A DNA stretch of 64,000 nt from Pannonibacter phragmitetus DSM 14782 (GTDB lineage: Bacteria > Pseudomonadota > Alphaproteobacteria > Rhizobiales > Stappiaceae). Both the position numbers and the translations under genes were made by a program. Location of the stretch: contig NZ_KB908217.1 in assembly GCF_000382365.1 (NCBI RefSeq), positions 186,001 through 250,000 on the forward strand, in the 5' to 3' direction. The notes beneath the pieces were generated by a model. It saw only the letters and a program-made list of their open reading frames with translations. It was not told the origin of the DNA and ran no database searches. How positions within the stretch are numbered: position 1 is the stretch's first letter; the number at the start of each line of letters is the position of its first letter. Of this stretch, positions 1 through 64,000 are shown in pieces.

Positions 1-51
1 GCTCTTCGTGCGCGTGGCCTATTGATACTTTGCGAAAAGGGAGTTTTTGAT

Positions 52-1074
52 ATGGACCGCAGGGATCTTCTGAAGACGATGGCACTGGCCGCAGCTGCCC
101 CCGCCGCCGCCGGCGCGGTTGCGGGAGCCTCTGCCACGCAGGCTCAGGCCCAGGCTGGAAACCCGATCGCCGCCATGCCGGGACACCATGACGTGACGCC
201 GGTGAGTCCGGACTATTTCATCTCAGACCGCTTTACCGGCAAGACCTGCATCGTGACTGGCAGTGCGCGCGGGATGGGCAAGGTGGCCGCCGAGCGTCTG
301 GCGCGGGAAGGTGCCAATGTCGTGGGCGTGGACTGGATCGCCGACGAGGGCGCCGCTGTCATCGCCGCAATCAAGGCAGCCGGCGGCAAGGCGGAGTTCG
401 TGCCGGGTGACGTCTCCGAGAATGCCATCTGCGATAAGATGGTCGAGGTGGCCGTGTCGGCCTTTGGCGGCCTGGACGGGGCAATCAATAACGCCGGTGT
501 TATGGACGCCATTCCGCCCAGCGAGCCCATCGACTACGACAGGCAGAAGGACCTCGCCTTCAATCCGGTCCATCTCGCCAGCGACGCGTACTGGGACGTG
601 GTCATGCGGGTGAATGCCACCGGTGTGTTCCGCTGCATGCGGGCGCAGCTGCGCCACATGGTCGAGCAGGGGAAGGGCGGCTCGATCGTCAACGTCGCCA
701 GTGTCGCGGGTCTGCGGGGCTTCAGCTCCACGCCGTCCTATGTGGCCAGCAAGCATGCGGTGAATGGCCTGACCAAGAACGCGGCCATCGACTACGCACC
801 CTATGGTATCCGCATCAATTCCGTGAATATGGCCAACACCGACACGCCGATGGTGCAACGGGCCAAGCAACTCGTCGGTGCCCGGATGAAGGCCATGGGC
901 GGGGTGGGCATGGGTACGATCAAGACCCGCAGCCTTCTGCAATATGCCGACACCAGCTACCGCGATGCCACGCCGGAGGAGCAGGTGGCGATCATGCTGT
1001 TCCTGCTGTCAGACGAGGGCTCCAACATCACCGGCGCCAATTGGGCGACCGACGGCGGTTTCACCACCTACTGA
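52..1074 (+). CDS. Tat-exported short-chain dehydrogenase/reductase (SDR)
   Basis: Predicted NAD(P)-dependent oxidoreductase of the classical SDR family, 340 residues; substrate unknown. The sequence shows a twin-arginine signal (DRRDLLK followed by an Ala-rich hydrophobic stretch and an AQAQA-type cleavage region), the dinucleotide motif TGSARGMG near residues 69-76, NNAG near 146-149, and the catalytic set Ser217, Tyr230 and Lys234 (YVASK). The start at 52 is chosen because it begins exactly at the Tat signal and follows an AAAAGGGAG ribosome site; an upstream in-frame start at 22 has no such support. The next gene is a close paralogue 61 bp downstream, so the pair looks like one operon from a tandem duplication. 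An exported SDR is unusual because NAD(P) must be bound before export, which Tat permits. The family assignment is firm; the export is inferred from the signal. Confidence 0.88.
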
Positions 1075-1135
1075 TGGCTGGAGCTGCCCGGACGCTGCGT
1101 CCTGTCTGTCCCCGTGCCCCAGGGAGAAAGTTGAG

Positions 1136-2260
1136 ATGACCCTTGATCGTCGTGATGTCCTGAAGGGAATGACCTTGGCCGGTGGCGCCGTTGGCATTAA
1201 TGCCGCCAGTGGTTTGCAGATGGCACAGGCCCAGACACAGCCTGCCGCTGCTGCCTCACCAGCCGGTGGCGCCGTTGGCATTAATGCCGCCAGTGGTTTG
1301 CAGATGGCACAGGCCCAGACACAGCCTGCCGCTGCTGCCTCACCAGCCGGTGGCGGCGGTGGATATGCCGGCGGCCTGGCCATTGCTCCGACTGACCCGG
1401 CCTATTTCGTGCCTGACCGTTTCAAGGGCCGCACAGTCATCGTCACCGGTTGTGCGCGCGGCATGGGGCAGGCGGCAGCCGAGCGCCTGGCGCGCGAGGG
1501 CGCAAACGTTGTCGGAGTCGACTGGATCGAGGATCAGGGCGCGGCGGTTGCCGACGGGATCCGCAAGGCGGGCGGCAAGGCCGAGTTCGTTCCGGGCGAT
1601 GTGCGCGATGCCGCCGTCTGCCAAAAGGCGGTCGACGTGGCTGTCACAAGCTTTGGCGGGCTGTCCGGCGCCATCAACAATGCCGGTGTCATGGACGGTG
1701 TGTACTCCGGTGACCCGGTCGATTACGCGGCCCAGAAGCCGCGCGTCTTCGCCCCGATCCACGAGGCGACCGACGCGTACTGGGACGCGGTGATGGAGAT
1801 CAACGCCGGCGGCGTGTTCCGCTCGCTGCGGCCGCAGCTGGTGCAGCTGGTCAAGCAGGGGCAGGGCGGCGCCATCGTCAATGTGGGCTCCATCGCCGGC
1901 CTGACGGGTCTTGCCGGCAATCCGGCCTATGTCGCCAGCAAGCATGCGGTGAACGGGCTCACCAAGAACGCGGCCATCGACTATGCCCCCTATGGCATCC
2001 GCATCAATTCCGTGAACATGGCTGCTACCGATACGCCGATGGTTGCCCGTGCCGGTGCGCTGGTCGCCGCCAGCATGAAGGACGGCGGCGGCGGCATGGG
2101 CCGGATCAAGACCCAGAGCATCCTTGCCTATGCCGATCCGGCGCACCGTCCGGCCACGCCAGCGGAGCAGGTGGCAATCATGCTGTTCCTGCTTTCTGAT
2201 GAGGCCTCCAACGTCACCGGAGCCAACTGGGCGACGGACGGCGGCTGGACAACCTACTGA
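1136..2260 (+). CDS. Tat-exported short-chain dehydrogenase/reductase (SDR), paralogue
   Basis: Second SDR of about 374 residues, closely similar along its whole length to the preceding gene. It has a twin-arginine signal (DRRDVLKGM), the motif TGCARGMG for the dinucleotide, NNAGVMDG, and the catalytic YVASK followed by the same [17 protein letters not shown] segment as its neighbour. ATG 1136 follows GGGAGAAAG at good spacing. The region between signal and enzyme domain is longer than in the paralogue because 28 residues are exactly duplicated (see the repeat entry), which also doubles the candidate AQA signal-peptidase sites. It is likely co-transcribed with the gene before it. Function beyond an exported NAD(P)-dependent oxidoreductase cannot be given. 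Confidence 0.87.
1181..1348 (+). repeat. 84-bp perfect tandem duplication inside the second SDR gene
   Basis: Two adjacent identical 84-bp units (1181-1264 and 1265-1348), each encoding 28 residues that begin [10 protein letters not shown] and end AAAASPA. Being a multiple of three, the duplication keeps the reading frame. It covers the end of the Tat signal h-region, the AQAQ cleavage region and the linker. Exact identity, including silent positions, suggests a recent event. Confidence 0.97.
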
Positions 2261-2396
2261 GCCGAATTCTACTGCCGGTGCTGCGTGCAGGTTCCTCCCG
2301 TCGAAGCGGCAGACATGTCATCGCCCTTCTGAATTTCGCCTCTTGACCTGAAGTGCGCTCCAGCACCTAGGGTCGGTAACTGTTCAGATGGAGACG

Positions 2397-2813
2397 ATGA
2401 TGACACGGCTTGAACAGTTCTTTTCTTGCCTCGGGTCTGCGGACCTTGAAGGGGCAGGGCGGATGATTGAGGCGGATGCCGAGTTCGTTGCAGTACGGCC
2501 CGGCCGCGACGCACGGCTGCCGCTCTATGGCACGTTTCGTGGCGCTGGCGGGTTGGCGGAGTTCTGCCACGGGCTTGCCAGCGCGTTCGAAACACAGGCG
2601 TTCGAAATCGGTGACGTGGTCGAGACGCCTTCATTGGCCTATGCCTCGGGGCGGTTTCACCATGTCGTCCGCGCGACGGGATTGCCCTTTGCCAGCGACT
2701 TTGCCGTGAGATTGCGGTACCGCGACGGGCTCATCAGGCATTACCAGTTTTACGAGGACACGGCGCGGCTGGAGACGGCATTCCGGTTGGCCGGGCAGGA
2801 GTGCGGCCAATGA
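2397..2813 (+). CDS. NTF2-like (SnoaL/ketosteroid-isomerase fold) protein
   Basis: Small alpha+beta barrel protein of about 138 residues with the order typical of SnoaL/NTF2-like proteins: N-terminal helix (RLEQFFSCLGSADLEGAGRM), the D-A-E-F strand, a G-T-F-R-G-A loop and C-terminal strands (FAVRLRYRDGLIRHYQFYED). Such proteins serve as isomerases, cyclases or ligand-binding domains; the substrate is unknown. Candidate starts are ATG 2388, 2397 and 2400; GGAGA at 2390-2394 favours 2397/2400. The stop codon overlaps the start of the MerR gene (ATGA), and the decarboxylase-like gene overlaps that one in turn, so the three form a translationally coupled operon. Confidence 0.75.
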   Translation: MMTRLEQFFSCLGSADLEGAGRMIEADAEFVAVRPGRDARLPLYGTFRGAGGLAEFCHGLASAFETQAFEIGDVVETPSLAYASGRFHHVVRATGLPFASDFAVRLRYRDGLIRHYQFYEDTARLETAFRLAGQECGQ

Positions 2814-3223
2814 AGATCGGTGACCTTGCCGCCCGGACCGGGCTGAGCATCGATACGCTGCGCTACTATGAAAAGATCGGGCTGATCCCGGCACCTTTGC
2901 GGGATGCTGGCGGCCGGCGTGTCTATGACGCGTCCATCCTGCGCTGGCTGCAGTTTCTGGAGCGGCTGAAGGCAACAGGAATGGGGATCCGCGACCGGCT
3001 TGCCTATGCCGAGCTGCGCGTTCGCGGGGCTGAGACAGCGCGGGAGCGGCGCGAAATGCTCGAGCGCCATCGCCAGAAAGTCGCTGCCAGCCTGTGGGAG
3101 ATGCAGAAGACGCTCGAGCTTCTGGATGAAAAGGTTGAGACCTACCGCAAGATCGAGGCTGGCGAGATCGATGATCCCGGTGCTTTGCCAGCGCCCCGGA
3201 CCATGCAAGGAGCCCGCGCATGA
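2810..3223 (+). CDS. MerR-family transcriptional regulator
   Basis: Regulator of 137 residues. The N-terminus is a standard MerR winged helix-turn-helix (MKIGDLAARTGLSIDTLRYYEKIGLI, then a wing ending RRVYDASILRWLQFL), followed by the long coiled dimerisation helix with many Arg, Glu and Leu residues. There is no Cys-rich metal-binding C-terminus, so it is probably not a metal sensor. It begins at the ATGA overlap with the NTF2-like gene and ends at an ATGA overlap with the decarboxylase-like gene, so it probably regulates its own operon. The inducer is unknown. Confidence 0.9.
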   Translation: MKIGDLAARTGLSIDTLRYYEKIGLIPAPLRDAGGRRVYDASILRWLQFLERLKATGMGIRDRLAYAELRVRGAETARERREMLERHRQKVAASLWEMQKTLELLDEKVETYRKIEAGEIDDPGALPAPRTMQGARA

Positions 3224-3603
3224 CCTCAGCCCTCGAACGTGGACGCAACATCGTCCTGACGCTGAACTCCGGTCTCGAACAGGTGCTGGCGGAGCGGTAC
3301 GGCGATCTCGTCGAGGACTTCAGCGAGAGCCTCGTCGAATGGGCCTACGGCCGCCATTACGCACGCCCCGGCCTAGATCTGAAGACGCGGCAGCTCTGCA
3401 CGGTTGCCGCTCTGACGGTCCTGGGCGGGCAGACCGGGCCGCAGCTCAAGGTGAACATCGCCCATACACTGGCGGCGGGGGCGAGCCGCAAGGAAATCGT
3501 CGAGGCGATCTGGCAGATGGCTGTCTACGGCGGTCTTCCAGCCGCGATCAATGGCCTGAATGCGGCCCGGGACGTATTCGCCGAACTCGACCTGGCGGCC
3601 TGA
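3220..3603 (+). CDS. Carboxymuconolactone decarboxylase family protein
   Basis: 127-residue all-helical protein of the CMD/AhpD family. The core (TRQLCTVAALTVLGGQ, then LKVNIAHTLAAGAS, then EIVEAIWQMAVYGGLPAAING) matches gamma-carboxymuconolactone decarboxylase-like members, including the conserved His after the second helix. The Cys-x-x-Cys of AhpD peroxidases is absent, so a redox role is unlikely. It is the last gene of the coupled operon NTF2-like / MerR / CMD. The actual substrate is unknown. Confidence 0.85.
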   Translation: MTSALERGRNIVLTLNSGLEQVLAERYGDLVEDFSESLVEWAYGRHYARPGLDLKTRQLCTVAALTVLGGQTGPQLKVNIAHTLAAGASRKEIVEAIWQMAVYGGLPAAINGLNAARDVFAELDLAA

Positions 3604-3651
3604 GCCAGGTTCCCTGCGGCCAGCACGATGGCCGCAGGGAAAATGCCGGAC

Positions 3652-4428
3652 TCACCGCTTCATCGACACCAGCGAGAACATGGCGCCTTGCGGGTCGAGG
3701 GCGTTGACGATCCAGGCGCCGCCGGGGACTTCCTGCGGGCCGTGGATGACCTTGCCGCCGGCCTTGGTGACGCGGGCGACGGCGGCGTCAAGGGCTTCGA
3801 CGTTGATGTAGTAGGTCCAGAAAGGCTGCGGCATGTCCGGCATTTTGGTCATGATGCCGCCGATGCCCCGGCCGTTCAGGGCGAAGCACTGGTAGGTGCC
3901 CATTGGCCCCATGTCGACGGCCATGTCCTTCTCCCAGCCGAACATCTTGCTGTAGAAACTGAAGGCTTCCGCGCCATCTCCGGCATAAAGCTCGTTCCAG
4001 CCGAAGGTGCCGGGAAGGCCCATGGCCGGTTCCGGCGGCAGAGGTTCATCCGGCATGTCCGGCTTGAACAGGCTGAGGATGGCGCCGTGCGGATCGGCGA
4101 CGACGGCAAAGCGGCCCACCTGCGGAATTTCCTCCGCCGGGCGGACAATCCTGCCGCCGCTGGTGGCAAATTCGCTGGCCTTGGCATCCACATCGGCAAC
4201 GCCCACATAGCCGATCCAATGGGGCGGCACGCCTGAGCCTGCCAGTTCGCCCGGCAGGGCCATCAGGCCTGCGCTGGGCATCGGCTGGCCGGGAATGGTC
4301 AGAACCGTGTAGTCGAAGCCCGGCATGCCCGCATCCGAAGCCTGCCACCCCACCACGTCCGAATAGAACGCAGCGGCTGCTTCCGGGTCCGTGGTCATCA
4401 GCTCGTACCAGATGAATGTCCCGTTCAT
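3652..4428 (-). CDS. VOC (glyoxalase/bleomycin-resistance fold) protein, two domains
   Basis: 258-residue protein with two vicinal-oxygen-chelate modules in tandem. The first starts at FIWYELMTTDPEAAAAFY and the second at FGWNELYAGDGAEAFSFYSKMFGW, each followed by a V-x-D-A-V/A segment typical of the fold (YVGVADVDAKASEF; YINVEALDAAVARV). Two-module VOC proteins act as lyases, dioxygenases or binding proteins; no substrate can be named. It lies 33 bp downstream of the DUF1579 gene on the same strand, so the two are probably co-transcribed and controlled by the divergent MarR regulator. Confidence 0.85.
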   Translation of the reverse strand: MNGTFIWYELMTTDPEAAAAFYSDVVGWQASDAGMPGFDYTVLTIPGQPMPSAGLMALPGELAGSGVPPHWIGYVGVADVDAKASEFATSGGRIVRPAEEIPQVGRFAVVADPHGAILSLFKPDMPDEPLPPEPAMGLPGTFGWNELYAGDGAEAFSFYSKMFGWEKDMAVDMGPMGTYQCFALNGRGIGGIMTKMPDMPQPFWTYYINVEALDAAVARVTKAGGKVIHGPQEVPGGAWIVNALDPQGAMFSLVSMKR

Positions 4429-4461
4429 GGGAGTCTCCTCATGTCAAAAGGGGGCGGGCCG

Positions 4462-4947
4462 TCAGGCTGGGGCCAGAATGTGGGTCATGAACTCGCGGAA
4501 GGTGCCATCCGGCTGCTGCACGCTGCCGGTAAAGCTGCGTGTGCCGTCCGGCTGGAAGCGGATCACGTCGCGGTAGACGGCGCTTTTGCCCGGCGTGTCG
4601 AAATCCGGGCCATCGGCTTCCAGAACCAGCGTTTGTCCCTCGTCTTCCACCCAGCCGCGGTAGACCCAGAGGTAATCCATCATGGAGCCGGTCCAGGTGC
4701 CGGTGTAGCGGCCAAGGGCAGGGTCGTAGCCGATGGTCATCAGCATTTCCGCCGGTGCTCCATCGGGCATGGGGCCGCGCGTTTCGATGATGGCCCAGAG
4801 ATCTCCGAGCATGCGTCCGGTTTCGGTCCAGCGCTTCGCCGGATCCTCCGGATCATAATCCGGGTGACCGGTGGACGAGATCATTCGCCATTCGCCCGCG
4901 AGCTTGCGCAGGATCTTGTGATGCTCTGTTGCGGTTGAAGGTTGCAT
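4462..4947 (-). CDS. DUF1579 family protein
   Basis: 161-residue protein resembling DUF1579: N-terminal HHKILRKLAGEWRM, a central GYDPALGRYTGTW strand pair and a late DVIRFQPDGTRSFTG segment, together forming a lipocalin-like beta barrel by family knowledge. Function unknown. It is first in a two-gene minus-strand unit with the VOC gene and is divergent from a MarR gene across about 128 bp that contains a perfect 12-bp palindrome. Confidence 0.82.
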   Translation of the reverse strand: MQPSTATEHHKILRKLAGEWRMISSTGHPDYDPEDPAKRWTETGRMLGDLWAIIETRGPMPDGAPAEMLMTIGYDPALGRYTGTWTGSMMDYLWVYRGWVEDEGQTLVLEADGPDFDTPGKSAVYRDVIRFQPDGTRSFTGSVQQPDGTFREFMTHILAPA

Positions 4948-5052
4948 GACGGGCCTCCTCTCCCGGTTGCTGATTGGTATCGTCCGGCATGAGCGCGCTT
5001 GCGCGCCGGATCAGGGCGCTCTATCCCCGAAAAGTGCCGATTGACGATATGA

Positions 5053-5064
5053 GTTGATATCAAC
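5053..5064. promoter_or_regulatory. Candidate MarR operator (perfect 12-bp palindrome)
   Basis: GTTGATATCAAC is a perfect palindrome 12 bp upstream of the marR-type start and in the divergent promoter region of the DUF1579/VOC unit. MarR proteins bind short A+T-rich palindromes of this size. The position fits autoregulation and repression of both directions, which is inference. Confidence 0.55.
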
Positions 5065-5075
5065 ATAAATAGACC

Positions 5076-5522
5076 ATGTCAAACACCCCGCCCGTTCCCT
5101 ATGCCAAGACCCTGCAGGTGAAGGACACCTGCCTGTGCCTTTTCGCCCAGCGTGCCGCCCGTGCACTGGCGCGCCGCTTTGATCTGGCGCTGAAGCCCAC
5201 CGGGCTGACGAACCAGCAATTCTCCCTGATGATGGCGTTGAACCGGCCGGAGGCTCCGGCGCTGGGGCAGGTGGCCGGGCTTCTGGGCATGGACCGGACA
5301 ACGCTGACGGCGGCGCTGAAGCCGCTGGCGCGCAAGGGCTGGGTGGAGGTTCTGCCGGATCCGAAGGACAGGCGTGGCAAGCGGCTGCATCTGACGCAAG
5401 CCGGGGCGCAGACGCTTGCCGCCGCAGTGCCCATCTGGGATGAGGTACATGGGGCGCTTGAGGCGGGTATGACGGCCGATCCGCAGATCCTGCGGGATGG
5501 GCTGGCGGAAATCAGCGGTTAG
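5076..5522 (+). CDS. MarR-family transcriptional regulator
   Basis: 148-residue winged-helix regulator. The helix-turn-helix core runs through LTNQQFSLMMALNRPEAPALGQVAGLLGMDRTTLTAALKPLARKGWVE, and the wing carries the conserved D-P-K-D-R-R-G-K-R motif. Two Cys in CLCLF near residues 19-21 could sense oxidants, as in OhrR-like members, but this is a guess. It is divergent from the DUF1579/VOC unit, and the palindrome at 5053-5064 is the likely operator. Confidence 0.92.
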   Translation: MSNTPPVPYAKTLQVKDTCLCLFAQRAARALARRFDLALKPTGLTNQQFSLMMALNRPEAPALGQVAGLLGMDRTTLTAALKPLARKGWVEVLPDPKDRRGKRLHLTQAGAQTLAAAVPIWDEVHGALEAGMTADPQILRDGLAEISG

Positions 5523-5812
5523 CCGCCGCTTTTATGCCCATCCGAATGGCCGAGATCCCGATCCGGCCAGACGAGGTTGCGCAGGCGCTGTTTAAGCATC
5601 TTGGCCTCGGGGAAGCCGCCGTCCTCCTTGCGCTCCCAGATCTGCGTGCCGTCGCAGGTGATGACGAATACACCGCCGGTGCCGGGGATGAGGGTCACCG
5701 AGCCGATTTCCTCGGAGAAGGTGGAGAGCAGTTCCTGGGCCAGCCAGGCGGAACGGAGCATCCAGTTGCACTGGCGGCAGTAGGTGATGGTGATGGCGGG
5801 CTTTTCGGTCAT
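5519..5812 (-). CDS. SelT/SelW/SelH (Rdx) family thioredoxin-like protein
   Basis: 97-residue protein of the Rdx family. It has ITITYCRQCNWMLRSAWLAQELL, the beta-alpha start with the redox motif C-x-x-C (CRQC), followed by the family segment VTLIPGTGGVFVITCDGTQIWERKEDGGFPEAKMLKQRLR. These proteins are thought to act in thiol redox reactions; the bacterial partner is unknown. The start at 5812 (MTEKPAITI) is chosen over an upstream start at 5896 because the fold begins there. The stop overlaps the end of the convergent MarR gene by four bases. Confidence 0.87.
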   Translation of the reverse strand: MTEKPAITITYCRQCNWMLRSAWLAQELLSTFSEEIGSVTLIPGTGGVFVITCDGTQIWERKEDGGFPEAKMLKQRLRNLVWPDRDLGHSDGHKSGG

Positions 5813-5952
5813 GGCGTGAGTATGCGGTGAGTCTGGCACTCCGGGAAGAGGGGCAGGGATACCGTGCTGACGGCTGGCCGCTTGCCGCCGAGCCAAGGAT
5901 GGAGGAGAAGGGGGGCTCTTTGCTGCCTGCCCCGGTTCCGTGGTTCCTGCTC

Positions 5953-6873
5953 ATGCCTGATCTGTTGCTCCAGCCCTTGCCTGTGCACCTTGCGGCTGCT
6001 CTTGCGGCCTGTCCTCCGCTGGGTGATGCGCTGCGCCGGGAGGCGGGAGAACGTCTTCAGGTGACAGCAGTGTCGGGGCTCAGCAATCACGTCTACCGGC
6101 TGACGGGGGAGGCGGACAGCTTTGTTCTGCGGGTGGAGCGGGCGGAGAACCGGGGGCTCGTCGACCGCCAGACCGAGGCTGAATTTTCGCGCGTGGCCGA
6201 ACGGCTGGGATTGGGGCCACGTGTCATTCTGGCGGTGCCGGAGCAGGGCGTGATGCTGATCGAGGCGGTGCCGGATGCCCATCCGCTTGCGGCGGCGGGT
6301 GTTGCCGGGGCAGAGCTTCTGGGGGCGCTGCTGGCGCGGCTGCATGGGGCCGCTGCCGCTTTCGGCGGGCTGGCGCGGCCGCCGGTCTTCGTGCCCTCGC
6401 AGCGGCTTCAGGAGATGATCCTTGCGGCAGAGGCAGACAGCGCTGCACCGGAAGATCTTGCCTTTCTGCGGGGCGCTGCCGGTGACCTTGCAGCAGTGCC
6501 GCAGGTGCTGCCCGCCCCATGTCATTGCGATCTGGTGCCGGGGAATATCCTCGGTGATGGCAAGCGCTTGTGGCTGATCGACTGGGAATATGCGGGCTGG
6601 TCCGATCCGGCCTGGGATCTGGCCTATGCGGTGCTGGAATGCGGGCTGGACGCGGCTGCCGAAGCCGCGCTTCTGGCCGCCCATGCCGCTGGCCTTGCCC
6701 ATGGCGAAGACCCTGACCTGATGCGCCGCCGGGTTGTCGCGATGAAGCCGGTTTGCGATGGCATTTCCGCGCTCTGGGCGCTGGGGCAGGCCGCGCGGGG
6801 CAATGATGCGGCGGATTTCAGGGCCTTTGCGGCGGAGCGGCTGGCGCGGGCGCGGCACAGCGCCGGCGCCTGA
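5953..6873 (+). CDS. Aminoglycoside phosphotransferase/choline-kinase-like protein
   Basis: Predicted small-molecule kinase of about 306 residues with the APH/choline kinase fold. It has a glycine loop (SGLSNHVYRL), the catalytic loop HCDLVPGNIL (Brenner motif) and the Mg-binding segment LIDWEYAGWSDPAWDLAYAV. The combination D-W-E-Y-A-G is most like choline/ethanolamine or thiamine kinases rather than antibiotic-modifying enzymes. The start at 5953 gives a family-like N-terminus; earlier in-frame starts only add low-complexity residues. It appears to be a single gene, convergent with the DUF1624 gene. Confidence 0.85.
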   Translation: MPDLLLQPLPVHLAAALAACPPLGDALRREAGERLQVTAVSGLSNHVYRLTGEADSFVLRVERAENRGLVDRQTEAEFSRVAERLGLGPRVILAVPEQGVMLIEAVPDAHPLAAAGVAGAELLGALLARLHGAAAAFGGLARPPVFVPSQRLQEMILAAEADSAAPEDLAFLRGAAGDLAAVPQVLPAPCHCDLVPGNILGDGKRLWLIDWEYAGWSDPAWDLAYAVLECGLDAAAEAALLAAHAAGLAHGEDPDLMRRRVVAMKPVCDGISALWALGQAARGNDAADFRAFAAERLARARHSAGA

Positions 6874-6882
6874 GCGCTGCGG

Positions 6883-7881
6883 TTACTGCGGTGGATTGGC
6901 CTCGAACTCCTGCTGCACGCAAGCAGCATGGCTGGTGTTCATCTGGCTCAGCAGGCCGGTGTCTTCCGGGTTGGCCAGAAGCGTGTCCCACAGGCCTTCC
7001 GATTTCATTGTGCCGAGGGTGCAGGAACAGATGCGCGCACAGGCGGGCTGTTCCACGCCGCCCGCCGTGCAGGTCAGGGTGCAGTTCTCCTGAAAGTCAC
7101 GGGAGGTTCTGTCCTCGATGACGCCGCTGGCTGCAACGAGCCAGAGGCTGCCGAACAGCACGGGCTGATGGATCAGATAGACCGCCAGCGAGTGGCGTCC
7201 GCCCCGGCACAGCAGATGGCTGAATGCGGAGCGCGGCTGCCAGCGGGAGGCCTGTTCCCGAAGGCCGGGCCGCCGCAGCATGTGCCCGGCAGCAACGCCC
7301 AGCAGGGTTGCGCCTGCCCAGGGCACCAGCGGCACCCAGTCCACGCTGGAAAAGCCAGGGTCGCCAAGTCCTGTCCAGAGCCACAGCGGCCCATCGAAGG
7401 CAGGGCCAGCAACCCAGAAGGGCAGGGAGAAGACCAGCAGTGCAGCTGCGGCTGACACAACGGCCGGCAGGCGGACAAAGGGCAGGGCCAGCAGGCTGGC
7501 GGCGGCAATGCAGTGGAGAATGCCGAAGCGCACCATGTTGGCTTCGAGTGCATACCATGTGCCGGCGCTGACAGTGGCTGCTGCCACCAGGATCACGGCT
7601 TCCCGCCGCCAGAAGGCGCGCCAGCGGATGCCGCTGCCATGGGCCAGGGTGAGGCTCACACCGGCCAGAAACAGGAAGGTGCCTGCAATCAGCCGGGCAT
7701 AGGTCTGCCAGCCGCCATCCTCGTTGACGGGCCAGTCCACGATCCCGAACCAGGAAAGATCCCAGGACAGGTGATAGGACACCATGGCCAGCAGCGCGAG
7801 GCCACGGGCAAGGTCCAGCCCGTGAAGGCGCAGCGTGGAAGAACCGGTACTTGGGAAACTGGGTGCCGGGCTGGCGGTCAT
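6883..7881 (-). CDS. DUF1624/HGSNAT-like integral membrane acyltransferase
   Basis: Multi-spanning membrane protein of about 332 residues. It starts with LRLHGLDLARGLALLAMVSYHLSWDL, the hallmark of the heparan-alpha-glucosaminide N-acetyltransferase (DUF1624) family, with the His in the first helix that contributes to acyl transfer in characterised relatives. Seven or so hydrophobic segments follow, ending near LAVYLIHQPVLFGSLWLV. After the last helix comes a Cys-rich soluble tail (six Cys between CTLTC and the final CVQQEFEANPPQ). Met at 7881 is preferred; 7905 is also possible. The substrate is unknown; a cell-envelope glycan is plausible. Confidence 0.82.
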   Translation of the reverse strand: MTASPAPSFPSTGSSTLRLHGLDLARGLALLAMVSYHLSWDLSWFGIVDWPVNEDGGWQTYARLIAGTFLFLAGVSLTLAHGSGIRWRAFWRREAVILVAAATVSAGTWYALEANMVRFGILHCIAAASLLALPFVRLPAVVSAAAALLVFSLPFWVAGPAFDGPLWLWTGLGDPGFSSVDWVPLVPWAGATLLGVAAGHMLRRPGLREQASRWQPRSAFSHLLCRGGRHSLAVYLIHQPVLFGSLWLVAASGVIEDRTSRDFQENCTLTCTAGGVEQPACARICSCTLGTMKSEGLWDTLLANPEDTGLLSQMNTSHAACVQQEFEANPPQ

Positions 7882-7968
7882 TGCGGAGATCCGTTGAAAC
7901 TCCACCTGCCGTGCCCGGCGCTTCTGGCAGGCTGCCGGAGCGAGCCGGGCAGGAGCCTGACGGTATGC

Positions 7969-8097
7969 CTAGCCAAGGAAGGCGGATGCCAGAACGCTGG
8001 CAAAGGCTGAAACTGCGATAAAGCCCGCTACATAGGGCCAGGGTGAACGCGGACTGCTGACGAGACCATCGGTATCATAACGATCCTGAATGCTCAT
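7969..8097 (-). CDS. Small single-span membrane protein (42 residues)
   Basis: Short gene reading MSIQDRYDTDGLVSS at its start, then PWPYVAGFIAVSAFASVLASA and a terminal FLG. It has a polar N-terminal half and one transmembrane helix at the C-terminal end. ATG 8097 is preceded by GGGAGGAG at ideal spacing, strong support for translation of so short a frame. Upstream lie a near-perfect inverted repeat (8127-8158) and a full CtrA box (8160-8174), suggesting cell-cycle-dependent expression. No function is known to me. Confidence 0.75.
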   Translation of the reverse strand: MSIQDRYDTDGLVSSPRSPWPYVAGFIAVSAFASVLASAFLG

Positions 8098-8126
8098 CTC
8101 AGGGCTCCTCCCGGTTGGGTGTGGTC

Positions 8127-8158
8127 CATATGTGACGTCCCTAAGAACGTCGCATATG
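8127..8158. promoter_or_regulatory. Inverted repeat upstream of the 42-residue protein gene
   Basis: Arms CATATGTGACGT (8127-8138) and ACGTCGCATATG (8147-8158) match at 11 of 12 positions with an 8-nt centre. The element lies between the CtrA box and the start codon and overlaps the expected promoter, so it is a candidate operator or 5-prime UTR hairpin. Confidence 0.5.
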
Positions 8159-8159
8159 G

Positions 8160-8174
8160 TTAACGTCTGGTTAA
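8160..8174 (-). promoter_or_regulatory. Full CtrA box (TTAA-N7-TTAA)
   Basis: TTAA at 8160-8163 and TTAA at 8171-8174 separated by exactly seven bases, the complete consensus of the alphaproteobacterial cell-cycle regulator CtrA. It is 63 bp upstream of the 42-residue protein start on the minus strand. Binding is inferred from the motif. Confidence 0.6.
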
Positions 8175-8237
8175 AGCCCTATTTGACCTTCCGGTTCCGT
8201 TGTCCTGCATGTTTTTTCTGCGGCTGTGGGCAAGATC

Positions 8238-8648
8238 CTAAAAGCCCAGTGTTTCCAAGCCATTCTCAAGATAGTCGGCGAGCAGGGGCAGGCCGATCAG
8301 ATAGCTGGCGGTGCCCTTCATGCCTCTGGCCCGGGCTTCCTCGACGGCCTGTTCGAAGTCGCTGGCATCAAAGTCGCCGCGGCCGACCCAGGCAATGGCG
8401 ACCAGTTCGGCCGACTCATCCACGTTCAGGTCCGAGATCAGCTCCCGCAGTTCCTCCTCACTGAGGTCGATGGATTCCTCTTCCGCAAGGCCATCGTGCA
8501 TGTGGAGGTCGGAGAGATGGTCCTCGTCGAAATCGATGCCATTGCCTCGGTCCTCCTCGAAGGCGTCGTTGAGGGCAGCCGACGCGGCACGGGCCTTCTG
8601 CACCAGCATGCGGATGGTTTCGGGCGACAGGGTCAGTTCAACGGCCAT
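8238..8648 (-). CDS. DUF3775 domain protein
   Basis: 136-residue acidic protein matching the DUF3775 pattern: LSPETIRMLVQKARA near the start, an Asp/Glu-rich middle (EEDRGNGIDFDED and SEEELRELISDLNVDE), then LVAIAWVGRGDFDASDFEQAVEEARAR and a terminal YLIGLPLLADYLENGL. No enzymatic motif is visible. Start 8648 (MAVELTLSPET) begins at the domain; the longer frame upstream is not supported. Function unknown. Confidence 0.82.
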   Translation of the reverse strand: MAVELTLSPETIRMLVQKARAASAALNDAFEEDRGNGIDFDEDHLSDLHMHDGLAEEESIDLSEEELRELISDLNVDESAELVAIAWVGRGDFDASDFEQAVEEARARGMKGTASYLIGLPLLADYLENGLETLGF

Positions 8649-8765
8649 GGCAGAACTCCATGTGTCTTTCGCAGGCATCATTAAGTCACTGGATGAACAG
8701 AGACGCAACGGGGCAGGCCCGGAGGCGGCTGGTGCAATGCGGCACGCGGCCAAGTGTGTGCCGGA

Positions 8766-8808
8766 CATGCGAAAGCCCCGCAGAGCGCGCTCCCGGGGCT
8801 TTCGCATG
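8766..8808. repeat. Perfect 15-bp inverted repeat (hairpin)
   Basis: CATGCGAAAGCCCCG (8766-8780) and its exact reverse complement (8794-8808) enclose 13 nt. It lies between the end of the 107-residue gene and the start of the DUF3775 gene, both on the minus strand. No T-run follows, so it may be a transcript-end hairpin of another kind or a processing/attenuation structure. Confidence 0.7.
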
Positions 8809-8834
8809 AATACACGACGGATCCAGGCCACGAT

Positions 8835-9158
8835 TCACCCGGAGCGCAGAGCCTGAAGGTGGCGCAGGTCCTTGCCGGCCTGAGCGGGGTGCTGCATGTC
8901 TTGCCGGGCGGCGTTGTCCTGTCCGGGCTCATGTGCCGAAGGCGAAGAGCCGAGGAAGGCAACAGCTGCGGCGAGCATGACGCCGAACACAATCGCCATG
9001 CCGAGGGGGCGCAGGCTCGCCTCGTCCTCGGGGCGCGTCTTGCGCCCAGTCCTGATGGTGGCCATCGGCGGGGCATCCATCCGGGTATTCCCCGCTTGTG
9101 CCTGCCGTTCGGGTTCCGGCGCAGAGGAGCCTGTGGCTGTACGGTCAGCTCCGGTCAT
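8835..9158 (-). CDS. Hypothetical single-span membrane protein
   Basis: 107-residue frame with a basic, polar N-terminal part (about residues 1-50), one transmembrane helix (LGMAIVFGVMLAAAVAFLG) and a short polar tail. ATG 9158 lies 14 bases before the end of the upstream membrane-protein gene, with GGAGAGG as ribosome site, so the two are likely coupled. Unrecognised family; it could be a signalling or envelope accessory protein. Confidence is moderate because only coupling and topology support it. Confidence 0.5.
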   Translation of the reverse strand: MTGADRTATGSSAPEPERQAQAGNTRMDAPPMATIRTGRKTRPEDEASLRPLGMAIVFGVMLAAAVAFLGSSPSAHEPGQDNAARQDMQHPAQAGKDLRHLQALRSG

Positions 9159-9426
9159 CGCAGGTCCTCTCCGTCATGGGGAATGCCTGCCGCAGCGGGC
9201 GCGCCTCCAGATCCTGCAGCAGCTTCATGCCGAGGCTGAGGGTCAGGGAGAGCATGCCGGCGAAGGCCGCTGCCAGCGTCAGCATCAGGCCATCTTCTGA
9301 GGGGGACGCGGTCACCGCATAAATCGCAACGGCTGCAACGCCAGCACCGCCGGCGGCGGTGAAGGGGGTGAGCCGGAAAATCTCCTTGAAGGAGTTCTGT
9401 GGGTCGAGCATCGTCTGATCTACCAT
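9145..9426 (-). CDS. Hypothetical two-span membrane protein
   Basis: 93-residue protein with two predicted helices (FTAAGGAGVAAVAIYAVTA and LMLTLAAAFAGMLSLTLSLGM) joined by a short loop containing SPSEDG. ATG 9426 follows AAAGGG at good spacing. It overlaps the following small membrane-protein gene, and together they form a two-gene minus-strand unit divergent from the PAS-domain gene. Unrecognised family. Confidence 0.55.
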   Translation of the reverse strand: MVDQTMLDPQNSFKEIFRLTPFTAAGGAGVAAVAIYAVTASPSEDGLMLTLAAAFAGMLSLTLSLGMKLLQDLEARPLRQAFPMTERTCDDRS

Positions 9427-9655
9427 TCCAAGGCCCTTTCATCAGCGCCCAGACGGGCTGAAACTGGCCTGAAAATGCGACGGCCTGCGGCCCGGAAACA
9501 GGCGGGTTGCAGCATTTTTCATGGCCATTTCGTGGCGGGAAAGTTTCGGTTTGTAACGATCATCTTCACTGGATTTTTGCCCTTGCAGGCGATACCGGAA
9601 CGTACTGGATGTTTCGGAGCGGGGATGGGCCCGCCGCCGGGGACGGGCAAGAGGC

Positions 9656-10795
9656 ATGAGCGGATCAAGCGAGGCGGCTGCGGCAGTGATGCCCGAGCCG
9701 GACCAGAAGCTTTTGCAGACTGCGGCTTCCGCGGTGCCGGATGCTCACGCCGGACCCCATCTCAGTCTCTCCGGTCTTTGGTTTCTGATCGCTGATCCAT
9801 CCGCCAAGCGGCTGATGTGGCTTGAGACGGCGACCGCCCAGATCGAGGGCAAGGGTGCCGGACTGAAACAGGCCGCCCTGTCCGAGGCGCTTTCTGCGCT
9901 TGCACCGCAGACGCAGAAAAACCTTCTCAACCTGTTCAACACAGTCATCCGGAAGGGCAAGTGCGGCCCCATCGATGTGGGCACGGATGCGGAGAGTGGC
10001 ATTGCCGGCATCAGCCTGACCGGCTGGCGTTACGACGCCGGTGATGGGCGCCAGTTTGTCATCTGCCACCCGTCGACGGTGGCAGCTGGCGGAGAAGGCG
10101 GGCATGTGGTGCGCGGCCTTGCGCCGATCCTGAAGCACTTCGTGGAGAATTCAGGCAAGATCGTCATGACGGCGGATAATTTCGGCTATGTCCGCTATGC
10201 CAGCCCCGGCTTCTTTCACGCCTTCGGCATTGACGATCCGGCGCTTTGCATCGGCCGCAACATTGCCCACATCCCGAAGCGTGTCGGCAAGACGCTCGCG
10301 GCTCTGATCCAGACGGTTCTCGCCCGCTCGTCCAGCGCTTCCGGCAAGGGGCGCTTCAAGATGCCGAATGGCGACACCATGGTGATGCACTATTCGGCCC
10401 TGTTCTTCCGTCTTTCAGAGACAGCGGGCGGCGTTGTCTTCACGGCAGAGCCGGATGGCCACAGCGAAGCGGATTTTACCCGGATTTTCGATGTGCTGAC
10501 GTCGCCGGTGATCGTCGTGGACACGAAGACACGCAAGATGCTGGCCGCCAACAAGGCGGCACGCAAGGCCTTTCAGCTGACCCAGCAGTCGATGGACGAG
10601 CATCCCATCACAGAGACCCTGCTGCATCCCAAGAGTTACGGACTGCTGCTCGAAGCCGCAAAGAAGGCTAACAACATTCCCATCGCCGTGGTGGTGAACA
10701 GCCTTGACGGTTCGTCCAGAAACAAGCGCATCCGCGCGATCTTCATCGACAACGACGAGGACCCGCCGCATCTGGTGCTGGAAAGCCGGGCCTGA
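9656..10795 (+). CDS. PAS-domain protein, cytoplasmic
   Basis: 379 residues with no membrane segment. An N-terminal divergent sensory part (about 35-150) is followed by a PAS-like domain (about 165-265, with GKIVMTADNFGYVRYASPGFFHAFGI) and a second one (about 275-375, FTRIFDVLTSPVIVVDTKTRKMLAANKAARKAF). There is no kinase, cyclase or receiver domain, so it probably works by protein-protein contact. It is convergent with a PAS-PAS chemoreceptor and shares a terminator with it, so a shared signalling role is possible but unproven. AAGAGG precedes the start. Confidence 0.75.
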   Translation: MSGSSEAAAAVMPEPDQKLLQTAASAVPDAHAGPHLSLSGLWFLIADPSAKRLMWLETATAQIEGKGAGLKQAALSEALSALAPQTQKNLLNLFNTVIRKGKCGPIDVGTDAESGIAGISLTGWRYDAGDGRQFVICHPSTVAAGGEGGHVVRGLAPILKHFVENSGKIVMTADNFGYVRYASPGFFHAFGIDDPALCIGRNIAHIPKRVGKTLAALIQTVLARSSSASGKGRFKMPNGDTMVMHYSALFFRLSETAGGVVFTAEPDGHSEADFTRIFDVLTSPVIVVDTKTRKMLAANKAARKAFQLTQQSMDEHPITETLLHPKSYGLLLEAAKKANNIPIAVVVNSLDGSSRNKRIRAIFIDNDEDPPHLVLESRA

Positions 10796-10814
10796 GGGGA
10801 AAGGCCCGGCTTTC
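10781..10814. terminator. Bidirectional terminator hairpin between convergent genes
   Basis: GAAAGCCGGGCC (10781-10792) and its perfect reverse complement (10803-10814) form a 12-bp stem. The left arm overlaps the stop region of the PAS-protein gene, and the A/T ends give short U-runs in both directions. Confidence 0.75.
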
Positions 10815-10820
10815 TCTGCG

Positions 10821-12296
10821 TCAGCGTGACTTGAGGAAAGCCTCGATCTCGCTGTTGGCCTTCTGCACGCCCTTCACCTTGTCCACCATGCCCATGACGG
10901 TCTGGGCCGACATGCGGGTCTTGTTGCTGGCATCCGACACGCTGGAAATGGCGCGGGTCACCTCCTGCGAAGCGGCCTGCTGCTGGGTCATGGCTGCCGC
11001 GACCGCGGAAGACAGCGAATCCAGCTCGCGGATCATGTCGATGATCGAGCGAATGGCGGTCATTGCACCGCTTGTCTGGCTCTGCATGGCCTCAATCTGC
11101 GCACGGATCTGCTCCGTCTCACGGCTGGTCTGCTCCGACAGCCCCTTCACTTCCGCCGCAACGACGGCGAAGCCCCGGCCAAGCTCACCGGCACGCGCAG
11201 CCTCGATGGTGGCATTGAGCGCCAGAAGCTTTGTCTGGTCGGCAATGGACTGAATGGTCCCCATGATGGTGCCGATGGATTCCGACGCATTCTTCAGCGC
11301 CTCGATCTGACCGGCGGTGGAATCGGCCTGTTCCGTCGCTGCGCGGGACTTCTGCGCTGCCGTCGTCATGCGGTGCGCAATCTCGGAGAAGGAGGCTGCC
11401 ATTTCTTCGGCAGCGGAGGACACGGAAGTGGCCTGGCTGCCGGCGGCTTCTGCCGTATGCAGCATGCTGGCGGCGGTGTCGTCCAGCTCGGTGCCGATCT
11501 CGTTCATGGTCGTGACAACGCCGCTGATCTGGTCGGTCACATGGGTCTGGTCGGTGATGATCGACCAGCTCAGCATCGGGCCAAGATAGCTTCCGTCCGT
11601 GTCCTGAATGGCCGAGACGTCAAGCCGGAGCGTTTCCGGCCCGACCTTGATGTTGGCGCGCCAGGGCAGGTTGGAGGGATCGGACAGGATCTTGCGCTGG
11701 TGGCCTGGGTGCTTGTGGAACACGTCAATGGAGCTGCCGAGCAGGTCCTTCACCTTGATGGGCAGGTATTTCTCGACCGTTTCAAGCGTTTTCAGGCTGG
11801 TCTGGTTGACGTAATCGATCTCGAAGGTTTTCGGATCACAGGTCATCACGTTGATCGGCATCTTGTCGATCATCTGCAGCAGGCGCTTGGTTTCCCTGTC
11901 CGCCCTGTACTGTTCGGTGACAATGCTCCAGACGAGCGAGGCCTTGATATAACGGCCAGCTGCGTCATAGATCGCCGAAATATGCAGGTCGATGACCTCA
12001 TCGCCGAGCTTGATACGTGCCTTGTGCGGCAGCTTCTTGGGGTCCCCGATGATCCGGCGCTGATGTTCCGGATGCTTGTGGAACACGTCGATGCAGGTGC
12101 CGACGATTTTCGAGGGATCCAGATTCAGGATGTGCTTGAGCTTGTCCACCAGGCCGATCGAAGCCTTGTTGGCATAGTCGATGCAGAAGCTCGAAAGATC
12201 GCAGGTCATGACGGCAACCGGCAAGTCGTCCAATGCCTGAAGGGCATCCCGGTTTATGCTGCGCTGCATGCTGCCGATGGAGAACAGGCTGGCCAT
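10821..12296 (-). CDS. Soluble methyl-accepting chemotaxis protein with two PAS domains
   Basis: Cytoplasmic chemoreceptor of about 491 residues. Two similar PAS modules (VMTCDLSSFCIDYANKAS and VMTCDPKTFEIDYVNQTS, each with an FHKHPxHQR element) precede a coiled-coil signalling domain. Its hairpin tip is recognisable as IADQTKLLALNATIEAARAGELGRGFAVVAAEVKGLSEQTS. There is no transmembrane segment or HAMP, so it senses an internal signal, perhaps through a flavin or haem in PAS. Start 12296 is preferred because of GGAG nine bases upstream; ATG 12344 and TTG 12383 in frame are alternatives. Confidence 0.92.
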   Translation of the reverse strand: MASLFSIGSMQRSINRDALQALDDLPVAVMTCDLSSFCIDYANKASIGLVDKLKHILNLDPSKIVGTCIDVFHKHPEHQRRIIGDPKKLPHKARIKLGDEVIDLHISAIYDAAGRYIKASLVWSIVTEQYRADRETKRLLQMIDKMPINVMTCDPKTFEIDYVNQTSLKTLETVEKYLPIKVKDLLGSSIDVFHKHPGHQRKILSDPSNLPWRANIKVGPETLRLDVSAIQDTDGSYLGPMLSWSIITDQTHVTDQISGVVTTMNEIGTELDDTAASMLHTAEAAGSQATSVSSAAEEMAASFSEIAHRMTTAAQKSRAATEQADSTAGQIEALKNASESIGTIMGTIQSIADQTKLLALNATIEAARAGELGRGFAVVAAEVKGLSEQTSRETEQIRAQIEAMQSQTSGAMTAIRSIIDMIRELDSLSSAVAAAMTQQQAASQEVTRAISSVSDASNKTRMSAQTVMGMVDKVKGVQKANSEIEAFLKSR

Positions 12297-12397
12297 CTGT
12301 GGGCACTCCGCTTGGTGTATGTATGCGTTTTTCCACGTACTCATTACTTGAGACTTAAGCTCACTCTGCGGCGTCTTTTCCAAAATGGAAAAATTAA

Positions 12398-13825
<1,428 letters not shown>

Positions 13826-13854
13826 GCCGTATCTGACGGTAAGTGATTGAAGAG

Positions 13855-13882
13855 CCCGCCGGTGAAAGCCGGCGGGTTTTTT
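13855..13882 (+). terminator. Rho-independent terminator of the aminotransferase gene
   Basis: CCCGCCGG and CCGGCGGG pair around a six-base loop, followed by TTTTTTG, 30 bp after the stop codon. Confidence 0.92.
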
Positions 13883-13954
13883 GTTTTCGCAGTCGCGCAT
13901 TTCACCGGGAGCTGCACACAGTGCGGCACCGCTGCGCACATGAAATACTGCCTT

Positions 13955-14010
13955 GAGCTGGTCAAGCCCGTGCGGCGCCTGAGCAATTTCAAGGCGTGAT
14001 GCGGCAGTAT
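13955..14010 (+). repeat. Dispersed 56-bp repeat, copy A (possible gene relic)
   Basis: Ungapped match to 23585-23640, about four of five bases identical by eye. Both copies can be read as a peptide ending in L-x3-F-K-A followed by TGA (here ELVKPVRRLSNFKA), which suggests the 3-prime end of the same lost gene, possibly a transposase. The origin is inferred. Confidence 0.5.
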
Positions 14011-14049
14011 ATCAGCGCCTTGGTATCAGAACCTCCAACGTACAGGCCG

Positions 14050-14258
14050 CAGGTCCCTAACGGGCCCCGGCACAAGGCCGGGGCGGCGCGGTAATGGTAC
14101 CTTGGGGGCAGTTGCCCAACTCAGGCAACTGCCGATCATTGATCTCAATCCGTGCTTCCCCACCGCGCCGTCCCGGCCTCCGTGCCGGGACCTGTGAGGA
14201 AAGCACTGCCTTCCGCCTCTCTCAGGCCGTCGCCCCGGCCTTTGAGCCGGGACGACGG
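14050..14258. repeat. Cluster of three REP-like palindromes
   Basis: Palindromic units at about 14050-14092, 14161-14195 and 14226-14258, built on GTCCCGGC-N5-8-GCCGGGAC. The first two face each other, as in paired REP (BIME) elements. The whole gap 13883-14276 holds only these and the dispersed repeat; no gene is seen in it. Confidence 0.75.
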
Positions 14259-14276
14259 ACAATCAAGGCAAATGGC

Positions 14277-14618
14277 TCACTTCCCCTTCGGCTTCCCGTA
14301 GATATCCCGGTACTCCGGATTGGTGGGGCAGCCGGGCTGGGTGCAGGGCTGGGCCAGTTCCCTGGCCCGTTCGCGGCGGTGTTCGGCTTCGAGCTGCTGG
14401 CGCTTGTCGAGGCCTTGCGTCTGCTGCTGCTGGCTTTTGTCCAGAAGCATGCGCCCGGCCTGACCGCGCATGGACGGGGCGGCGGCGGTGCCGTTGTCGC
14501 TGGAGCGGCGCAGGGCGGAAGTCTGGGCCTGTGCCTCGGACCATGAGTCAAACGGCAGCAGGGTTGCCGCCAGAAGCAGGGCGGTTGCCACAAGGCCTTT
14601 GAGCGTCTGGATCTGCAT
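14277..14618 (-). CDS. Hypothetical secreted/periplasmic protein
   Basis: 113-residue frame starting with a clear Sec signal peptide (hydrophobic LVATALLLAATLLPF, cleavage after AQA near residue 32). The mature part is Gln- and Arg-rich and ends with PCTQPGCPTNPEYRDIYGKPKGK, which contains two Cys that could form a disulphide. Unrecognised family. It is divergent from the EF-G-like gene. Confidence 0.6.
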   Translation of the reverse strand: MQIQTLKGLVATALLLAATLLPFDSWSEAQAQTSALRRSSDNGTAAAPSMRGQAGRMLLDKSQQQQTQGLDKRQQLEAEHRRERARELAQPCTQPGCPTNPEYRDIYGKPKGK

Positions 14619-14951
14619 GCTGACTTCGGCCTTTCGCTGCCTTGTCCGGTTGTCTCTTGCCTTGTTGTGGCCCGCATATGCGGCAGGGGCAAGGCCGTTT
14701 GATGCTGCAGTGCCGCACATCTTTTGCTTGCAAATGGCGCCCGCGCGGCGCGACGATGCCTTTAACAGCGACGTGGCGGCGTCAAACGCGCGCGAAGCTG
14801 CAATGCTCAAACGCCGCAGGGCCTGGCCCGGCTCCGGAGCGTCCGGACAAGACGGCTCATGTCCCTGCAGCGGGTGGACGGCGCGCAGACGCGGCGTCAT
14901 CTCCTGCCGCGATCCTCGCGCTGGCAACACAAGCCAACGGGAGACGGCAGC
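14619..14951. other. Divergent intergenic region
   Basis: 333 bp between the secreted-protein gene and the EF-G-like gene, expected to hold both promoters. A frame on the plus strand could extend the EF-G-like protein to 14859, but it has no family-like residues. No further feature is recognised. Confidence 0.5.
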
Positions 14952-17012
14952 ATGAGCGGCATTCAGGAAAGCACCAGCAGCGGCAGACGATCCGGCCCCC
15001 GCTGCATCGCGATTGTCGGGCCCTTCGGAAGCGGCAAGACAACCCTGATGGAAGCCATATTGGCGCGCACGGGGGCAATTTCCAGACAAGGCAGCCAGGC
15101 AGGCGGCAACATGACGGGCGATGCCTCACCGGAGGCGCGGGCTCACGGCATGAGCATCGAGATGAACATCGCCGGGGCGGAGTATCTGGGGGACCACTAT
15201 ACCTTCCTCGATTGCCCCGGCTCCGTCGAGTTTCTCACCGACACGGAAGGCGCCCTGTGCGGCGCGGATCTGGCGATCGTGGTGGCGGAAGCCGACGAGA
15301 AGAAGGTTCCCGCGCTGCAACTGATCCTCAAGATGCTGGAAGAGCGCGGTGTGCCCCGGCTTCTGTTCCTCAACAAGATCGACAAGGCCACCCAGCGGGT
15401 GCGCGACGTGCTGCAGATGCTGCAGCCGGCCTCCAGCGTGCCGCTGGTTTTGCGGCAGATCCCCATCTGGAAGAACGGCATCGCCGTGGGCTTCATCGAT
15501 CTTGCCCTGGAGCGGGCCTTTGTCTACCGCGAGCATGCGGAAAGCCTCGTGATCGACATGCCGGGTGATGAACTTGCCCGCGAGGTGGAAGCGCGCTTCT
15601 CCATGCTGGAACGGCTGGCCGACCACGACGATGTGCTGATGGAAACCCTGCTGGAGGACATGGCGCCGGGCCGGGAGCGGGTGTTCACCGATCTCGCCGA
15701 AGAAATGCGGCAGGGACTGATCTGCCCGGTCTTCATCGGCTCTGCAGAACACGGCAACGGTATCCAGCGGCTGATGAAGGCCCTGCGCCATGAAGCGCCG
15801 GATGTTGGGGCGACGCGTGCTCGGCTGGGCCTGAGCCCCTCCACCGAAGCCGGCGTGGTGGTGAAGACGCTGCACACGCTGCATGGCGGCAAGCTGTCGG
15901 TGACGCGGGTGCTGGGCGGCACGGTGGCCGAGGGGCAGGCGCTGTATCTGCCGGAGGGCGGAGCGGAGAAGCCATCCGGCCTGCTTTCGCTGTTTGGCCA
16001 GCAGGCGAGCCGCCGGGGCGCGGCAGGAGAGGGGGAAACCGTGGCGCTGGCGAAGCTCGACGGAGCGCAGACCGGCATGCTGCTGGGGCTGAAGGAGCCG
16101 ATACGCCAGTGGATGCCTTTCCGGCGGCCTGAGCCGGTGATGGGACTGGCCATCTCCACGGCTGACCACAAGGACGACGTGAAGCTCTCCGCTGCCCTGC
16201 AAAAATTGACAGAGGAAGACCCCGCTCTGCATGCGCGGCTGAGCGAGGCGACCGGCGAAACCCTGCTGGAAGGACAGGGCGAAATGCACCTGCGTGTCGC
16301 ACTGGCCCGGCTTAAGGGCAAATATGGCCTGACGGTGGAGGCGCGCGCGCCTCAGATTGCCTATCGTGAAACCATCCGCAAGGGCACCAGCGTGCGCGGG
16401 CGGCACAAGAAGCAGTCGGGCGGGCATGGCCAGTTCGGCGATGTGGTGCTGGAAATCCGCCCGCTGGGGCGCGGCGAGGGCTTTGTCTTTGCCGAGAAGA
16501 TCACCGGCGGCGTGGTGCCGCGCCAGTATATTCCGTCCGTGGAAGAGGGCGTGCGCGATGCGTTGGGCCACGGTGCCCTGGGCTTCCCGCTGGTGGATAT
16601 CTCGGTCGTGCTGACGGACGGGTCCTATCACTCGGTCGACAGTTCCGATCTGGCCTTCCGCATGGCGGCGATTACGGCGATGCGCGAGGGGCTGCCGGAG
16701 TGCAGCCCGGTGCTGCTGGAGCCGATGGACGAGGTGATCGTGGTGTGCCCGTCCGAAGCGACGGCGCGCATAAACGCCATCATCCCGGCCCGGCGCGGCC
16801 AGATCCTCGGCTTTGATGCAAGGCCCGCCTGGGCTGGATGGGACGAGGTGCGCTGCCTGATGCCGCAGGCGGAGCTGGACGGTCTGATCGTGGAACTGAG
16901 ATCCGCAACGGCAGGGGCGGGCAGCTTCCACCGCCGCTTTGACCATCTGGCAGAGGTGACCGGCAAGCTCGCAGATCAGATACTTGCCCGCGAGCGGCAG
17001 AAGGCTGCATAA
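14952..17012 (+). CDS. EF-G-like translational GTPase
   Basis: 686-residue paralogue of elongation factor G with the domain order GTPase / domain II / III / IV / V. The P-loop reads GPFGSGKTT (canonical EF-G has a His-containing loop), G3 is DCPGS and G4 is NKID. Domain III-IV landmarks include GQGEMHLRVALARL and GHGQFGDVVLEI, with KYGLTVEARAPQIAYRETI between them. EF-G-like paralogues of this type are widespread in alphaproteobacteria and are of uncertain role (not the main translocase). Start 14952 begins at the first conserved segment; earlier residues look non-coding. Confidence 0.85.
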   Translation: MSGIQESTSSGRRSGPRCIAIVGPFGSGKTTLMEAILARTGAISRQGSQAGGNMTGDASPEARAHGMSIEMNIAGAEYLGDHYTFLDCPGSVEFLTDTEGALCGADLAIVVAEADEKKVPALQLILKMLEERGVPRLLFLNKIDKATQRVRDVLQMLQPASSVPLVLRQIPIWKNGIAVGFIDLALERAFVYREHAESLVIDMPGDELAREVEARFSMLERLADHDDVLMETLLEDMAPGRERVFTDLAEEMRQGLICPVFIGSAEHGNGIQRLMKALRHEAPDVGATRARLGLSPSTEAGVVVKTLHTLHGGKLSVTRVLGGTVAEGQALYLPEGGAEKPSGLLSLFGQQASRRGAAGEGETVALAKLDGAQTGMLLGLKEPIRQWMPFRRPEPVMGLAISTADHKDDVKLSAALQKLTEEDPALHARLSEATGETLLEGQGEMHLRVALARLKGKYGLTVEARAPQIAYRETIRKGTSVRGRHKKQSGGHGQFGDVVLEIRPLGRGEGFVFAEKITGGVVPRQYIPSVEEGVRDALGHGALGFPLVDISVVLTDGSYHSVDSSDLAFRMAAITAMREGLPECSPVLLEPMDEVIVVCPSEATARINAIIPARRGQILGFDARPAWAGWDEVRCLMPQAELDGLIVELRSATAGAGSFHRRFDHLAEVTGKLADQILARERQKAA

Positions 17013-17023
17013 AGGAGGTCTCC

Positions 17024-17236
17024 ATGCAGCCCTTCGGGCTGCTGCCAACAGGAGGGGCGAGGCCGGTGCGGACGGGCGCCGGCCTCATCTTCCTGCCCGA
17101 GTTCTTGCCCGAGCTCCTGCCTGATACACGCCTGACGCCCGTCAGATACTCAATCCTGCGTGCGCAGGGGCTCGCCAGACGTCACCAGAGCGTTATTTGC
17201 ATCTTCAGAATTTCAGGCGTTTGCTGTGGGCGCTGA
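17024..17236 (+). CDS. Possible small protein (weakly supported)
   Basis: 70-codon frame following a near-perfect Shine-Dalgarno sequence (AAAGGAGGT, five bases before ATG), between the EF-G-like gene and msrP. The peptide has no recognisable motif or clear membrane segment. The first codons also form a 7-bp hairpin (GCAGCCC-TTC-GGGCTGC, 17026-17042), so the site may instead be an mRNA-end structure with a chance ribosome site. Confidence 0.3.
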   Translation: MQPFGLLPTGGARPVRTGAGLIFLPEFLPELLPDTRLTPVRYSILRAQGLARRHQSVICIFRISGVCCGR

Positions 17237-17249
17237 TCAGGAGGACAAG

Positions 17250-18221
17250 ATGCATATCATCCGCAAGCCGGGCTGGGCCCTGCCCGAGCATATGGCAACA
17301 CCGGAGCACCTGTTCTGGAACCGCCGCGCGGTTCTGGGGGGCATGGCGGGCGCGGGCGCGCTGGCACTGGGGGCGGGGCTGCCATCCGGCGCAAGGGCGC
17401 AGGATGGTGCCGCAGACCCGAGCGCCAGCCTCTATCCGGTGAAACGCAACGAGGCCTATACGCTGGACCGTGCGCTCAGCCAGGAAAAGCACGTCACCAG
17501 CTTCAACAATTTCTACGAATTCGGCACCAGCAAGAGCATCTCCCGTGCGGCGCAGGCCCTGCCCATCCGCCCGTGGACGGTGACAATCGACGGCATGGTG
17601 GACAAGCCGCAGCAGATCGGCATCGATGATCTTCTGAAGGCCATGCCGCTGGAAGAGCGGCTCTACCGCTTCCGCTGCGTCGAGGCCTGGTCCATGGCCG
17701 TGCCCTGGTCCGGTTTCGCCCTGTCGGAACTGGTGAAGCTGGCCAGCCCCCAGGCAGGCGCCAAATACCTGCGCTTCGAGACCTTCCAGGACGCGAGCAT
17801 TGCGCCGGGCCAGAACATGGTCTGGTATCCGTGGCCCTATGTGGAGGGCGTGACCATGGCCGAGGCCACCAACGAGCTGGCCTTCATGGTGACCGGCGTT
17901 TATGGCAAGCCGCTGCCCAAGCAGAATGGCGCGCCGCTGCGTCTCGCCCTGCCGTGGAAATACGGCTTCAAGTCGATCAAGAGCATCGTCCGCATCACCT
18001 TCACCGATGAGCGGCCAAAGACCATGTGGGAAGCGCTGGGGCCGACCGAATACGGCTTCTGGGCCAATGTGAACCCTGAAGTCGCTCATCCGCGCTGGAG
18101 CCAGGCGCAGGAAGACGTGCTGGGCACTGGCGAAACCGTTCCGACGCTGCTCTACAACGGCTATGCCGAGCAGGTGGCTGGCCTTTATAAAGGCATGGAA
18201 GGCGAGAAGCTTTTCATGTGA
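17250..18221 (+). CDS. msrP: Protein-methionine-sulfoxide reductase catalytic subunit MsrP
   Basis: 323-residue periplasmic molybdoenzyme (YedY/MsrP family) that reduces methionine sulfoxide in oxidised envelope proteins. It has a Tat signal (NRRAVLGGMAGAGALALGAG), the family start KRNEAYTLDRALSQEKHVTSFNNFYEFG, and the molybdopterin ligand Cys in YRFRCVEAWSMAVPWSGF. YGFKSIKSIVRI follows in the C-terminal part. CAGGAGGA precedes ATG 17250. The usual membrane haem partner gene msrQ does not follow; it would have to be elsewhere or replaced by another electron donor. Confidence 0.93.
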   Translation: MHIIRKPGWALPEHMATPEHLFWNRRAVLGGMAGAGALALGAGLPSGARAQDGAADPSASLYPVKRNEAYTLDRALSQEKHVTSFNNFYEFGTSKSISRAAQALPIRPWTVTIDGMVDKPQQIGIDDLLKAMPLEERLYRFRCVEAWSMAVPWSGFALSELVKLASPQAGAKYLRFETFQDASIAPGQNMVWYPWPYVEGVTMAEATNELAFMVTGVYGKPLPKQNGAPLRLALPWKYGFKSIKSIVRITFTDERPKTMWEALGPTEYGFWANVNPEVAHPRWSQAQEDVLGTGETVPTLLYNGYAEQVAGLYKGMEGEKLFM

Positions 18222-18365
18222 GGCTGTCCGGCTTTAGCGATGCAATGCGGAAGGCTCCGGGGTATCTCCGGGGCCTTCTGCATTCTGGCTGAGGCCTTTC
18301 CTGCGCTGCACCGGCCGTAGCGAAGTGGAGAGCCGGGTGACGGAGATTGTGGCAGAACGTCCCTC

Positions 18366-18497
18366 ACAGGTCCCGGCGCAAGGCCGGGACGGCGCGGTGG
18401 AGATGCTGTGCGGTGGGCACACAGTTGCCCGTAGCAGGTCCCTGTGCGAACGGAGATCTGTTTTCTACGCCGTCCCGGCCTCCGTGCCGGGACCTGT
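18366..18497. repeat. Paired REP-like palindromes (BIME-like)
   Basis: Unit 18366-18399 (ACAGGTCCCGGC ... GCCGGGACGGCG) and unit 18468-18497 (CGCCGTCCCGGC ... GCCGGGACCTGT) are in opposite orientation about 70 bp apart. They match the family seen at 14.1 kb, 26.6 kb and 41.2 kb. Confidence 0.75.
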
Positions 18498-18558
18498 CAT
18501 GGGCGCACCGCTTGCCGGAGGTTGCTCTGAAGCCACCCTCTTTTCCAAGCCGCAAGGC

Positions 18559-18586
18559 AAAAAAAAGCCGGGTCAAAAGACCCGGC
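18559..18586 (-). terminator. Strong rho-independent terminator (minus strand)
   Basis: Stem GCCGGGTC/GACCCGGC with a four-base loop, followed on the minus strand by eight T residues (the A-run 18559-18566). It ends the predicted sRNA rather than an annotated protein gene. Confidence 0.9.
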
Positions 18587-18688
18587 AGTTATTTTTGATT
18601 TTCCACAGCGTGGAAAATCACCTTCCAGAGGGGAACAGCTGGCTGAATTGGCGTCGCTGGGAGGAGAGTGCGACGCCGCAGAACCAAC
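18560..18688 (-). ncRNA. Predicted AbcR-like (alpha-r15 type) trans-acting sRNA
   Basis: The minus strand shows three stem-loops in about 130 nt. Stem 1 is GGCGTCGC/GCGACGCC (18650-18677), perfect, with a 12-nt loop reading ACTCTCCTCCCA, an exposed anti-Shine-Dalgarno sequence. Stem 2 is a perfect 10-bp hairpin (18597-18619). Stem 3 is the terminator 18559-18586. A -10-like TATAAG (18701-18696) sets the start near 18688, and the -35 is weak, as expected for an activated promoter. AbcR sRNAs of Rhizobiales have this architecture and repress ABC-transporter mRNAs with Hfq. The next gene upstream of the promoter encodes the LsrB/VtlR-type LysR regulator, whose relatives activate abcR genes. The start and family are inferred. 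Confidence 0.68.
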
Positions 18689-18731
18689 AGTGATGCTTAT
18701 ATGCAGTGCACAAGCTGATTAAACAAGTGGC

Positions 18732-18743
18732 ACCTGCGCAGGT
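18732..18743. promoter_or_regulatory. Candidate LysR-type activator site of the sRNA
   Basis: ACCTGCGCAGGT is a perfect 12-bp palindrome centred about 50 bp upstream of the inferred sRNA start. This is a usual place for a LysR-type activator. Assignment to LsrB/VtlR is inference. Confidence 0.4.
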
Positions 18744-18763
18744 CAGCCATGCGTTTAAGGAAT

Positions 18764-18779
18764 GACTAATATGTTAGTC
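18764..18779. promoter_or_regulatory. Dyad GACTAA-TATG-TTAGTC
   Basis: Perfect 6-bp arms around TATG, flanked further out by GGAATG and CATTCC. It lies in the roughly 385-bp gap between the sRNA and the LysR gene, where no protein gene is seen, and could be an operator or a second RNA structure. Confidence 0.35.
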
Positions 18780-19071
18780 CTGCACATTCCCGTCACATTT
18801 CGCTCGGGGGAATCATATTTCCTTTTTTGATTCAGAGGCTTGATGTGAGCCTTGTACAGATTTTGACCTAATGGTCAGATTTCGTGCAGTCTCCGAACTT
18901 GCCTATTTTCCGTGCAAATTCGTTCTGTTTTGTATTTTGGCGGATAAATGCGCAGGAGCGCACAGCCAGACGCCGGGCGCTGGCCTTCCCGGAAGCGCTA
19001 AGAAATCAAAGAGATATGATCTTGGAAGCGTCTTCTGCGGTGCGGCATTCTGTCCAGCGGCGGAACGCCGG

Positions 19072-19971
19072 TCAGTAGGACCAGCGTTCGGCCTTGGCCA
19101 GCAGGAAATCACGGAAAGCGGTGATGCGCGCGGTATTCTTCAGCTCGGACGGATAGACGAAATAGGTGTCGAAGCTGGGGATCTGGTCTTCCAGATGCGT
19201 AAGGACCGGCACCACGCCCGTTTCATTCTCGACGATGTAGTCCGGCAGGATGGCGACGCCGATGCCCTGATCCACCGCGCGCTTGATCGCCACCACATTG
19301 TTGACGCGCAGCACGATGCGGCGCGGTTCGCCCAGCGGACGGTGCGCCGTTTCCAGCCAGTTCATGTCGCGCAGATAGGCCGGCGCATGCTCGCCAAAGG
19401 TGACGATGCGGTGATTGTCCAGATCCTCGATCGTCTTCGGCGTGCCATAGCGCTTCAGATAATGCGGTGAAGCGTAGATGTGAAAGTGCACGGTGAAGAG
19501 CTTGCGCTGGATCAGGTCCGGCTGTGTCGGCTGGCGCAGGCGGATGGCCACATCCGCTTCGCGCATGCCAAGGTCCAGCTCCTCGTCATCGAAGATCAGC
19601 CGCAGTTCCATATCCGGATAAAGGTCGATGAACTCGTTGATGCGCGCCGTCAGCCAGGTGGAGCCAAGGCCCACCGTGGTGGTGATGCGCAGCACGCCGG
19701 AGGGCTTTTCGCGGCTGTCGGTGAGGCGCGTCTGCACGGCCTCCAGCTTCATCAGCACCTCGCGGGCCGTGCGGTAGAGGAGTTCGCCCTGCTCGGTGAG
19801 CAGAAGGCCGCGCGCGTGGCGGTGGAACAGCGGGATTCCGAGATCCTGCTCCAGCGCGCTGACCTGACGGCTGACGGCGGACTGGCTCATGTTCAGGCTG
19901 TCGCCCGCATGCGTGAAGCTGCCTGCCTGTGCGGCGGCATGGAAAATGCGCAGCTTGTCCCAGTCCATCAT
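19072..19971 (-). CDS. lsrB: LysR-family regulator, LsrB/VtlR type
   Basis: 299-residue LysR-type regulator. The N-terminal helix-turn-helix DWDKLRIFHAAAQAGSFTHAGDSLNMSQSAVSRQVSALEQDLG is followed by a co-inducer domain. LFHRHARGLLLTEQGELLYRTA, RLRQPTQPDLIQRKLFTVHFHIYASPHYLKRYG and SFDTYFVYPSELKNTARI resemble, as I remember them, LsrB of Sinorhizobium and VtlR of Brucella/Agrobacterium. Those proteins control envelope, redox and virulence functions and activate abcR sRNA genes. Position next to trxB, as in rhizobia, supports this. The predicted AbcR-like sRNA lies downstream of the gene on the same strand. Confidence 0.85.
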   Translation of the reverse strand: MMDWDKLRIFHAAAQAGSFTHAGDSLNMSQSAVSRQVSALEQDLGIPLFHRHARGLLLTEQGELLYRTAREVLMKLEAVQTRLTDSREKPSGVLRITTTVGLGSTWLTARINEFIDLYPDMELRLIFDDEELDLGMREADVAIRLRQPTQPDLIQRKLFTVHFHIYASPHYLKRYGTPKTIEDLDNHRIVTFGEHAPAYLRDMNWLETAHRPLGEPRRIVLRVNNVVAIKRAVDQGIGVAILPDYIVENETGVVPVLTHLEDQIPSFDTYFVYPSELKNTARITAFRDFLLAKAERWSY

Positions 19972-20030
19972 GCGCCTGTTTCTCCTCTTCCGCCGCCCGT
20001 CCGTGGCGGGTCAGGCCGAATCTGGCCGCT

Positions 20031-22003
<1,973 letters not shown>

Positions 22004-22194
22004 GGGTGCTTTTGTTATAGTCTTGCGGAAATGAGCAAAAAATCATAAGCCGCAGGGCATTGGGTCTTGCGGCCACACAAGCACGGACAAGCGGCTGGAA
22101 CAAGGCCGGGGGCGTGCCTGTGAAACGGAACTTTGGGGCAGGCGGCCTTTTTGCCTTGCCCGCCGGGCGCCGCCCGCACTGACTGGAGATTTCC

Positions 22195-22665
22195 TTGAAA
22201 GCACGGCTTGACGCGATCGACTGGCACATTCTGGACGAGCTGCAACAGGATGGCCGGATGACCAATGTGGAACTCGCCCGCCGTGTCGGCATCTCCGCCC
22301 CCCCGTGCCTGCGCCGGGTGCGTGCATTGGAAGAGGCTGGCCTCATCCGCGGCTACCGCACGCTGCTGGACGAAAAGCAGCTCGGCTACGAGGTGACGGC
22401 CTTTGCCATGGTCGGCCTGCACAGCCAGACGGAAGCAGACCTCAACGGCTTCGAGGAGCGGGTCAACAGCTGGCCCATCGTGCGCGAGTGCTTCATGCTC
22501 TCGGGCGAGGTGGACTTCCTGCTGAAATGCGTCGCCCCCGACCTGCAGACCTTCCAGACCTTCATCATCCGCGAACTGACCGCCGCCCCCAACGTCGACA
22601 GCGTCCGCACCGCCCTCACCATCCGCCGCACCAAGGATGAACCAACGGTGCCGATCGAACGGTGA
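22195..22665 (+). CDS. Lrp/AsnC-family transcriptional regulator
   Basis: 156-residue regulator with the AsnC-type helix-turn-helix (LDAIDWHILDELQQDGRMTNVELARRVGISAPPCLRRVRALEEAGLI) and the RAM effector domain (VTAFAMVGLHSQTEADLNGFEERVNSWPIVRECFMLSGEVDFLLKCVAPDLQTFQTFI). The start is TTG 22195, seven or so bases after GGAGA. It is divergent from the ELM1-like/trxB unit. A 38-bp piece of its 3-prime region reappears at 23873-23910. Confidence 0.92.
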   Translation: MKARLDAIDWHILDELQQDGRMTNVELARRVGISAPPCLRRVRALEEAGLIRGYRTLLDEKQLGYEVTAFAMVGLHSQTEADLNGFEERVNSWPIVRECFMLSGEVDFLLKCVAPDLQTFQTFIIRELTAAPNVDSVRTALTIRRTKDEPTVPIER

Positions 22666-22714
22666 GGGGGCGCCCGCTATTGCTGCATCGCTATCGCTGT
22701 ATGGGGCTGCGGCT

Positions 22715-23509
22715 CTAGCTTCCGGGTGTTGCGGCTGATCCTGCAAGGATGCCGCCGTCGATCGTCAGCTCTGTGCCGGTCATGTAGGGGGCCTCGTCAG
22801 AGGCCAGAAACACGGCCAGCGCCGCAACTTCCTCCGGTCTGCCGAACCGGCGCAGCGGCGTATCGGCCACCATGGCCGCCTCCCGTTTGGCTCTGTCCGG
22901 CCCGTTGCCCAGCATTGGCTCCCACATGGGCGTCATGACGGCGGCAGGGTGGATCGAGTTGCAGCGGATCTTCAGGCCTTGGCCTGCACAATAGAGCGCC
23001 ACGCTCTTTGTGTGGTTGCGTATCGCCGCCTTTGAAGAGGCATAGGCGGCGGCCATCGGAATGCCGACCAGCCCCGAGCGGGAAGAGATGTTGATGATCG
23101 ACCCGGCGCCCCTCGCCCGCATCGCGCGGATGGCATAGCGGCATCCCAGAAACGTGCCGTCGAGGTTGACGGCATGCACGGCTCTCCAATCGGCAAGCTG
23201 TGCGTGTTCAGGATCATGCGCTGGCGGCGCGCCGTTGGTTATGTCCTCAAAGCCGGTGACGCCGGCATTGTTGACGAGAATATCGAGTTCGGGGAACAGG
23301 CGCTCCACCCTGTTCCAGTCCGCTTCAGAGGCCACATCCAGATGACAATATGTTCCGCCGATGGCCCCGGCTGTGGCTTCACCGCCTTCGTCGTTGATAT
23401 CGGTCACAATGACGCTCGCGCCTTCATCGGCAAAGGCCTTGGCAATGGCTGCACCAATACCGCGCGCCGCCCCCGTCACGAGAGCGCGCTTTCCAGAAAG
23501 TCTGGGCAT
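22715..23509 (-). CDS. Short-chain dehydrogenase/reductase (cytoplasmic)
   Basis: 264-residue classical [11 protein letters not shown] at residues 12-19 with VTDIND (the Asp after beta-2 favours NAD over NADP), NNAG near 81, and the catalytic Ser/Tyr/Lys in [24 protein letters not shown] are present. The C-terminal [14 protein letters not shown] is typical. It differs clearly from the exported pair at the left edge in having no signal. Substrate unknown; related proteins oxidise secondary alcohols or sugars. Confidence 0.9.
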
Positions 23510-23584
23510 GATAAGTCCGTGGATTCCAAAGTGAAGGTGTGTGGCCGCTGGTCATTCCAGCTCTCGGTGAACTGCTTTCATCGA

Positions 23585-23640
23585 GAGCTGCTCAGGCCCG
23601 TGCTGCGCTTGGGCTGCTTCAAGGCTTGATGCGTCAGCAT
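23585..23640 (+). repeat. Dispersed 56-bp repeat, copy B (possible gene relic)
   Basis: Partner of 13955-14010. Here the in-frame reading ends ELLRPVLRLGCFKA followed by TGA. The surrounding stretch 23510-24060 has no credible gene and looks like decayed sequence. Confidence 0.5.
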
Positions 23641-23872
23641 CGACAATCTCGGTCGAAAGCCAAGCCAGTGGCCACGGTTCGGCGAATGTCCGGATTACCG
23701 GTTGTGGTTGTCCATGTCCGTCACTCCTCAATCTGAGGTAAAGGGTTACCCGGCAGCAGAGCGGGCGTCAAGGGCGGGACGGTTGGAGGCTTTCAGTGGG
23801 GGGTGTTTGTGGCGTTGGTGTGGTGGGGGAGGGCGAGGGGATGGAGTGCTGAGATGCAGGGTGCATGATCTA

Positions 23873-23910
23873 CCAGACCTTCATCATCCACGAACTGACT
23901 GCCGTCCCCA
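23873..23910 (+). pseudogene. Fragment of an lrp/asnC-like gene
   Basis: 38 bases match 22554-22591 inside the intact lrp gene with three differences by eye. It encodes QTFIIHELTAVP in place of QTFIIRELTAAP. Flanking bases do not match, so this is a short relic of a duplicated or recombined lrp-like gene. It marks the left side of an A+T-rich insertion. Confidence 0.6.
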
Positions 23911-24206
23911 TCAGGGCCGATAAGCGGACGGACACCCGTCAAGGCCTTCGTCGACGGACTGAAACGCCCCGTAACGCCGCCGGAAAATACGAAAGCAGAG
24001 ACGCTGACAACTAGACCCAAACAGGCTTCAATGCAGCCAGAGGTCCAAGCCACCTGAACCCGCTTTGAAACGCGGTACTGTCAGGTGAATACCATTTCTG
24101 TACACGCTGTACTGTTAGGTAATGCCGTCTTTTTGCAGTATTCGATTAGTATTTTCATGCTCTTACATAAAAAGAAACAAAGAGGCCGCACTTTTTACGT
24201 GGGGCG

Positions 24207-24575
24207 TCACGGCGTTGGAAACGATCGACGGCAGGGTATGCTTGTCCAGCCGGAAAGTCGTGCGTTAATGAGCGTTGAATTTCCGTCTTCTACTTTGAAA
24301 AGGCCATCAGTTAGCGGAGAAATCAAGATCGGTTCTCGCTTGGACATTGTTCCAGCTGCGGCGGCTGCCATAAATGAGTTGGCATTGGCGATCCCTTTTG
24401 GCCTTGCTCGCGAACTCACAAGCTTTGCAATTGATATTATTTCGAAATTTCCACTTAGGTCGAAATATTTCGTATGATCCTCTGGAAGCAATGTCAATTC
24501 GCTGGCGATTTCTGAATCAACGGAGAAGGGCTCCAAGTGTCCGGTTTCGTTAAGCGACAAGAATGAGGTTGACAA
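24207..24575 (-). CDS. Hypothetical protein with ParB-like module
   Basis: 122 residues, TTG start 24575 with AGAGGA seven bases upstream. The C-terminal two-thirds (IISIAKLVSSRARPKGIANAN, then REPILISPLTDGLFKVEDGNSTLINARLSGWTSIPC) resembles the ParB/sulfiredoxin-like fold in which an instruction such as x-V-x-DG-N-S/H follows. It lacks the partition-protein helix-turn-helix. It lies downstream of the RelA/SpoT-type gene, separated by 173 bp that carry a small plus-strand unit. An antitoxin or accessory role is a guess. Base composition is A+T-rich like its neighbour, unlike the chromosome around it. Confidence 0.6.
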   Translation of the reverse strand: MSTSFLSLNETGHLEPFSVDSEIASELTLLPEDHTKYFDLSGNFEIISIAKLVSSRARPKGIANANSFMAAAAAGTMSKREPILISPLTDGLFKVEDGNSTLINARLSGWTSIPCRRSFPTP

Positions 24576-24651
24576 AGTGTGATCCTCTCGTGCATTCGAG
24601 TGTCAAATGAAGCGCAGTTTAAGTTTTTTTAACTTTTTCGCGCAAGCGTGG

Positions 24652-24759
24652 TTGTGAAATGTGTGAATCGCCCTAATATCAAAGGGCACGGAGGTAAAAG
24701 CATGAGAAGACCAATTTTCCCACCGTTTCATTAATTTTTTGCGGGGCCTAGTGCCCCGC
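24652..24759 (+). other. Miniature transcription unit: promoter, 10-codon ORF, hairpin
   Basis: TTGTGA (24652-24657) and TAATAT (24674-24679) are separated by 16 bp. GGAGGT (24690-24695) precedes ATG 24702, which opens a ten-codon frame, MRRPIFPPFH, ending at TAA 24734. A 7-bp G+C hairpin (24741-24747 with 24753-24759) follows and overlaps the end of the convergent RelA/SpoT-type gene. The string of good signals suggests a leader peptide, tiny toxin or sRNA; no homologue is known to me. Confidence 0.45.
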
Positions 24760-26175
24760 TTCTAGTTTGAGTAAGCGTCTCCACGCCATTCTTGAGTGAA
24801 GTTCGAGGAATGCCTCGGCAAGCTCCATGTCATTCTCTTGCACGACTTCAGTGCCTTTTTCGATAAGTTTGATCGCTTTTTTGATCTCCAAAGGATCATT
24901 GGAAAAAGCTACAATCATCATTCCTTCAAAGTCGAAAAAGCATGATGGATCAAGAGTCCGCAGAGGTTCGCACTCAGCTACAAGACTCTCAACTTCAGAT
25001 TTCGTGTCATTGACCGTCGGTGAAATCTCTGGAAGAAAGTATTGTCGTTCCACTATAAAGTTCGCAAGATTCCATTTGACCACTCGATTGCAGTGATCAG
25101 ATAACATATGAAACCGCTTCAGAATCAATCGACTAATATCTATCGCGCGATCCAAATCTCCGAAGGCGCTGCATGCAAGTGGTGCTGAGAAAATATCATA
25201 CTGAAGCTGTTCGTCAGCTTCAACGTGTTTGAGGTCAATTTCGCCTAACCAATCATCAATTTTCAAAGCGGCAAAATCGCATACCTGCGAATTACCTGTA
25301 ATGCTTGCAAGGTAACTAAAAAGAACCCAAAGGTCTCTTGGGAGGTTTTTGCATGCGTTTGCGATAGTTTTTTGCGTATCTCTTAATATCTCACTGCCGC
25401 TTGCAGAGCTGACTAGTTCAGTTTTTTTGCTGATCATCATCTCGAGTGCTGCTAAAGCGCCTGGGTCCATCTTTTCTCTAGACGTTACCCAGGCTGGCAT
25501 CGACTCAAACATCCTGAGCCGAGCAGCCTTGCGCCATAAGGCTTCCGCATGCCAACGTTCAGTGATTAGCTCGCGTAGTGTCTGACTTTGAATCTCGATC
25601 GACTCGATGGTGTCCGCAATCACTTGCATCATTCGATCAAGGCGTGGATCAAGTTCACCGCCTGGCTTATAGTTGAGGTCATGCATTTTTGCGGCCCACG
25701 CATCATGAAGCATCGTCTTGACCTGCAACTCACAAAACAACCCTAGATGAGGTGGAAAGTCGGAGATTATGTCAACATGCGTTGCATAATAGCCTGGACG
25801 CCTAATAAGCTCGCGCTTTGCTATGGAAAATTTGCCTTTCAGATGGTGCTCTAGTTCCGAGAGAAAGATATCTACCTGGTCTGGATATTGCATGACGGCG
25901 GTGAGGCCGATGATGTCTGTCACATGCTTTACTGTGTATTCGGAATTTCCTTGTTTGCGTTTTTTAGAAATTTTTTTTGCGATCTTAATGTTTGTCTTGA
26001 ATAAGTCTCCCTGTTTGGAAGATCGTCCATAGATTGATCGAACTACACTCACGCCAAGCTTTGTTTGAATTTCTTTGCAAATATTCTCGATTGAACTGTG
26101 AAGTTCAATATATGCCTTTTTTCGATCTTCTTTCATGTATTCGTTGACTAAAGAGAGAATGCTTGTGTTGCTCAT
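24748..26175 (-). CDS. RelA/SpoT-type (p)ppGpp-synthetase-domain protein
   Basis: 475-residue protein. Residues about 35-175 form a RelA/SpoT nucleotidyltransferase domain: GRSSKQGDLFKTNIK (ATP site), VTDIIGLTAV with Asp87, RPGYYATHVDI with Tyr129/130, and FCELQVKTMLHDAWAAKMHDLNYK with the E-x-Q pair Glu149/Gln151. No HD hydrolase domain precedes it, so it resembles a small synthetase or toxic SAS carrying an added C-terminal helical region (TPR-like) of about 300 residues. GGAGG lies upstream of ATG 26175. The A+T-rich composition indicates horizontal transfer. Whether it makes ppGpp, (p)ppApp or pyrophosphorylates RNA cannot be read from the sequence. Confidence 0.8.
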   Translation of the reverse strand: MSNTSILSLVNEYMKEDRKKAYIELHSSIENICKEIQTKLGVSVVRSIYGRSSKQGDLFKTNIKIAKKISKKRKQGNSEYTVKHVTDIIGLTAVMQYPDQVDIFLSELEHHLKGKFSIAKRELIRRPGYYATHVDIISDFPPHLGLFCELQVKTMLHDAWAAKMHDLNYKPGGELDPRLDRMMQVIADTIESIEIQSQTLRELITERWHAEALWRKAARLRMFESMPAWVTSREKMDPGALAALEMMISKKTELVSSASGSEILRDTQKTIANACKNLPRDLWVLFSYLASITGNSQVCDFAALKIDDWLGEIDLKHVEADEQLQYDIFSAPLACSAFGDLDRAIDISRLILKRFHMLSDHCNRVVKWNLANFIVERQYFLPEISPTVNDTKSEVESLVAECEPLRTLDPSCFFDFEGMMIVAFSNDPLEIKKAIKLIEKGTEVVQENDMELAEAFLELHSRMAWRRLLKLEAGH

Positions 26176-26476
26176 GAACTGCCTCCATTTTTAATCAGAT
26201 CAGCCGGCTTGACTCTGTCGCTGGACAGCTATGTGGGGGTTAATGCAATTTTTCTACTAAGGGCTGTATTTATTGTCAGTAAATTTTTGCGCGAAAATGG
26301 ACAATCATGGATCATAGGGAGGTATATACGTCGAAGATAACTCCGGAAAATCAGCAATGACATAAGACAGACAGGTGGGGTTACCTCCTGACCAACTCAG
26401 CGCTTTGGCCCGCTTTGCGGGCCGGGAATCCACCCCTTGGATTCACGCGGCAGATTGACCGCTTGGCTAGCAGCTC

Positions 26477-26602
26477 CGTGCGCTGGCCGTAGGGCCGGTA
26501 ATGGTTCTCCGCAATGACCGCGCCGCTGCCGTTGGTCATCAGCCGGACCGAGGCGAGGTGATCGCTTTGCAGCCAGTTGAGGGTCCCGGCCATCTGCCAG
26601 CC
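26477..26602 (-). pseudogene. Rhs/YD-repeat core relic
   Basis: About 42 codons read SDHLASVRLMTNGSGAVIAENHYRPYGQRTE (shown as the motif DHLxSVRL ... YxPYGQR), the conserved end of Rhs core domains. No Rhs protein surrounds it; the frame upstream and downstream is unrelated. A decayed piece of a former rhs gene at the right border of the A+T-rich insertion. Confidence 0.65.
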
Positions 26603-26613
26603 TTTGATGTGTA

Positions 26614-26645
26614 TAGGTCCTCGGCACAAGGCCGGGGATGACGGA
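26614..26645. repeat. Degenerate REP-like palindrome
   Basis: AGGTCCTCGGCACAAGGCCG and the following GGGATGACGG resemble the REP family of this window with several substitutions. Confidence 0.5.
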
Positions 26646-26668
26646 GGAGAGGCGGCAGGGGGCCCGAA

Positions 26669-26698
26669 ACAAAAATGCCCGCGTTGTGCGCGGGCATT
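26669..26698 (-). terminator. Rho-independent terminator of greA
   Basis: Perfect 10-bp stem (26674-26683 with 26689-26698) of AATGCCCGCG and its complement, followed on the minus strand by TTTTTG. Confidence 0.88.
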
Positions 26699-26738
26699 CT
26701 GGGGTTTGGCGGGCGGGAGGGCCCGGGGGTCCATTATC

Positions 26739-26800
26739 CTGATCAATCTTCTTGATCGGGCCTCTTGATCGGCCCACTTGACCGGTCTCCTGATCAGGCG
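26739..26800. repeat. Degenerate tandem TTGATC repeats
   Basis: Four to five imperfect units of 13-16 bp built on CTTGATCGGGCC follow the greA transcription unit. They have no evident role. Confidence 0.4.
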
Positions 26801-26830
26801 CGCTGCTCAGAAAGGCCGGTCAGAGACGGA

Positions 26831-27304
26831 TCAGAGGAACTGGACGTTCTCGATCTCGTAGGAGCGGGCGCCGCCGGGGGCGGCGACTTCGACGCTGTCG
26901 CCGATCGTCTTGCCGATGAGGGCGCGGGCGATGGGGGAGGAGATGGAGATCCTGCCCTGCTTCACGTCTGCTTCCACGTCGCCGACGATCATGTACTTCT
27001 TCTCTTCCTCGGTGTCCTCGTCGATGAGGGTGACCGTGGCACCGAACTTGACGGTGGTGCCGGAGAGCTTGGACACGTCGATGATTTCAGCGCGGCTGAG
27101 CTTGTCCTCAAGCTCGGCGATGCGGCCCTCGTTGTGGCTCTGCGCTTCCTTGGCGGCGTGGTACTCGGCGTTTTCCGACAGGTCGCCATGGGCGCGCGCT
27201 TCGGAAATGGCCTCGACGATCCGGGGCCGCTCGACCGACGTCCGCTCCTTCAATTCCACCTGCAGCTTTGCGTAGCCGGCGGCGGTCATCGGGATCTTTT
27301 CCAT
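26831..27304 (-). CDS. greA: Transcription elongation factor GreA
   Basis: 157-residue factor that rescues backtracked RNA polymerase by stimulating transcript cleavage. The N-terminal coiled coil starts [20 protein letters not shown] and contains the tip Asp/Glu region [15 protein letters not shown]. The C-terminal FKBP-like domain has [26 protein letters not shown] and [22 protein letters not shown]. Length is normal. It lies downstream of carB on the same strand but with a 220-bp gap and its own terminator. Confidence 0.97.
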
Positions 27305-27492
27305 TGGCCGTAGACCTTCTGGTTAAGTGGTCCGCTTGCGCGGACGAAACGTCAAAAAAACACAATCCAGCCGGACGTTTCATCGTCTGGCCGGAGTGCG
27401 GATGATACAGTTCTGGAGCGTCCTCCGCCCGGGTTCATGATCCGGCCAAGAGAAAACCGCTTCAGATTTAATGCTAAGATCGCATTCTGATC

Positions 27493-27515
27493 GTGCGGGC
27501 CACGAGGGCCCGCAC
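27493..27515 (-). terminator. Hairpin after carB
   Basis: Perfect 9-bp stem GTGCGGGCC/GGCCCGCAC with loop ACGAG, 12 bp beyond the carB stop. There is no U-run, so termination is only probable. Confidence 0.5.
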
Positions 27516-27526
27516 GAGACTATGCT

Positions 27527-30889
<3,363 letters not shown>

Positions 30890-31017
30890 CGTGGCTCGCA
30901 TCGGCCCGCCGCCGCGCTCTGTCGCGCGCGCGCCTAGGCTCGTCCTTGAGGAATGACACTGGTGGCTGAGCGCGCCTTATAGGCAATAAAGGCGAAGGAT
31001 GAAACCCCGGATCGCCG

Positions 31018-31308
31018 TCAATCGAGTGCTTTTGCGTTTCCGTCTTCTTCCGGTACGGGAAGCGGCGGCGCAGCGCGGCTGTTCTGGCCATCAAAATCGC
31101 CGATTCCCGCCTGCAGGGCATAGCAGGCGAGGCGGACGTATTTGGGGATTTCAACAGGCCGTCCGTCGCGGTTCCCCTTTTCATAATACTGGATCATCCG
31201 CTTCTTCAGGCCCAGCCGCTCTGCTGCATCCTTCTGCTTGAGGCCGAGTGCGCGCCGCCAGTCGCGGAACTGCTCCGGTGTCATGCCTGCCGTCTTCTTG
31301 CCGCTCAT
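31018..31308 (-). CDS. XRE-type helix-turn-helix regulator
   Basis: 96-residue protein with one XRE-type DNA-binding domain (MTPEQFRDWRRALGLKQKDAAERLGLKKRMIQYYEKG) and a short C-terminal part, VEIPKYVRLACYALQAGIGDFDG. Such small proteins are common in Hyphomicrobiales next to carB. The target is unknown. It is divergent from the AraC-type gene across about 380 bp. Confidence 0.85.
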   Translation of the reverse strand: MSGKKTAGMTPEQFRDWRRALGLKQKDAAERLGLKKRMIQYYEKGNRDGRPVEIPKYVRLACYALQAGIGDFDGQNSRAAPPLPVPEEDGNAKALD

Positions 31309-31687
31309 CGCCGCTATCCTGTGAAACCTGTTCGCCTGTCAGGCGGATAGCGCACCTGTTGCGCCCAAGGAAGCCTTCCAGTGCGGCCGCCTGGCAGATT
31401 TCTGCTCATCACAGGAGCGCAGGCCGGGTGGAGCACTTGCGTGCCGGTCGTTCACGCATCTTTTGCGCATCATCATGTCTTCACATGCGCGCCATGATTG
31501 CGTCTAGCCTTTTTCAGAGATGGTTATCAGGAGGTAAAATACAATTGAGACAAATGACGAAGAAATTTCTTTCGAATTGGTAAGGTTAATATATGACCCA
31601 GCGTGATATCTTGTTTTCAAGGTTCTCGTCCGGGTGCGTTGGTGATTATACAGAGGCCCTTCTGGAGCAGATTCCTGCTGGAATTTC
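31309..31687. other. Divergent intergenic region
   Basis: About 380 bp between the XRE gene and the AraC-type gene; the right half is A+T-rich and should hold the promoters. No RNA structure or gene is recognised. Confidence 0.4.
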
Positions 31688-32773
31688 ATGGATCTGGTCC
31701 GGATTTCACTTCTGAAATGTATAGACATGCTGCGCGAGGAAAATTTGGGCTCTTCATCCGGAGTGGCAGAGGTTGCCGGGCAGATCATTGAACCGCTTGT
31801 GCGGTACCTGGAACGCAATGGTCTTGCGATTGAAGAGGTGGCGCGCAAGGCTGGCGTCATGCTGCCGCCTGCCGATGGGCGCTATGATCGCTATCTCCCG
31901 ATGAATGATGTCGCCTGTCTTCTGCAACAGGCGGGCAAGTTGCTGGATGATCCGTTGATCGGCTTGAGATCGTCCGTCATGGAGCCCGTCGTCCCCACGC
32001 ATGCGCTTGTGCTCGCCTTGCCCTATGCGCCGACATTGCGCCGCCTCTTTGAGGTGCTTGGGGAGGCGCATGCCTCGATTGGTGACCTTGAGGCCTGTGA
32101 AGTCCGGGAGGTTCCTGGCCGGATTGAAGTGATCTGGCGCCATGTTCCCCGGGTGGTGCTGCGCGATCAGCTGAATGATTGCATCGCGATGCTGACGTGC
32201 ATGTTCCTGTCTCTGGCGGCTGGACCTGACTGCTTCAAGAATGTCGCTGTCCGTCTGGAGCGTGGCAAGCCAGAGGACACGCGGCTGCACCGGCAATGTT
32301 TCGGGCCAAATGTGCAATTCGACCAGAATCACTCTGCGATCAGCCTGCCTGTGGAACTGGCGGATAAACCGCTGCCTGGGTCATATCCGGTCCTCTTTGA
32401 TGCCCTGGTGGAACTGGCGATGCGGCGGCTGGCGGATCGTGGGCGCCTGTCAGGGATCACTGCGCTGGTCAGCGAGGAAATCGCCCGGCGTGTCGGAGAG
32501 AAAGACCTTTCTCTGGAAAGTGTTGCCCGTGCTGTTGGCGTCAGTGGCCGTGTGCTGCAGCGCCGGCTGAGTGAGCAGGGTGTGACCTTCCACGAACTGC
32601 ATGACGATGTTCGCCGTGGAATTGCGGCTGACCTGCTGCGCACGACGGGACTGCCTATTTCCGAGGTTTCGTTCCGTCTTGGTTTCTCGGCTGTGGGGAA
32701 TTTTACCCGCGCTGCCAAACGCTGGTTCGGCGTGACGCCAAGCGAATGGCGCAGGACTGAAGCGCGCCGCTGA
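31688..32773 (+). CDS. AraC-family transcriptional regulator
   Basis: 361-residue regulator. The N-terminal two-thirds match the arabinose-binding-like domain of OruR/ArgR-type AraC members (LVRYLERNGLAIEEVARKAGV ... PYAPTLRRLFEVLGEAH). The C-terminal pair of helix-turn-helices is clear (VARAVGVSGRVLQRRLSEQGVTFHELHDDVRR and PISEVSFRLGFSAVGNFTRAAKRWFGVTPSEWRR). ATG 31688 follows GGAATTTC; Met at 31727 is an alternative. Ligand and targets are unknown. Confidence 0.88.
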   Translation: MDLVRISLLKCIDMLREENLGSSSGVAEVAGQIIEPLVRYLERNGLAIEEVARKAGVMLPPADGRYDRYLPMNDVACLLQQAGKLLDDPLIGLRSSVMEPVVPTHALVLALPYAPTLRRLFEVLGEAHASIGDLEACEVREVPGRIEVIWRHVPRVVLRDQLNDCIAMLTCMFLSLAAGPDCFKNVAVRLERGKPEDTRLHRQCFGPNVQFDQNHSAISLPVELADKPLPGSYPVLFDALVELAMRRLADRGRLSGITALVSEEIARRVGEKDLSLESVARAVGVSGRVLQRRLSEQGVTFHELHDDVRRGIAADLLRTTGLPISEVSFRLGFSAVGNFTRAAKRWFGVTPSEWRRTEARR

Positions 32774-33613
32774 AGGCCGGAAGATGGGCGAGTGGGGGCC
32801 TCCTGCTGCCCCGGAGCCGCAGCATAAGCGTTACAGGTTTGCCTCGCCGGATTTGACAGGTGCGCCAAGGCGTGTGGCCGGTCAGGCAATGCGGGATGTT
32901 CCGCCACGAGCGTGTATGCCTCAGAGACAGATACACGCGCAATTTGTTCTGCCGTCAAACATTCAAGGTCAGGCAAGTAACGAATCGGCCGGGCTTTATT
33001 TTTCAGTTCACGCATTGCTGCGTGGTGGCTCGGAACTACTTTCCTGACGCTCTGGCTTCTGAAGCTTCTCGCATTCTGGTTGTGTGATCTTGAGCAAGAG
33101 CTGATCGCCTTCTGCAAGGTTTGATGGGCCTCTATCCGTAAGAATTAGATATTTATGTCAATGGGATTGTGGTTTGGCTGTATTGTTTCCGCTTTCAGAC
33201 TATTGCGTCTTTTGTTATGTATTCTTCATATCTATATATTGATAATTCGTAAATCGCGTTTATTTCTGAGTTGTGTCCTATGTATTATTTGTTATTAGGC
33301 TCGGATATGGCCATATATCTGTGTTTTCCGGTGTTTTATATTATTGATTTTTATGTCTCTTTGCGGAATTTAAGTGCTGGCTGATTGAAAAATGGCGTCA
33401 TATGAGAAGGAGTATACGTGAAATGGGTGGCATATTAGTGCCTGTGACGTAAATGAGCGTTGTGTTTGAAGTGTCTCTTACGGACTGGCTTCTGCACGGT
33501 GCGAAATGCGGAAAGTGCTCCAAAAGATCCGGGTTTCCAAGGTGGGAGGTGGCCGGGATCTGCTCTGGCGCATTCATTTGTCACGCCCTGTTCAACCACC
33601 AGGCTAGAAAACG
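32774..33613. other. Long intergenic region with an A+T-rich patch
   Basis: 840 bp with no credible gene. From about 33130 to 33440 the sequence is strikingly A+T-rich compared with the rest, with several TATAT-like stretches. It may be a silencer-bound region, a transferred remnant or a regulatory RNA locus; none can be shown. Confidence 0.4.
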
Positions 33614-34057
33614 ATGAACAGCTTAGCACCAAATATGGTCGTCATTCCGGATATCGCAGGTCCGGTCGTGGACGATGGCAGTGAGCCGAAACTCCTCGCG
33701 ATCTCCGAGATGTCGGAGAACTTCGGCGTGACGCTCCGGACCCTGCGTTTCTATGAGGAAAAGGGCCTCATCAATCCGGTGCGCAAAGGCGCGCGCCGCT
33801 TCTATTCCGCCCGTGACGTGGGCCGGATGCGCGTCATCCTCCAGGCCAAGAAGATCGGCCTGACCCTGACCGAAATCCGCCGCGTCCTGAAGCTTGTTGA
33901 AAGCAACACACCCCGCCGCAGCCAGCTGGAAGAGCTGCGCGGCATTTGCGCCGGCCAGCAGGACATGCTGCGTGAGCAGCACGCGCTGCTGCAGGAGCAG
34001 GTTGCGGAAGTGGATCACGTGATGCAGTCGCTCGACCGGCTGATCGCCGTGTCCTGA
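33614..34057 (+). CDS. MerR-family transcriptional regulator
   Basis: 147 residues. LLAISEMSENFGVTLRTLRFYEEKGLINPVRKGARRFYSARDVGRMRVILQAKKIGLTLTEIRRVLKLVE is a complete MerR winged helix, followed by a coiled coil (QLEELRGICAGQQDMLREQHALLQEQVAEVDHVMQSLDRLI). No metal-binding Cys cluster is present apart from a single Cys. Similar alphaproteobacterial MerR proteins lie near acyl-CoA dehydrogenase genes, but none is present here. Starts 33614 and 33635 are both possible. Confidence 0.87.
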   Translation: MNSLAPNMVVIPDIAGPVVDDGSEPKLLAISEMSENFGVTLRTLRFYEEKGLINPVRKGARRFYSARDVGRMRVILQAKKIGLTLTEIRRVLKLVESNTPRRSQLEELRGICAGQQDMLREQHALLQEQVAEVDHVMQSLDRLIAVS

Positions 34058-34098
34058 GCTGCGGTATTTCCGGATACGAAATGCCGGAGTTGAATGAC

Positions 34099-34138
34099 AA
34101 CAGGGCCCGGACGGCAAACCGGGCCCTGTTTCTTTTTT
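34099..34138 (+). terminator. Rho-independent terminator of the MerR gene
   Basis: Perfect 12-bp stem AACAGGGCCCGG/CCGGGCCCTGTT with an 8-nt loop and a following TCTTTTTT. Confidence 0.93.
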
Positions 34139-34175
34139 GAAAGAGTTCTGTGTGCCGTCGCGGGGCGCCGGATCA

Positions 34176-34212
34176 AAAAAACGCCCCGGAAGCGCTGCTT
34201 GCCGGGGCGTTT
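34176..34212 (-). terminator. Rho-independent terminator of carA
   Basis: Perfect 10-bp stem AACGCCCCGG/CCGGGGCGTT (34181-34190 with 34203-34212), followed on the minus strand by a run of seven T. It can also act in the other direction because of the TTTTC on the far side. Confidence 0.88.
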
Positions 34213-34235
34213 TCTTGATCTTCCGTGTGGGCCTG

Positions 34236-35429
34236 TCAGGCGTTTGCCTGCTTTGCCTCGCGCATCACCTCGGTGAAGCGCTGGAACAGGTAATGGCTGT
34301 CACGCGGGCCGGGTGAGGCTTCCGGGTGATACTGCACCGAGAACACGGGCTTGCCCTTGAGGCGGATGCCGCAGTTGGTGCCGTCGAACAGGGAGACGTG
34401 GGTCTCTTCAACGTTTTCCGGCAGGCTTTCCTTGTCCACGGCAAAGCCATGGTTCATCGAGGTGATTTCCACCTTGCCCGTGGTGTGGTCGAAGACCGGA
34501 TGGTTCGCGCCATGATGGCCCTGATGCATCTTCACGGTCTTGCCGCCGAGCGCCAGCGCCAGCATCTGGTGGCCAAGGCAGATGCCGAAGACCGGCAGCC
34601 CCTTGTTCACCAGCGCCTGAATGGTGGCGACGGAATAGGTGCCGGTGGCAGCAGGATCGCCGGGGCCGTTGGACAGGAACACCCCGTCCGGGCTCATGGC
34701 AAGGATTTCGTCTGCCGGAGTTTCGGCCGGAACAACAGTCACCTTGCAGCCGGCATCGGCCAGCAGCCGCAGGATGTTGCGCTTCACGCCGTAGTCGATG
34801 GCGACGACGTTGAATTCCTTGTCCTGCTGCTCGCCGTAGCCTTCGTCCCAGACCCAGGGGGTCTGCGTCCAGTTCTGGCTCTGGCCGCTGGTTACGTCCT
34901 TGGCAAGGTCCATGCCTTCGAGGCCCGGCCAGGCGGCGGCCTTGGCCTTCAGCGCATCGATGTCGAACTTGCCATCCGGATGATACGCGATCACCGCGTT
35001 CGGCACGCCCAGGTCACGGATGCGGGCGGTCAGGGCGCGGGTGTCGATGCCGCTGATGCCGATAATGCCGCGCGCCTTCAGCCAGTCGTCAAAGCGGCGG
35101 GCAGCTCGGTAGTTGGACGGGGAAGTGACATCGGCCTTCAGCACCGTGCCGCGCACACCGGAGGCGGACGCCATGTTCAGCGTCTCGATGTCGTCTTCGT
35201 TCGTGCCCACGTTGCCCACATGCGGGAAAGTGAAGGTCACGATCTGGCCGGCGTAGGAGGGGTCGGTCAGGATTTCCTGGTAGCCTGTGATGGCGGTGTT
35301 GAAGCAGACTTCTGCAACAGCCTCACCTTCGGCTCCAAGGCCCTGGCCCTCGATCACGGTGCCATCGGACAGCACCAGAAGTGCGGTGGCAGGCGGTATG
35401 GCCCACGCGTCTGCAGTCGCGGTCGTCAT
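34236..35429 (-). CDS. carA: Carbamoyl-phosphate synthase small subunit (glutaminase)
   Basis: 397-residue glutaminase subunit that supplies ammonia to CarB. The N-terminal domain contains FNTAITGYQEILTDPSYAGQIVTFTFPHVGN. The class I amidotransferase domain has LSNGPGDP, the nucleophile Cys in VFGICLGHQM, and the His/Glu pair in VQYHPEASPGPRDS. Start 35429 (MTTATADAWAIPP) gives the family length; the frame upstream is not conserved-looking. It is divergent from the YqeY-like gene and has its own terminator. Confidence 0.96.
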   Translation of the reverse strand: MTTATADAWAIPPATALLVLSDGTVIEGQGLGAEGEAVAEVCFNTAITGYQEILTDPSYAGQIVTFTFPHVGNVGTNEDDIETLNMASASGVRGTVLKADVTSPSNYRAARRFDDWLKARGIIGISGIDTRALTARIRDLGVPNAVIAYHPDGKFDIDALKAKAAAWPGLEGMDLAKDVTSGQSQNWTQTPWVWDEGYGEQQDKEFNVVAIDYGVKRNILRLLADAGCKVTVVPAETPADEILAMSPDGVFLSNGPGDPAATGTYSVATIQALVNKGLPVFGICLGHQMLALALGGKTVKMHQGHHGANHPVFDHTTGKVEITSMNHGFAVDKESLPENVEETHVSLFDGTNCGIRLKGKPVFSVQYHPEASPGPRDSHYLFQRFTEVMREAKQANA

Positions 35430-35682
35430 GTCTTGCAATCTCGGTGTTGTTGATGACATCATGGGCACCGAACGCCCGGATATGCCGAACCCGAGCCAGG
35501 CGCTAGCCCCGTGCTTCAAGCGCGGGAATGTAGGGGAAGCGCCCCGGCAGGTCAACATTGGTGTTCGGGAATAAAAAGGCCTTGAATCAAAGGCTTGTTC
35601 GCTTGGTACATTGCATGTGGGCAAATGGCCGGGTAAGAGGGCGTCTTTCAGCGGTCATATTCGTGGTTATTAGGGGCAAGAC

Positions 35683-36150
35683 ATGCGCGATGACATCAGT
35701 GCGTCCTTGAAGGATGCGCTTGAGGCCGGCGACAAGCGCCGCGCTGCCACACTGCGCCTCATCCTGACTGCCATCAAGGACCGTGAGGCCGCTGCCCGGG
35801 ACAGTGGCCGCGATGGAATCACCGACGAAGAGGTGCATCAGTTCCTCAAGCGCATGCTGGCGCAGCGCGAGGAATCCCGTCAGGCCTATGAAGAGGCCGG
35901 ACAGGTGGACTTGGCGGTTCAGGAAGAGGAAGAAAGCCAGATCATCCGCGAGTTTCTGCCCCGGCAGATGGGCGAGGATGAAATGCGCCGCATCTGCGCC
36001 GAGACCATCGCCGATATCGAGGCGCAGGGCCTGCGTGACATCGGCCGCTGCATGAACTCCCTCAAGGAGCGCTATCCGGGCCAGATGGACTTCGTGCAGG
36101 CCTCCTGCCTTGTGAAGGACCTGCTGCGCACCCGGCCCGGGGATAGCTGA
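35683..36150 (+). CDS. GatB/YqeY domain protein
   Basis: 155-residue YqeY-type protein: MRDDISASLKDALEAGDKRRAATLRLILTAIKDREAAARD at the start, the helical hairpin ITDEEVHQFLKRMLAQREESRQAYEEAGQVDLAVQEEEE, and the C-terminal RQMGEDEMRRICAETIADIEAQGLRDIGRCMNSLKERYPGQMDF resembling the tRNA-binding tail of GatB. Function uncertain; its place upstream of dnaG is widely conserved. Confidence 0.93.
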   Translation: MRDDISASLKDALEAGDKRRAATLRLILTAIKDREAAARDSGRDGITDEEVHQFLKRMLAQREESRQAYEEAGQVDLAVQEEEESQIIREFLPRQMGEDEMRRICAETIADIEAQGLRDIGRCMNSLKERYPGQMDFVQASCLVKDLLRTRPGDS

Positions 36151-36355
36151 AGGGCGCAGGGCCGGACTCCCGGGTTCCTGCCTGGTAAAGACGGCCCGGC
36201 CGGCCCGGTTTGCGGGGAGGCCCTTGCAGGCGGCGTCCTCGCACTCTAAGTCACTGCTTCCCTCACAGGGGCGCTCAAGGCTAATGTAATCCACTTGCCG
36301 CCATGGCCGGATGCCTCCGGCCCTGCGGGCCATTCCCGGCTTCCGGACAGGTTTC

Positions 36356-38383
36356 ATGCGTTTCGACAACCGGCTACTGGACGAGATCAAGGCACGGCTG
36401 AGCCTTTCGGACATCGTGGGCCGGCGCGTGAGCTGGGACCGGCGCAAGACGCAGCCGGGACGGGGGGACTTCTGGGCCTGCTGCCCCTTCCATCAGGAAA
36501 AATCCCCGAGCTTCCACGTGGATGACCGGCGCGGGCGCTACAAGTGCTTCGGCTGCGGTGCATCCGGCGATCATTTCCGCTTTCTGACGGATACCGAGGG
36601 TCTGAGCTTTCCCGAAGCGGTGGAGCGGCTGGCGGAGCAGGCCGGCGTTGCGCTTCCCGTGGCGGACCCGAAGATTGCCCGGCAGGAGCGCAAGAAGGCC
36701 GGTCTTGCGGAGGTCTGCGAGATGGCGGCGCAATTCTTCCAGATGGAGTTCGGCGGCCCGCGCGGCCAGACGGCCCGCGCCTATGTGCAGCGCCGCCAGC
36801 TGAGTGCCGAGACCCTGAACGAGTTCCGCTTCGGCTTTGCGCCCGACACACGCGACAGCCTGAAACGCTTTCTGGCGGACAAGGGCGTCGAGGAGCCGGT
36901 GATGGTGGAGGCCGGTCTGGTGATCAAGCCGGACGATGGCCGCCCCTCCTATGACCGGTTCCGCGGGCGGCTGATGATCCCCATTCACGACGAGCGCGGC
37001 CGGGTCGTTGCTTTCGGCGGGCGCACGCTGGATCCTGACGGTCAGCCGAAGTATCTCAATTCGCCCGAGACGCCGCTCTTCCACAAGGGCGTCATGCTGT
37101 TCAACGCCCACCGGGCACGCGAGTCTGCGTTCAAAAGCGGGCAGGCTTTCGTGGTGGAAGGTTATCTCGATGCCATCGCCCTGTGGCAGGCGGGCCTGCG
37201 CCATGTGGTGGCGACGCTTGGCACGGCTTTCACCGAAGATCAGGTGCTGCGGCTGTGGAAGCTGGCGGCAGAGCCTGTCGTGTGTTTCGACGGCGATGCA
37301 GCGGGTATTTCTGCGGCGCACCGGGCGATTGACCGCATTCTGCCGGTGCTGCGCAGCGGCCATTCCTTCCAGTTCTGCTTCCTGCCGGACGGGCAGGACC
37401 CGGATGACCTGATCAAGGCACGCGGGATCGCCGGGTTCCATGAGGAGGCCGCCAAGGCGCAGCCCTTGTTCGAGGCCGTATGGGACCGGGAGATCAGCGC
37501 CGCCAATCTGGATACGCCCGAGCGCAAGGCTGCGCTGGAAAAGCGCTTCGAGGATCTGATCGGTAGCATTGCCGACGAGCGGGTGCGCAAGCGCTATCAG
37601 CTGGATTTCCGCCTGCGCCTGTCGAACCTCTTCTACGAGCATTCGCGGCGCCAGCGCAGCGCTGCGCAGGGGCAGGGCCAAAGACAGGGCTGGGGGCAGG
37701 GCGGAGAACGCGGGCGCGGGCGGCCGGGAGATGCGGCAGTTGCCTTGCAGCTTCTGACGCGCGGGCCGGGCGGTGAGGCCATCACGGCGCCGCAGGGGCC
37801 ATTGTTCGGCACCGAGCGGCTGGTCTGCGGCATGTGCGTCAAGTTTCCCGATCTGCTCGACAAGCACATCGAACGGGTGGCGAGCCTTCCCTTTGCCGAT
37901 CCGCTGCATGCGGGCTTCCGCAATGCGCTCTGCCGCGTGGCGCGGGACTTCAACAGCCTGACGGCAGCGCAGCTGGCCGAAGGCGTCGATGACAGCTTCT
38001 ACAAGATCCTGCATGAGGTGATGACGGCAGATGAAGGCGCGGCGCAGAAGCATGGCGACTTTTCGGGCCTGTTCCAGCGCTTTCCCCTGCTGAAGGTGAC
38101 GCCGCCGGAGGACTTCATCGAAGCGGCGTTCCTGCATTTCCTCGACCAGATCGAGCTGATGGCGCTGGAGCAGGAACTGAAGCAGGAACTGGCGGCTGCC
38201 GAACACGCCTTTGACGAACTGGCCTGGAACCGCATCCGCGGCCTGACGCAGGATCTTTCCCGGCGGCGCGAGGAATGCGCCCGCGAGGAGGGCGAACTGG
38301 CTGAACGGGCAAAAAAACTGCGCCATGCGGGCCCGGCGATGGTGCCTGGCCATGGCAATCAGGCGGCCTCATCCCCACATTAA
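36356..38383 (+). CDS. dnaG: DNA primase
   Basis: 675-residue primase that makes RNA primers at the replication fork. The N-terminal zinc-binding domain has CPFHxEKxPSFHV followed by KCFGCG (C-x2-H-x17-C-x2-C type). The TOPRIM core has FVVEGYLDAIALWQAG and the acidic CFDGDAAG. The linker is Gln/Gly/Arg-rich, and the C-terminal helicase-binding domain is the last 180 residues. Start 36356 (MRFDNRLLDEIKAR) follows GGACAGG; upstream residues are not family-like. It is followed by rpoD in the same direction, but 470 bp apart. Confidence 0.96.
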   Translation: MRFDNRLLDEIKARLSLSDIVGRRVSWDRRKTQPGRGDFWACCPFHQEKSPSFHVDDRRGRYKCFGCGASGDHFRFLTDTEGLSFPEAVERLAEQAGVALPVADPKIARQERKKAGLAEVCEMAAQFFQMEFGGPRGQTARAYVQRRQLSAETLNEFRFGFAPDTRDSLKRFLADKGVEEPVMVEAGLVIKPDDGRPSYDRFRGRLMIPIHDERGRVVAFGGRTLDPDGQPKYLNSPETPLFHKGVMLFNAHRARESAFKSGQAFVVEGYLDAIALWQAGLRHVVATLGTAFTEDQVLRLWKLAAEPVVCFDGDAAGISAAHRAIDRILPVLRSGHSFQFCFLPDGQDPDDLIKARGIAGFHEEAAKAQPLFEAVWDREISAANLDTPERKAALEKRFEDLIGSIADERVRKRYQLDFRLRLSNLFYEHSRRQRSAAQGQGQRQGWGQGGERGRGRPGDAAVALQLLTRGPGGEAITAPQGPLFGTERLVCGMCVKFPDLLDKHIERVASLPFADPLHAGFRNALCRVARDFNSLTAAQLAEGVDDSFYKILHEVMTADEGAAQKHGDFSGLFQRFPLLKVTPPEDFIEAAFLHFLDQIELMALEQELKQELAAAEHAFDELAWNRIRGLTQDLSRRREECAREEGELAERAKKLRHAGPAMVPGHGNQAASSPH

Positions 38384-38467
38384 CCGGGAGGCAAGCCCTC
38401 GGGATGGGCTGGTGAACCCGGCAAAGGACCGCATTCACCGCCCAGACTGCGTTCTGACTGTGGCTAT

Positions 38468-38510
38468 TTCGCGAATCACATTGACGATTCGCGAATCACA
38501 CTTGCGAATC
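38468..38510. promoter_or_regulatory. Phased cluster of CcrM (GANTC) methylation sites
   Basis: TTCGCGAATCACA occurs at 38468-38480 and again at 38488-38500, exactly 20 bp apart, followed by TTGCGAATC (38502-38510). Four GANTC sites lie within 38 bp (38473, 38486, 38493, 38506), two of them inside the perfect palindrome GATTCGCGAATC (38486-38497); a fifth is at 38731. CcrM methylates GANTC in alphaproteobacteria and couples promoters to replication. Confidence 0.65.
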
Positions 38511-38695
38511 GGTGGCGTCGAGCTAAATAGGGGAATTCAGGCAGCCCACAGCGTTCATGATGGCAAGTGCCACGAGCGGAACATTCAGTCGCGCTGCATA
38601 TCCTGAGGAATTGTCTGCCGGTCTGGCTTTTGCCGGAGCGGCGTGGCGTCACTTGTCCGGTTTCCACTCTGCGGCTGCAGGGCTTTCCGGTACGG

Positions 38696-38710
38696 TTAAG
38701 TAGGACTTAA
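38696..38710 (+). promoter_or_regulatory. Full CtrA box upstream of rpoD
   Basis: TTAA (38696-38699), seven bases, TTAA (38707-38710): complete CtrA consensus, 144 bp before the rpoD start codon. Together with the GANTC cluster it suggests cell-cycle control of the rpoD promoter. The rest of the 38384-38853 gap holds no gene that I can support. Confidence 0.6.
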
Positions 38711-38853
38711 GGGACACCGATTTAAAAGCCGAATCATCGCAAGGTCTTCGAGAGCTGCGCGTTCCCCGCGCGCCGGAAGGCAGTCTGATGGTTCGGATGT
38801 GGGCGAACAGCCGGGCACGGCGCCGCAGACATGCGGCGGTTCTGGAGCAGAAT

Positions 38854-40863
<2,010 letters not shown>

Positions 40864-40893
40864 GGAAACGGCGAGGCAAGACCGTTACAAAAG

Positions 40894-40926
40894 GCCGGAG
40901 CGGCAACGCTCCGGCTTCATTTTTTC
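40894..40926 (+). terminator. Rho-independent terminator of rpoD
   Basis: GCCGGAGCG-GCAA-CGCTCCGGC stem-loop followed by TTCATTTTTTC, 30 bp after the stop codon. Confidence 0.92.
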
Positions 40927-40962
40927 ATATCTCATCTTCTCTACCCACTATCTCCCATCACC

Positions 40963-41366
40963 ATCGTCATTCCGGCCAAGCGCAGCGCGAGCCGGGACCG
41001 GTGAGCCGGGGTGTCTGTTGCTTGCTCTTCGAAAAACCGGTCAGGGGGCACGGATTGTGCGCTGTTGAAAACCTGAGCCGGCAGGCCGTGGCTCGCCTGT
41101 CCCGGATCTCCGCTCCGCTCTCGTCCGGGACGACGATGGAGAGGCAGAGGCAGAGGAGCCGCTGCATTTGCCGTGGCAGTTGCTGCATGCAAGCATCCCC
41201 ACCGCGCGGTCCCGGCCTCCGTGCCGGGACCTGTAAGGGATTTTCTGCCTTGGTGCTTTGGGCGTTTTGCGACGCTCTGGAAGTTCGGCTGGCAGAAGAG
41301 GCTAAACGCCCCGCGTCCATAACAGGTCCCGGCCCAGATCCGGATATGGGGGCCGGGACGGCGCGA
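40963..41366. repeat. Cluster of REP-like palindromes
   Basis: Two typical units face each other: 41200-41234 (CGGTCCCGGCCTCCGTGCCG with GGACCTGT) and 41322-41366 (ACAGGTCCCGGC ... GCCGGGACGGCGCG). Two further, different palindromes occur near 40963-41005 (TTCCGGCC ... GAGCCGGGACC) and 41098-41138 (GTCCCGGATC ... GTCCGGGAC). The 624-bp gap between rpoD and the DUF930 gene contains only these. Confidence 0.7.
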
Positions 41367-41487
41367 GGGGTTGGTTTTGTTCGTATCCTTATCCTGATGC
41401 GGACACCCACTTCTTCTTCCCAAAAAGATGATCCATCCCCGCACGCCATGCCTCCCTTTTGCCTGCGGGAGCGGGTAGGAAGGGGGC

Positions 41488-42867
41488 ATGGAGCAAGAGG
41501 TCAGGGCAGACAAGCTCGCGGCAGACAAGGTCAGGGCCGGCAGAGGCACGGAGCGCAGGGCGGGCGGGCGTGAGGACCGGGATGGTCCGGCGCTGGCGCT
41601 GATGCTGTCGCTTGCCCTGCACGGGCTGCTGGCGCTGGTGCTTTTCACCAATGTCAGCGAGCCGTTTCCGGACATGACGCCTGAGCCCGAGGTGGTGGAG
41701 GTGGCGCTGGTGCCCCCGCCGCAGGAGGAGGTGCAGCCCGAGCCGGAAGCAACGCCAGAGCCCGAACCTGAGGCAGCGCCCGAACCAGAGGCAGCTCCGG
41801 AGCCTGAGCCCGCCCCTGAGCCGGAAGCGGTTGAGCCCGAGCCTGAACCGGAACCTGAAGCCGTGCCGGAGCCTGCGCCGGAAGAGGCCGCTGAAGAGGC
41901 CCCTGAGCCTGCCTCTGAAGCAGAGCAGGCGCAGCCCGAACCCGAACCGGAGCCTGAACAGCCGCAGGTGGCCGGGGCGCCTTTGCCCGTGGTGCCGCAG
42001 CAGCCCTATCCGGTCTTGCAGCCGGTGACGGAGTTCGGAGAGGAGGATACCGGCCCCGAAGTGTCGCTGGATGGTTCTGCTGCCGAGGCGCCCGAAACCG
42101 AGCCGGAGAGGCAGGGTGAGGCTGAGCCGCAGGACGTGCCAGAGTCTGGGCCAGAGTCTGGGCCAGAGTCCGGGCCTGAGGCTGAAAACCAGAGGACCGA
42201 AGAAGCCACGGAAGAGGCAGAGGCGGCGCCGGAAGCAGAGACTCAGGCGGCAGAGGCTGATGCGCTGGCAGAGCTGGCCGTGCTGGCGGAAGCCGCGGCC
42301 GATGAAGCGGGGCTGGAGCCAGGCCCTGCCGTGGAGGCGCCGGTGGCTGCCGATGGGGAACTGGCTTCCCCTGCGCCAGGTGAGGCAGAAGCTGCACCGG
42401 AGGATTTCGGCACCGTTGGCCCGATCGTGGCGCTTGCCGCGCCCCAGCCCAAGCCGCCCGTTGGGGCAGGCAGGGGCGCGGGGCAGGTGGTGGCGGGCGG
42501 TGTGCCGCTCAACATGGCGCGCCAGCTTTTTTCGACGCGCAGCAATGGCGGTGTCCGGGCCCAGACGGCCATGCGCGGCATGCCGCGGGAGGAGCGGGCG
42601 GATGTGCTGTGCATGACCGAATTGCGCGCCCAGCTGCTGTTTTCCAATCCGCCGCGGGTGCCGGAGCTGCTGCCGTCGTTCCGGCTGGCCACGGGCACTG
42701 TGCTGCAGACCCCGCAGACGGCCTTCCGCGAGCGCGGGCAGTGGTACAATCTCGCCCTGCGCTGCGAGCTGGATGCCGGCATCACGCGGGTCGTCAGCTT
42801 TGCCTTTGAGGTGGGCGGCCCGGTTCCGCGCGCCGACTGGGCCAAGCGCCGCCTGCCGGTCAATTGA
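41488..42867 (+). CDS. TonB-like Pro/Glu-rich membrane-anchored protein with DUF930 domain
   Basis: 459 residues. A basic N-terminus and one membrane anchor ([18 protein letters not shown]) are followed by about 230 residues of Pro-Glu-Ala repeats of the type found in TonB, which span the periplasm. The final 130 residues form the DUF930 domain ([15 protein letters not shown] ... [33 protein letters not shown] ... [25 protein letters not shown]), with two Cys. Function unknown; the layout suggests an inner-membrane protein reaching across the periplasm. Confidence 0.83.
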
Positions 42868-42897
42868 GGCGGGGAAACTGAGGCGGGGCGTGTCCGT

Positions 42898-43497
42898 TCA
42901 CACCACCAGCTTCACCGCCAGCCCGGTCATCACCATGGCGATCAGCCCGTCCAGCACCTGCCAGGAGGCAGGCTTGGCAAAGAGCGGCCGCAGCAGCCTT
43001 GCGCCATAGCCCAGCGTAAAGAAGAACACGGCGGAGCCAAGGCTTGCCCCGGCGGCAAAGGCCATTTCATGGCCGGGGTAGTTGGTGGCGATGGAGCCGA
43101 TCAGGATCACCGTGTCCAGATAGACATGCGGGTTGAGGAAGGTGATGGCGAGCAGCGTGGCAAGCGTCGCTCTTAGTGAGGCGCCTTGCCCGATGCCTGC
43201 ATCCAGCGCATTGCCGCCGCGCCAGGCCGAGCGCATGGACCGCAGCCCATAGGCCAGCAGAAACGCCGCCCCGCCATACCGCAGCACCGGCTCGATGCCC
43301 GGCAGCACGGCCGAGATGGCCTTGAGGCTGGTGACGCCCAGCGTGATCAGAAAGGCATCGCAGATGGCGCAGGTGAGGCACACCCAGAACACATGCTCCC
43401 CCCTCAGCCCCTGCCGCAGGATGAAGGCATTCTGCGCGCCAATGGCGACGATGAGGCCAAGGCAGAGAAATAAACCGGCAAGGGCAGCAGTCAACAA
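42898..43497 (-). CDS. LysE/ArgO-family amino-acid exporter
   Basis: 199-residue membrane protein with six hydrophobic segments. LFLCLGLIVAIGAQNAFILRQGLRGEH is the LysE/ArgO family signature, and ITFLNPHVYLDTVILIGSIA is the second conserved segment. Such proteins export basic amino acids (arginine, lysine). The start is TTG 43497 with GGAG six bases upstream. It is divergent from a LysR gene of ArgP/LysG type, the usual regulator of this exporter. Confidence 0.92.
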   Translation of the reverse strand: MLTAALAGLFLCLGLIVAIGAQNAFILRQGLRGEHVFWVCLTCAICDAFLITLGVTSLKAISAVLPGIEPVLRYGGAAFLLAYGLRSMRSAWRGGNALDAGIGQGASLRATLATLLAITFLNPHVYLDTVILIGSIATNYPGHEMAFAAGASLGSAVFFFTLGYGARLLRPLFAKPASWQVLDGLIAMVMTGLAVKLVV

Positions 43498-43556
43498 GGA
43501 AGGCTCCGGGATGCAAGGGCGTGTGCTGTTGTTTGACTAGCGGTTTGCGCAGGATT

Positions 43557-43574
43557 AGAAAATTTAAAGTTTCT
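43557..43574. promoter_or_regulatory. Candidate LysG/ArgP operator
   Basis: A+T-rich dyad AGAAA-N8-TTTCT in the region between the divergent exporter and regulator genes, close to the regulator start; fits a LysR-type site. Confidence 0.35.
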
Positions 43575-43595
43575 GATCCTGATGAAGAGCTTCTA

Positions 43596-44498
43596 ATGCG
43601 CCTTGAGGCAAGCCATCTGCAGGCGCTGGCCGCCGTGTTGCGGCTCGGCAGTTTTGAAAAGGCGGCACGTCAGCTCAATCTGACGCCTTCCGCCGTGTCG
43701 CAGCGCATCCGCGCGCTGGAAGAGCGGCTGGGCACGGTGCTGGTGGTGCGCGGCCAGCCCTGCCTGCCGACGCCCGCCGGCCAGCGCCTTGCCCGCCATG
43801 CGGAGGACGTGGCGCTGCTGGAGCAGGACCTGTGGCAGGACATCGGCAGCAGCCTGCCGGATGCGGGCGGTGGCTCCATGCCGGGCGTGCGGGTAGCCAT
43901 CAACGCCGACAGCCTTGCCACATGGTTCGTGGCGGCCATGCAGGGCGCCGGGGATCTGCTGTTCGATCTGCAGATCGATGATCAGGACCACAGCGCAGGC
44001 TGGCTGCGCCGGGGCGAGGTGCGGGCCGCTGTGAGTGCCGATCCGGCACCGGTGCAGGGCTGCGATGTGGTGCCGCTGGGCGCGCTGGCCTACCGGGCAA
44101 CCGCAAGCCCGGCCTTCATGGGGCGCTGGTTTGCCGGAGGTGTGGACGTTGAGAGCCTCGCCCGCGCCCCTGCCATGATCTACAATCTGAAGGACGGGCT
44201 GCAGGCCGCATGGGTGCGCCAGACCTTCGGTCAGGATGTGGTGCTGCCCGCCCACTACATCGCCTCCACCCATGCCTTTGTCGATGCTGCGGCGGCTGGC
44301 ATTGGCTGGGGCATGAACCCGGAACCTCTGGTCAGGGCGCATCTCATGGACGGACGCCTTGAGGAACTGGTGCCCGGCACGCCGCTCACCGTGCCGCTCT
44401 ACTGGCACATCAGCCGCTCCGCCGCGCCGGGCTTGCAGCGGCTGACGCAAGCCGTTCGTGCCGCTGCGGCAGATCATCTGCTTGCACCTGCCAAATGA
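43596..44498 (+). CDS. LysR-family regulator, ArgP/LysG type
   Basis: 300-residue LysR protein. The N-terminus MRLEASHLQALAAVLRLGSFEKAARQLNLTPSAVSQRIRALEERLGTVLVVRGQPCLPTPAGQRLARHA is characteristic of ArgP/LysG (the R-x-x-P-x-x-x-T-P-A-G pattern). The effector domain follows with PLGALAYRATASPAF. In relatives it activates the divergent exporter when arginine or lysine accumulates. Start 43596 is preferred; the longer frame reaches into the promoter region. Confidence 0.9.
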   Translation: MRLEASHLQALAAVLRLGSFEKAARQLNLTPSAVSQRIRALEERLGTVLVVRGQPCLPTPAGQRLARHAEDVALLEQDLWQDIGSSLPDAGGGSMPGVRVAINADSLATWFVAAMQGAGDLLFDLQIDDQDHSAGWLRRGEVRAAVSADPAPVQGCDVVPLGALAYRATASPAFMGRWFAGGVDVESLARAPAMIYNLKDGLQAAWVRQTFGQDVVLPAHYIASTHAFVDAAAAGIGWGMNPEPLVRAHLMDGRLEELVPGTPLTVPLYWHISRSAAPGLQRLTQAVRAAAADHLLAPAK

Positions 44499-44621
44499 AA
44501 CATCTCGATAACGTGAACAGAATGCCGTTCAGGAATGCAATTGCATGCCGAATATGAAACGGTTATGCGTGATTCCAGAGGAATGGCAGGAAGCCATTCG
44601 TCAGATACATGCGAGGCACCC

Positions 44622-45011
44622 ATGCGTTTTCTCACCAGCTTTTCGCCTGACCTTCTGAGCGCCTTGCGCATCATGTCCGGTCTTCTTTTCTTGCAGCACG
44701 GCACCACCAAATTTCTTAGCATTCCGGCCACGCAGATGAGCGGCGTTTCCGTCACCACCTTGCCGGGAATGGCCGGCGTGATCGAGCTGGTGGGCGGCGC
44801 CTTGCTGGTGCTTGGCCTCTTCACCCGCCCGGTTGCCTTCATCGCCTCCGGCACCATGGCGGTTGCCTATTTCCTCGTGCATCACCCCAAGGGCTTCTAT
44901 CCGATCGTCAATGGCGGTGAACTCGCCGCGCTTTACTGCTTCGTCTTCCTCTATCTGGCTGCGGCCGGTGGCGGGCGCTGGAGCATCGACGCCATGCGCG
45001 GCGCGCGCTGA
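44622..45011 (+). CDS. DoxX-family membrane protein
   Basis: 129-residue four-helix membrane protein of the DoxX type. RFLTSFSPDLLSALRIMSGLLFLQHGTTKFL at the start, TLPGMAGVIELVGGALLVLGLFTRPVAFIASGTMAVAYFLVHHPKGFYPIVNGGELAALYCFVFLYLAAAG across helices two to four. DoxX proteins are linked to quinone or thiol redox metabolism; the role here is unknown. A terminator hairpin follows. Confidence 0.9.
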   Translation: MRFLTSFSPDLLSALRIMSGLLFLQHGTTKFLSIPATQMSGVSVTTLPGMAGVIELVGGALLVLGLFTRPVAFIASGTMAVAYFLVHHPKGFYPIVNGGELAALYCFVFLYLAAAGGGRWSIDAMRGAR

Positions 45012-45036
45012 GCCTTTCGCGCCATCCGGATTTTGC

Positions 45037-45070
45037 AACGCCGCAGCCCCGTGCTGCGGCGTTTGCGTTT
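45037..45070 (+). terminator. Terminator hairpin after the DoxX gene
   Basis: AACGCCGCAG and CTGCGGCGTT form a perfect 10-bp stem; the following T-rich TTTGCGTTTG is only a moderate U-tract. Confidence 0.65.
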
Positions 45071-45142
45071 GTGCCCATCTTGCGCAACTCCGGCCGATGC
45101 GCTCAGATGCGTCAGTCGAATCCTGTCCTCGTGAGTTTTGCC

Positions 45143-45559
45143 ATGACCTCTGCCCGCGTCCAGACCGAAGCCCTGATCAACGCCTATTACGCCGCCTTCA
45201 ACCGGGGAGAGACGGATGCCATGCTGGCGATGGTGAGCGAGGATGTGGCCCATGACGTGAACCAGGGCTCGCGCCGCACGGGCAAGAAACTCTTTGCCGA
45301 GTTCAACGCCCACATGACCCGCTGCTACAGGGAAGAGCTGACGGACATCGTCATCTTCGCCAGCGAGGACGGCACGCGTGCCGCGGCCGAATTCATCGTC
45401 AACGGCACCTATCTCAGCACCGATGAGGGCCTGCCGGAAGCTGCCGGTCAGACCTACCGCCTGCCGGCCGGCACCTTCTTCGATGTGAAGGGCGGCAAGA
45501 TCGCCCGCATCACCACCTATTACAATCTGGAAGACTGGATCGCCCAGGTCGGCGCCTGA
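45143..45559 (+). CDS. NTF2-like / ketosteroid-isomerase-related protein
   Basis: 138-residue protein: TEALINAYYAAFNRGETDAMLAMVSEDVAHDVNQG opens the cone-shaped NTF2 fold, and the second half (RAAAEFIVNGTYLSTDEGLPEAAGQTYRLPAGTFFDVKGGKIARITTYYNLEDWIAQVG) is typical of isomerase-related members. No catalytic assignment is possible. ATG 45143 lies 64 bp before the end of nothing recognisable upstream; it probably forms a unit with the oxidoreductase gene 63 bp downstream. Confidence 0.85.
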   Translation: MTSARVQTEALINAYYAAFNRGETDAMLAMVSEDVAHDVNQGSRRTGKKLFAEFNAHMTRCYREELTDIVIFASEDGTRAAAEFIVNGTYLSTDEGLPEAAGQTYRLPAGTFFDVKGGKIARITTYYNLEDWIAQVGA

Positions 45560-45622
45560 TCCGCGCCGGAGCCTCATCCCACACACAGACGTGCGGGCAG
45601 GGGCCCGCAGGAGAGCGGGACC

Positions 45623-46723
45623 ATGCATGTCATCATCGTTGGCGCCGGTGTCACCGGTCTTTCCACCGCCTGGGCGCTGGTCAAACGCGGTGTGGAGGTG
45701 ACGCTGATCGAGCAGGGGCCGATCCCCAATCCGCTGTCTGCCTCCGGCGATCAGCACCGCATCATCCGCCGCGCCTATGGCGGGCAGGGCGGCTATCAGC
45801 GCCGCATCAGCGATGCCTATGCCGCCTGGGACGAGATGTGGGGCGACTTCGGCGCCCGTCATCTCGTGGACACCGGCTTCATGGTCATCTCGCAGGAAGA
45901 GGGCGACGAGGGAGAAGACTACTGGCGCGGCATGGTGGAGGCCGGTTACAGCCTCGACCAGATGAGCCCTGCCGAGGCTTGCGCCCGCTATCCCTTCCTG
46001 TCGCCCGAGGGTCTGCGTTTTGTGGCCGTGCATCCGGAAGGCGGCGTTCTGCTGTGCCAGAAGATCGCCGCAGACATGCGGGCCTTCCTGCTGGCAAAGG
46101 GCGCAAGACTGCTGGAAAACACGAAGGTGGTGGCCGTTGACCGGGCCGCTGGGCGCGTCACGCTGGAAAGCGGCGAAGACCTGACGGGCGACCGGGTGGT
46201 GATCAGTGCCGGAGCCTGGGTGCTGAAGCTCGCTCCGGAGCTTGCGGTTGATCTTGCTCCCTACAGGACGGCGGTCGTCTATCTTGAACCTCCCGCAGAC
46301 CTGAAGGCTGCCTGGGAAGCTGCACCGGTCATTCTCGATGTTGGCGGCAAGGTGGATGGCTATGTGCTGCCGCCGGTGCCGGGCACGGGGCTGAAGTTTG
46401 GTGCCGGCGTCCACAAGGTAAAGAACCCGGATGCGGACCAGAACCGGGGCATCGTGCCGGGCGAGGGCGAGCGCCTGCGCAATCACTTCTCCCCGCCCTT
46501 CGGCCGCATATCCGAATATCAGGTGACTGACACCGTAACCTGCGCCTACACCTTCACGGCGGACAATCATTTCTTCGCCCGGGAGGAGGGGCGTGCGGTC
46601 ATCGTTTCCGCCTGTTCCGGCCACGGCTACAAGTTCGGCGCCGTGGCAGGGCAGAAGATCGCCGAAGGGCTGATTGCGGGGGATGTGGAGACGGCGCGCA
46701 TCTGGCTGGAAGCGCGCGACTGA
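45623..46723 (+). CDS. FAD-dependent oxidoreductase (DAO/sarcosine-oxidase-like)
   Basis: 366-residue flavoenzyme. MHVIIVGAGVTGLSTAWALVKRGVEVTLIEQG is a complete Rossmann FAD motif (G-x-G-x-x-G and terminal acidic residue). GDRVVISAGAWVLKL and the C-terminal SACSGHGYKFGAVAGQKIAEGLI match the D-amino-acid-oxidase superfamily, monomeric sarcosine oxidase branch. It probably oxidises a secondary or N-methyl amine; the substrate is unknown. Confidence 0.9.
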   Translation: MHVIIVGAGVTGLSTAWALVKRGVEVTLIEQGPIPNPLSASGDQHRIIRRAYGGQGGYQRRISDAYAAWDEMWGDFGARHLVDTGFMVISQEEGDEGEDYWRGMVEAGYSLDQMSPAEACARYPFLSPEGLRFVAVHPEGGVLLCQKIAADMRAFLLAKGARLLENTKVVAVDRAAGRVTLESGEDLTGDRVVISAGAWVLKLAPELAVDLAPYRTAVVYLEPPADLKAAWEAAPVILDVGGKVDGYVLPPVPGTGLKFGAGVHKVKNPDADQNRGIVPGEGERLRNHFSPPFGRISEYQVTDTVTCAYTFTADNHFFAREEGRAVIVSACSGHGYKFGAVAGQKIAEGLIAGDVETARIWLEARD

Positions 46724-46894
46724 CGCTGCCAGTCAGGGCGGGCTCATCCGGGCCGGGCTTCTGGCGGGGAAAGCCCTGCACCGGCCGCATGGCAGCTCTG
46801 CAAGGCAGATTTCATGCGGGCGGGGGCTTGATTTTGCCGTCCGCGCCCGCATCGTGTGGCCACAAGAACAGACATAAATCATATGGGAGAGAAT

Positions 46895-47482
46895 ATGCCG
46901 GTCACCGTGAAGAGCCTGACTGGAGGAGAACTTCAGGACGCATTGGACGATCTGGCGCGGCTTCGCATCGAAGTGTTCCGCGACTGGCCCTATCTCTACG
47001 ACGGGTCCATGGACTATGAGCGCAGTTACATCAGCCGCTATGCCGGCACGCCCGGCGCCCTGATTGTTGCCGCCTTCGACGGAGACCGCATCATCGGCGC
47101 GGCGACGGGCGAACCGCTGGCGCAGGAGGTGATCCAGTTCCGCCAGCCTTTCGAGGACCGGGGCCTCAACCTCAAGGAAATCTTCTATCTGGCCGAATCC
47201 GTCCTCTTGCCGCAGTACCGGGGCCAGGGCATCGGCCACCGCTTCTTCGACGAGCGCGAGGCCCACGCCCGCAAGCTCGGCTTTGCCAAGGCCAGCTTCT
47301 GCACCGTGGTGCGCCCGGCAGATCATCCGGCCCGCCCGGCAGACTACCGCCCGCTCGACGGCTTCTGGAGCAAGCGCGGCTACAAGCCGCTGGAAGGCGC
47401 CACCGTCTATTTCCCCTGGAAGGACATGGGCGGCACGGAAGAAACCGAAAAGCCGATGCAGGTGTGGCTGCGCTATCTTTGA
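46895..47482 (+). CDS. GNAT-family N-acetyltransferase
   Basis: 195 residues. The acetyl-CoA segment is SVLLPQYRGQGIGHRFFDEREAHARKLG (Q/R-x-x-G-x-G/A), followed by FSFCT-like KASFCTVVRPADHP and a C-terminal WSKRGYKPLEGATVYFPWKDM. The acceptor is unknown. ATG 46895 is preferred because GGGAGAG lies directly upstream. Confidence 0.88.
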   Translation: MPVTVKSLTGGELQDALDDLARLRIEVFRDWPYLYDGSMDYERSYISRYAGTPGALIVAAFDGDRIIGAATGEPLAQEVIQFRQPFEDRGLNLKEIFYLAESVLLPQYRGQGIGHRFFDEREAHARKLGFAKASFCTVVRPADHPARPADYRPLDGFWSKRGYKPLEGATVYFPWKDMGGTEETEKPMQVWLRYL

Positions 47483-47542
47483 GGCTGGCTCATTCCGCTT
47501 GAGAGCGGCAGCCGGGACGGCTTGACGCTGTTTCAACAAGCC

Positions 47543-47568
47543 GAGGCTCCGGCCGTGACCGGAGCCTC
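47543..47568. terminator. Terminator hairpin between convergent genes
   Basis: GAGGCTCCGG and CCGGAGCCTC pair perfectly around a 6-nt loop between the GNAT gene and the SIMPL gene; flanking T-tracts are weak. Confidence 0.6.
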
Positions 47569-47576
47569 ACTGTCTT

Positions 47577-48368
47577 TCAGTCCACCAGTTCGTAAACGAT
47601 GGTGACGCTCGCATAGAGCGTTTCCTCGCCTGCCATCACCGGCGCCGGTGCCCGGGCATCTTCCATGGCCATGGCCGCCATGCGGTACATCGGGCGCACG
47701 CCGCCATCGCCGCCTTCGGAAACGGACATCACCCGGCCGAGCTTTGCGCCGGAGGCCTTGGCGAAGAGTTCCGCCTTGCGGCGGGCATCGGCAACGGCCG
47801 CTTCACGGGCAGCATCGCGTTTTTCATTGGCGCCGGTGACTTCGAAGCTGATGCCATTGATGGTGTTGGCGCCGGAGGTGACCATGGTGTCGAGCAGCGG
47901 CCCGAGGCGCGTCAGATCATTCACCCGCACGCTGACCGTGTTGGACACCTGATAACCCTCGATCTTCGGCAGGCCGGAAGGGCCCGACTTGGAATAGTCG
48001 CCGTAGCGGGGCTGGACCGAGAAGTTGCTGGTCTGAATGTCCTTGGCCTCGACGCCCGCTTCCTTCAGCGCCGCCAGAACCGCATTGAGCGCGGCGGAGT
48101 TGCTGGCCAGCGCATCGGCTGCCGTTCCGGCGTCGGTGGTCACACCGCCCGAAAGCGTGGCCTTGTCCGGCACGGCGCTGATCGAGCCAAAGCCCTGGAT
48201 CGTGATGAAGCGCTCGGTCTTCGCAGCAGCTTCCTGGGCAAAGGCAGGTGCGAGCGGGGCACTGAAAGCGGCAAGGCCCAGGGGCAGCACCAGCGCCAGT
48301 GCGGCAGCACGGGAGACGGCGAGCGGGCGGGAAAGCGCTGAACGAAGGGGGCGCGAATGCAAGGTCAT
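47577..48368 (-). CDS. SIMPL-domain (DUF541) periplasmic protein
   Basis: 263 residues with a Sec signal (AAALALVLPLGLAAFSAPLAPAFA, cleavage after AFA). The mature part is a SIMPL/DUF541 domain: ITIQGFGSISAVPDKATLSGGVTTDAGTAADALASNSAALNAVLAALKEAGVEAKDIQTSNFSVQPRYG, followed by VSNTVSVRVNDLTRLGPLLDTMVTSGANTINGISF. Such proteins are linked to oxidative-stress protection of the envelope; the mechanism is unknown. Start 48368 coincides with the signal peptide; the longer frame does not. Confidence 0.92.
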   Translation of the reverse strand: MTLHSRPLRSALSRPLAVSRAAALALVLPLGLAAFSAPLAPAFAQEAAAKTERFITIQGFGSISAVPDKATLSGGVTTDAGTAADALASNSAALNAVLAALKEAGVEAKDIQTSNFSVQPRYGDYSKSGPSGLPKIEGYQVSNTVSVRVNDLTRLGPLLDTMVTSGANTINGISFEVTGANEKRDAAREAAVADARRKAELFAKASGAKLGRVMSVSEGGDGGVRPMYRMAAMAMEDARAPAPVMAGEETLYASVTIVYELVD

Positions 48369-48792
48369 GGGTGAAAAAATCCCTTGAGAACCAAAAGGCA
48401 GGCCGACATTTGCCCGGAAATAAGGCAGGCACAAGGCGTGAGAAGTCTTCAGAAACAAATCCGGTCTCAGAACCGGTCCGCTCGTGCCATGCCGTAAAGC
48501 CATCCGGACAGCACCATGCAAGGCCCTGCTGAAATCCCGGCATGCCTAGCCGCAGGGCTGCGGTGAAGCCTGTCCCTGACCTGATCGCATGCAAGGTTTG
48601 AGCAAGGGCAGGGTTTGAGGCGCCTGCATCCCGGGGGCTTGGGCACGAGGCATCAAGCTGCTGACCGGCCCCGCCGGACCTGCCCGCGCTGGTATTTCAC
48701 AGCTGCTGCGTTAGTAGTTCATATGGACTACAAAAAAATTTGCAGCCCCCGCCTGAGTTGGTATACCACACTCCAGCCCGCACCACGGGCAA
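48369..48792. other. Intergenic region upstream of the tRNA gene
   Basis: 424 bp without a supported gene. It contains TGGTATACCA (48759-48768), a perfect palindrome about 25 bp before the tRNA, and an imperfect dyad centred on CATATG at 48713-48730. These may belong to the tRNA promoter or be chance. Confidence 0.4.
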
Positions 48793-48868
48793 GGGCCTGT
48801 AGCTCAATGGTTAGAGCCGTCCGCTCATAACGGATTGGTTGGGGGTTCGAGTCCCTCCGGGCCCACCA
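48793..48868 (+). tRNA. tRNA-Ile2 (anticodon CAT)
   Basis: 76 nt including encoded CCA. Acceptor GGGCCTG pairs with CGGGCCC; D-arm GCTC-AATGGTTA-GAGC; anticodon stem GTCCG/CGGAT with loop CTCATAA (anticodon CAT); T-arm GGGGG-TTCGAGT-CCCTC. The variable loop TTGGTTG and the D-arm resemble the lysidine-modified isoleucine tRNA (ileX type) more than elongator Met, but the CAT anticodon alone does not decide. The gene is the integration site of the adjacent element. Confidence 0.9.
48846..48868 (+). other. Probable left attachment site (3-prime end of the tRNA gene)
   Basis: The integrase gene starts 94 bp beyond the tRNA 3-prime end and reads away from it, the usual arrangement for elements that integrate into a tRNA and restore its end. 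The extent of the core is inferred. No second copy of the tRNA 3-prime sequence was found to position 64000. Confidence 0.45.
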
Positions 48869-48919
48869 TACCTTACAAGTCATTGATTTTATTTAATAAA
48901 ATTTTTCAAATCGCTGAAG

Positions 48920-48954
48920 CGTACACCGGAGCGTACACTGAAACGTACACCGGA
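48920..48954 (+). repeat. Three 12-bp direct repeats before the integrase gene
   Basis: CGTACACCGGA, CGTACACTGAA and CGTACACCGGA start at 48920, 48932 and 48944, exactly 12 bp apart. Their place beside the attachment site and integrase start fits arm-type sites for integrase or an excision factor. Confidence 0.55.
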
Positions 48955-48962
48955 ATCTGAGC

Positions 48963-50660
48963 ATGTATCTCTGGCGTCGTACTAACGGATACTGTTTTCA
49001 ACTGAGAGTTCCGAAAAAATACCAGGTTTACCTGAGATCAACACCTTTACGTGTATTTCTCGGCTCGATCGACAAGCGAAGCGCAGCACGAATAGCAACT
49101 ATCCTTGCTGCTCACGCATTTAAAAGTATGAGTGCGGCTGAGGACATGGACCGTAAGGCTTTGGAAAGCAGCTTAAAAGCTTTAAGTGCAGAGCTTCAGC
49201 TTCTTGAGAAGAAAAGACGTATATCTGCTCTGAAAGCACTTCAGCTTCAGACTGATGTTGAGCAATCTCTTATTGATAAGTCGGATTCTAAAACGCACGA
49301 TTTGTCTGAGTGGAGTCTCAGCGAAGAATCTAAATACGCTCTTCAGTCTGCTGACAAAGAAACAGCACTCAAAAATGCATACGCGGCAACTTTAGAGCGC
49401 CTGAATTTCCTGAAAGGCGTTCTGGAAAAAGATCAAATCGCTGCTGAGTCCGAGAAAATCGGCTTGCACAGCGCGCTGCGTACTGTCGCGTCATTGCACA
49501 CGATGTCGCCAGCCACCACACAGTTGCCGCAGAACGTCCCTCAAGCCGCTGCTGAGGCGCTTTCGGTGACTGAGGATGTGGACGACGGGGAGATAACCGC
49601 GAACACGCGCTTAAGCATTGCCGCCGAGGTCGTGTTGTCCGCCCGCCGCCGAGCGAAGGGAGACGGCTCCGCTCCGGATAGGTACCAGGAGCGACTGGAA
49701 ACGGCCGTTGCAGCATTCATCGACGTTATCGGCGACCTTCCGCTTCGGAAATACCTCCCGATCCACATGCAGGATTTTGCAACGGTAATGGCCGAGATTC
49801 CCAGGAATCGCTCCAAGTATCCCGAGTTTAAAGGTGTGCCGCTCCGAAAGATTGCGGAAAAGAATCGGAAGAGGAAACCGTCCCTCCCATGCCTTGGGGT
49901 CACGACGATCCAAGGTACGGTTTCGGAAGTCTTGAACCTTTGGGGGAGGGTAACCGCAGGCATCGACGGCGTGAAAGACCTGAAGTCATATCGCATCGTC
50001 ATGCCGTCAGCTGCGACGAAACGAACCGTGCGCGAGGGACTACCTACAGTGCACCTGAACAAATGGATTACGGCGGCAGCCGCGCAGAAGCCGCGTGACG
50101 CGCACAAGAGGTGGTTGCCGATGGTCGGTATGCTAACCGGAATGCGGCTCGGTGAAATCGTATGGCTTCAAGTTTCCGATTTGGCCGAGCTAGACGGACA
50201 CACCGTCATTGATTTGCGGCGCCCGCTGGTGATCGACCGAAAAGAAGTTGATCGTCGCTTGAAGACTGAGACCAGCCCTAGGATCGTAGGTTTGCCGTCA
50301 TTTCTTATTGAGGCGGGTTTCGTCGACTACGCTCGGAACGTCCGCAAGCGTGGATTTGTGTTTTCCGCTTTTCACACGGCGGACGACCCAGCTGATGCGG
50401 CGTCGAAGCAAATGACGAATTGGATGAAAAAACTCGGGATTCACGAACGGCAACGCCAGACGTTTCACTCTCTCCGACATAACGCTAAGCATTGGTACGC
50501 GAACGAGTTCGGTGAGCGGACCGCCGACCGCCAGCTCGGTCACGCCCCGGCGAACGTCAGTCGGAGTTACGGATTCCCGGTCCTTCAGTCAGAAGAAATT
50601 GAGAAAATCGCTGCAATGCCTATCCCCCGAGGCTTGGATCTGTCTCCGTTTGGGTCTTGA
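48963..50660 (+). CDS. Tyrosine recombinase / integrase of an integrative element
   Basis: 565 residues. The N-terminus YLWRRTNGYCFQLRVPKKYQVYLRST resembles the DUF6538 module of large proteobacterial integrases; a long helical linker follows. The C-terminal catalytic domain is complete: Arg395 in TGMRLGEIV, His502 and Arg505 in HSLRH, His527 in LGHA and the nucleophile Tyr536 in SRSYG. The N-terminal third is A+T-richer than the rest. It integrates the element into the tRNA gene just upstream. Confidence 0.93.
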   Translation: MYLWRRTNGYCFQLRVPKKYQVYLRSTPLRVFLGSIDKRSAARIATILAAHAFKSMSAAEDMDRKALESSLKALSAELQLLEKKRRISALKALQLQTDVEQSLIDKSDSKTHDLSEWSLSEESKYALQSADKETALKNAYAATLERLNFLKGVLEKDQIAAESEKIGLHSALRTVASLHTMSPATTQLPQNVPQAAAEALSVTEDVDDGEITANTRLSIAAEVVLSARRRAKGDGSAPDRYQERLETAVAAFIDVIGDLPLRKYLPIHMQDFATVMAEIPRNRSKYPEFKGVPLRKIAEKNRKRKPSLPCLGVTTIQGTVSEVLNLWGRVTAGIDGVKDLKSYRIVMPSAATKRTVREGLPTVHLNKWITAAAAQKPRDAHKRWLPMVGMLTGMRLGEIVWLQVSDLAELDGHTVIDLRRPLVIDRKEVDRRLKTETSPRIVGLPSFLIEAGFVDYARNVRKRGFVFSAFHTADDPADAASKQMTNWMKKLGIHERQRQTFHSLRHNAKHWYANEFGERTADRQLGHAPANVSRSYGFPVLQSEEIEKIAAMPIPRGLDLSPFGS

Positions 50661-50769
50661 AGCGGGTGAAGCTGAAGTATGCGATTGATTTAGTGGAATA
50701 TGGCCAGCATCCCGATTTACTCTTGGTTGATAGAATGTGAATATTAACGCGTTTAGGGTAGGCATTTTG

Positions 50770-52008
50770 GTGGCCCAAACTCCGGAGGAGTTCGTCTGTA
50801 CCCCAGTACGTCGTTGTCCTTTTGATGCCGAGGGCTCAGCTAAAAGGTTTGAATTACTGAAGATGTATTTGGAACGACCAAATCAGGGCGAAAAGCTTGA
50901 AGCGATCCAAGTGCAAGTAAGCTTGGATGCCACTGCTCACCGAACTGAATTTCCGCCAATTTTCGTATACGACTTTTTCTCGGGCTGTGGCGGGACCAGT
51001 GCGGGATTCCGCGCCGCAGGAATGAAACCGATACTTGCTTTGGACATCGATCTGGAGGCACTTTCCACATTTTCGGAGAACTTCAAAGATGCCGCCGTCA
51101 TCGCGCGGGACGTCCGTAAGCTTTCGACCGCCGATCTGGAGCATCTGTTCGAAAGGGAACGCACGAGTCCGATCCTGTTCAGTGCCTGTGCCCCGTGCCA
51201 ACCATTCTCAAAACAAAACCGTCAGAAAAAGAGCAATGACGATCGTGCATCCCTCCTGAATGAACTCGGCCGCTTCGTGCGTCGCTTTCGTCCAGAGTTC
51301 GTGGTCGTTGAAAATGTTCCGGGGTTGCAGAACATCTCGGAAGATGAGGATGGTCCTCTTCACCAACTGGTAGAGTTACTCGATGAGCTGGGATACTGGC
51401 ACACGACAAAAATCGTTCAAGCGCTGGACTATGGCGTCCCGCAAAACCGCCGAAGGCTGGTGATGCTGGCGAGCATTTTCGGACCAATTGGCTTTCCGAA
51501 GCCAAGGTATGGTGAAGGTCGCAAGCCGATGAAGACAGTTAGGCAGGCAATCGGCCATCTTCCACCAATCGAAGCAGGGACGTCGGATGACACGGTTCCG
51601 AACCACTATGCATGTTCGCTCGCTCCTCAGAACCTTGAACGGATCAGGGCGGTCAAGGAAGGCGGCGGGCGTCGTTCTTGGGCCGATCATCTCAAGTTGG
51701 AATGCCACAGGGAAGTAAGAGGGTATACGGACGTCTATGGCCGCATGAGCTGGGATAGTCCTTCGCCCGCTCTTACCACCCGGTGCATCAGTCTTTCCAA
51801 TGGTCGTTTCGGGCATCCAGAGCAGGACAGGGCGATCAGCATTCGCGAAGCCGCATGTATTCAGACCTTTCCAGACGACTTCCTGTTCAAGGGATCAGTA
51901 AATGGAATGGCGCGCCAGATAGGAAACGCCGTCCCGCCGAGGCTGGCGGAGGAGATCGGCCGTTACCTGATCGAACACTTTAAAACTTGGAGCGACTCCG
52001 ATGGCTAA
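50770..52008 (+). CDS. DNA (cytosine-5) methyltransferase
   Basis: About 412 residues. It has the ordered m5C motifs: I (DFFSGCGGTSAGF), IV with the catalytic Cys (ACAPCQPFS), VI (VENVPG), VIII (QNRRRLVML), IX (SPALTTRC) and X (GNAVPPRLAEEI). The target-recognition stretch between VIII and IX is short. Start is uncertain: GTG 50770 has GGTAGG seven bases upstream, whereas GTG 50737 has no ribosome site. The stop overlaps the next gene by eight bases (ATGGCTAA), so it is translationally coupled to the double-GHKL protein. The recognition sequence is unknown. Confidence 0.93.
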   Translation: MAQTPEEFVCTPVRRCPFDAEGSAKRFELLKMYLERPNQGEKLEAIQVQVSLDATAHRTEFPPIFVYDFFSGCGGTSAGFRAAGMKPILALDIDLEALSTFSENFKDAAVIARDVRKLSTADLEHLFERERTSPILFSACAPCQPFSKQNRQKKSNDDRASLLNELGRFVRRFRPEFVVVENVPGLQNISEDEDGPLHQLVELLDELGYWHTTKIVQALDYGVPQNRRRLVMLASIFGPIGFPKPRYGEGRKPMKTVRQAIGHLPPIEAGTSDDTVPNHYACSLAPQNLERIRAVKEGGGRRSWADHLKLECHREVRGYTDVYGRMSWDSPSPALTTRCISLSNGRFGHPEQDRAISIREAACIQTFPDDFLFKGSVNGMARQIGNAVPPRLAEEIGRYLIEHFKTWSDSDG

Positions 52009-54988
52009 ATTCGGGGTTGGTGCGAGAGTAATTGACCTTCTCGGAAAACAGCAGGTCGCGGGGACGCCCACCGCCATATCCGAGTTGTTCAAGAACGCCC
52101 ACGATGCTTATGCTCGAAACGCCGAGGTGGATTTCTACCGGGTTCGCAATCTCCTCATTTTGCGTGACGACGGTGTCGGCATGTCACGAGAGGATTTCGA
52201 AACACGTTGGCTTACGGCTGCGACAGACAGCAAACGCAAGACCGGATACATCCAGCCTCCTGAAACTGATCCAGATCAGGATCCGCGTCCCGTCATGGGC
52301 GAAAAGGGTATCGGGCGTTTGGCAATTGCCGTTCTGGGGAAACAGGTCCTCGTTCTCACCCGGAAGAAAACCAAGGACAATTCAGCGCCCGTGATTGCGG
52401 CCTTGGTCCATTGGGACCTGTTCAATCTTCCAAACATTCACCTTGGAGATTTGGACATACCACTTCGCGAGTTGCCGCCGGGAAATCTTCCGGACCAATC
52501 GGTCGTTAATGAAATGATCGGGGAGGCAAAGGCGAACCTCGCGGAACTTCGATCGAAGACCGATGCCGCGCTAGTTGATGAAATCGAAGCGGATCTTTCC
52601 GCATTTGCCGTTGATCCTGCGAAGCTTGCGGACGCAATCGTGCGTGGTCCAGATCTACGAGGAGAAGGTCACGGCACCCATTTCTATATCGCGCCGACGA
52701 ACGAGACACTTGGGCTCGACATTGACGAGGGCGATGACGACAAGGCGACGCCAATGCAGAAGGCTTTGCTGGGGTTCTGCAATACGATGGCCCCAGGGCA
52801 CATTCCGCCGCCCATGAGAACCAGCTTTCGCGATCACAAGGGCGAGGGGCTCTGGGAAGATATCATCGGCGAGAACCAGTTCTTCTCACCTGAGGAATTC
52901 GAAAAAGCCGATCACCAGGTTTTCGGATCATTTGATGAATACGGACAGTTCTCAGGAACCGTCCAGATTTTTGGCAGTGATCCTAAAGCAATTAGGATTC
53001 ATTGGCCAAATGAGAGAGGGCAGATTACTCGTTGTGGCCCGTTCAAGATCTCTTTTGCATATGTTCAGGGAACTCGAAGAGAGACGAAACTGCCAAGTGA
53101 TCTTTGGCAGGATATGAGCGTTAAGCTTAATCGTATTGGTGGTCTCTATTTGTACAGGGATGGAATCCGGATCTTACCTTACGGCGATTCAGACTATGAT
53201 TTTCTCGAAATCGAACGTCGTCGGACCAAAAGTGCGGGCTACTATTTTTTCTCCTATCGGCGCTTGTTCGGGGTGATTGAAACGACACGCGCTGAAAACG
53301 AGAAGCTCGTCGAAAAGGCCGGTCGAGAAGGCTTTCAGGCAAATGCTGCCTACAAGGAATTCAAGCACATATTAGAGAATTTCTTTATTCAACTTGCCGC
53401 TGAGTTCTTCAGAGAAGGCGGTACGTCCAGCGACGAGTTCATCGCTATAAAGGAAGAAAATACAAGGAATTTTGAGATTCTTCGGAGGCGTGAACGACAA
53501 GTTTCGTCGCAACGCAGAAAACTTTCGGCCGATCTTGATGATTTTTTCTCGAAGTTCAATGAGAGAGCTTATGAGACTTCAGTTCAAGAGTTAATTGAAA
53601 GCTTCGACCATAGCCTCTCGGCCCTTTCTGCGAATGCCGCGGATGCTGATGCGTTGATAAAGTTGGAGCGGGATGCGGTCGAAGCGATTGATCGGCTACA
53701 GAAAGACTCGCGAGTTGTCCGTCCCCGAGGGGTCGGGCTCACCAAAGAGCAGTCCAGACATTGGGCAAGGTATGAAGTTGAGCGTCAACGTCTGGATAAT
53801 AACGTGTTCGCGCCTGCCATGGATCGGGTTCGCGCACTCGTTTCCAGCACGCTCGAACGTTTGGGCCTAGCTATTCATGCTCGCAAGATTGCGTACGAAG
53901 CAATAACTTCATTTACGAATGATAGCGAGCGGCGGGTGAGGCGTCTCTCCTCCGAAGTCCGGTCTGGTGCGGACGAGTTTCGAGAGCAGGCCGTTCAGCG
54001 AACCAAAGACAGCATCCGCACGGTGAAGGAGATCATCGAGGCTAAGCTGATTGAATTCGAGCGGACTGTCGGGTCCGACATGCCTCTGGACGAAGTCGCT
54101 CGTGTTCAGTTTGAAATTGAGCGGGAAATCCAATCCACGACCGAAAAGCAATCTGGAGTTCTTCAACGACTTGTCGACCAATTACGTCAATTGTCCGCTG
54201 AAGAGGATTGGGACACAAGTGAAATTCTGGCGGCTATGGAAACGGATCTTGAGGACCGGCGGGCGCGCGAGGAGGAAAATCTACAACTGGCGCAAATGGG
54301 CCAGGCAATTGGGATTGTGCACCACGAGTTCAATTCGGTGATCCGCTCCGTCCGGAGAAACGTTCGTCGCCTCGAGCCTTGGGCTGAGCGAAATGAGAAG
54401 TTGCGCAAGCTCTACAACGAGATCAGTGACAGCTACGCGCATCTGGACAGCTACCTTTCCTTGTTCGCGCCGCTGAGCAGACGGCTTTCTCAGACCAAAC
54501 GGGTAATCTCAGGAGGTGAGATCGCCAATTATCTTCAGGAACTCCTTGGCGATCGGATGCATCGTCACGAGATTGAGTTTGTCGCGACAGAAGCGTTCAA
54601 AGCCGCTGAAGTTGAAGCTTACGTCTCGACGCTGTATCCGGCATTCGTGAATATCGTCGATAATGCCTTGTTTTGGGTTACCCATGGCGAGCATGTCCGG
54701 ACGACCTCAAGTCCGTTAGGACGGGAGAAAAGAGTCTTTCTCGATTACTCAGATGGTGAGTTCGTTATTTCCGATACGGGGCCCGGTGTGTTGCCCGTTG
54801 ACGAATTGGCGATCTTCGAAACCGGCTTTTCCCGAAAGCCCAAGGGAAGCGGCCTAGGTTTGAGCATCACACGGGAACTCCTCGACCGCCAAGGGTACCA
54901 TCTTTCGCTCGATTCCTATCGGGAAGGCCAGGGAGCAACTTTCCGTATCCGCTTGCCCGAAAATGCATTTTGGGATGATGAGAAATGA
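52001..54988 (+). CDS. Double-GHKL protein: MORC/Hsp90-type ATPase fused to a histidine-kinase core
   Basis: 995 residues. The N-terminal domain carries GHKL ATPase motifs: E28-x3-N32-x2-D35 in ISELFKNAHDAY, DDGVGM (D57, G58, G60) and GEKGIGRLA (G100-G105), as in MutL/MORC/Hsp90-type proteins. A long helical middle (about 430-760) follows. The C-terminus is a second GHKL unit of histidine-kinase type: H-box GIVHHEFN (His775 the likely phospho-acceptor), N-box NIVDNALFW (N884/N888), SDTGPGV and KGSGLGLSI. No membrane segment. It overlaps the methyltransferase gene by eight bases and the receiver gene by ATGA. Likely role: ATP-driven sensing of DNA and signalling in a modification/defence locus (inference). 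Confidence 0.85.
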   Translation: MAKFGVGARVIDLLGKQQVAGTPTAISELFKNAHDAYARNAEVDFYRVRNLLILRDDGVGMSREDFETRWLTAATDSKRKTGYIQPPETDPDQDPRPVMGEKGIGRLAIAVLGKQVLVLTRKKTKDNSAPVIAALVHWDLFNLPNIHLGDLDIPLRELPPGNLPDQSVVNEMIGEAKANLAELRSKTDAALVDEIEADLSAFAVDPAKLADAIVRGPDLRGEGHGTHFYIAPTNETLGLDIDEGDDDKATPMQKALLGFCNTMAPGHIPPPMRTSFRDHKGEGLWEDIIGENQFFSPEEFEKADHQVFGSFDEYGQFSGTVQIFGSDPKAIRIHWPNERGQITRCGPFKISFAYVQGTRRETKLPSDLWQDMSVKLNRIGGLYLYRDGIRILPYGDSDYDFLEIERRRTKSAGYYFFSYRRLFGVIETTRAENEKLVEKAGREGFQANAAYKEFKHILENFFIQLAAEFFREGGTSSDEFIAIKEENTRNFEILRRRERQVSSQRRKLSADLDDFFSKFNERAYETSVQELIESFDHSLSALSANAADADALIKLERDAVEAIDRLQKDSRVVRPRGVGLTKEQSRHWARYEVERQRLDNNVFAPAMDRVRALVSSTLERLGLAIHARKIAYEAITSFTNDSERRVRRLSSEVRSGADEFREQAVQRTKDSIRTVKEIIEAKLIEFERTVGSDMPLDEVARVQFEIEREIQSTTEKQSGVLQRLVDQLRQLSAEEDWDTSEILAAMETDLEDRRAREEENLQLAQMGQAIGIVHHEFNSVIRSVRRNVRRLEPWAERNEKLRKLYNEISDSYAHLDSYLSLFAPLSRRLSQTKRVISGGEIANYLQELLGDRMHRHEIEFVATEAFKAAEVEAYVSTLYPAFVNIVDNALFWVTHGEHVRTTSSPLGREKRVFLDYSDGEFVISDTGPGVLPVDELAIFETGFSRKPKGSGLGLSITRELLDRQGYHLSLDSYREGQGATFRIRLPENAFWDDEK

Positions 54989-56931
54989 CGTTTCAGGAAC
55001 AGTGCCGAGAAGCGGCTCGTAAATTTTTACAGACGGTCGTGCTTGTTGATGACCAAGCTGACTACTCTGGCGAGGCAGAAAAAGCAGACAATAATTTCTC
55101 TTCTAAACAAGCGCGCGGCGATGTTTCTGAGACAAATTCGGCGATTGATGCGGCCGCAGTGAAGGCCGTTGAAACCGAAGAGGATGCAGATAACGCCAAA
55201 GCAGCAGGAGAAACTGCCGTTTCCGTCGTAGAAGACACTGCCGCCTATGAAGTTGAAAATGACATTTCGGAGCCGGACGAGTTCGATTCTGTACAGGAGC
55301 GTGACGTAAGGGAAGCTGTCGGGCTTCGCCCAAAAGAGGATTTGGATGCGGGCGCTATAACCAGAGGATTTGCGGAAAGTGGGTTGATTTGCTCAATCCT
55401 AAAACCATCAGCATCTGAGCCAATCGAAGACGAGGTTTCGAAGGTCGCTCCCAAAAGTGACGTGATCGTTCTCGACTGGGAAATGGGTGGCGGAGACAGT
55501 GGCGACACCACGATCAAAATCATCCAGAAGGTTTTCGATTGCGATAAGAAATCTGGAGAGCGGCTTCGGCTCATAGCTATCTACACAGGTATCCGCGACC
55601 TACACTCGATTTCTGAGAGGCTTGATAAGGAATTTGCCGAGTTGCAGATCGGCGCACAAAGTCTTGAGCTCCACAATCAAGCAGGAACCATCAAGGTCGT
55701 CGTCTTAGGCAAAGGGTTGGCCGCTGATCATGAAAAAGGCCAGGAAAGACATTGTGTGGAGGAAGACGGCCTAGCCGAGCGCCTTGTAGAAGAGTTCGCT
55801 CATTTCTCCGGAGGGCTTCTTCGCAATGCGACGCTTGCGTCTATGGGGCATCTCCGAAGCAATACTCATCGGCTTTTGGCGCGCTTCAACAATCGCCTTG
55901 ATGGTCCTTTGGTAACTCACTACGCACTATTGGGTTCGCCAGAGGATGCGCAACAATACGTTGCTGATCTGATCCTCCAAGAGATCGAAGCACAGATACC
56001 GCTCAGCCGAGTATCCCGCACTTTTGCCGGGTACGAGAGTGTCAAGGCGCTCATGGACGAGAAATTCAGCGAAGAGTTGGAACCACAAATCATTATTGAC
56101 AAGAAAGGGGACAAGACATTTCCGATCACGACTGCCAACGCAAAGTCTCTGGCGGAAGTCGGCGCTAAGGCCCTCAAGGATCGTCACGAAGATATCGCGA
56201 AAGCTCGCCTGGAGGGGGAAGATTTTGAAACGCTAGCTGACGAGGCAAAGGCTGAGAAAATCAAAACGGAAAAGGAACGGGTCGCCAGAGATCTGAATGG
56301 TGAAGGCTTGGCTGAGCGTCTGTATTGCCTGTTCGGGGATGAATATTCCGACGGTGTGAAGAACCATGAGGAATTTTCCATCGCGTCCGGGATCAAACGG
56401 TCAAACAATCATCTGGACGGATTTGAACAAGAGAACCTCCCTTCGGTGAAACTTGGGACAATCATTCACGATGGGGGGCATTACTATGTTTGCTTGACGC
56501 CCGTTTGTGACAGCGTCCGGAGAAAAGATCCTGCGAATTTTCTGTTCGGGCGACTTTTCGAAGACAAGAAGAAGTTCAATGTCGTTCTCGATGACAAGGG
56601 GACGAGAAAACGACTCTTCTTAAATCGTAAGGATGCATATCTCAAGACGTTCGAATTGCGTCCATCAGCAGACGGCACTGTCAGAGCTGAGATGAAAGAT
56701 GGGGATGCCTTTGTCACGTTGGCCTCGGTTGGAAAAGCCGCACCTGCTGAGAAAGGTGAAGACAAACAGCAAGTGGCCGCCGCTGCTGAAGTGGAAACCG
56801 TTAGGTGGGTGGCAGAAATGAAACCCATGCAGGCTCAGCGGCTTGTTGGCGCGGTAACCTCCAATCTCTCAAGGATTGGCCTGGACGAGTTTGAATGGCT
56901 CCGGATGCTTGCTGATAATTGGTCCGGTTAA
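54985..56931 (+). CDS. Response-regulator-like protein with a split receiver domain
   Basis: 648 residues. The receiver elements are present but separated: the acidic pair in TVVLVDDQAD (Asp22, Asp23), the phospho-acceptor in SDVIVLDWEMGGGD (Asp164) and the Thr strand LIAIYTG. An acidic, Ala/Glu-rich insert of about 100 residues lies between the first and third strands. The remaining 420 residues are helical with no DNA-binding or enzyme motif that I recognise. It starts at an ATGA overlap with the double-GHKL gene, so it is almost certainly the phosphorelay partner of that kinase core. Confidence 0.75.
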   Translation: MTFQEQCREAARKFLQTVVLVDDQADYSGEAEKADNNFSSKQARGDVSETNSAIDAAAVKAVETEEDADNAKAAGETAVSVVEDTAAYEVENDISEPDEFDSVQERDVREAVGLRPKEDLDAGAITRGFAESGLICSILKPSASEPIEDEVSKVAPKSDVIVLDWEMGGGDSGDTTIKIIQKVFDCDKKSGERLRLIAIYTGIRDLHSISERLDKEFAELQIGAQSLELHNQAGTIKVVVLGKGLAADHEKGQERHCVEEDGLAERLVEEFAHFSGGLLRNATLASMGHLRSNTHRLLARFNNRLDGPLVTHYALLGSPEDAQQYVADLILQEIEAQIPLSRVSRTFAGYESVKALMDEKFSEELEPQIIIDKKGDKTFPITTANAKSLAEVGAKALKDRHEDIAKARLEGEDFETLADEAKAEKIKTEKERVARDLNGEGLAERLYCLFGDEYSDGVKNHEEFSIASGIKRSNNHLDGFEQENLPSVKLGTIIHDGGHYYVCLTPVCDSVRRKDPANFLFGRLFEDKKKFNVVLDDKGTRKRLFLNRKDAYLKTFELRPSADGTVRAEMKDGDAFVTLASVGKAAPAEKGEDKQQVAAAAEVETVRWVAEMKPMQAQRLVGAVTSNLSRIGLDEFEWLRMLADNWSG

Positions 56932-56956
56932 ACCACTTCAGGCTTGAGCATCTTTT

Positions 56957-57343
56957 TCAGGGGCATTTCGATTTCGAAGGGGGGGGCGTTTCGCATTCCC
57001 ATATCACTTGGACCCGCCAGCCCAAGGTTTCCAGTTCTTTCTAGACTCGTTTGTCGCGGTCAATGTTAGCGTTGAACTTGGCTTCCCATAAGTCCGTTCT
57101 TGTTGCCGGGATGTCGCATTTTTTGCACCCGCGGTGCCGATGCCAAAAGCATCCATGAACGAACAGCGCCACGTGATATTTGGGGAAGACGAGATCCAGA
57201 CGGCCGATAAGATCTTTTCTGTGTAGGCGGAACCTGTATCCCATCGCATGGGCCGCCCTATGGACGATGAGTTCAGGTTTCGTGTTCTTCCCGCCGATCT
57301 TTGCCATCAACGCGCTTCGCGTTTCAGGCAAATATAGATCCAT
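56957..57343 (-). pseudogene. vsr: Very-short-patch-repair endonuclease (vsr) with in-frame amber codon
   Basis: The frame MDLYLPETRSALMAKIGGKNTKPEL through GRLDLVFPKYHVALFVHGCFWHRH, CKKCDIPATRTDLWEAKFNANIDRDKRV is a typical Vsr with its Asp/His metal site and Cys zinc ligands. Directly after DKRV comes TAG (plus-strand 57041-57043), then the same frame continues KELETLGWRVQVIWECE, the expected Vsr C-terminus, to TGA at 56957-56959. Thus one nonsense codon removes the last strand and helix. It is convergent with the methyltransferase operon. Vsr normally repairs T:G mismatches left by deaminated m5C, matching the methyltransferase. Suppression or a sequencing error is possible. Confidence 0.85.
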
Positions 57344-57456
57344 CGTACCGTCAAGAGATGCTACCGGTCTGAAACGGCATACCGACTCCAGCCCGAAAAA
57401 TGCAGGGCAATAACTGTCCCAGAACACCATGCCAAGCTCGTGGAAGGCATCCTATG

Positions 57457-57479
57457 AAAAACCCCCGCCTGAGCGGGGG
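57457..57479 (-). terminator. Rho-independent terminator (minus strand)
   Basis: CCCCCGC-CTGA-GCGGGGG with a TTTTT run on the minus strand. It lies upstream of vsr and may shield vsr and the defence operon from antisense read-through out of the rep/mob block. Confidence 0.7.
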
Positions 57480-57709
57480 GCTTCCGTTTGGCACGGTCAT
57501 CGGCGTCCCCGCCTGTACCGTAAAAAAATTATGCCGCGCCGGCGATGGAAGAACAAGCCCCTTCCGGTTGGCATTAAATATCCCGGGGACCGGGGCAGAG
57601 CCCCGGCGGACCGCAGGTCCGAGAGCTGAGCTGGCTGTTGCTTTCATTTTATCCGTACCGTGCGGTACGCATTGACGGCCGGACTGCCGACAAGCAGCGT
57701 ATAAAGATA

Positions 57710-57746
57710 GCCCCCGGTCAACGCGGCTGGAACCGCTCGCGGGGGC
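57710..57746. other. Candidate rolling-circle origin (nested hairpin)
   Basis: GCCCCCG (57710-57716) pairs with CGGGGGC (57740-57746), and inside them GCGG pairs with CCGC. The hairpin lies about 70 bp before the rep gene, where a double-strand origin of a rolling-circle replicon could be. The nick site is not identified. Confidence 0.35.
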
Positions 57747-57786
57747 ATCATTGGACGGATTTTATGATCGCATCACGGATCTATTC

Positions 57787-57809
57787 CGTCAACCAGATTC
57801 TGGTTGACG
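57787..57809. promoter_or_regulatory. 23-bp perfect palindrome directly before rep
   Basis: CGTCAACCAGA-T-TCTGGTTGACG, 11-bp arms around one base, ending one base before the apparent TTG start of the rep gene. Candidate operator for copy control, or a Rep binding site. Confidence 0.55.
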
Positions 57810-57810
57810 A

Positions 57811-59571
57811 TTGAGCGGGCGGCTCGGCATAGCACCGAGCCAACCGACGCCCCATCAGATCCAAAAAACTTCTTTGTTTTTTGCAATAAACAAAAAACAA
57901 GAAACTGCCGACTTTCAAAAAATCTTCGACGCCGCCGCCGCGCCGCAACTCGCTGCGGATCATGTCCGCGCGCTCGCCGCAGGCGCCCCGGCCGCAGGCC
58001 GTGGGCTGCTTGGGAATGGAGGAGCTACGTTTCCGCAGAGCGGAAGACCCGCGACAGCGGCCAACGCGTCAGAGAACAAAACATCAAAAAAACAAAGAGA
58101 TTTTTCTTCAGCCCCAGGGCGTTGGGGGCTATTGCACAAAATCCAAAAGCTGTGCGCTCCTGCGGACATCCTTGGTCGCGGACCGTCGGTCTGCGGTTGC
58201 GGCGTCCCGGCCGACGGACCGGCAGCGACTGGCAGCGTCAGTATACATAAGCGGCCGCTGGCCGACGGCCGCACTCAAGCCAGCGCGTCCGGCTTGTACC
58301 GCTGTCAATCGCCGTGGCTCTGTCCGGTCTGCGCCCCGCGGAAAGCGCTTGAGCGGCAGGAAAAGATCGCGCGGGCCGTCGCGGCCGCGCAAGACAAGGG
58401 GATGCTCGTTGTAGCAATTGCGCTCACAGCGCATCACACCGCTCACGATTCTCTCAGTGATGTGAAGACCCTTATCGACGGAGCCTCACACTCTGCGCGC
58501 GGCGGGCGGGAGTGGAAAGACATTCAGCGAGATCACGGTATTCAGGGCGTGATCGTCGGGAAGGAATCGACAATTTCGCGACGTCACGGCTGGCATTACC
58601 ATCAACATCTACTCGTCATCGTCGATCCGCCGGAAGCAGTTGTTGATGCTGTTGTGCAGTCGGACGGAGACGAGAACGCAGCGCTTTGGAAAGTCGCTCA
58701 CGACGCCGGGCAAGCGGTTGCAGACCGTTACGCCGCCGCGATCCGAAATGCAGGCGGCTGGCTCTCGAAAGAGCACGGTACGAAGATCCGTGTGTGCGAC
58801 AATCCGACGATTGCCGGCGAATATGCGGCGAAGGGGTCTGCCGCGTGGGAAACGGCTGGCGGTCCGACAAAAGCAAAGACTCGCAACGACGCTGGGCAGA
58901 GCTTGACGCCGTGGGATCTTGCAGAGCTTGCCTATGCGGGCGACCCGTGGGCGAAGCAAAAATGGGCGGAGTATGTGGAGGAAATGCCCGGCACAGTGTC
59001 GTGCCGGGTGTCGTGGCAGCTCGCGAAAAAGCTCGGTATCGAGCCCGAACCTGATACCGAAGGCGGCGGCGAGGAGGTGACGGCGGAAGCCGATTATGTC
59101 GTCGGATACGTCGAGGTGCCGACGTGGAAAAAATGGCTGCATCGTAATCTTGTCTCTACATTTCTACAGCGCGTCGAGCTTTACGACGCAGCGGATTTTG
59201 ATCGAGCTGTCTTCGAAACAAGTGCAGACGCCGATCGTATTGACACCTGGCGCGCGCGCCGGGCGGAGGAGGCCCGCTACGCACGCGAGACGGCACGGAC
59301 TGCACAAGAAGCGGCTGACGCCGAACTGGCGGTGAAATCCCGCTCGCTCTGGGCGTATCGGATCGCTCGCGAACTCGCGGATTCCGGCTCCGGCGGGCGA
59401 CGTCAGATCGCTGAAGCGATTTCTCGACTTCCAGACTACGCCGTGCCGCCCGATCCCGAAGATGTCGTTGCCGCGCTCGCGAAAATCAGCCGATTGCTCG
59501 ATCCGGCGAACGACGATCCGCAGCCGCTGGGCAAATTTGACAATGCTGCTAGACACGCAGTCGTGCGGTAA
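57811..59571 (+). CDS. Rolling-circle replication initiator (HUH Rep)
   Basis: Up to 586 residues; the true start is unclear (TTG 57811 has no clear ribosome site). The central region matches Rep_1-type initiators: VCGCGV, LYRCQSPWLCPVCAPRKALERQ (Cys-rich zinc-like element), the metal-binding HUH-like motif GWHYHQHLLVIVD (His262, His264, His266 in this numbering) and the catalytic Tyr338 in GEYAAKGSAAW. The C-terminal part is Ala/Arg/Glu-rich and helical. Such proteins nick the leading-strand origin. In an integrative element they allow replication after excision. Confidence 0.82.
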   Translation: MSGRLGIAPSQPTPHQIQKTSLFFAINKKQETADFQKIFDAAAAPQLAADHVRALAAGAPAAGRGLLGNGGATFPQSGRPATAANASENKTSKKQRDFSSAPGRWGLLHKIQKLCAPADILGRGPSVCGCGVPADGPAATGSVSIHKRPLADGRTQASASGLYRCQSPWLCPVCAPRKALERQEKIARAVAAAQDKGMLVVAIALTAHHTAHDSLSDVKTLIDGASHSARGGREWKDIQRDHGIQGVIVGKESTISRRHGWHYHQHLLVIVDPPEAVVDAVVQSDGDENAALWKVAHDAGQAVADRYAAAIRNAGGWLSKEHGTKIRVCDNPTIAGEYAAKGSAAWETAGGPTKAKTRNDAGQSLTPWDLAELAYAGDPWAKQKWAEYVEEMPGTVSCRVSWQLAKKLGIEPEPDTEGGGEEVTAEADYVVGYVEVPTWKKWLHRNLVSTFLQRVELYDAADFDRAVFETSADADRIDTWRARRAEEARYARETARTAQEAADAELAVKSRSLWAYRIARELADSGSGGRRQIAEAISRLPDYAVPPDPEDVVAALAKISRLLDPANDDPQPLGKFDNAARHAVVR

Positions 59572-59671
59572 ACCGCCGATCATCTGTCATCAGAAAATCA
59601 CCGGCGAAATCCCTGATTTTTGCCCTTTTCAGGCTCCCGCGGCATGATTTTTGGGGAAGCCAGGCGCGGGC

Positions 59672-59725
59672 GGCAACTCCGTTGCCCCCCCGATCTGGCA
59701 AGGGGGAGGGCTTCGCCCTGCCCCC
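59672..59725. other. Candidate origin of transfer (two adjacent hairpins)
   Basis: GGCAAC-TCC-GTTGCC (59672-59686) and GGGGGAGGGC-TTC-GCCCTGCCCCC (59702-59725, one unpaired base) lie in the 200-bp gap before the mobC-like gene, the usual place for an oriT. The nick site is not recognised. Confidence 0.4.
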
Positions 59726-59772
59726 GTTGACCCCCACCTGCGCCGTGACGGGCGCTGAAAAAAGGAGACGCC

Positions 59773-60198
59773 GTGACCGAGCCCGACGACACATCCGCCG
59801 AGACTGCCGCTCCCCGTCACCGTCGGTCTGAGACCCGACAGCGGACGGCCTCTGTCTCCACTCGTCTCCTGCCCGCCGAGCGCGCCGCGATCGAGCGTGC
59901 CGCCGAGGCGGACGGCGCCGCCTTGGCGACGTGGGCGCGTGAAGCGCTTCTCCACGTTGCCGGAGCCCCCGTTCCGCCTCGGCGCGCAACGCGCACCGAT
60001 CTCGCCCGCGCGGTTGGTCGATGGACCGGACAGGCCGGGCAACTCGGGAACAACCTGAATCAGCTTGCCCGTCATGCGAACTCCGGCGGCCGCGTTGACC
60101 CGGATGCACTCGACCGTCTCGCGGCCGAGGTTCGATCCCTTCATACCGCCGTTACTTCGTATGAAAGCGACGGAGGCGGTGAAGCGAGCTCGGCATGA
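59773..60198 (+). CDS. MobC-like relaxosome accessory protein
   Basis: 141 residues. RQRTASVSTRLLPAERAAIERAAEADGAALATWAREALLHVAG is a ribbon-helix-helix-like start, and WTGQAGQLGNNLNQLARHANSGGRVDPDALDRLAAEVRSLHTAV is the hallmark C-terminal segment of MobC/MobS proteins, which bind oriT and assist the relaxase. The stop overlaps the relaxase start (ATGA). AAAGGAG precedes the start. Confidence 0.88.
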   Translation: MTEPDDTSAETAAPRHRRSETRQRTASVSTRLLPAERAAIERAAEADGAALATWAREALLHVAGAPVPPRRATRTDLARAVGRWTGQAGQLGNNLNQLARHANSGGRVDPDALDRLAAEVRSLHTAVTSYESDGGGEASSA

Positions 60199-62327
60199 TC
60201 GCCGGCGCCGGGCGGCACGCAAGGACTCAGCGCGAATCCCGCGCGCTTGTCGCTCATCTCCTGAAAGATGAGAATTTCCCACGCGTGCGCGTCCTCGGCG
60301 GCACGCTTGCAACGGATCTTCCCGGCGTCGTCCGGGATATGGAACGCCTGCGGGATGCGTCGAAAGCTGATGCCGCTGCTTTGCATATCTTTCTGTCGCC
60401 GTCGCGAGCGATGTCTGACGACGAGCTTGCTCGTGCTGCTGAGATCGTAATCGGCCACTTCGGCGCCGAGGGGCATCCGGCCGGGCTCGTGTTCCATGAT
60501 AAAAAGCGCCGCGACGGAGACGGTCATTCCCACGCACACCTCGTCCTTGGCCGCGTCTCCCCGTCCGGAACGGTGCTTGAATCCGGATTCGAGAGAATCA
60601 AGATTGAGACGGCCGCCCGGATCATTGAGCACGAGCTTGGCGAGGAACCCACCCTCGGCCGGCATCACAAATCCGCCGTGAAATGGCTTCGCCAGCACGG
60701 CAGATCGGACGTCGCCGACTGGCTCGAAGCAGCTCACGGTCCCGACCCCGACAAGCCGCGGTCCGCAGCCTCCCCCGAAAAACGGCAGGCTCTCGCCCGG
60801 CAGGGTATAGACCTGTCTGAAACCCGCGCCGAGATCCGGGCCGCCTGGAAGGACGGAAGAGCCGAGGCCGTCCGACAAGCCGGATACGACATCGGGCCCG
60901 GCCGGAAATCGGGGGTTTGGATTGTGTCCCGTGACGGTTCGGAAATCGGCTCCCTGGACCGGATCGTCGGTGAGAATCGCGCCGCGATCCGGAGTGCGAT
61001 GGAAGCCACTCCGGATCAGATTTCGCGCAATGAGAGCAAGTCTTGCGCCGCTCAACGCATTAGAAAGCCCGCTGAGAGCGGTTCTCAACCCGCCGTGGGT
61101 GATCCTTTATCGGAAAAATCAGAAAGATTCCGTCCTGAGCGATCCGGAGCAATGCGACCGCGCGACGCCCTGGCCGGCCGGAAAAAGTCGGGCGCCGAGC
61201 TTGTTTCGCTCGAGATCGGCGAGCAGGCGCTCCAGTTCGCTCAGGGTTTTCGAGATCGCCTGGACGACCGCCTTGCCGTCGCCTCCGCGCACCGCTGGGT
61301 AGAAACTCAGCGAGCGGCCTTGAAAAGCCAGATTCTTGAATCCTCGAAGTCTCCCGCTGATGCCGAAGCGAGGCGCGACGTCGCCCAAGTCCGTCGCGAG
61401 CTTGCAGTTCTTGACGCCGCCGAAGCGGCTCTTGGGTCAGACCCCAGCCTTGCTTCCGGGGGAGAAAAGGCGCTGATGGGCGCCGCGCGACGACTGCATG
61501 CAGAGCAGACGGCAGCGACCCGCAACGAGATCCGGGACGCCTGGACGGCAGGAGGCATCGCCGGCGTCCGGGCTGCTGGCTACGAAATCGCACCCGGCCG
61601 GGTCGGAAATTGGCGAGTTTATCGAGGCGACGCGCCAATCGGCCGACTGCACACTCTGATCGAAGTAGACCGCTCCGACATTCAGCGTCTAATGACGGAT
61701 GAGATAAGTCCCGCCCCCGCGACGGCAGCAAAAGCCGCAGCGGCAGCTGATTTTCTCAATCAGCGTGAACCGGATCTGAGATCGCGCATCGCAGATCTTG
61801 CAAAGCCGGACAAGCTCGCAGATCCCGCCGAGCTCATCGCTACGCGCAAGCACCTGGCCGCCAGCGCGCGGACGCTGGCAGCTTGGAACGCGCAGCACGA
61901 AAAACAGATATCAGTTTTGCGTGACGTGACGTCCGCTGGTCGTCCGGAAAGCCTTCTCGCGCTTCTGACCGGTCGCACGTCGCGGCACGACGCTGCCGCC
62001 CGGGAGTTGTCGAAACTCTACGCTGAGCGCGAGCCGCTGCTTAAGCCGGTCGCGAAAATGCGAAGAGAAATCAAAATTCTAGAGACGGCACAGGAGACCC
62101 GGCAAGCAGCACATGACACAGCCCGCCGGACCGAGCTTGTCCGTCTGCAAGGCGAGCTCGCCTTGCTGCGCGACGCCCGCGCGGCTCTGGCCGCTGACCC
62201 GGCGATTGCCCAGGGCGGCGGAAAAGCCCTAGCAGATGCCGCGCGGCGTCACCAGCGGGAACGTGAGCTTGAGCAGCAGCGCGATGCAGATCGCCAGTCC
62301 TTCCGAAGCCCGACCCTTCGGAGGTGA
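60195..62327 (+). CDS. Relaxase/mobilization protein with histidine in place of the motif-I tyrosine
   Basis: 710 residues. The N-terminal nuclease domain resembles PF03432-type relaxases: RESRALVAHLLKDENFPRVRVLGGT (motif I region), HIFLSPSRAMSDDELARAAEIVIGHFG (motif II region) and the metal motif DGHSHAHLVLGRV with His111, His113 and His115. There is no Tyr before about residue 230; the expected motif-I Tyr aligns with His21. The C-terminal 480 residues contain two copies of a 60-residue module (210-269 and 442-500) and repeated helical segments. It is coupled to the MobC-like gene by ATGA. Confidence 0.82.
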   Translation: MIAGAGRHARTQRESRALVAHLLKDENFPRVRVLGGTLATDLPGVVRDMERLRDASKADAAALHIFLSPSRAMSDDELARAAEIVIGHFGAEGHPAGLVFHDKKRRDGDGHSHAHLVLGRVSPSGTVLESGFERIKIETAARIIEHELGEEPTLGRHHKSAVKWLRQHGRSDVADWLEAAHGPDPDKPRSAASPEKRQALARQGIDLSETRAEIRAAWKDGRAEAVRQAGYDIGPGRKSGVWIVSRDGSEIGSLDRIVGENRAAIRSAMEATPDQISRNESKSCAAQRIRKPAESGSQPAVGDPLSEKSERFRPERSGAMRPRDALAGRKKSGAELVSLEIGEQALQFAQGFRDRLDDRLAVASAHRWVETQRAALKSQILESSKSPADAEARRDVAQVRRELAVLDAAEAALGSDPSLASGGEKALMGAARRLHAEQTAATRNEIRDAWTAGGIAGVRAAGYEIAPGRVGNWRVYRGDAPIGRLHTLIEVDRSDIQRLMTDEISPAPATAAKAAAAADFLNQREPDLRSRIADLAKPDKLADPAELIATRKHLAASARTLAAWNAQHEKQISVLRDVTSAGRPESLLALLTGRTSRHDAAARELSKLYAEREPLLKPVAKMRREIKILETAQETRQAAHDTARRTELVRLQGELALLRDARAALAADPAIAQGGGKALADAARRHQRERELEQQRDADRQSFRSPTLRR

Positions 62328-62337
62328 ATCTCCTGAT

Positions 62338-62357
62338 GGCGCTTCCGCCGAAGCGCC
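62338..62357. other. Hairpin after the relaxase gene
   Basis: GGCGCTTC-CGCC-GAAGCGCC, perfect 8-bp stem 11 bp past the stop, without a U-run. Possibly a transcript-end or stabilising structure. Confidence 0.45.
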
Positions 62358-62396
62358 GGCCGGCACATCCTGAGATCAGCTTAAGGAGTGCTCAGG

Positions 62397-62588
62397 ATGT
62401 CATATTACGACGATGATGAGTTGGTGACTTGCTCAATCTGCGACAATGACCTGCGTCCGCAGGCAGGGAACTGCAATGCGTGGGGGGACTACATCTGCGA
62501 CAGCTGCGATTTTCAGGATCGCATCGATAGCAATCCGAATGACGACAATGGACCGCTTCCGGATCGAGGGAGCTTCTTTGATCGTTGA
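62397..62588 (+). CDS. Small zinc-ribbon-like protein
   Basis: 63 residues, acidic, with two Cys pairs (CSIC near residue 12 and CDSC near residue 35) spaced as in a zinc ribbon. ATG 62397 follows AAGGAG with eight bases between. Unrecognised family; perhaps an element-encoded regulator or anti-defence protein (guess). Confidence 0.6.
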   Translation: MSYYDDDELVTCSICDNDLRPQAGNCNAWGDYICDSCDFQDRIDSNPNDDNGPLPDRGSFFDR

Positions 62589-62606
62589 ACAGAGAGGGAG
62601 TGACTT

Positions 62607-63056
62607 ATGCCAGACGAGCGCGGTGAAGAGATCCGGACAAGATCCGTCGACGCCGCTCGACGCCGGATAAGACGGCGCCGCTCATGCCGTGACCGCGCCC
62701 GGATGGCCGTCCTCATCCGCCGCCGGCGCGACCCAGGACGCAAACTTTGGGCGATCATATTGAGCGTAGTGCTCAGTCTTGCGCTCAGCACCACGCCCCC
62801 GCCACCGCTAATTTTTGCAAGGAGAAAAGAGGATGGCAAAAGATTACAGCCGAGCGTCGATGTCGAGGCTCGTGAAAGACTGCACGTCCGCGAGAAACAG
62901 CCGGAGAGGCTATCTGGAACATCCGTCGACCGCCGAGATCTTCCGTCGTTTGCCGATCGACTTGCGGCTCTGGTACGCGAAAATTATGTACGAGATCAGC
63001 GACCCTCTTGCACTTCGCGGAGGCCCGATCAACGCCCGCGAAGACGACTATTTTGA
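62607..63056 (+). CDS. Hypothetical Arg-rich membrane protein (3-prime part doubtful)
   Basis: ATG 62607 has GGGAG six bases upstream. Residues 1-45 are very rich in Arg, then LWAIILSVVLSLALS is a membrane segment followed by a Pro run. After about codon 75 the frame runs through the next gene in another register, so only the first third is well supported. Unrecognised family. Confidence 0.4.
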   Translation: MPDERGEEIRTRSVDAARRRIRRRRSCRDRARMAVLIRRRRDPGRKLWAIILSVVLSLALSTTPPPPLIFARRKEDGKRLQPSVDVEARERLHVREKQPERLSGTSVDRRDLPSFADRLAALVRENYVRDQRPSCTSRRPDQRPRRRLF

Positions 63057-63189
63057 GCTCTGGCGCGCAAAAAGGGATCGCTATCATCCGGAGACACACC
63101 CGAACTATCGACCGGACAACCGGAAGCGCGATGAAGACGACGATGACGAAGGCGACGGTGGCTCTCCGGTATCTCCTCCTGGTCCGTGA
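62833..63189 (+). CDS. Hypothetical protein
   Basis: 118 residues with a plausible folded core (IFRRLPIDLRLWYAKIMYEISDPLALRGGPINAREDDYFELWRAKRDRYHPE) and a long acidic/Pro tail. AAGGAG lies eight bases before ATG 62833. It overlaps the preceding weak frame. Unrecognised; cargo gene of the element. Confidence 0.6.
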   Translation: MAKDYSRASMSRLVKDCTSARNSRRGYLEHPSTAEIFRRLPIDLRLWYAKIMYEISDPLALRGGPINAREDDYFELWRAKRDRYHPETHPNYRPDNRKRDEDDDDEGDGGSPVSPPGP

Positions 63190-63240
63190 AGTCTGCAAGG
63201 AGATTTTGATTTCATTTCGCGACTCACGAAACCGCCACCC

Positions 63241-63312
63241 GGCCGGAGGTCAGGGGGAGTTCGCTACAGCGCTTGATGGGGAGCGCGCTTCACTCCCCCT
63301 TGACCTTCGGCC
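63241..63312. repeat. Long imperfect inverted repeat
   Basis: GGCCGGAGGTCAGGGGGAGT (63241-63260) pairs with 63292-63312 with one mismatch and one extra base, enclosing 31 nt that contain a further small stem (AGCGC/GCGCT). Placed at the end of the rep/mob gene block; candidate single-strand origin, transcription end or former element boundary. Confidence 0.6.
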
Positions 63313-63755
63313 TACCCAATTGTTCCTTGACCGCACGACAGACAAACGACGCTAGATTGCGCTGGAGGCTTTTCATTATCAGCGGCATCAAGCCTATCCG
63401 CTGCTTCAAGATGAGCATACGTGATGTCAATATTTTGCTGATCAAGATCACCAACAGAATTATCAGAGAATCCGTAAACTTCATCCAACTCTTGAATGGC
63501 ATGTATGAGAGCAGTCTCTTGGCGCTCTAAATCCTCGATTTTATCGAGAGAATCAAAGTAATCACTGATTACAAAGTAGGCAAGTCCGTACTCGTCTTTT
63601 GACAAAGACTCGCGCTTAACATTCGTTACATCGATCCTAGCGAGTAGCGTGAGAGCGCTCCTGAGTGAATTTGCAGTACCGCGAACAGCATATGCTTCAC
63701 GCTGAAGGTACTGAAGTTCAACTCTGAATTCGGTTTTATATGCATCATAGCTCAT
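63312..63755 (-). CDS. Hypothetical protein
   Basis: About 147 residues, helical and acidic: MSYDAYKTEFRVELQYLQREAYAVRGTANSLRSALTLLARID at the start, LERQETALIHAIQELDEVYGFSDNSVGDLDQQNIDITYAHLEAADRL later, and a terminal VVCLSCGQGTIG with one C-x-x-C. Starts 63755 and 63764 are both possible. It lies 14 bp downstream of a 53-residue gene on the same strand, so the two form an operon. Unrecognised family. Confidence 0.65.
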   Translation of the reverse strand: MSYDAYKTEFRVELQYLQREAYAVRGTANSLRSALTLLARIDVTNVKRESLSKDEYGLAYFVISDYFDSLDKIEDLERQETALIHAIQELDEVYGFSDNSVGDLDQQNIDITYAHLEAADRLDAADNEKPPAQSSVVCLSCGQGTIG

Positions 63756-63768
63756 TCGACACATCTCT

Positions 63769-63930
63769 TTAGCTTTTCATCTCTTTTATTTCTTCTTCGG
63801 GATGCAGACCCGCTTTCCCAGCCTCGGCGAGGACGGACCATTGATCGATCATCGCTTGAACCTCTTCTGGGGTCGGCCTTAGTGCCTCGAAATAGGCGTT
63901 TATCACGTCGTCTACTGTCGGCTTTTTCAT
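63769..63930 (-). CDS. Small hypothetical protein (53 residues)
   Basis: Reads MKKPTVDDVINAYFEALR, then PTPEEVQAMIDQWSVLAEAG and ends KEMKS. ATG 63930 has GGGAG seven bases upstream. Predicted two helices, acidic. It is the first gene of a minus-strand pair; the compact size and pairing recall toxin-antitoxin or regulator pairs, but no such motif is visible. Confidence 0.6.
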   Translation of the reverse strand: MKKPTVDDVINAYFEALRPTPEEVQAMIDQWSVLAEAGKAGLHPEEEIKEMKS

Positions 63931-63948
63931 GTCGATCTCCCGCAAATC

Positions 63949-63965
63949 GTGACGTCCGACGTCAC
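63949..63965. promoter_or_regulatory. 17-bp palindrome upstream of the 53-residue gene
   Basis: GTGACGT-CCG-ACGTCAC, perfect 7-bp arms, about 19 bp before the start codon on the minus strand; candidate operator of the small operon. Confidence 0.5.
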
Positions 63966-64000
63966 ACCATGTTGCCTGAGGTGAACCGCGCTTTCCGCAG

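Follow-up and report, generated by a model that had tools for sequence, protein, structure and literature searches.

The window (the whole 64,000-nucleotide stretch of Pannonibacter phragmitetus DSM 14782 that was analysed) carries on its minus strand, in this order, trxB, lsrB and a candidate small RNA (sRNA) gene. As the first-pass annotation of this DNA had stated, the regulator gene is the next one upstream on the same strand: lsrB (19072-19971) ends 382 bp from the predicted RNA start. The order trxB-vtlR is described for Agrobacterium (PMC7486931). The product of lsrB is 98% identical to P. indicus LsrB. The features of the locus are as follows.

17160-18221, plus strand: msrP, convergent with the sRNA gene
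18559-18690, minus strand: AbcR-type (ar15) sRNA gene, predicted transcript of about 132 nt (fold, ar15 match, covariation, model R1)
18559-18586, minus strand: intrinsic terminator, 8-bp stem and eight T
18596-18620, minus strand: hairpin 2, 11-bp stem whose letters vary while pairing is kept
18628-18635, minus strand: anti-Shine-Dalgarno motif aSD2, UUCCCCUC, in the linker between hairpins 1 and 2, same letters as S. meliloti aSD2
18650-18677, minus strand: hairpin 1, 8-bp stem and 12-nt loop (sequence, fold, double-sided changes)
18659-18666, minus strand: anti-Shine-Dalgarno motif aSD1, CUCCUCCC, in the loop of hairpin 1, same letters as S. meliloti aSD1
18696-18727, minus strand: predicted core promoter, CTTGTT (18727-18722), 17 nt, GCATAT(AAG) (18704-18696), kept in most of the relatives displayed
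18738-18752 (-62 to -48), minus strand: predicted LsrB/VtlR operator GCATGGCTGACCTGC, dyad GCA-N9-TGC (match to the published box)
19072-19971, minus strand: lsrB/vtlR, LysR-type regulator without cysteine (Pfam HTH_1 and LysR_substrate)
20031-21014, minus strand: trxB, thioredoxin reductase (TIGR01292 above cut-off), 5′ of lsrB as in Agrobacterium

The stretch very probably encodes an AbcR sRNA, a kind of RNA already known in related soil bacteria and compared here with five published accounts (PMC7486931, PMC8844928, PMC11975290, PMC5461406, PMC3927594). In one limited collection, outside which such reports may exist, no literature was found on AbcR with Pannonibacter or on AbcR1 with Labrenzia. 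The literature on Stappiaceae more widely did not mention AbcR1 among the matches listed, and the one match for AbcR with Stappia concerns, as listed, osmolytes of Pelagibaca. Elsewhere in the window, GC-rich nested inverted repeats occupy 18358-18505 (arms 18358-18377/18486-18505 and 18381-18394/18468-18481), and a similar palindrome lies at 14064-14084; these repeats are perhaps a REP-like element.

Structure and conserved motifs of the RNA

Rechecking of the letters confirmed the three minus-strand hairpins of the first-pass annotation. Folding of the 136-nt stretch gives a minimum free energy of -57.3 kcal/mol; the value for 200 dinucleotide shuffles is -34.6 +/- 3.2, and no shuffle folds as stably (z = -7.0). 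Stem 1 is formed by GGCGTCGC and GCGACGCC (18677-18670 and 18657-18650) and encloses the loop ACTCTCCTCCCA (18669-18658), in agreement with the 8-bp stem and 12-nt loop described earlier. The last hairpin, GCCGGGTC-TTTT-GACCCGGC (18586-18567), is followed by eight T (18566-18559) and is the terminator already proposed. Because its hairpin (18567-18586) is symmetrical, it may act for convergent msrP as well, although the T run on that side is poorer.

S. meliloti AbcR1 and AbcR2 silence mRNAs through two such motifs: the first loop presents aSD1, CUCCUCCC, and the stretch separating hairpins 1 and 2 holds aSD2, UUCCCCUC (PMC8844928). Both 8-mers recur in the window RNA letter for letter and in the same placement. 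The first-pass annotation had recognized the anti-Shine-Dalgarno loop and had overlooked the second motif. The Brucella AbcR motifs, M1 CUCCCA and M2 GUUCCC (PMC5461406), are also both present.

A DNA search with 18800-18540 matched 65 of 101 genomes. By a hand count of the listing, 59 of these belong to the same family as the window, and many of the longest matches span query positions from about 45-49 to 242-249, that is, from the operator to the terminator. An alignment of 38 sequences, with very few from outside the Pannonibacter, Roseibium and Stappia groups, yields a consensus structure of 26 pairs, with standard pairs in 97.9% of cells. Covariance support in related genomes, on which the earlier proposal had been made to depend, is present: double-sided changes occur in 14 of the 26 pairs, and the covariation score is 0.313; shuffled alignments give 0.149, with none of 500 reaching the observed score, and slid ones give 0.068 or less. 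All six pairs of consensus helix 2 (hairpin 1) and three of the four counted pairs of consensus helix 4 (hairpin 2) carry such changes. Further pair types, by contrast, are about as numerous as in shuffles (27 versus 25.3; 78 of 500 shuffles as high). Structure and conservation together are far above chance, and the secondary structure is conserved, as expected of an AbcR (ar15) RNA.

The UCCUCCC part of aSD1 is invariant in all 38 aligned sequences, and aSD2 is invariant except for one C absent in four tandem Stappia copies. Since the loop core does not vary, the linker hardly does so and stem 1 is compensated, conservation falls on both pairing motifs and on the shape presenting them. The tandem copies occur in two Stappia loci, L051 and L053 (taken as the same records as L115 and L114), and all four copies in L114 and L115 lack that C.

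Assignment to the AbcR family

The Rfam ar15 model (RF02345) matches the window RNA over its full length and on the right strand with 29.5 bits (E 6e-4, search of 801 bases). This check, suggested by the first-pass annotation, thus succeeded as to the match and fell short as to the gathering score of 40 bits, and the RNA is therefore classed as a homologue of AbcR that lies beyond the curated threshold. In a search of Stappiaceae, 51 of 61 genomes match ar15 at E <=1; because this loose level also admits 3 of 14 unrelated control genomes, the count alone is weak. Under stricter filters, 0 of the 61 pass the ar15 cut-off. A class-wide search with strict filters and even sampling recovered only the window genome among 385; it was taken as uninformative, yet it speaks against easy detection.

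Model R1 was built from the 38 aligned sequences and gives the window RNA, itself within the training set, 141 bits. A match 3′ of lsrB on the same strand is found in 63 of 80 loci at E <=5.6e-8, some of these loci, or the same strains, being in the training set; the other 17 have none within the stretch examined. Sixty order-wide lsrB loci, hand-picked from the listed places and in part the same records as among the 80, give 27 matches at E <=0.01 (19 at E <=1e-5) and 33 loci without a match in the stretch examined. Across whole genomes of the order, 154 of 297 match at E <=0.01, the weaker ones perhaps by chance. At the R1 place, ar15 exceeds its gathering score in 8 of 17 loci tested (L079, L088, L098, L102, L106, L108, L109, L110); the 9 that stay below belong mostly to Stappiaceae and near relatives. 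A further 4 of 12 other loci are above it (L192-L195), including two of Rhizobiaceae type (L194, L195) in which R1 finds tandem RNAs after lsrB with ar15 scores of 108-127 bits. Homology of the window RNA to accepted ar15 members is established through these R1 loci that pass the gathering score.

Two candidates were discarded. A plus-strand R1 match at 18458-18597 (26.7 bits, E 1.3e-4) overlaps the symmetrical terminator and has similar echoes in most of the 80 loci. A possible second AbcR copy with a weak ar15 match (G000:C18:60426-60530) is better explained as MmgR/suhB; the likely MmgR/suhB sRNA of this genome (L112 917-993, G000 C18) scores 34.4 bits, below the gathering score of 41.

An anti-Shine-Dalgarno loop is not peculiar to AbcR, and cuckoo RNA is the name of one sRNA type that has it. 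The RNA could accordingly belong to another such family, either ar14/NfeR1 or the cuckoo type: its first loop contains CUCCUCCC, NfeR1 is reported to act via such motifs too, and ar14 gives a weak match of 17.9 bits (E 0.63; gathering score 58.8). The higher ar15 score, the AbcR features that accompany the loop (the linker motif UUCCCCUC, lsrB synteny and an LsrB box) and the above-threshold ar15 genes that relatives have at the same place make this very improbable.

Slightly less probable still is that the RNA is merely the 3′ UTR of lsrB or a read-through product without an sRNA gene of its own, as its position on the lsrB strand 382 bp after the stop codon would allow. Sequence conservation sets in at the GCAT box and takes in promoter and operator. 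The RNA lies at most 700 nt from the lsrB stop in 58 of the 63 loci, but 1.2-2.6 kb away in the other five (L035, L054, L060, L065, L067), and some genomes have it at a greater distance still or on a separate contig (G077, G568). The AbcR identity proposed in the first-pass annotation is borne out by the full-model ar15 match, the above-threshold homologues, both motifs and lsrB synteny, along with the LsrB box at -62 and the uptake-gene enrichment described below.

The predicted operator and a cysteine-free LsrB

The core promoter of S. meliloti PabcR1 is reported as CTTGAC-N17-CTATAT. The first-pass annotation had proposed an activator-type promoter from a -10-like TATAAG and a 12-bp palindrome, and both are present, at 18701-18696 and, as ACCTGCGCAGGT, at 18743-18732. 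Among 66 promoters (the window and 65 copies in 63 loci), TATAAG occurs in 42 and CATAT at the -10 place in 63; a generic sigma-70 scan of the window called no promoter. The palindrome does not hold as a conserved operator, being exact in 2 of the 66 only (the window and P. indicus L031).

The LsrB/VtlR box is described as GCAT-N3-TG-N3-T at -61 to -49 of S. meliloti PabcR1. Its counterpart in the window, GCATGGCTGACCT (18752-18740), begins at -62 of the predicted start, so that the RNA gene stands, like other AbcR genes, beside lsrB/vtlR with an LsrB box. The strict box is found in 29 of the 66 promoters, including the window, and AG replaces TG in 36. The dyad GCA-N9-TGC, which overlaps the 12-bp palindrome, is found in all 66, as compared with 7% of random 110-nt stretches, and lies between -64 and -56 in 65, the exception being L107 at -48. 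Because no promoter of this set lacks it, the conserved operator looks, at the level of sequence, like this dyad, the second half of which starts at position 13, the T of the published box. Of 23 further order-sample copies (23 of 30 rows; L228, which duplicates L075, and the six lowest-scoring rows were left out), 19 have the dyad, not always at the same place, and 14 the strict box.

The box pattern GCATNNCNGNNNTGC is not rare, with 3 occurrences in the window versus 1.6 expected. Genome-wide, 70 other LsrB boxes were matched against 10 for the reversed control, and several matches in the ten box stretches inspected lie inside reading frames. Symmetrical GCAT...ATGC dyads at L313 946-960 and L321 989-1003, outside frames of at least 140 aa, are possible further LsrB sites. 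In L194 and L195, the AG form of the dyad also precedes the second tandem copy (by order AbcR2); AbcR2 is reported as not driven by LsrB/VtlR, and the dyad may therefore not suffice.

The best PDB match of the window LsrB is 9hh1 (E 1e-129), which has cysteines at the positions of those of Agrobacterium LsrB; from these positions, we infer that it is the A. tumefaciens protein. Agrobacterium LsrB is described as having four cysteines that form two proximal pairs and that all undergo reversible modification in vitro (PMC11975290). Two of them, C144 and C273, are common to the LsrB proteins of Agrobacterium, S. meliloti and Brucella, and a C273S mutation increases sensitivity to peroxide and leaves sensitivity to paraquat and ampicillin unchanged (same source). 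The window LsrB carries V141, V233, I241 and V272 at columns C144, C236, C244 and C273. It lacks the C144 and C273 pair (Agrobacterium numbering) of a thiol redox switch and contains no cysteine at all, which means that in this genome the regulator itself cannot work as a thiol switch. An indirect redox input to the module is possible.

Cysteines were tabulated for 136 LsrB proteins: the 80 loci, 55 of the 60 order loci and the window, omitting L174, L183, L196, L198 and L202, where the start motif was not found. C144 and C273 occur together in 8, C144 alone in 4 and C273 alone in 1; at least one of the four columns holds a cysteine in 19, and 83 have none anywhere. In a FastTree phylogeny, the C144 rows do not group once L178 is included; without it, a split with support 0.999 separates the other 11 from the rest. 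None of 51 Stappiaceae rows, assigned by hand and including 3 without that label, has a cysteine at any of the four columns, and the lsrB-operator-AbcR module is thus conserved there without the proposed switch. Six loci with no R1 match in the stretch examined (L084-L087, L089, L092) have another cysteine pair, at about residues 219 and 266, and LsrB of L090 has only the second of these.

That LsrB does not activate the RNA in this lineage, and that the dyad serves another regulator, would accord with the AG form in 36 of 66 promoters and with the absence of the redox-responsive cysteines of Agrobacterium. We regard this as unlikely, given that the box of the window fits the published consensus strictly and lies where that box has been reported, and that the linkage of lsrB and RNA is kept across many families. 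LsrB activation is retained as the preferred reading, and an even chance is given to the following history. The LsrB-AbcR module would predate the thiol switch, the Agrobacterium-type pair being absent from Pannonibacter and most sampled Hyphomicrobiales, so that AbcR would answer to something else, be it a small molecule bound by the LysR domain or an indirect signal, or would have no input at all. Direct redox control would have come later, in one clade of Rhizobiaceae type, and the true operator would be the dyad GCA-N9-TGC, the published box being one half plus part of the other.

Predicted targets and relation to known AbcR systems

The complement of the loop letters, TGGGAGGA, lies 3-12 nt before ATG at 43 places in the genome, and the reversed pattern at 3. 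The 43 places correspond to 37 frames of at least 60 aa, or 36 after removal of one partial copy; L286, which starts inside a DctP gene, was kept out of the uptake count, and L273 could be assigned to no family. By Pfam, 22 of the 36 frames are uptake-system genes. These include 15 substrate-binding proteins (by family, five DctP, one NMT1_3, one TctC and eight of ABC type) and seven other parts (DctM, two DctQ, three ABC ATPases and one PTS permease); three AMP-binding ligases are among the remaining frames. Control frames with other Shine-Dalgarno sequences, drawn from 30 of 102 places of one set and 13 of 13 of another, number 30, of which 20 have a Pfam family; three are transport genes (EamA, HlyD, BPD_transp_1) and none encodes a substrate-binding protein. 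The difference between the 36 and 30 frames gives a Fisher P of 2e-5 for the uptake count and 2e-5 for the substrate-binding count; with Pfam-family frames only (35 versus 20), P is 6e-4 and 3e-4, respectively. A stronger Shine-Dalgarno control, TAAGGAGG, had 5 sites only and was set aside.

The complement of the aSD2 letters, AGGGGAAC, has 22 places versus 9 for the reversed pattern; all 14 of its frames were scanned and include three substrate-binding proteins and one DctQ. One substrate-binding protein gene (L293) carries CCAGAGGGGAACAGC directly before its ATG, a 15-nt perfect pairing with the aSD2 region. The RNA is thus complementary to start regions of uptake-system mRNAs, which fits repression of these genes, and TRAP and TTT transporters are likely targets beside those of ABC type. 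Genes of substrate-binding proteins may, for other reasons, favour GGGAGGA ribosome sites.

With high confidence, the locus is read as an apparently single-copy AbcR (ar15) sRNA that would be activated by LsrB and silence uptake mRNAs through two anti-Shine-Dalgarno motifs. LsrB, made from the neighbouring gene, would bind GCA-N9-TGC at about -62 and activate transcription of the RNA. This trans-acting RNA, probably with Hfq, would use its loop CUCCUCCC and linker UUCCCCUC as two independent single-stranded motifs to pair with the ribosome-binding sites of mRNAs for substrate-binding proteins, other ABC, TRAP and TTT uptake parts and some acyl-CoA ligases. Pairing would block translation and spare the cost of unneeded transporters.

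Work on AbcR RNAs has centred on plant symbionts and pathogens, and in these LsrB is regarded as a redox sensor. The occurrence of the whole module in Stappiaceae, with both pairing motifs unchanged but a cysteine-free LsrB, separates its conserved job, restraining nutrient uptake, from the redox input. Such an LsrB offers an easy test of what the regulator senses and helps to ask how far AbcR control reaches. The family is also a gap in Rfam, the ar15 cut-off being passed, under the stricter filters, by none of its 61 genomes.

Among known systems, the window RNA resembles S. meliloti AbcR1/AbcR2 (RF02345) in the placement of aSD1 and aSD2, in its adjacency to lsrB, in a box at -61/-62 and in transport and metabolic targets. 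It differs from them in that one copy, rather than a tandem pair, was found in the window genome, and in its likely TRAP and TTT targets beside ABC. Relative to the Rfam ar15 model, its score is below gathering and its hairpin 2 is longer (26 versus 13 letters in the collapsed part). With A. tumefaciens AbcR1/VtlR it shares the order trxB-vtlR-abcR and the GCAT-N3-TG-N3-T box, whereas its LsrB has V, V, I and V in place of C144, C236, C244 and C273. Like the Brucella abortus AbcR RNAs, it carries M1 CUCCCA and M2 GUUCCC; it is unlike them in arrangement, since Brucella abcR1 and abcR2 are described as lying on different chromosomes with only abcR2 under VtlR (PMC5461406). What goes beyond the known AbcR systems is the apparently wider operator, the probable targeting of TRAP and TTT transporters and the cysteine-free LsrB.
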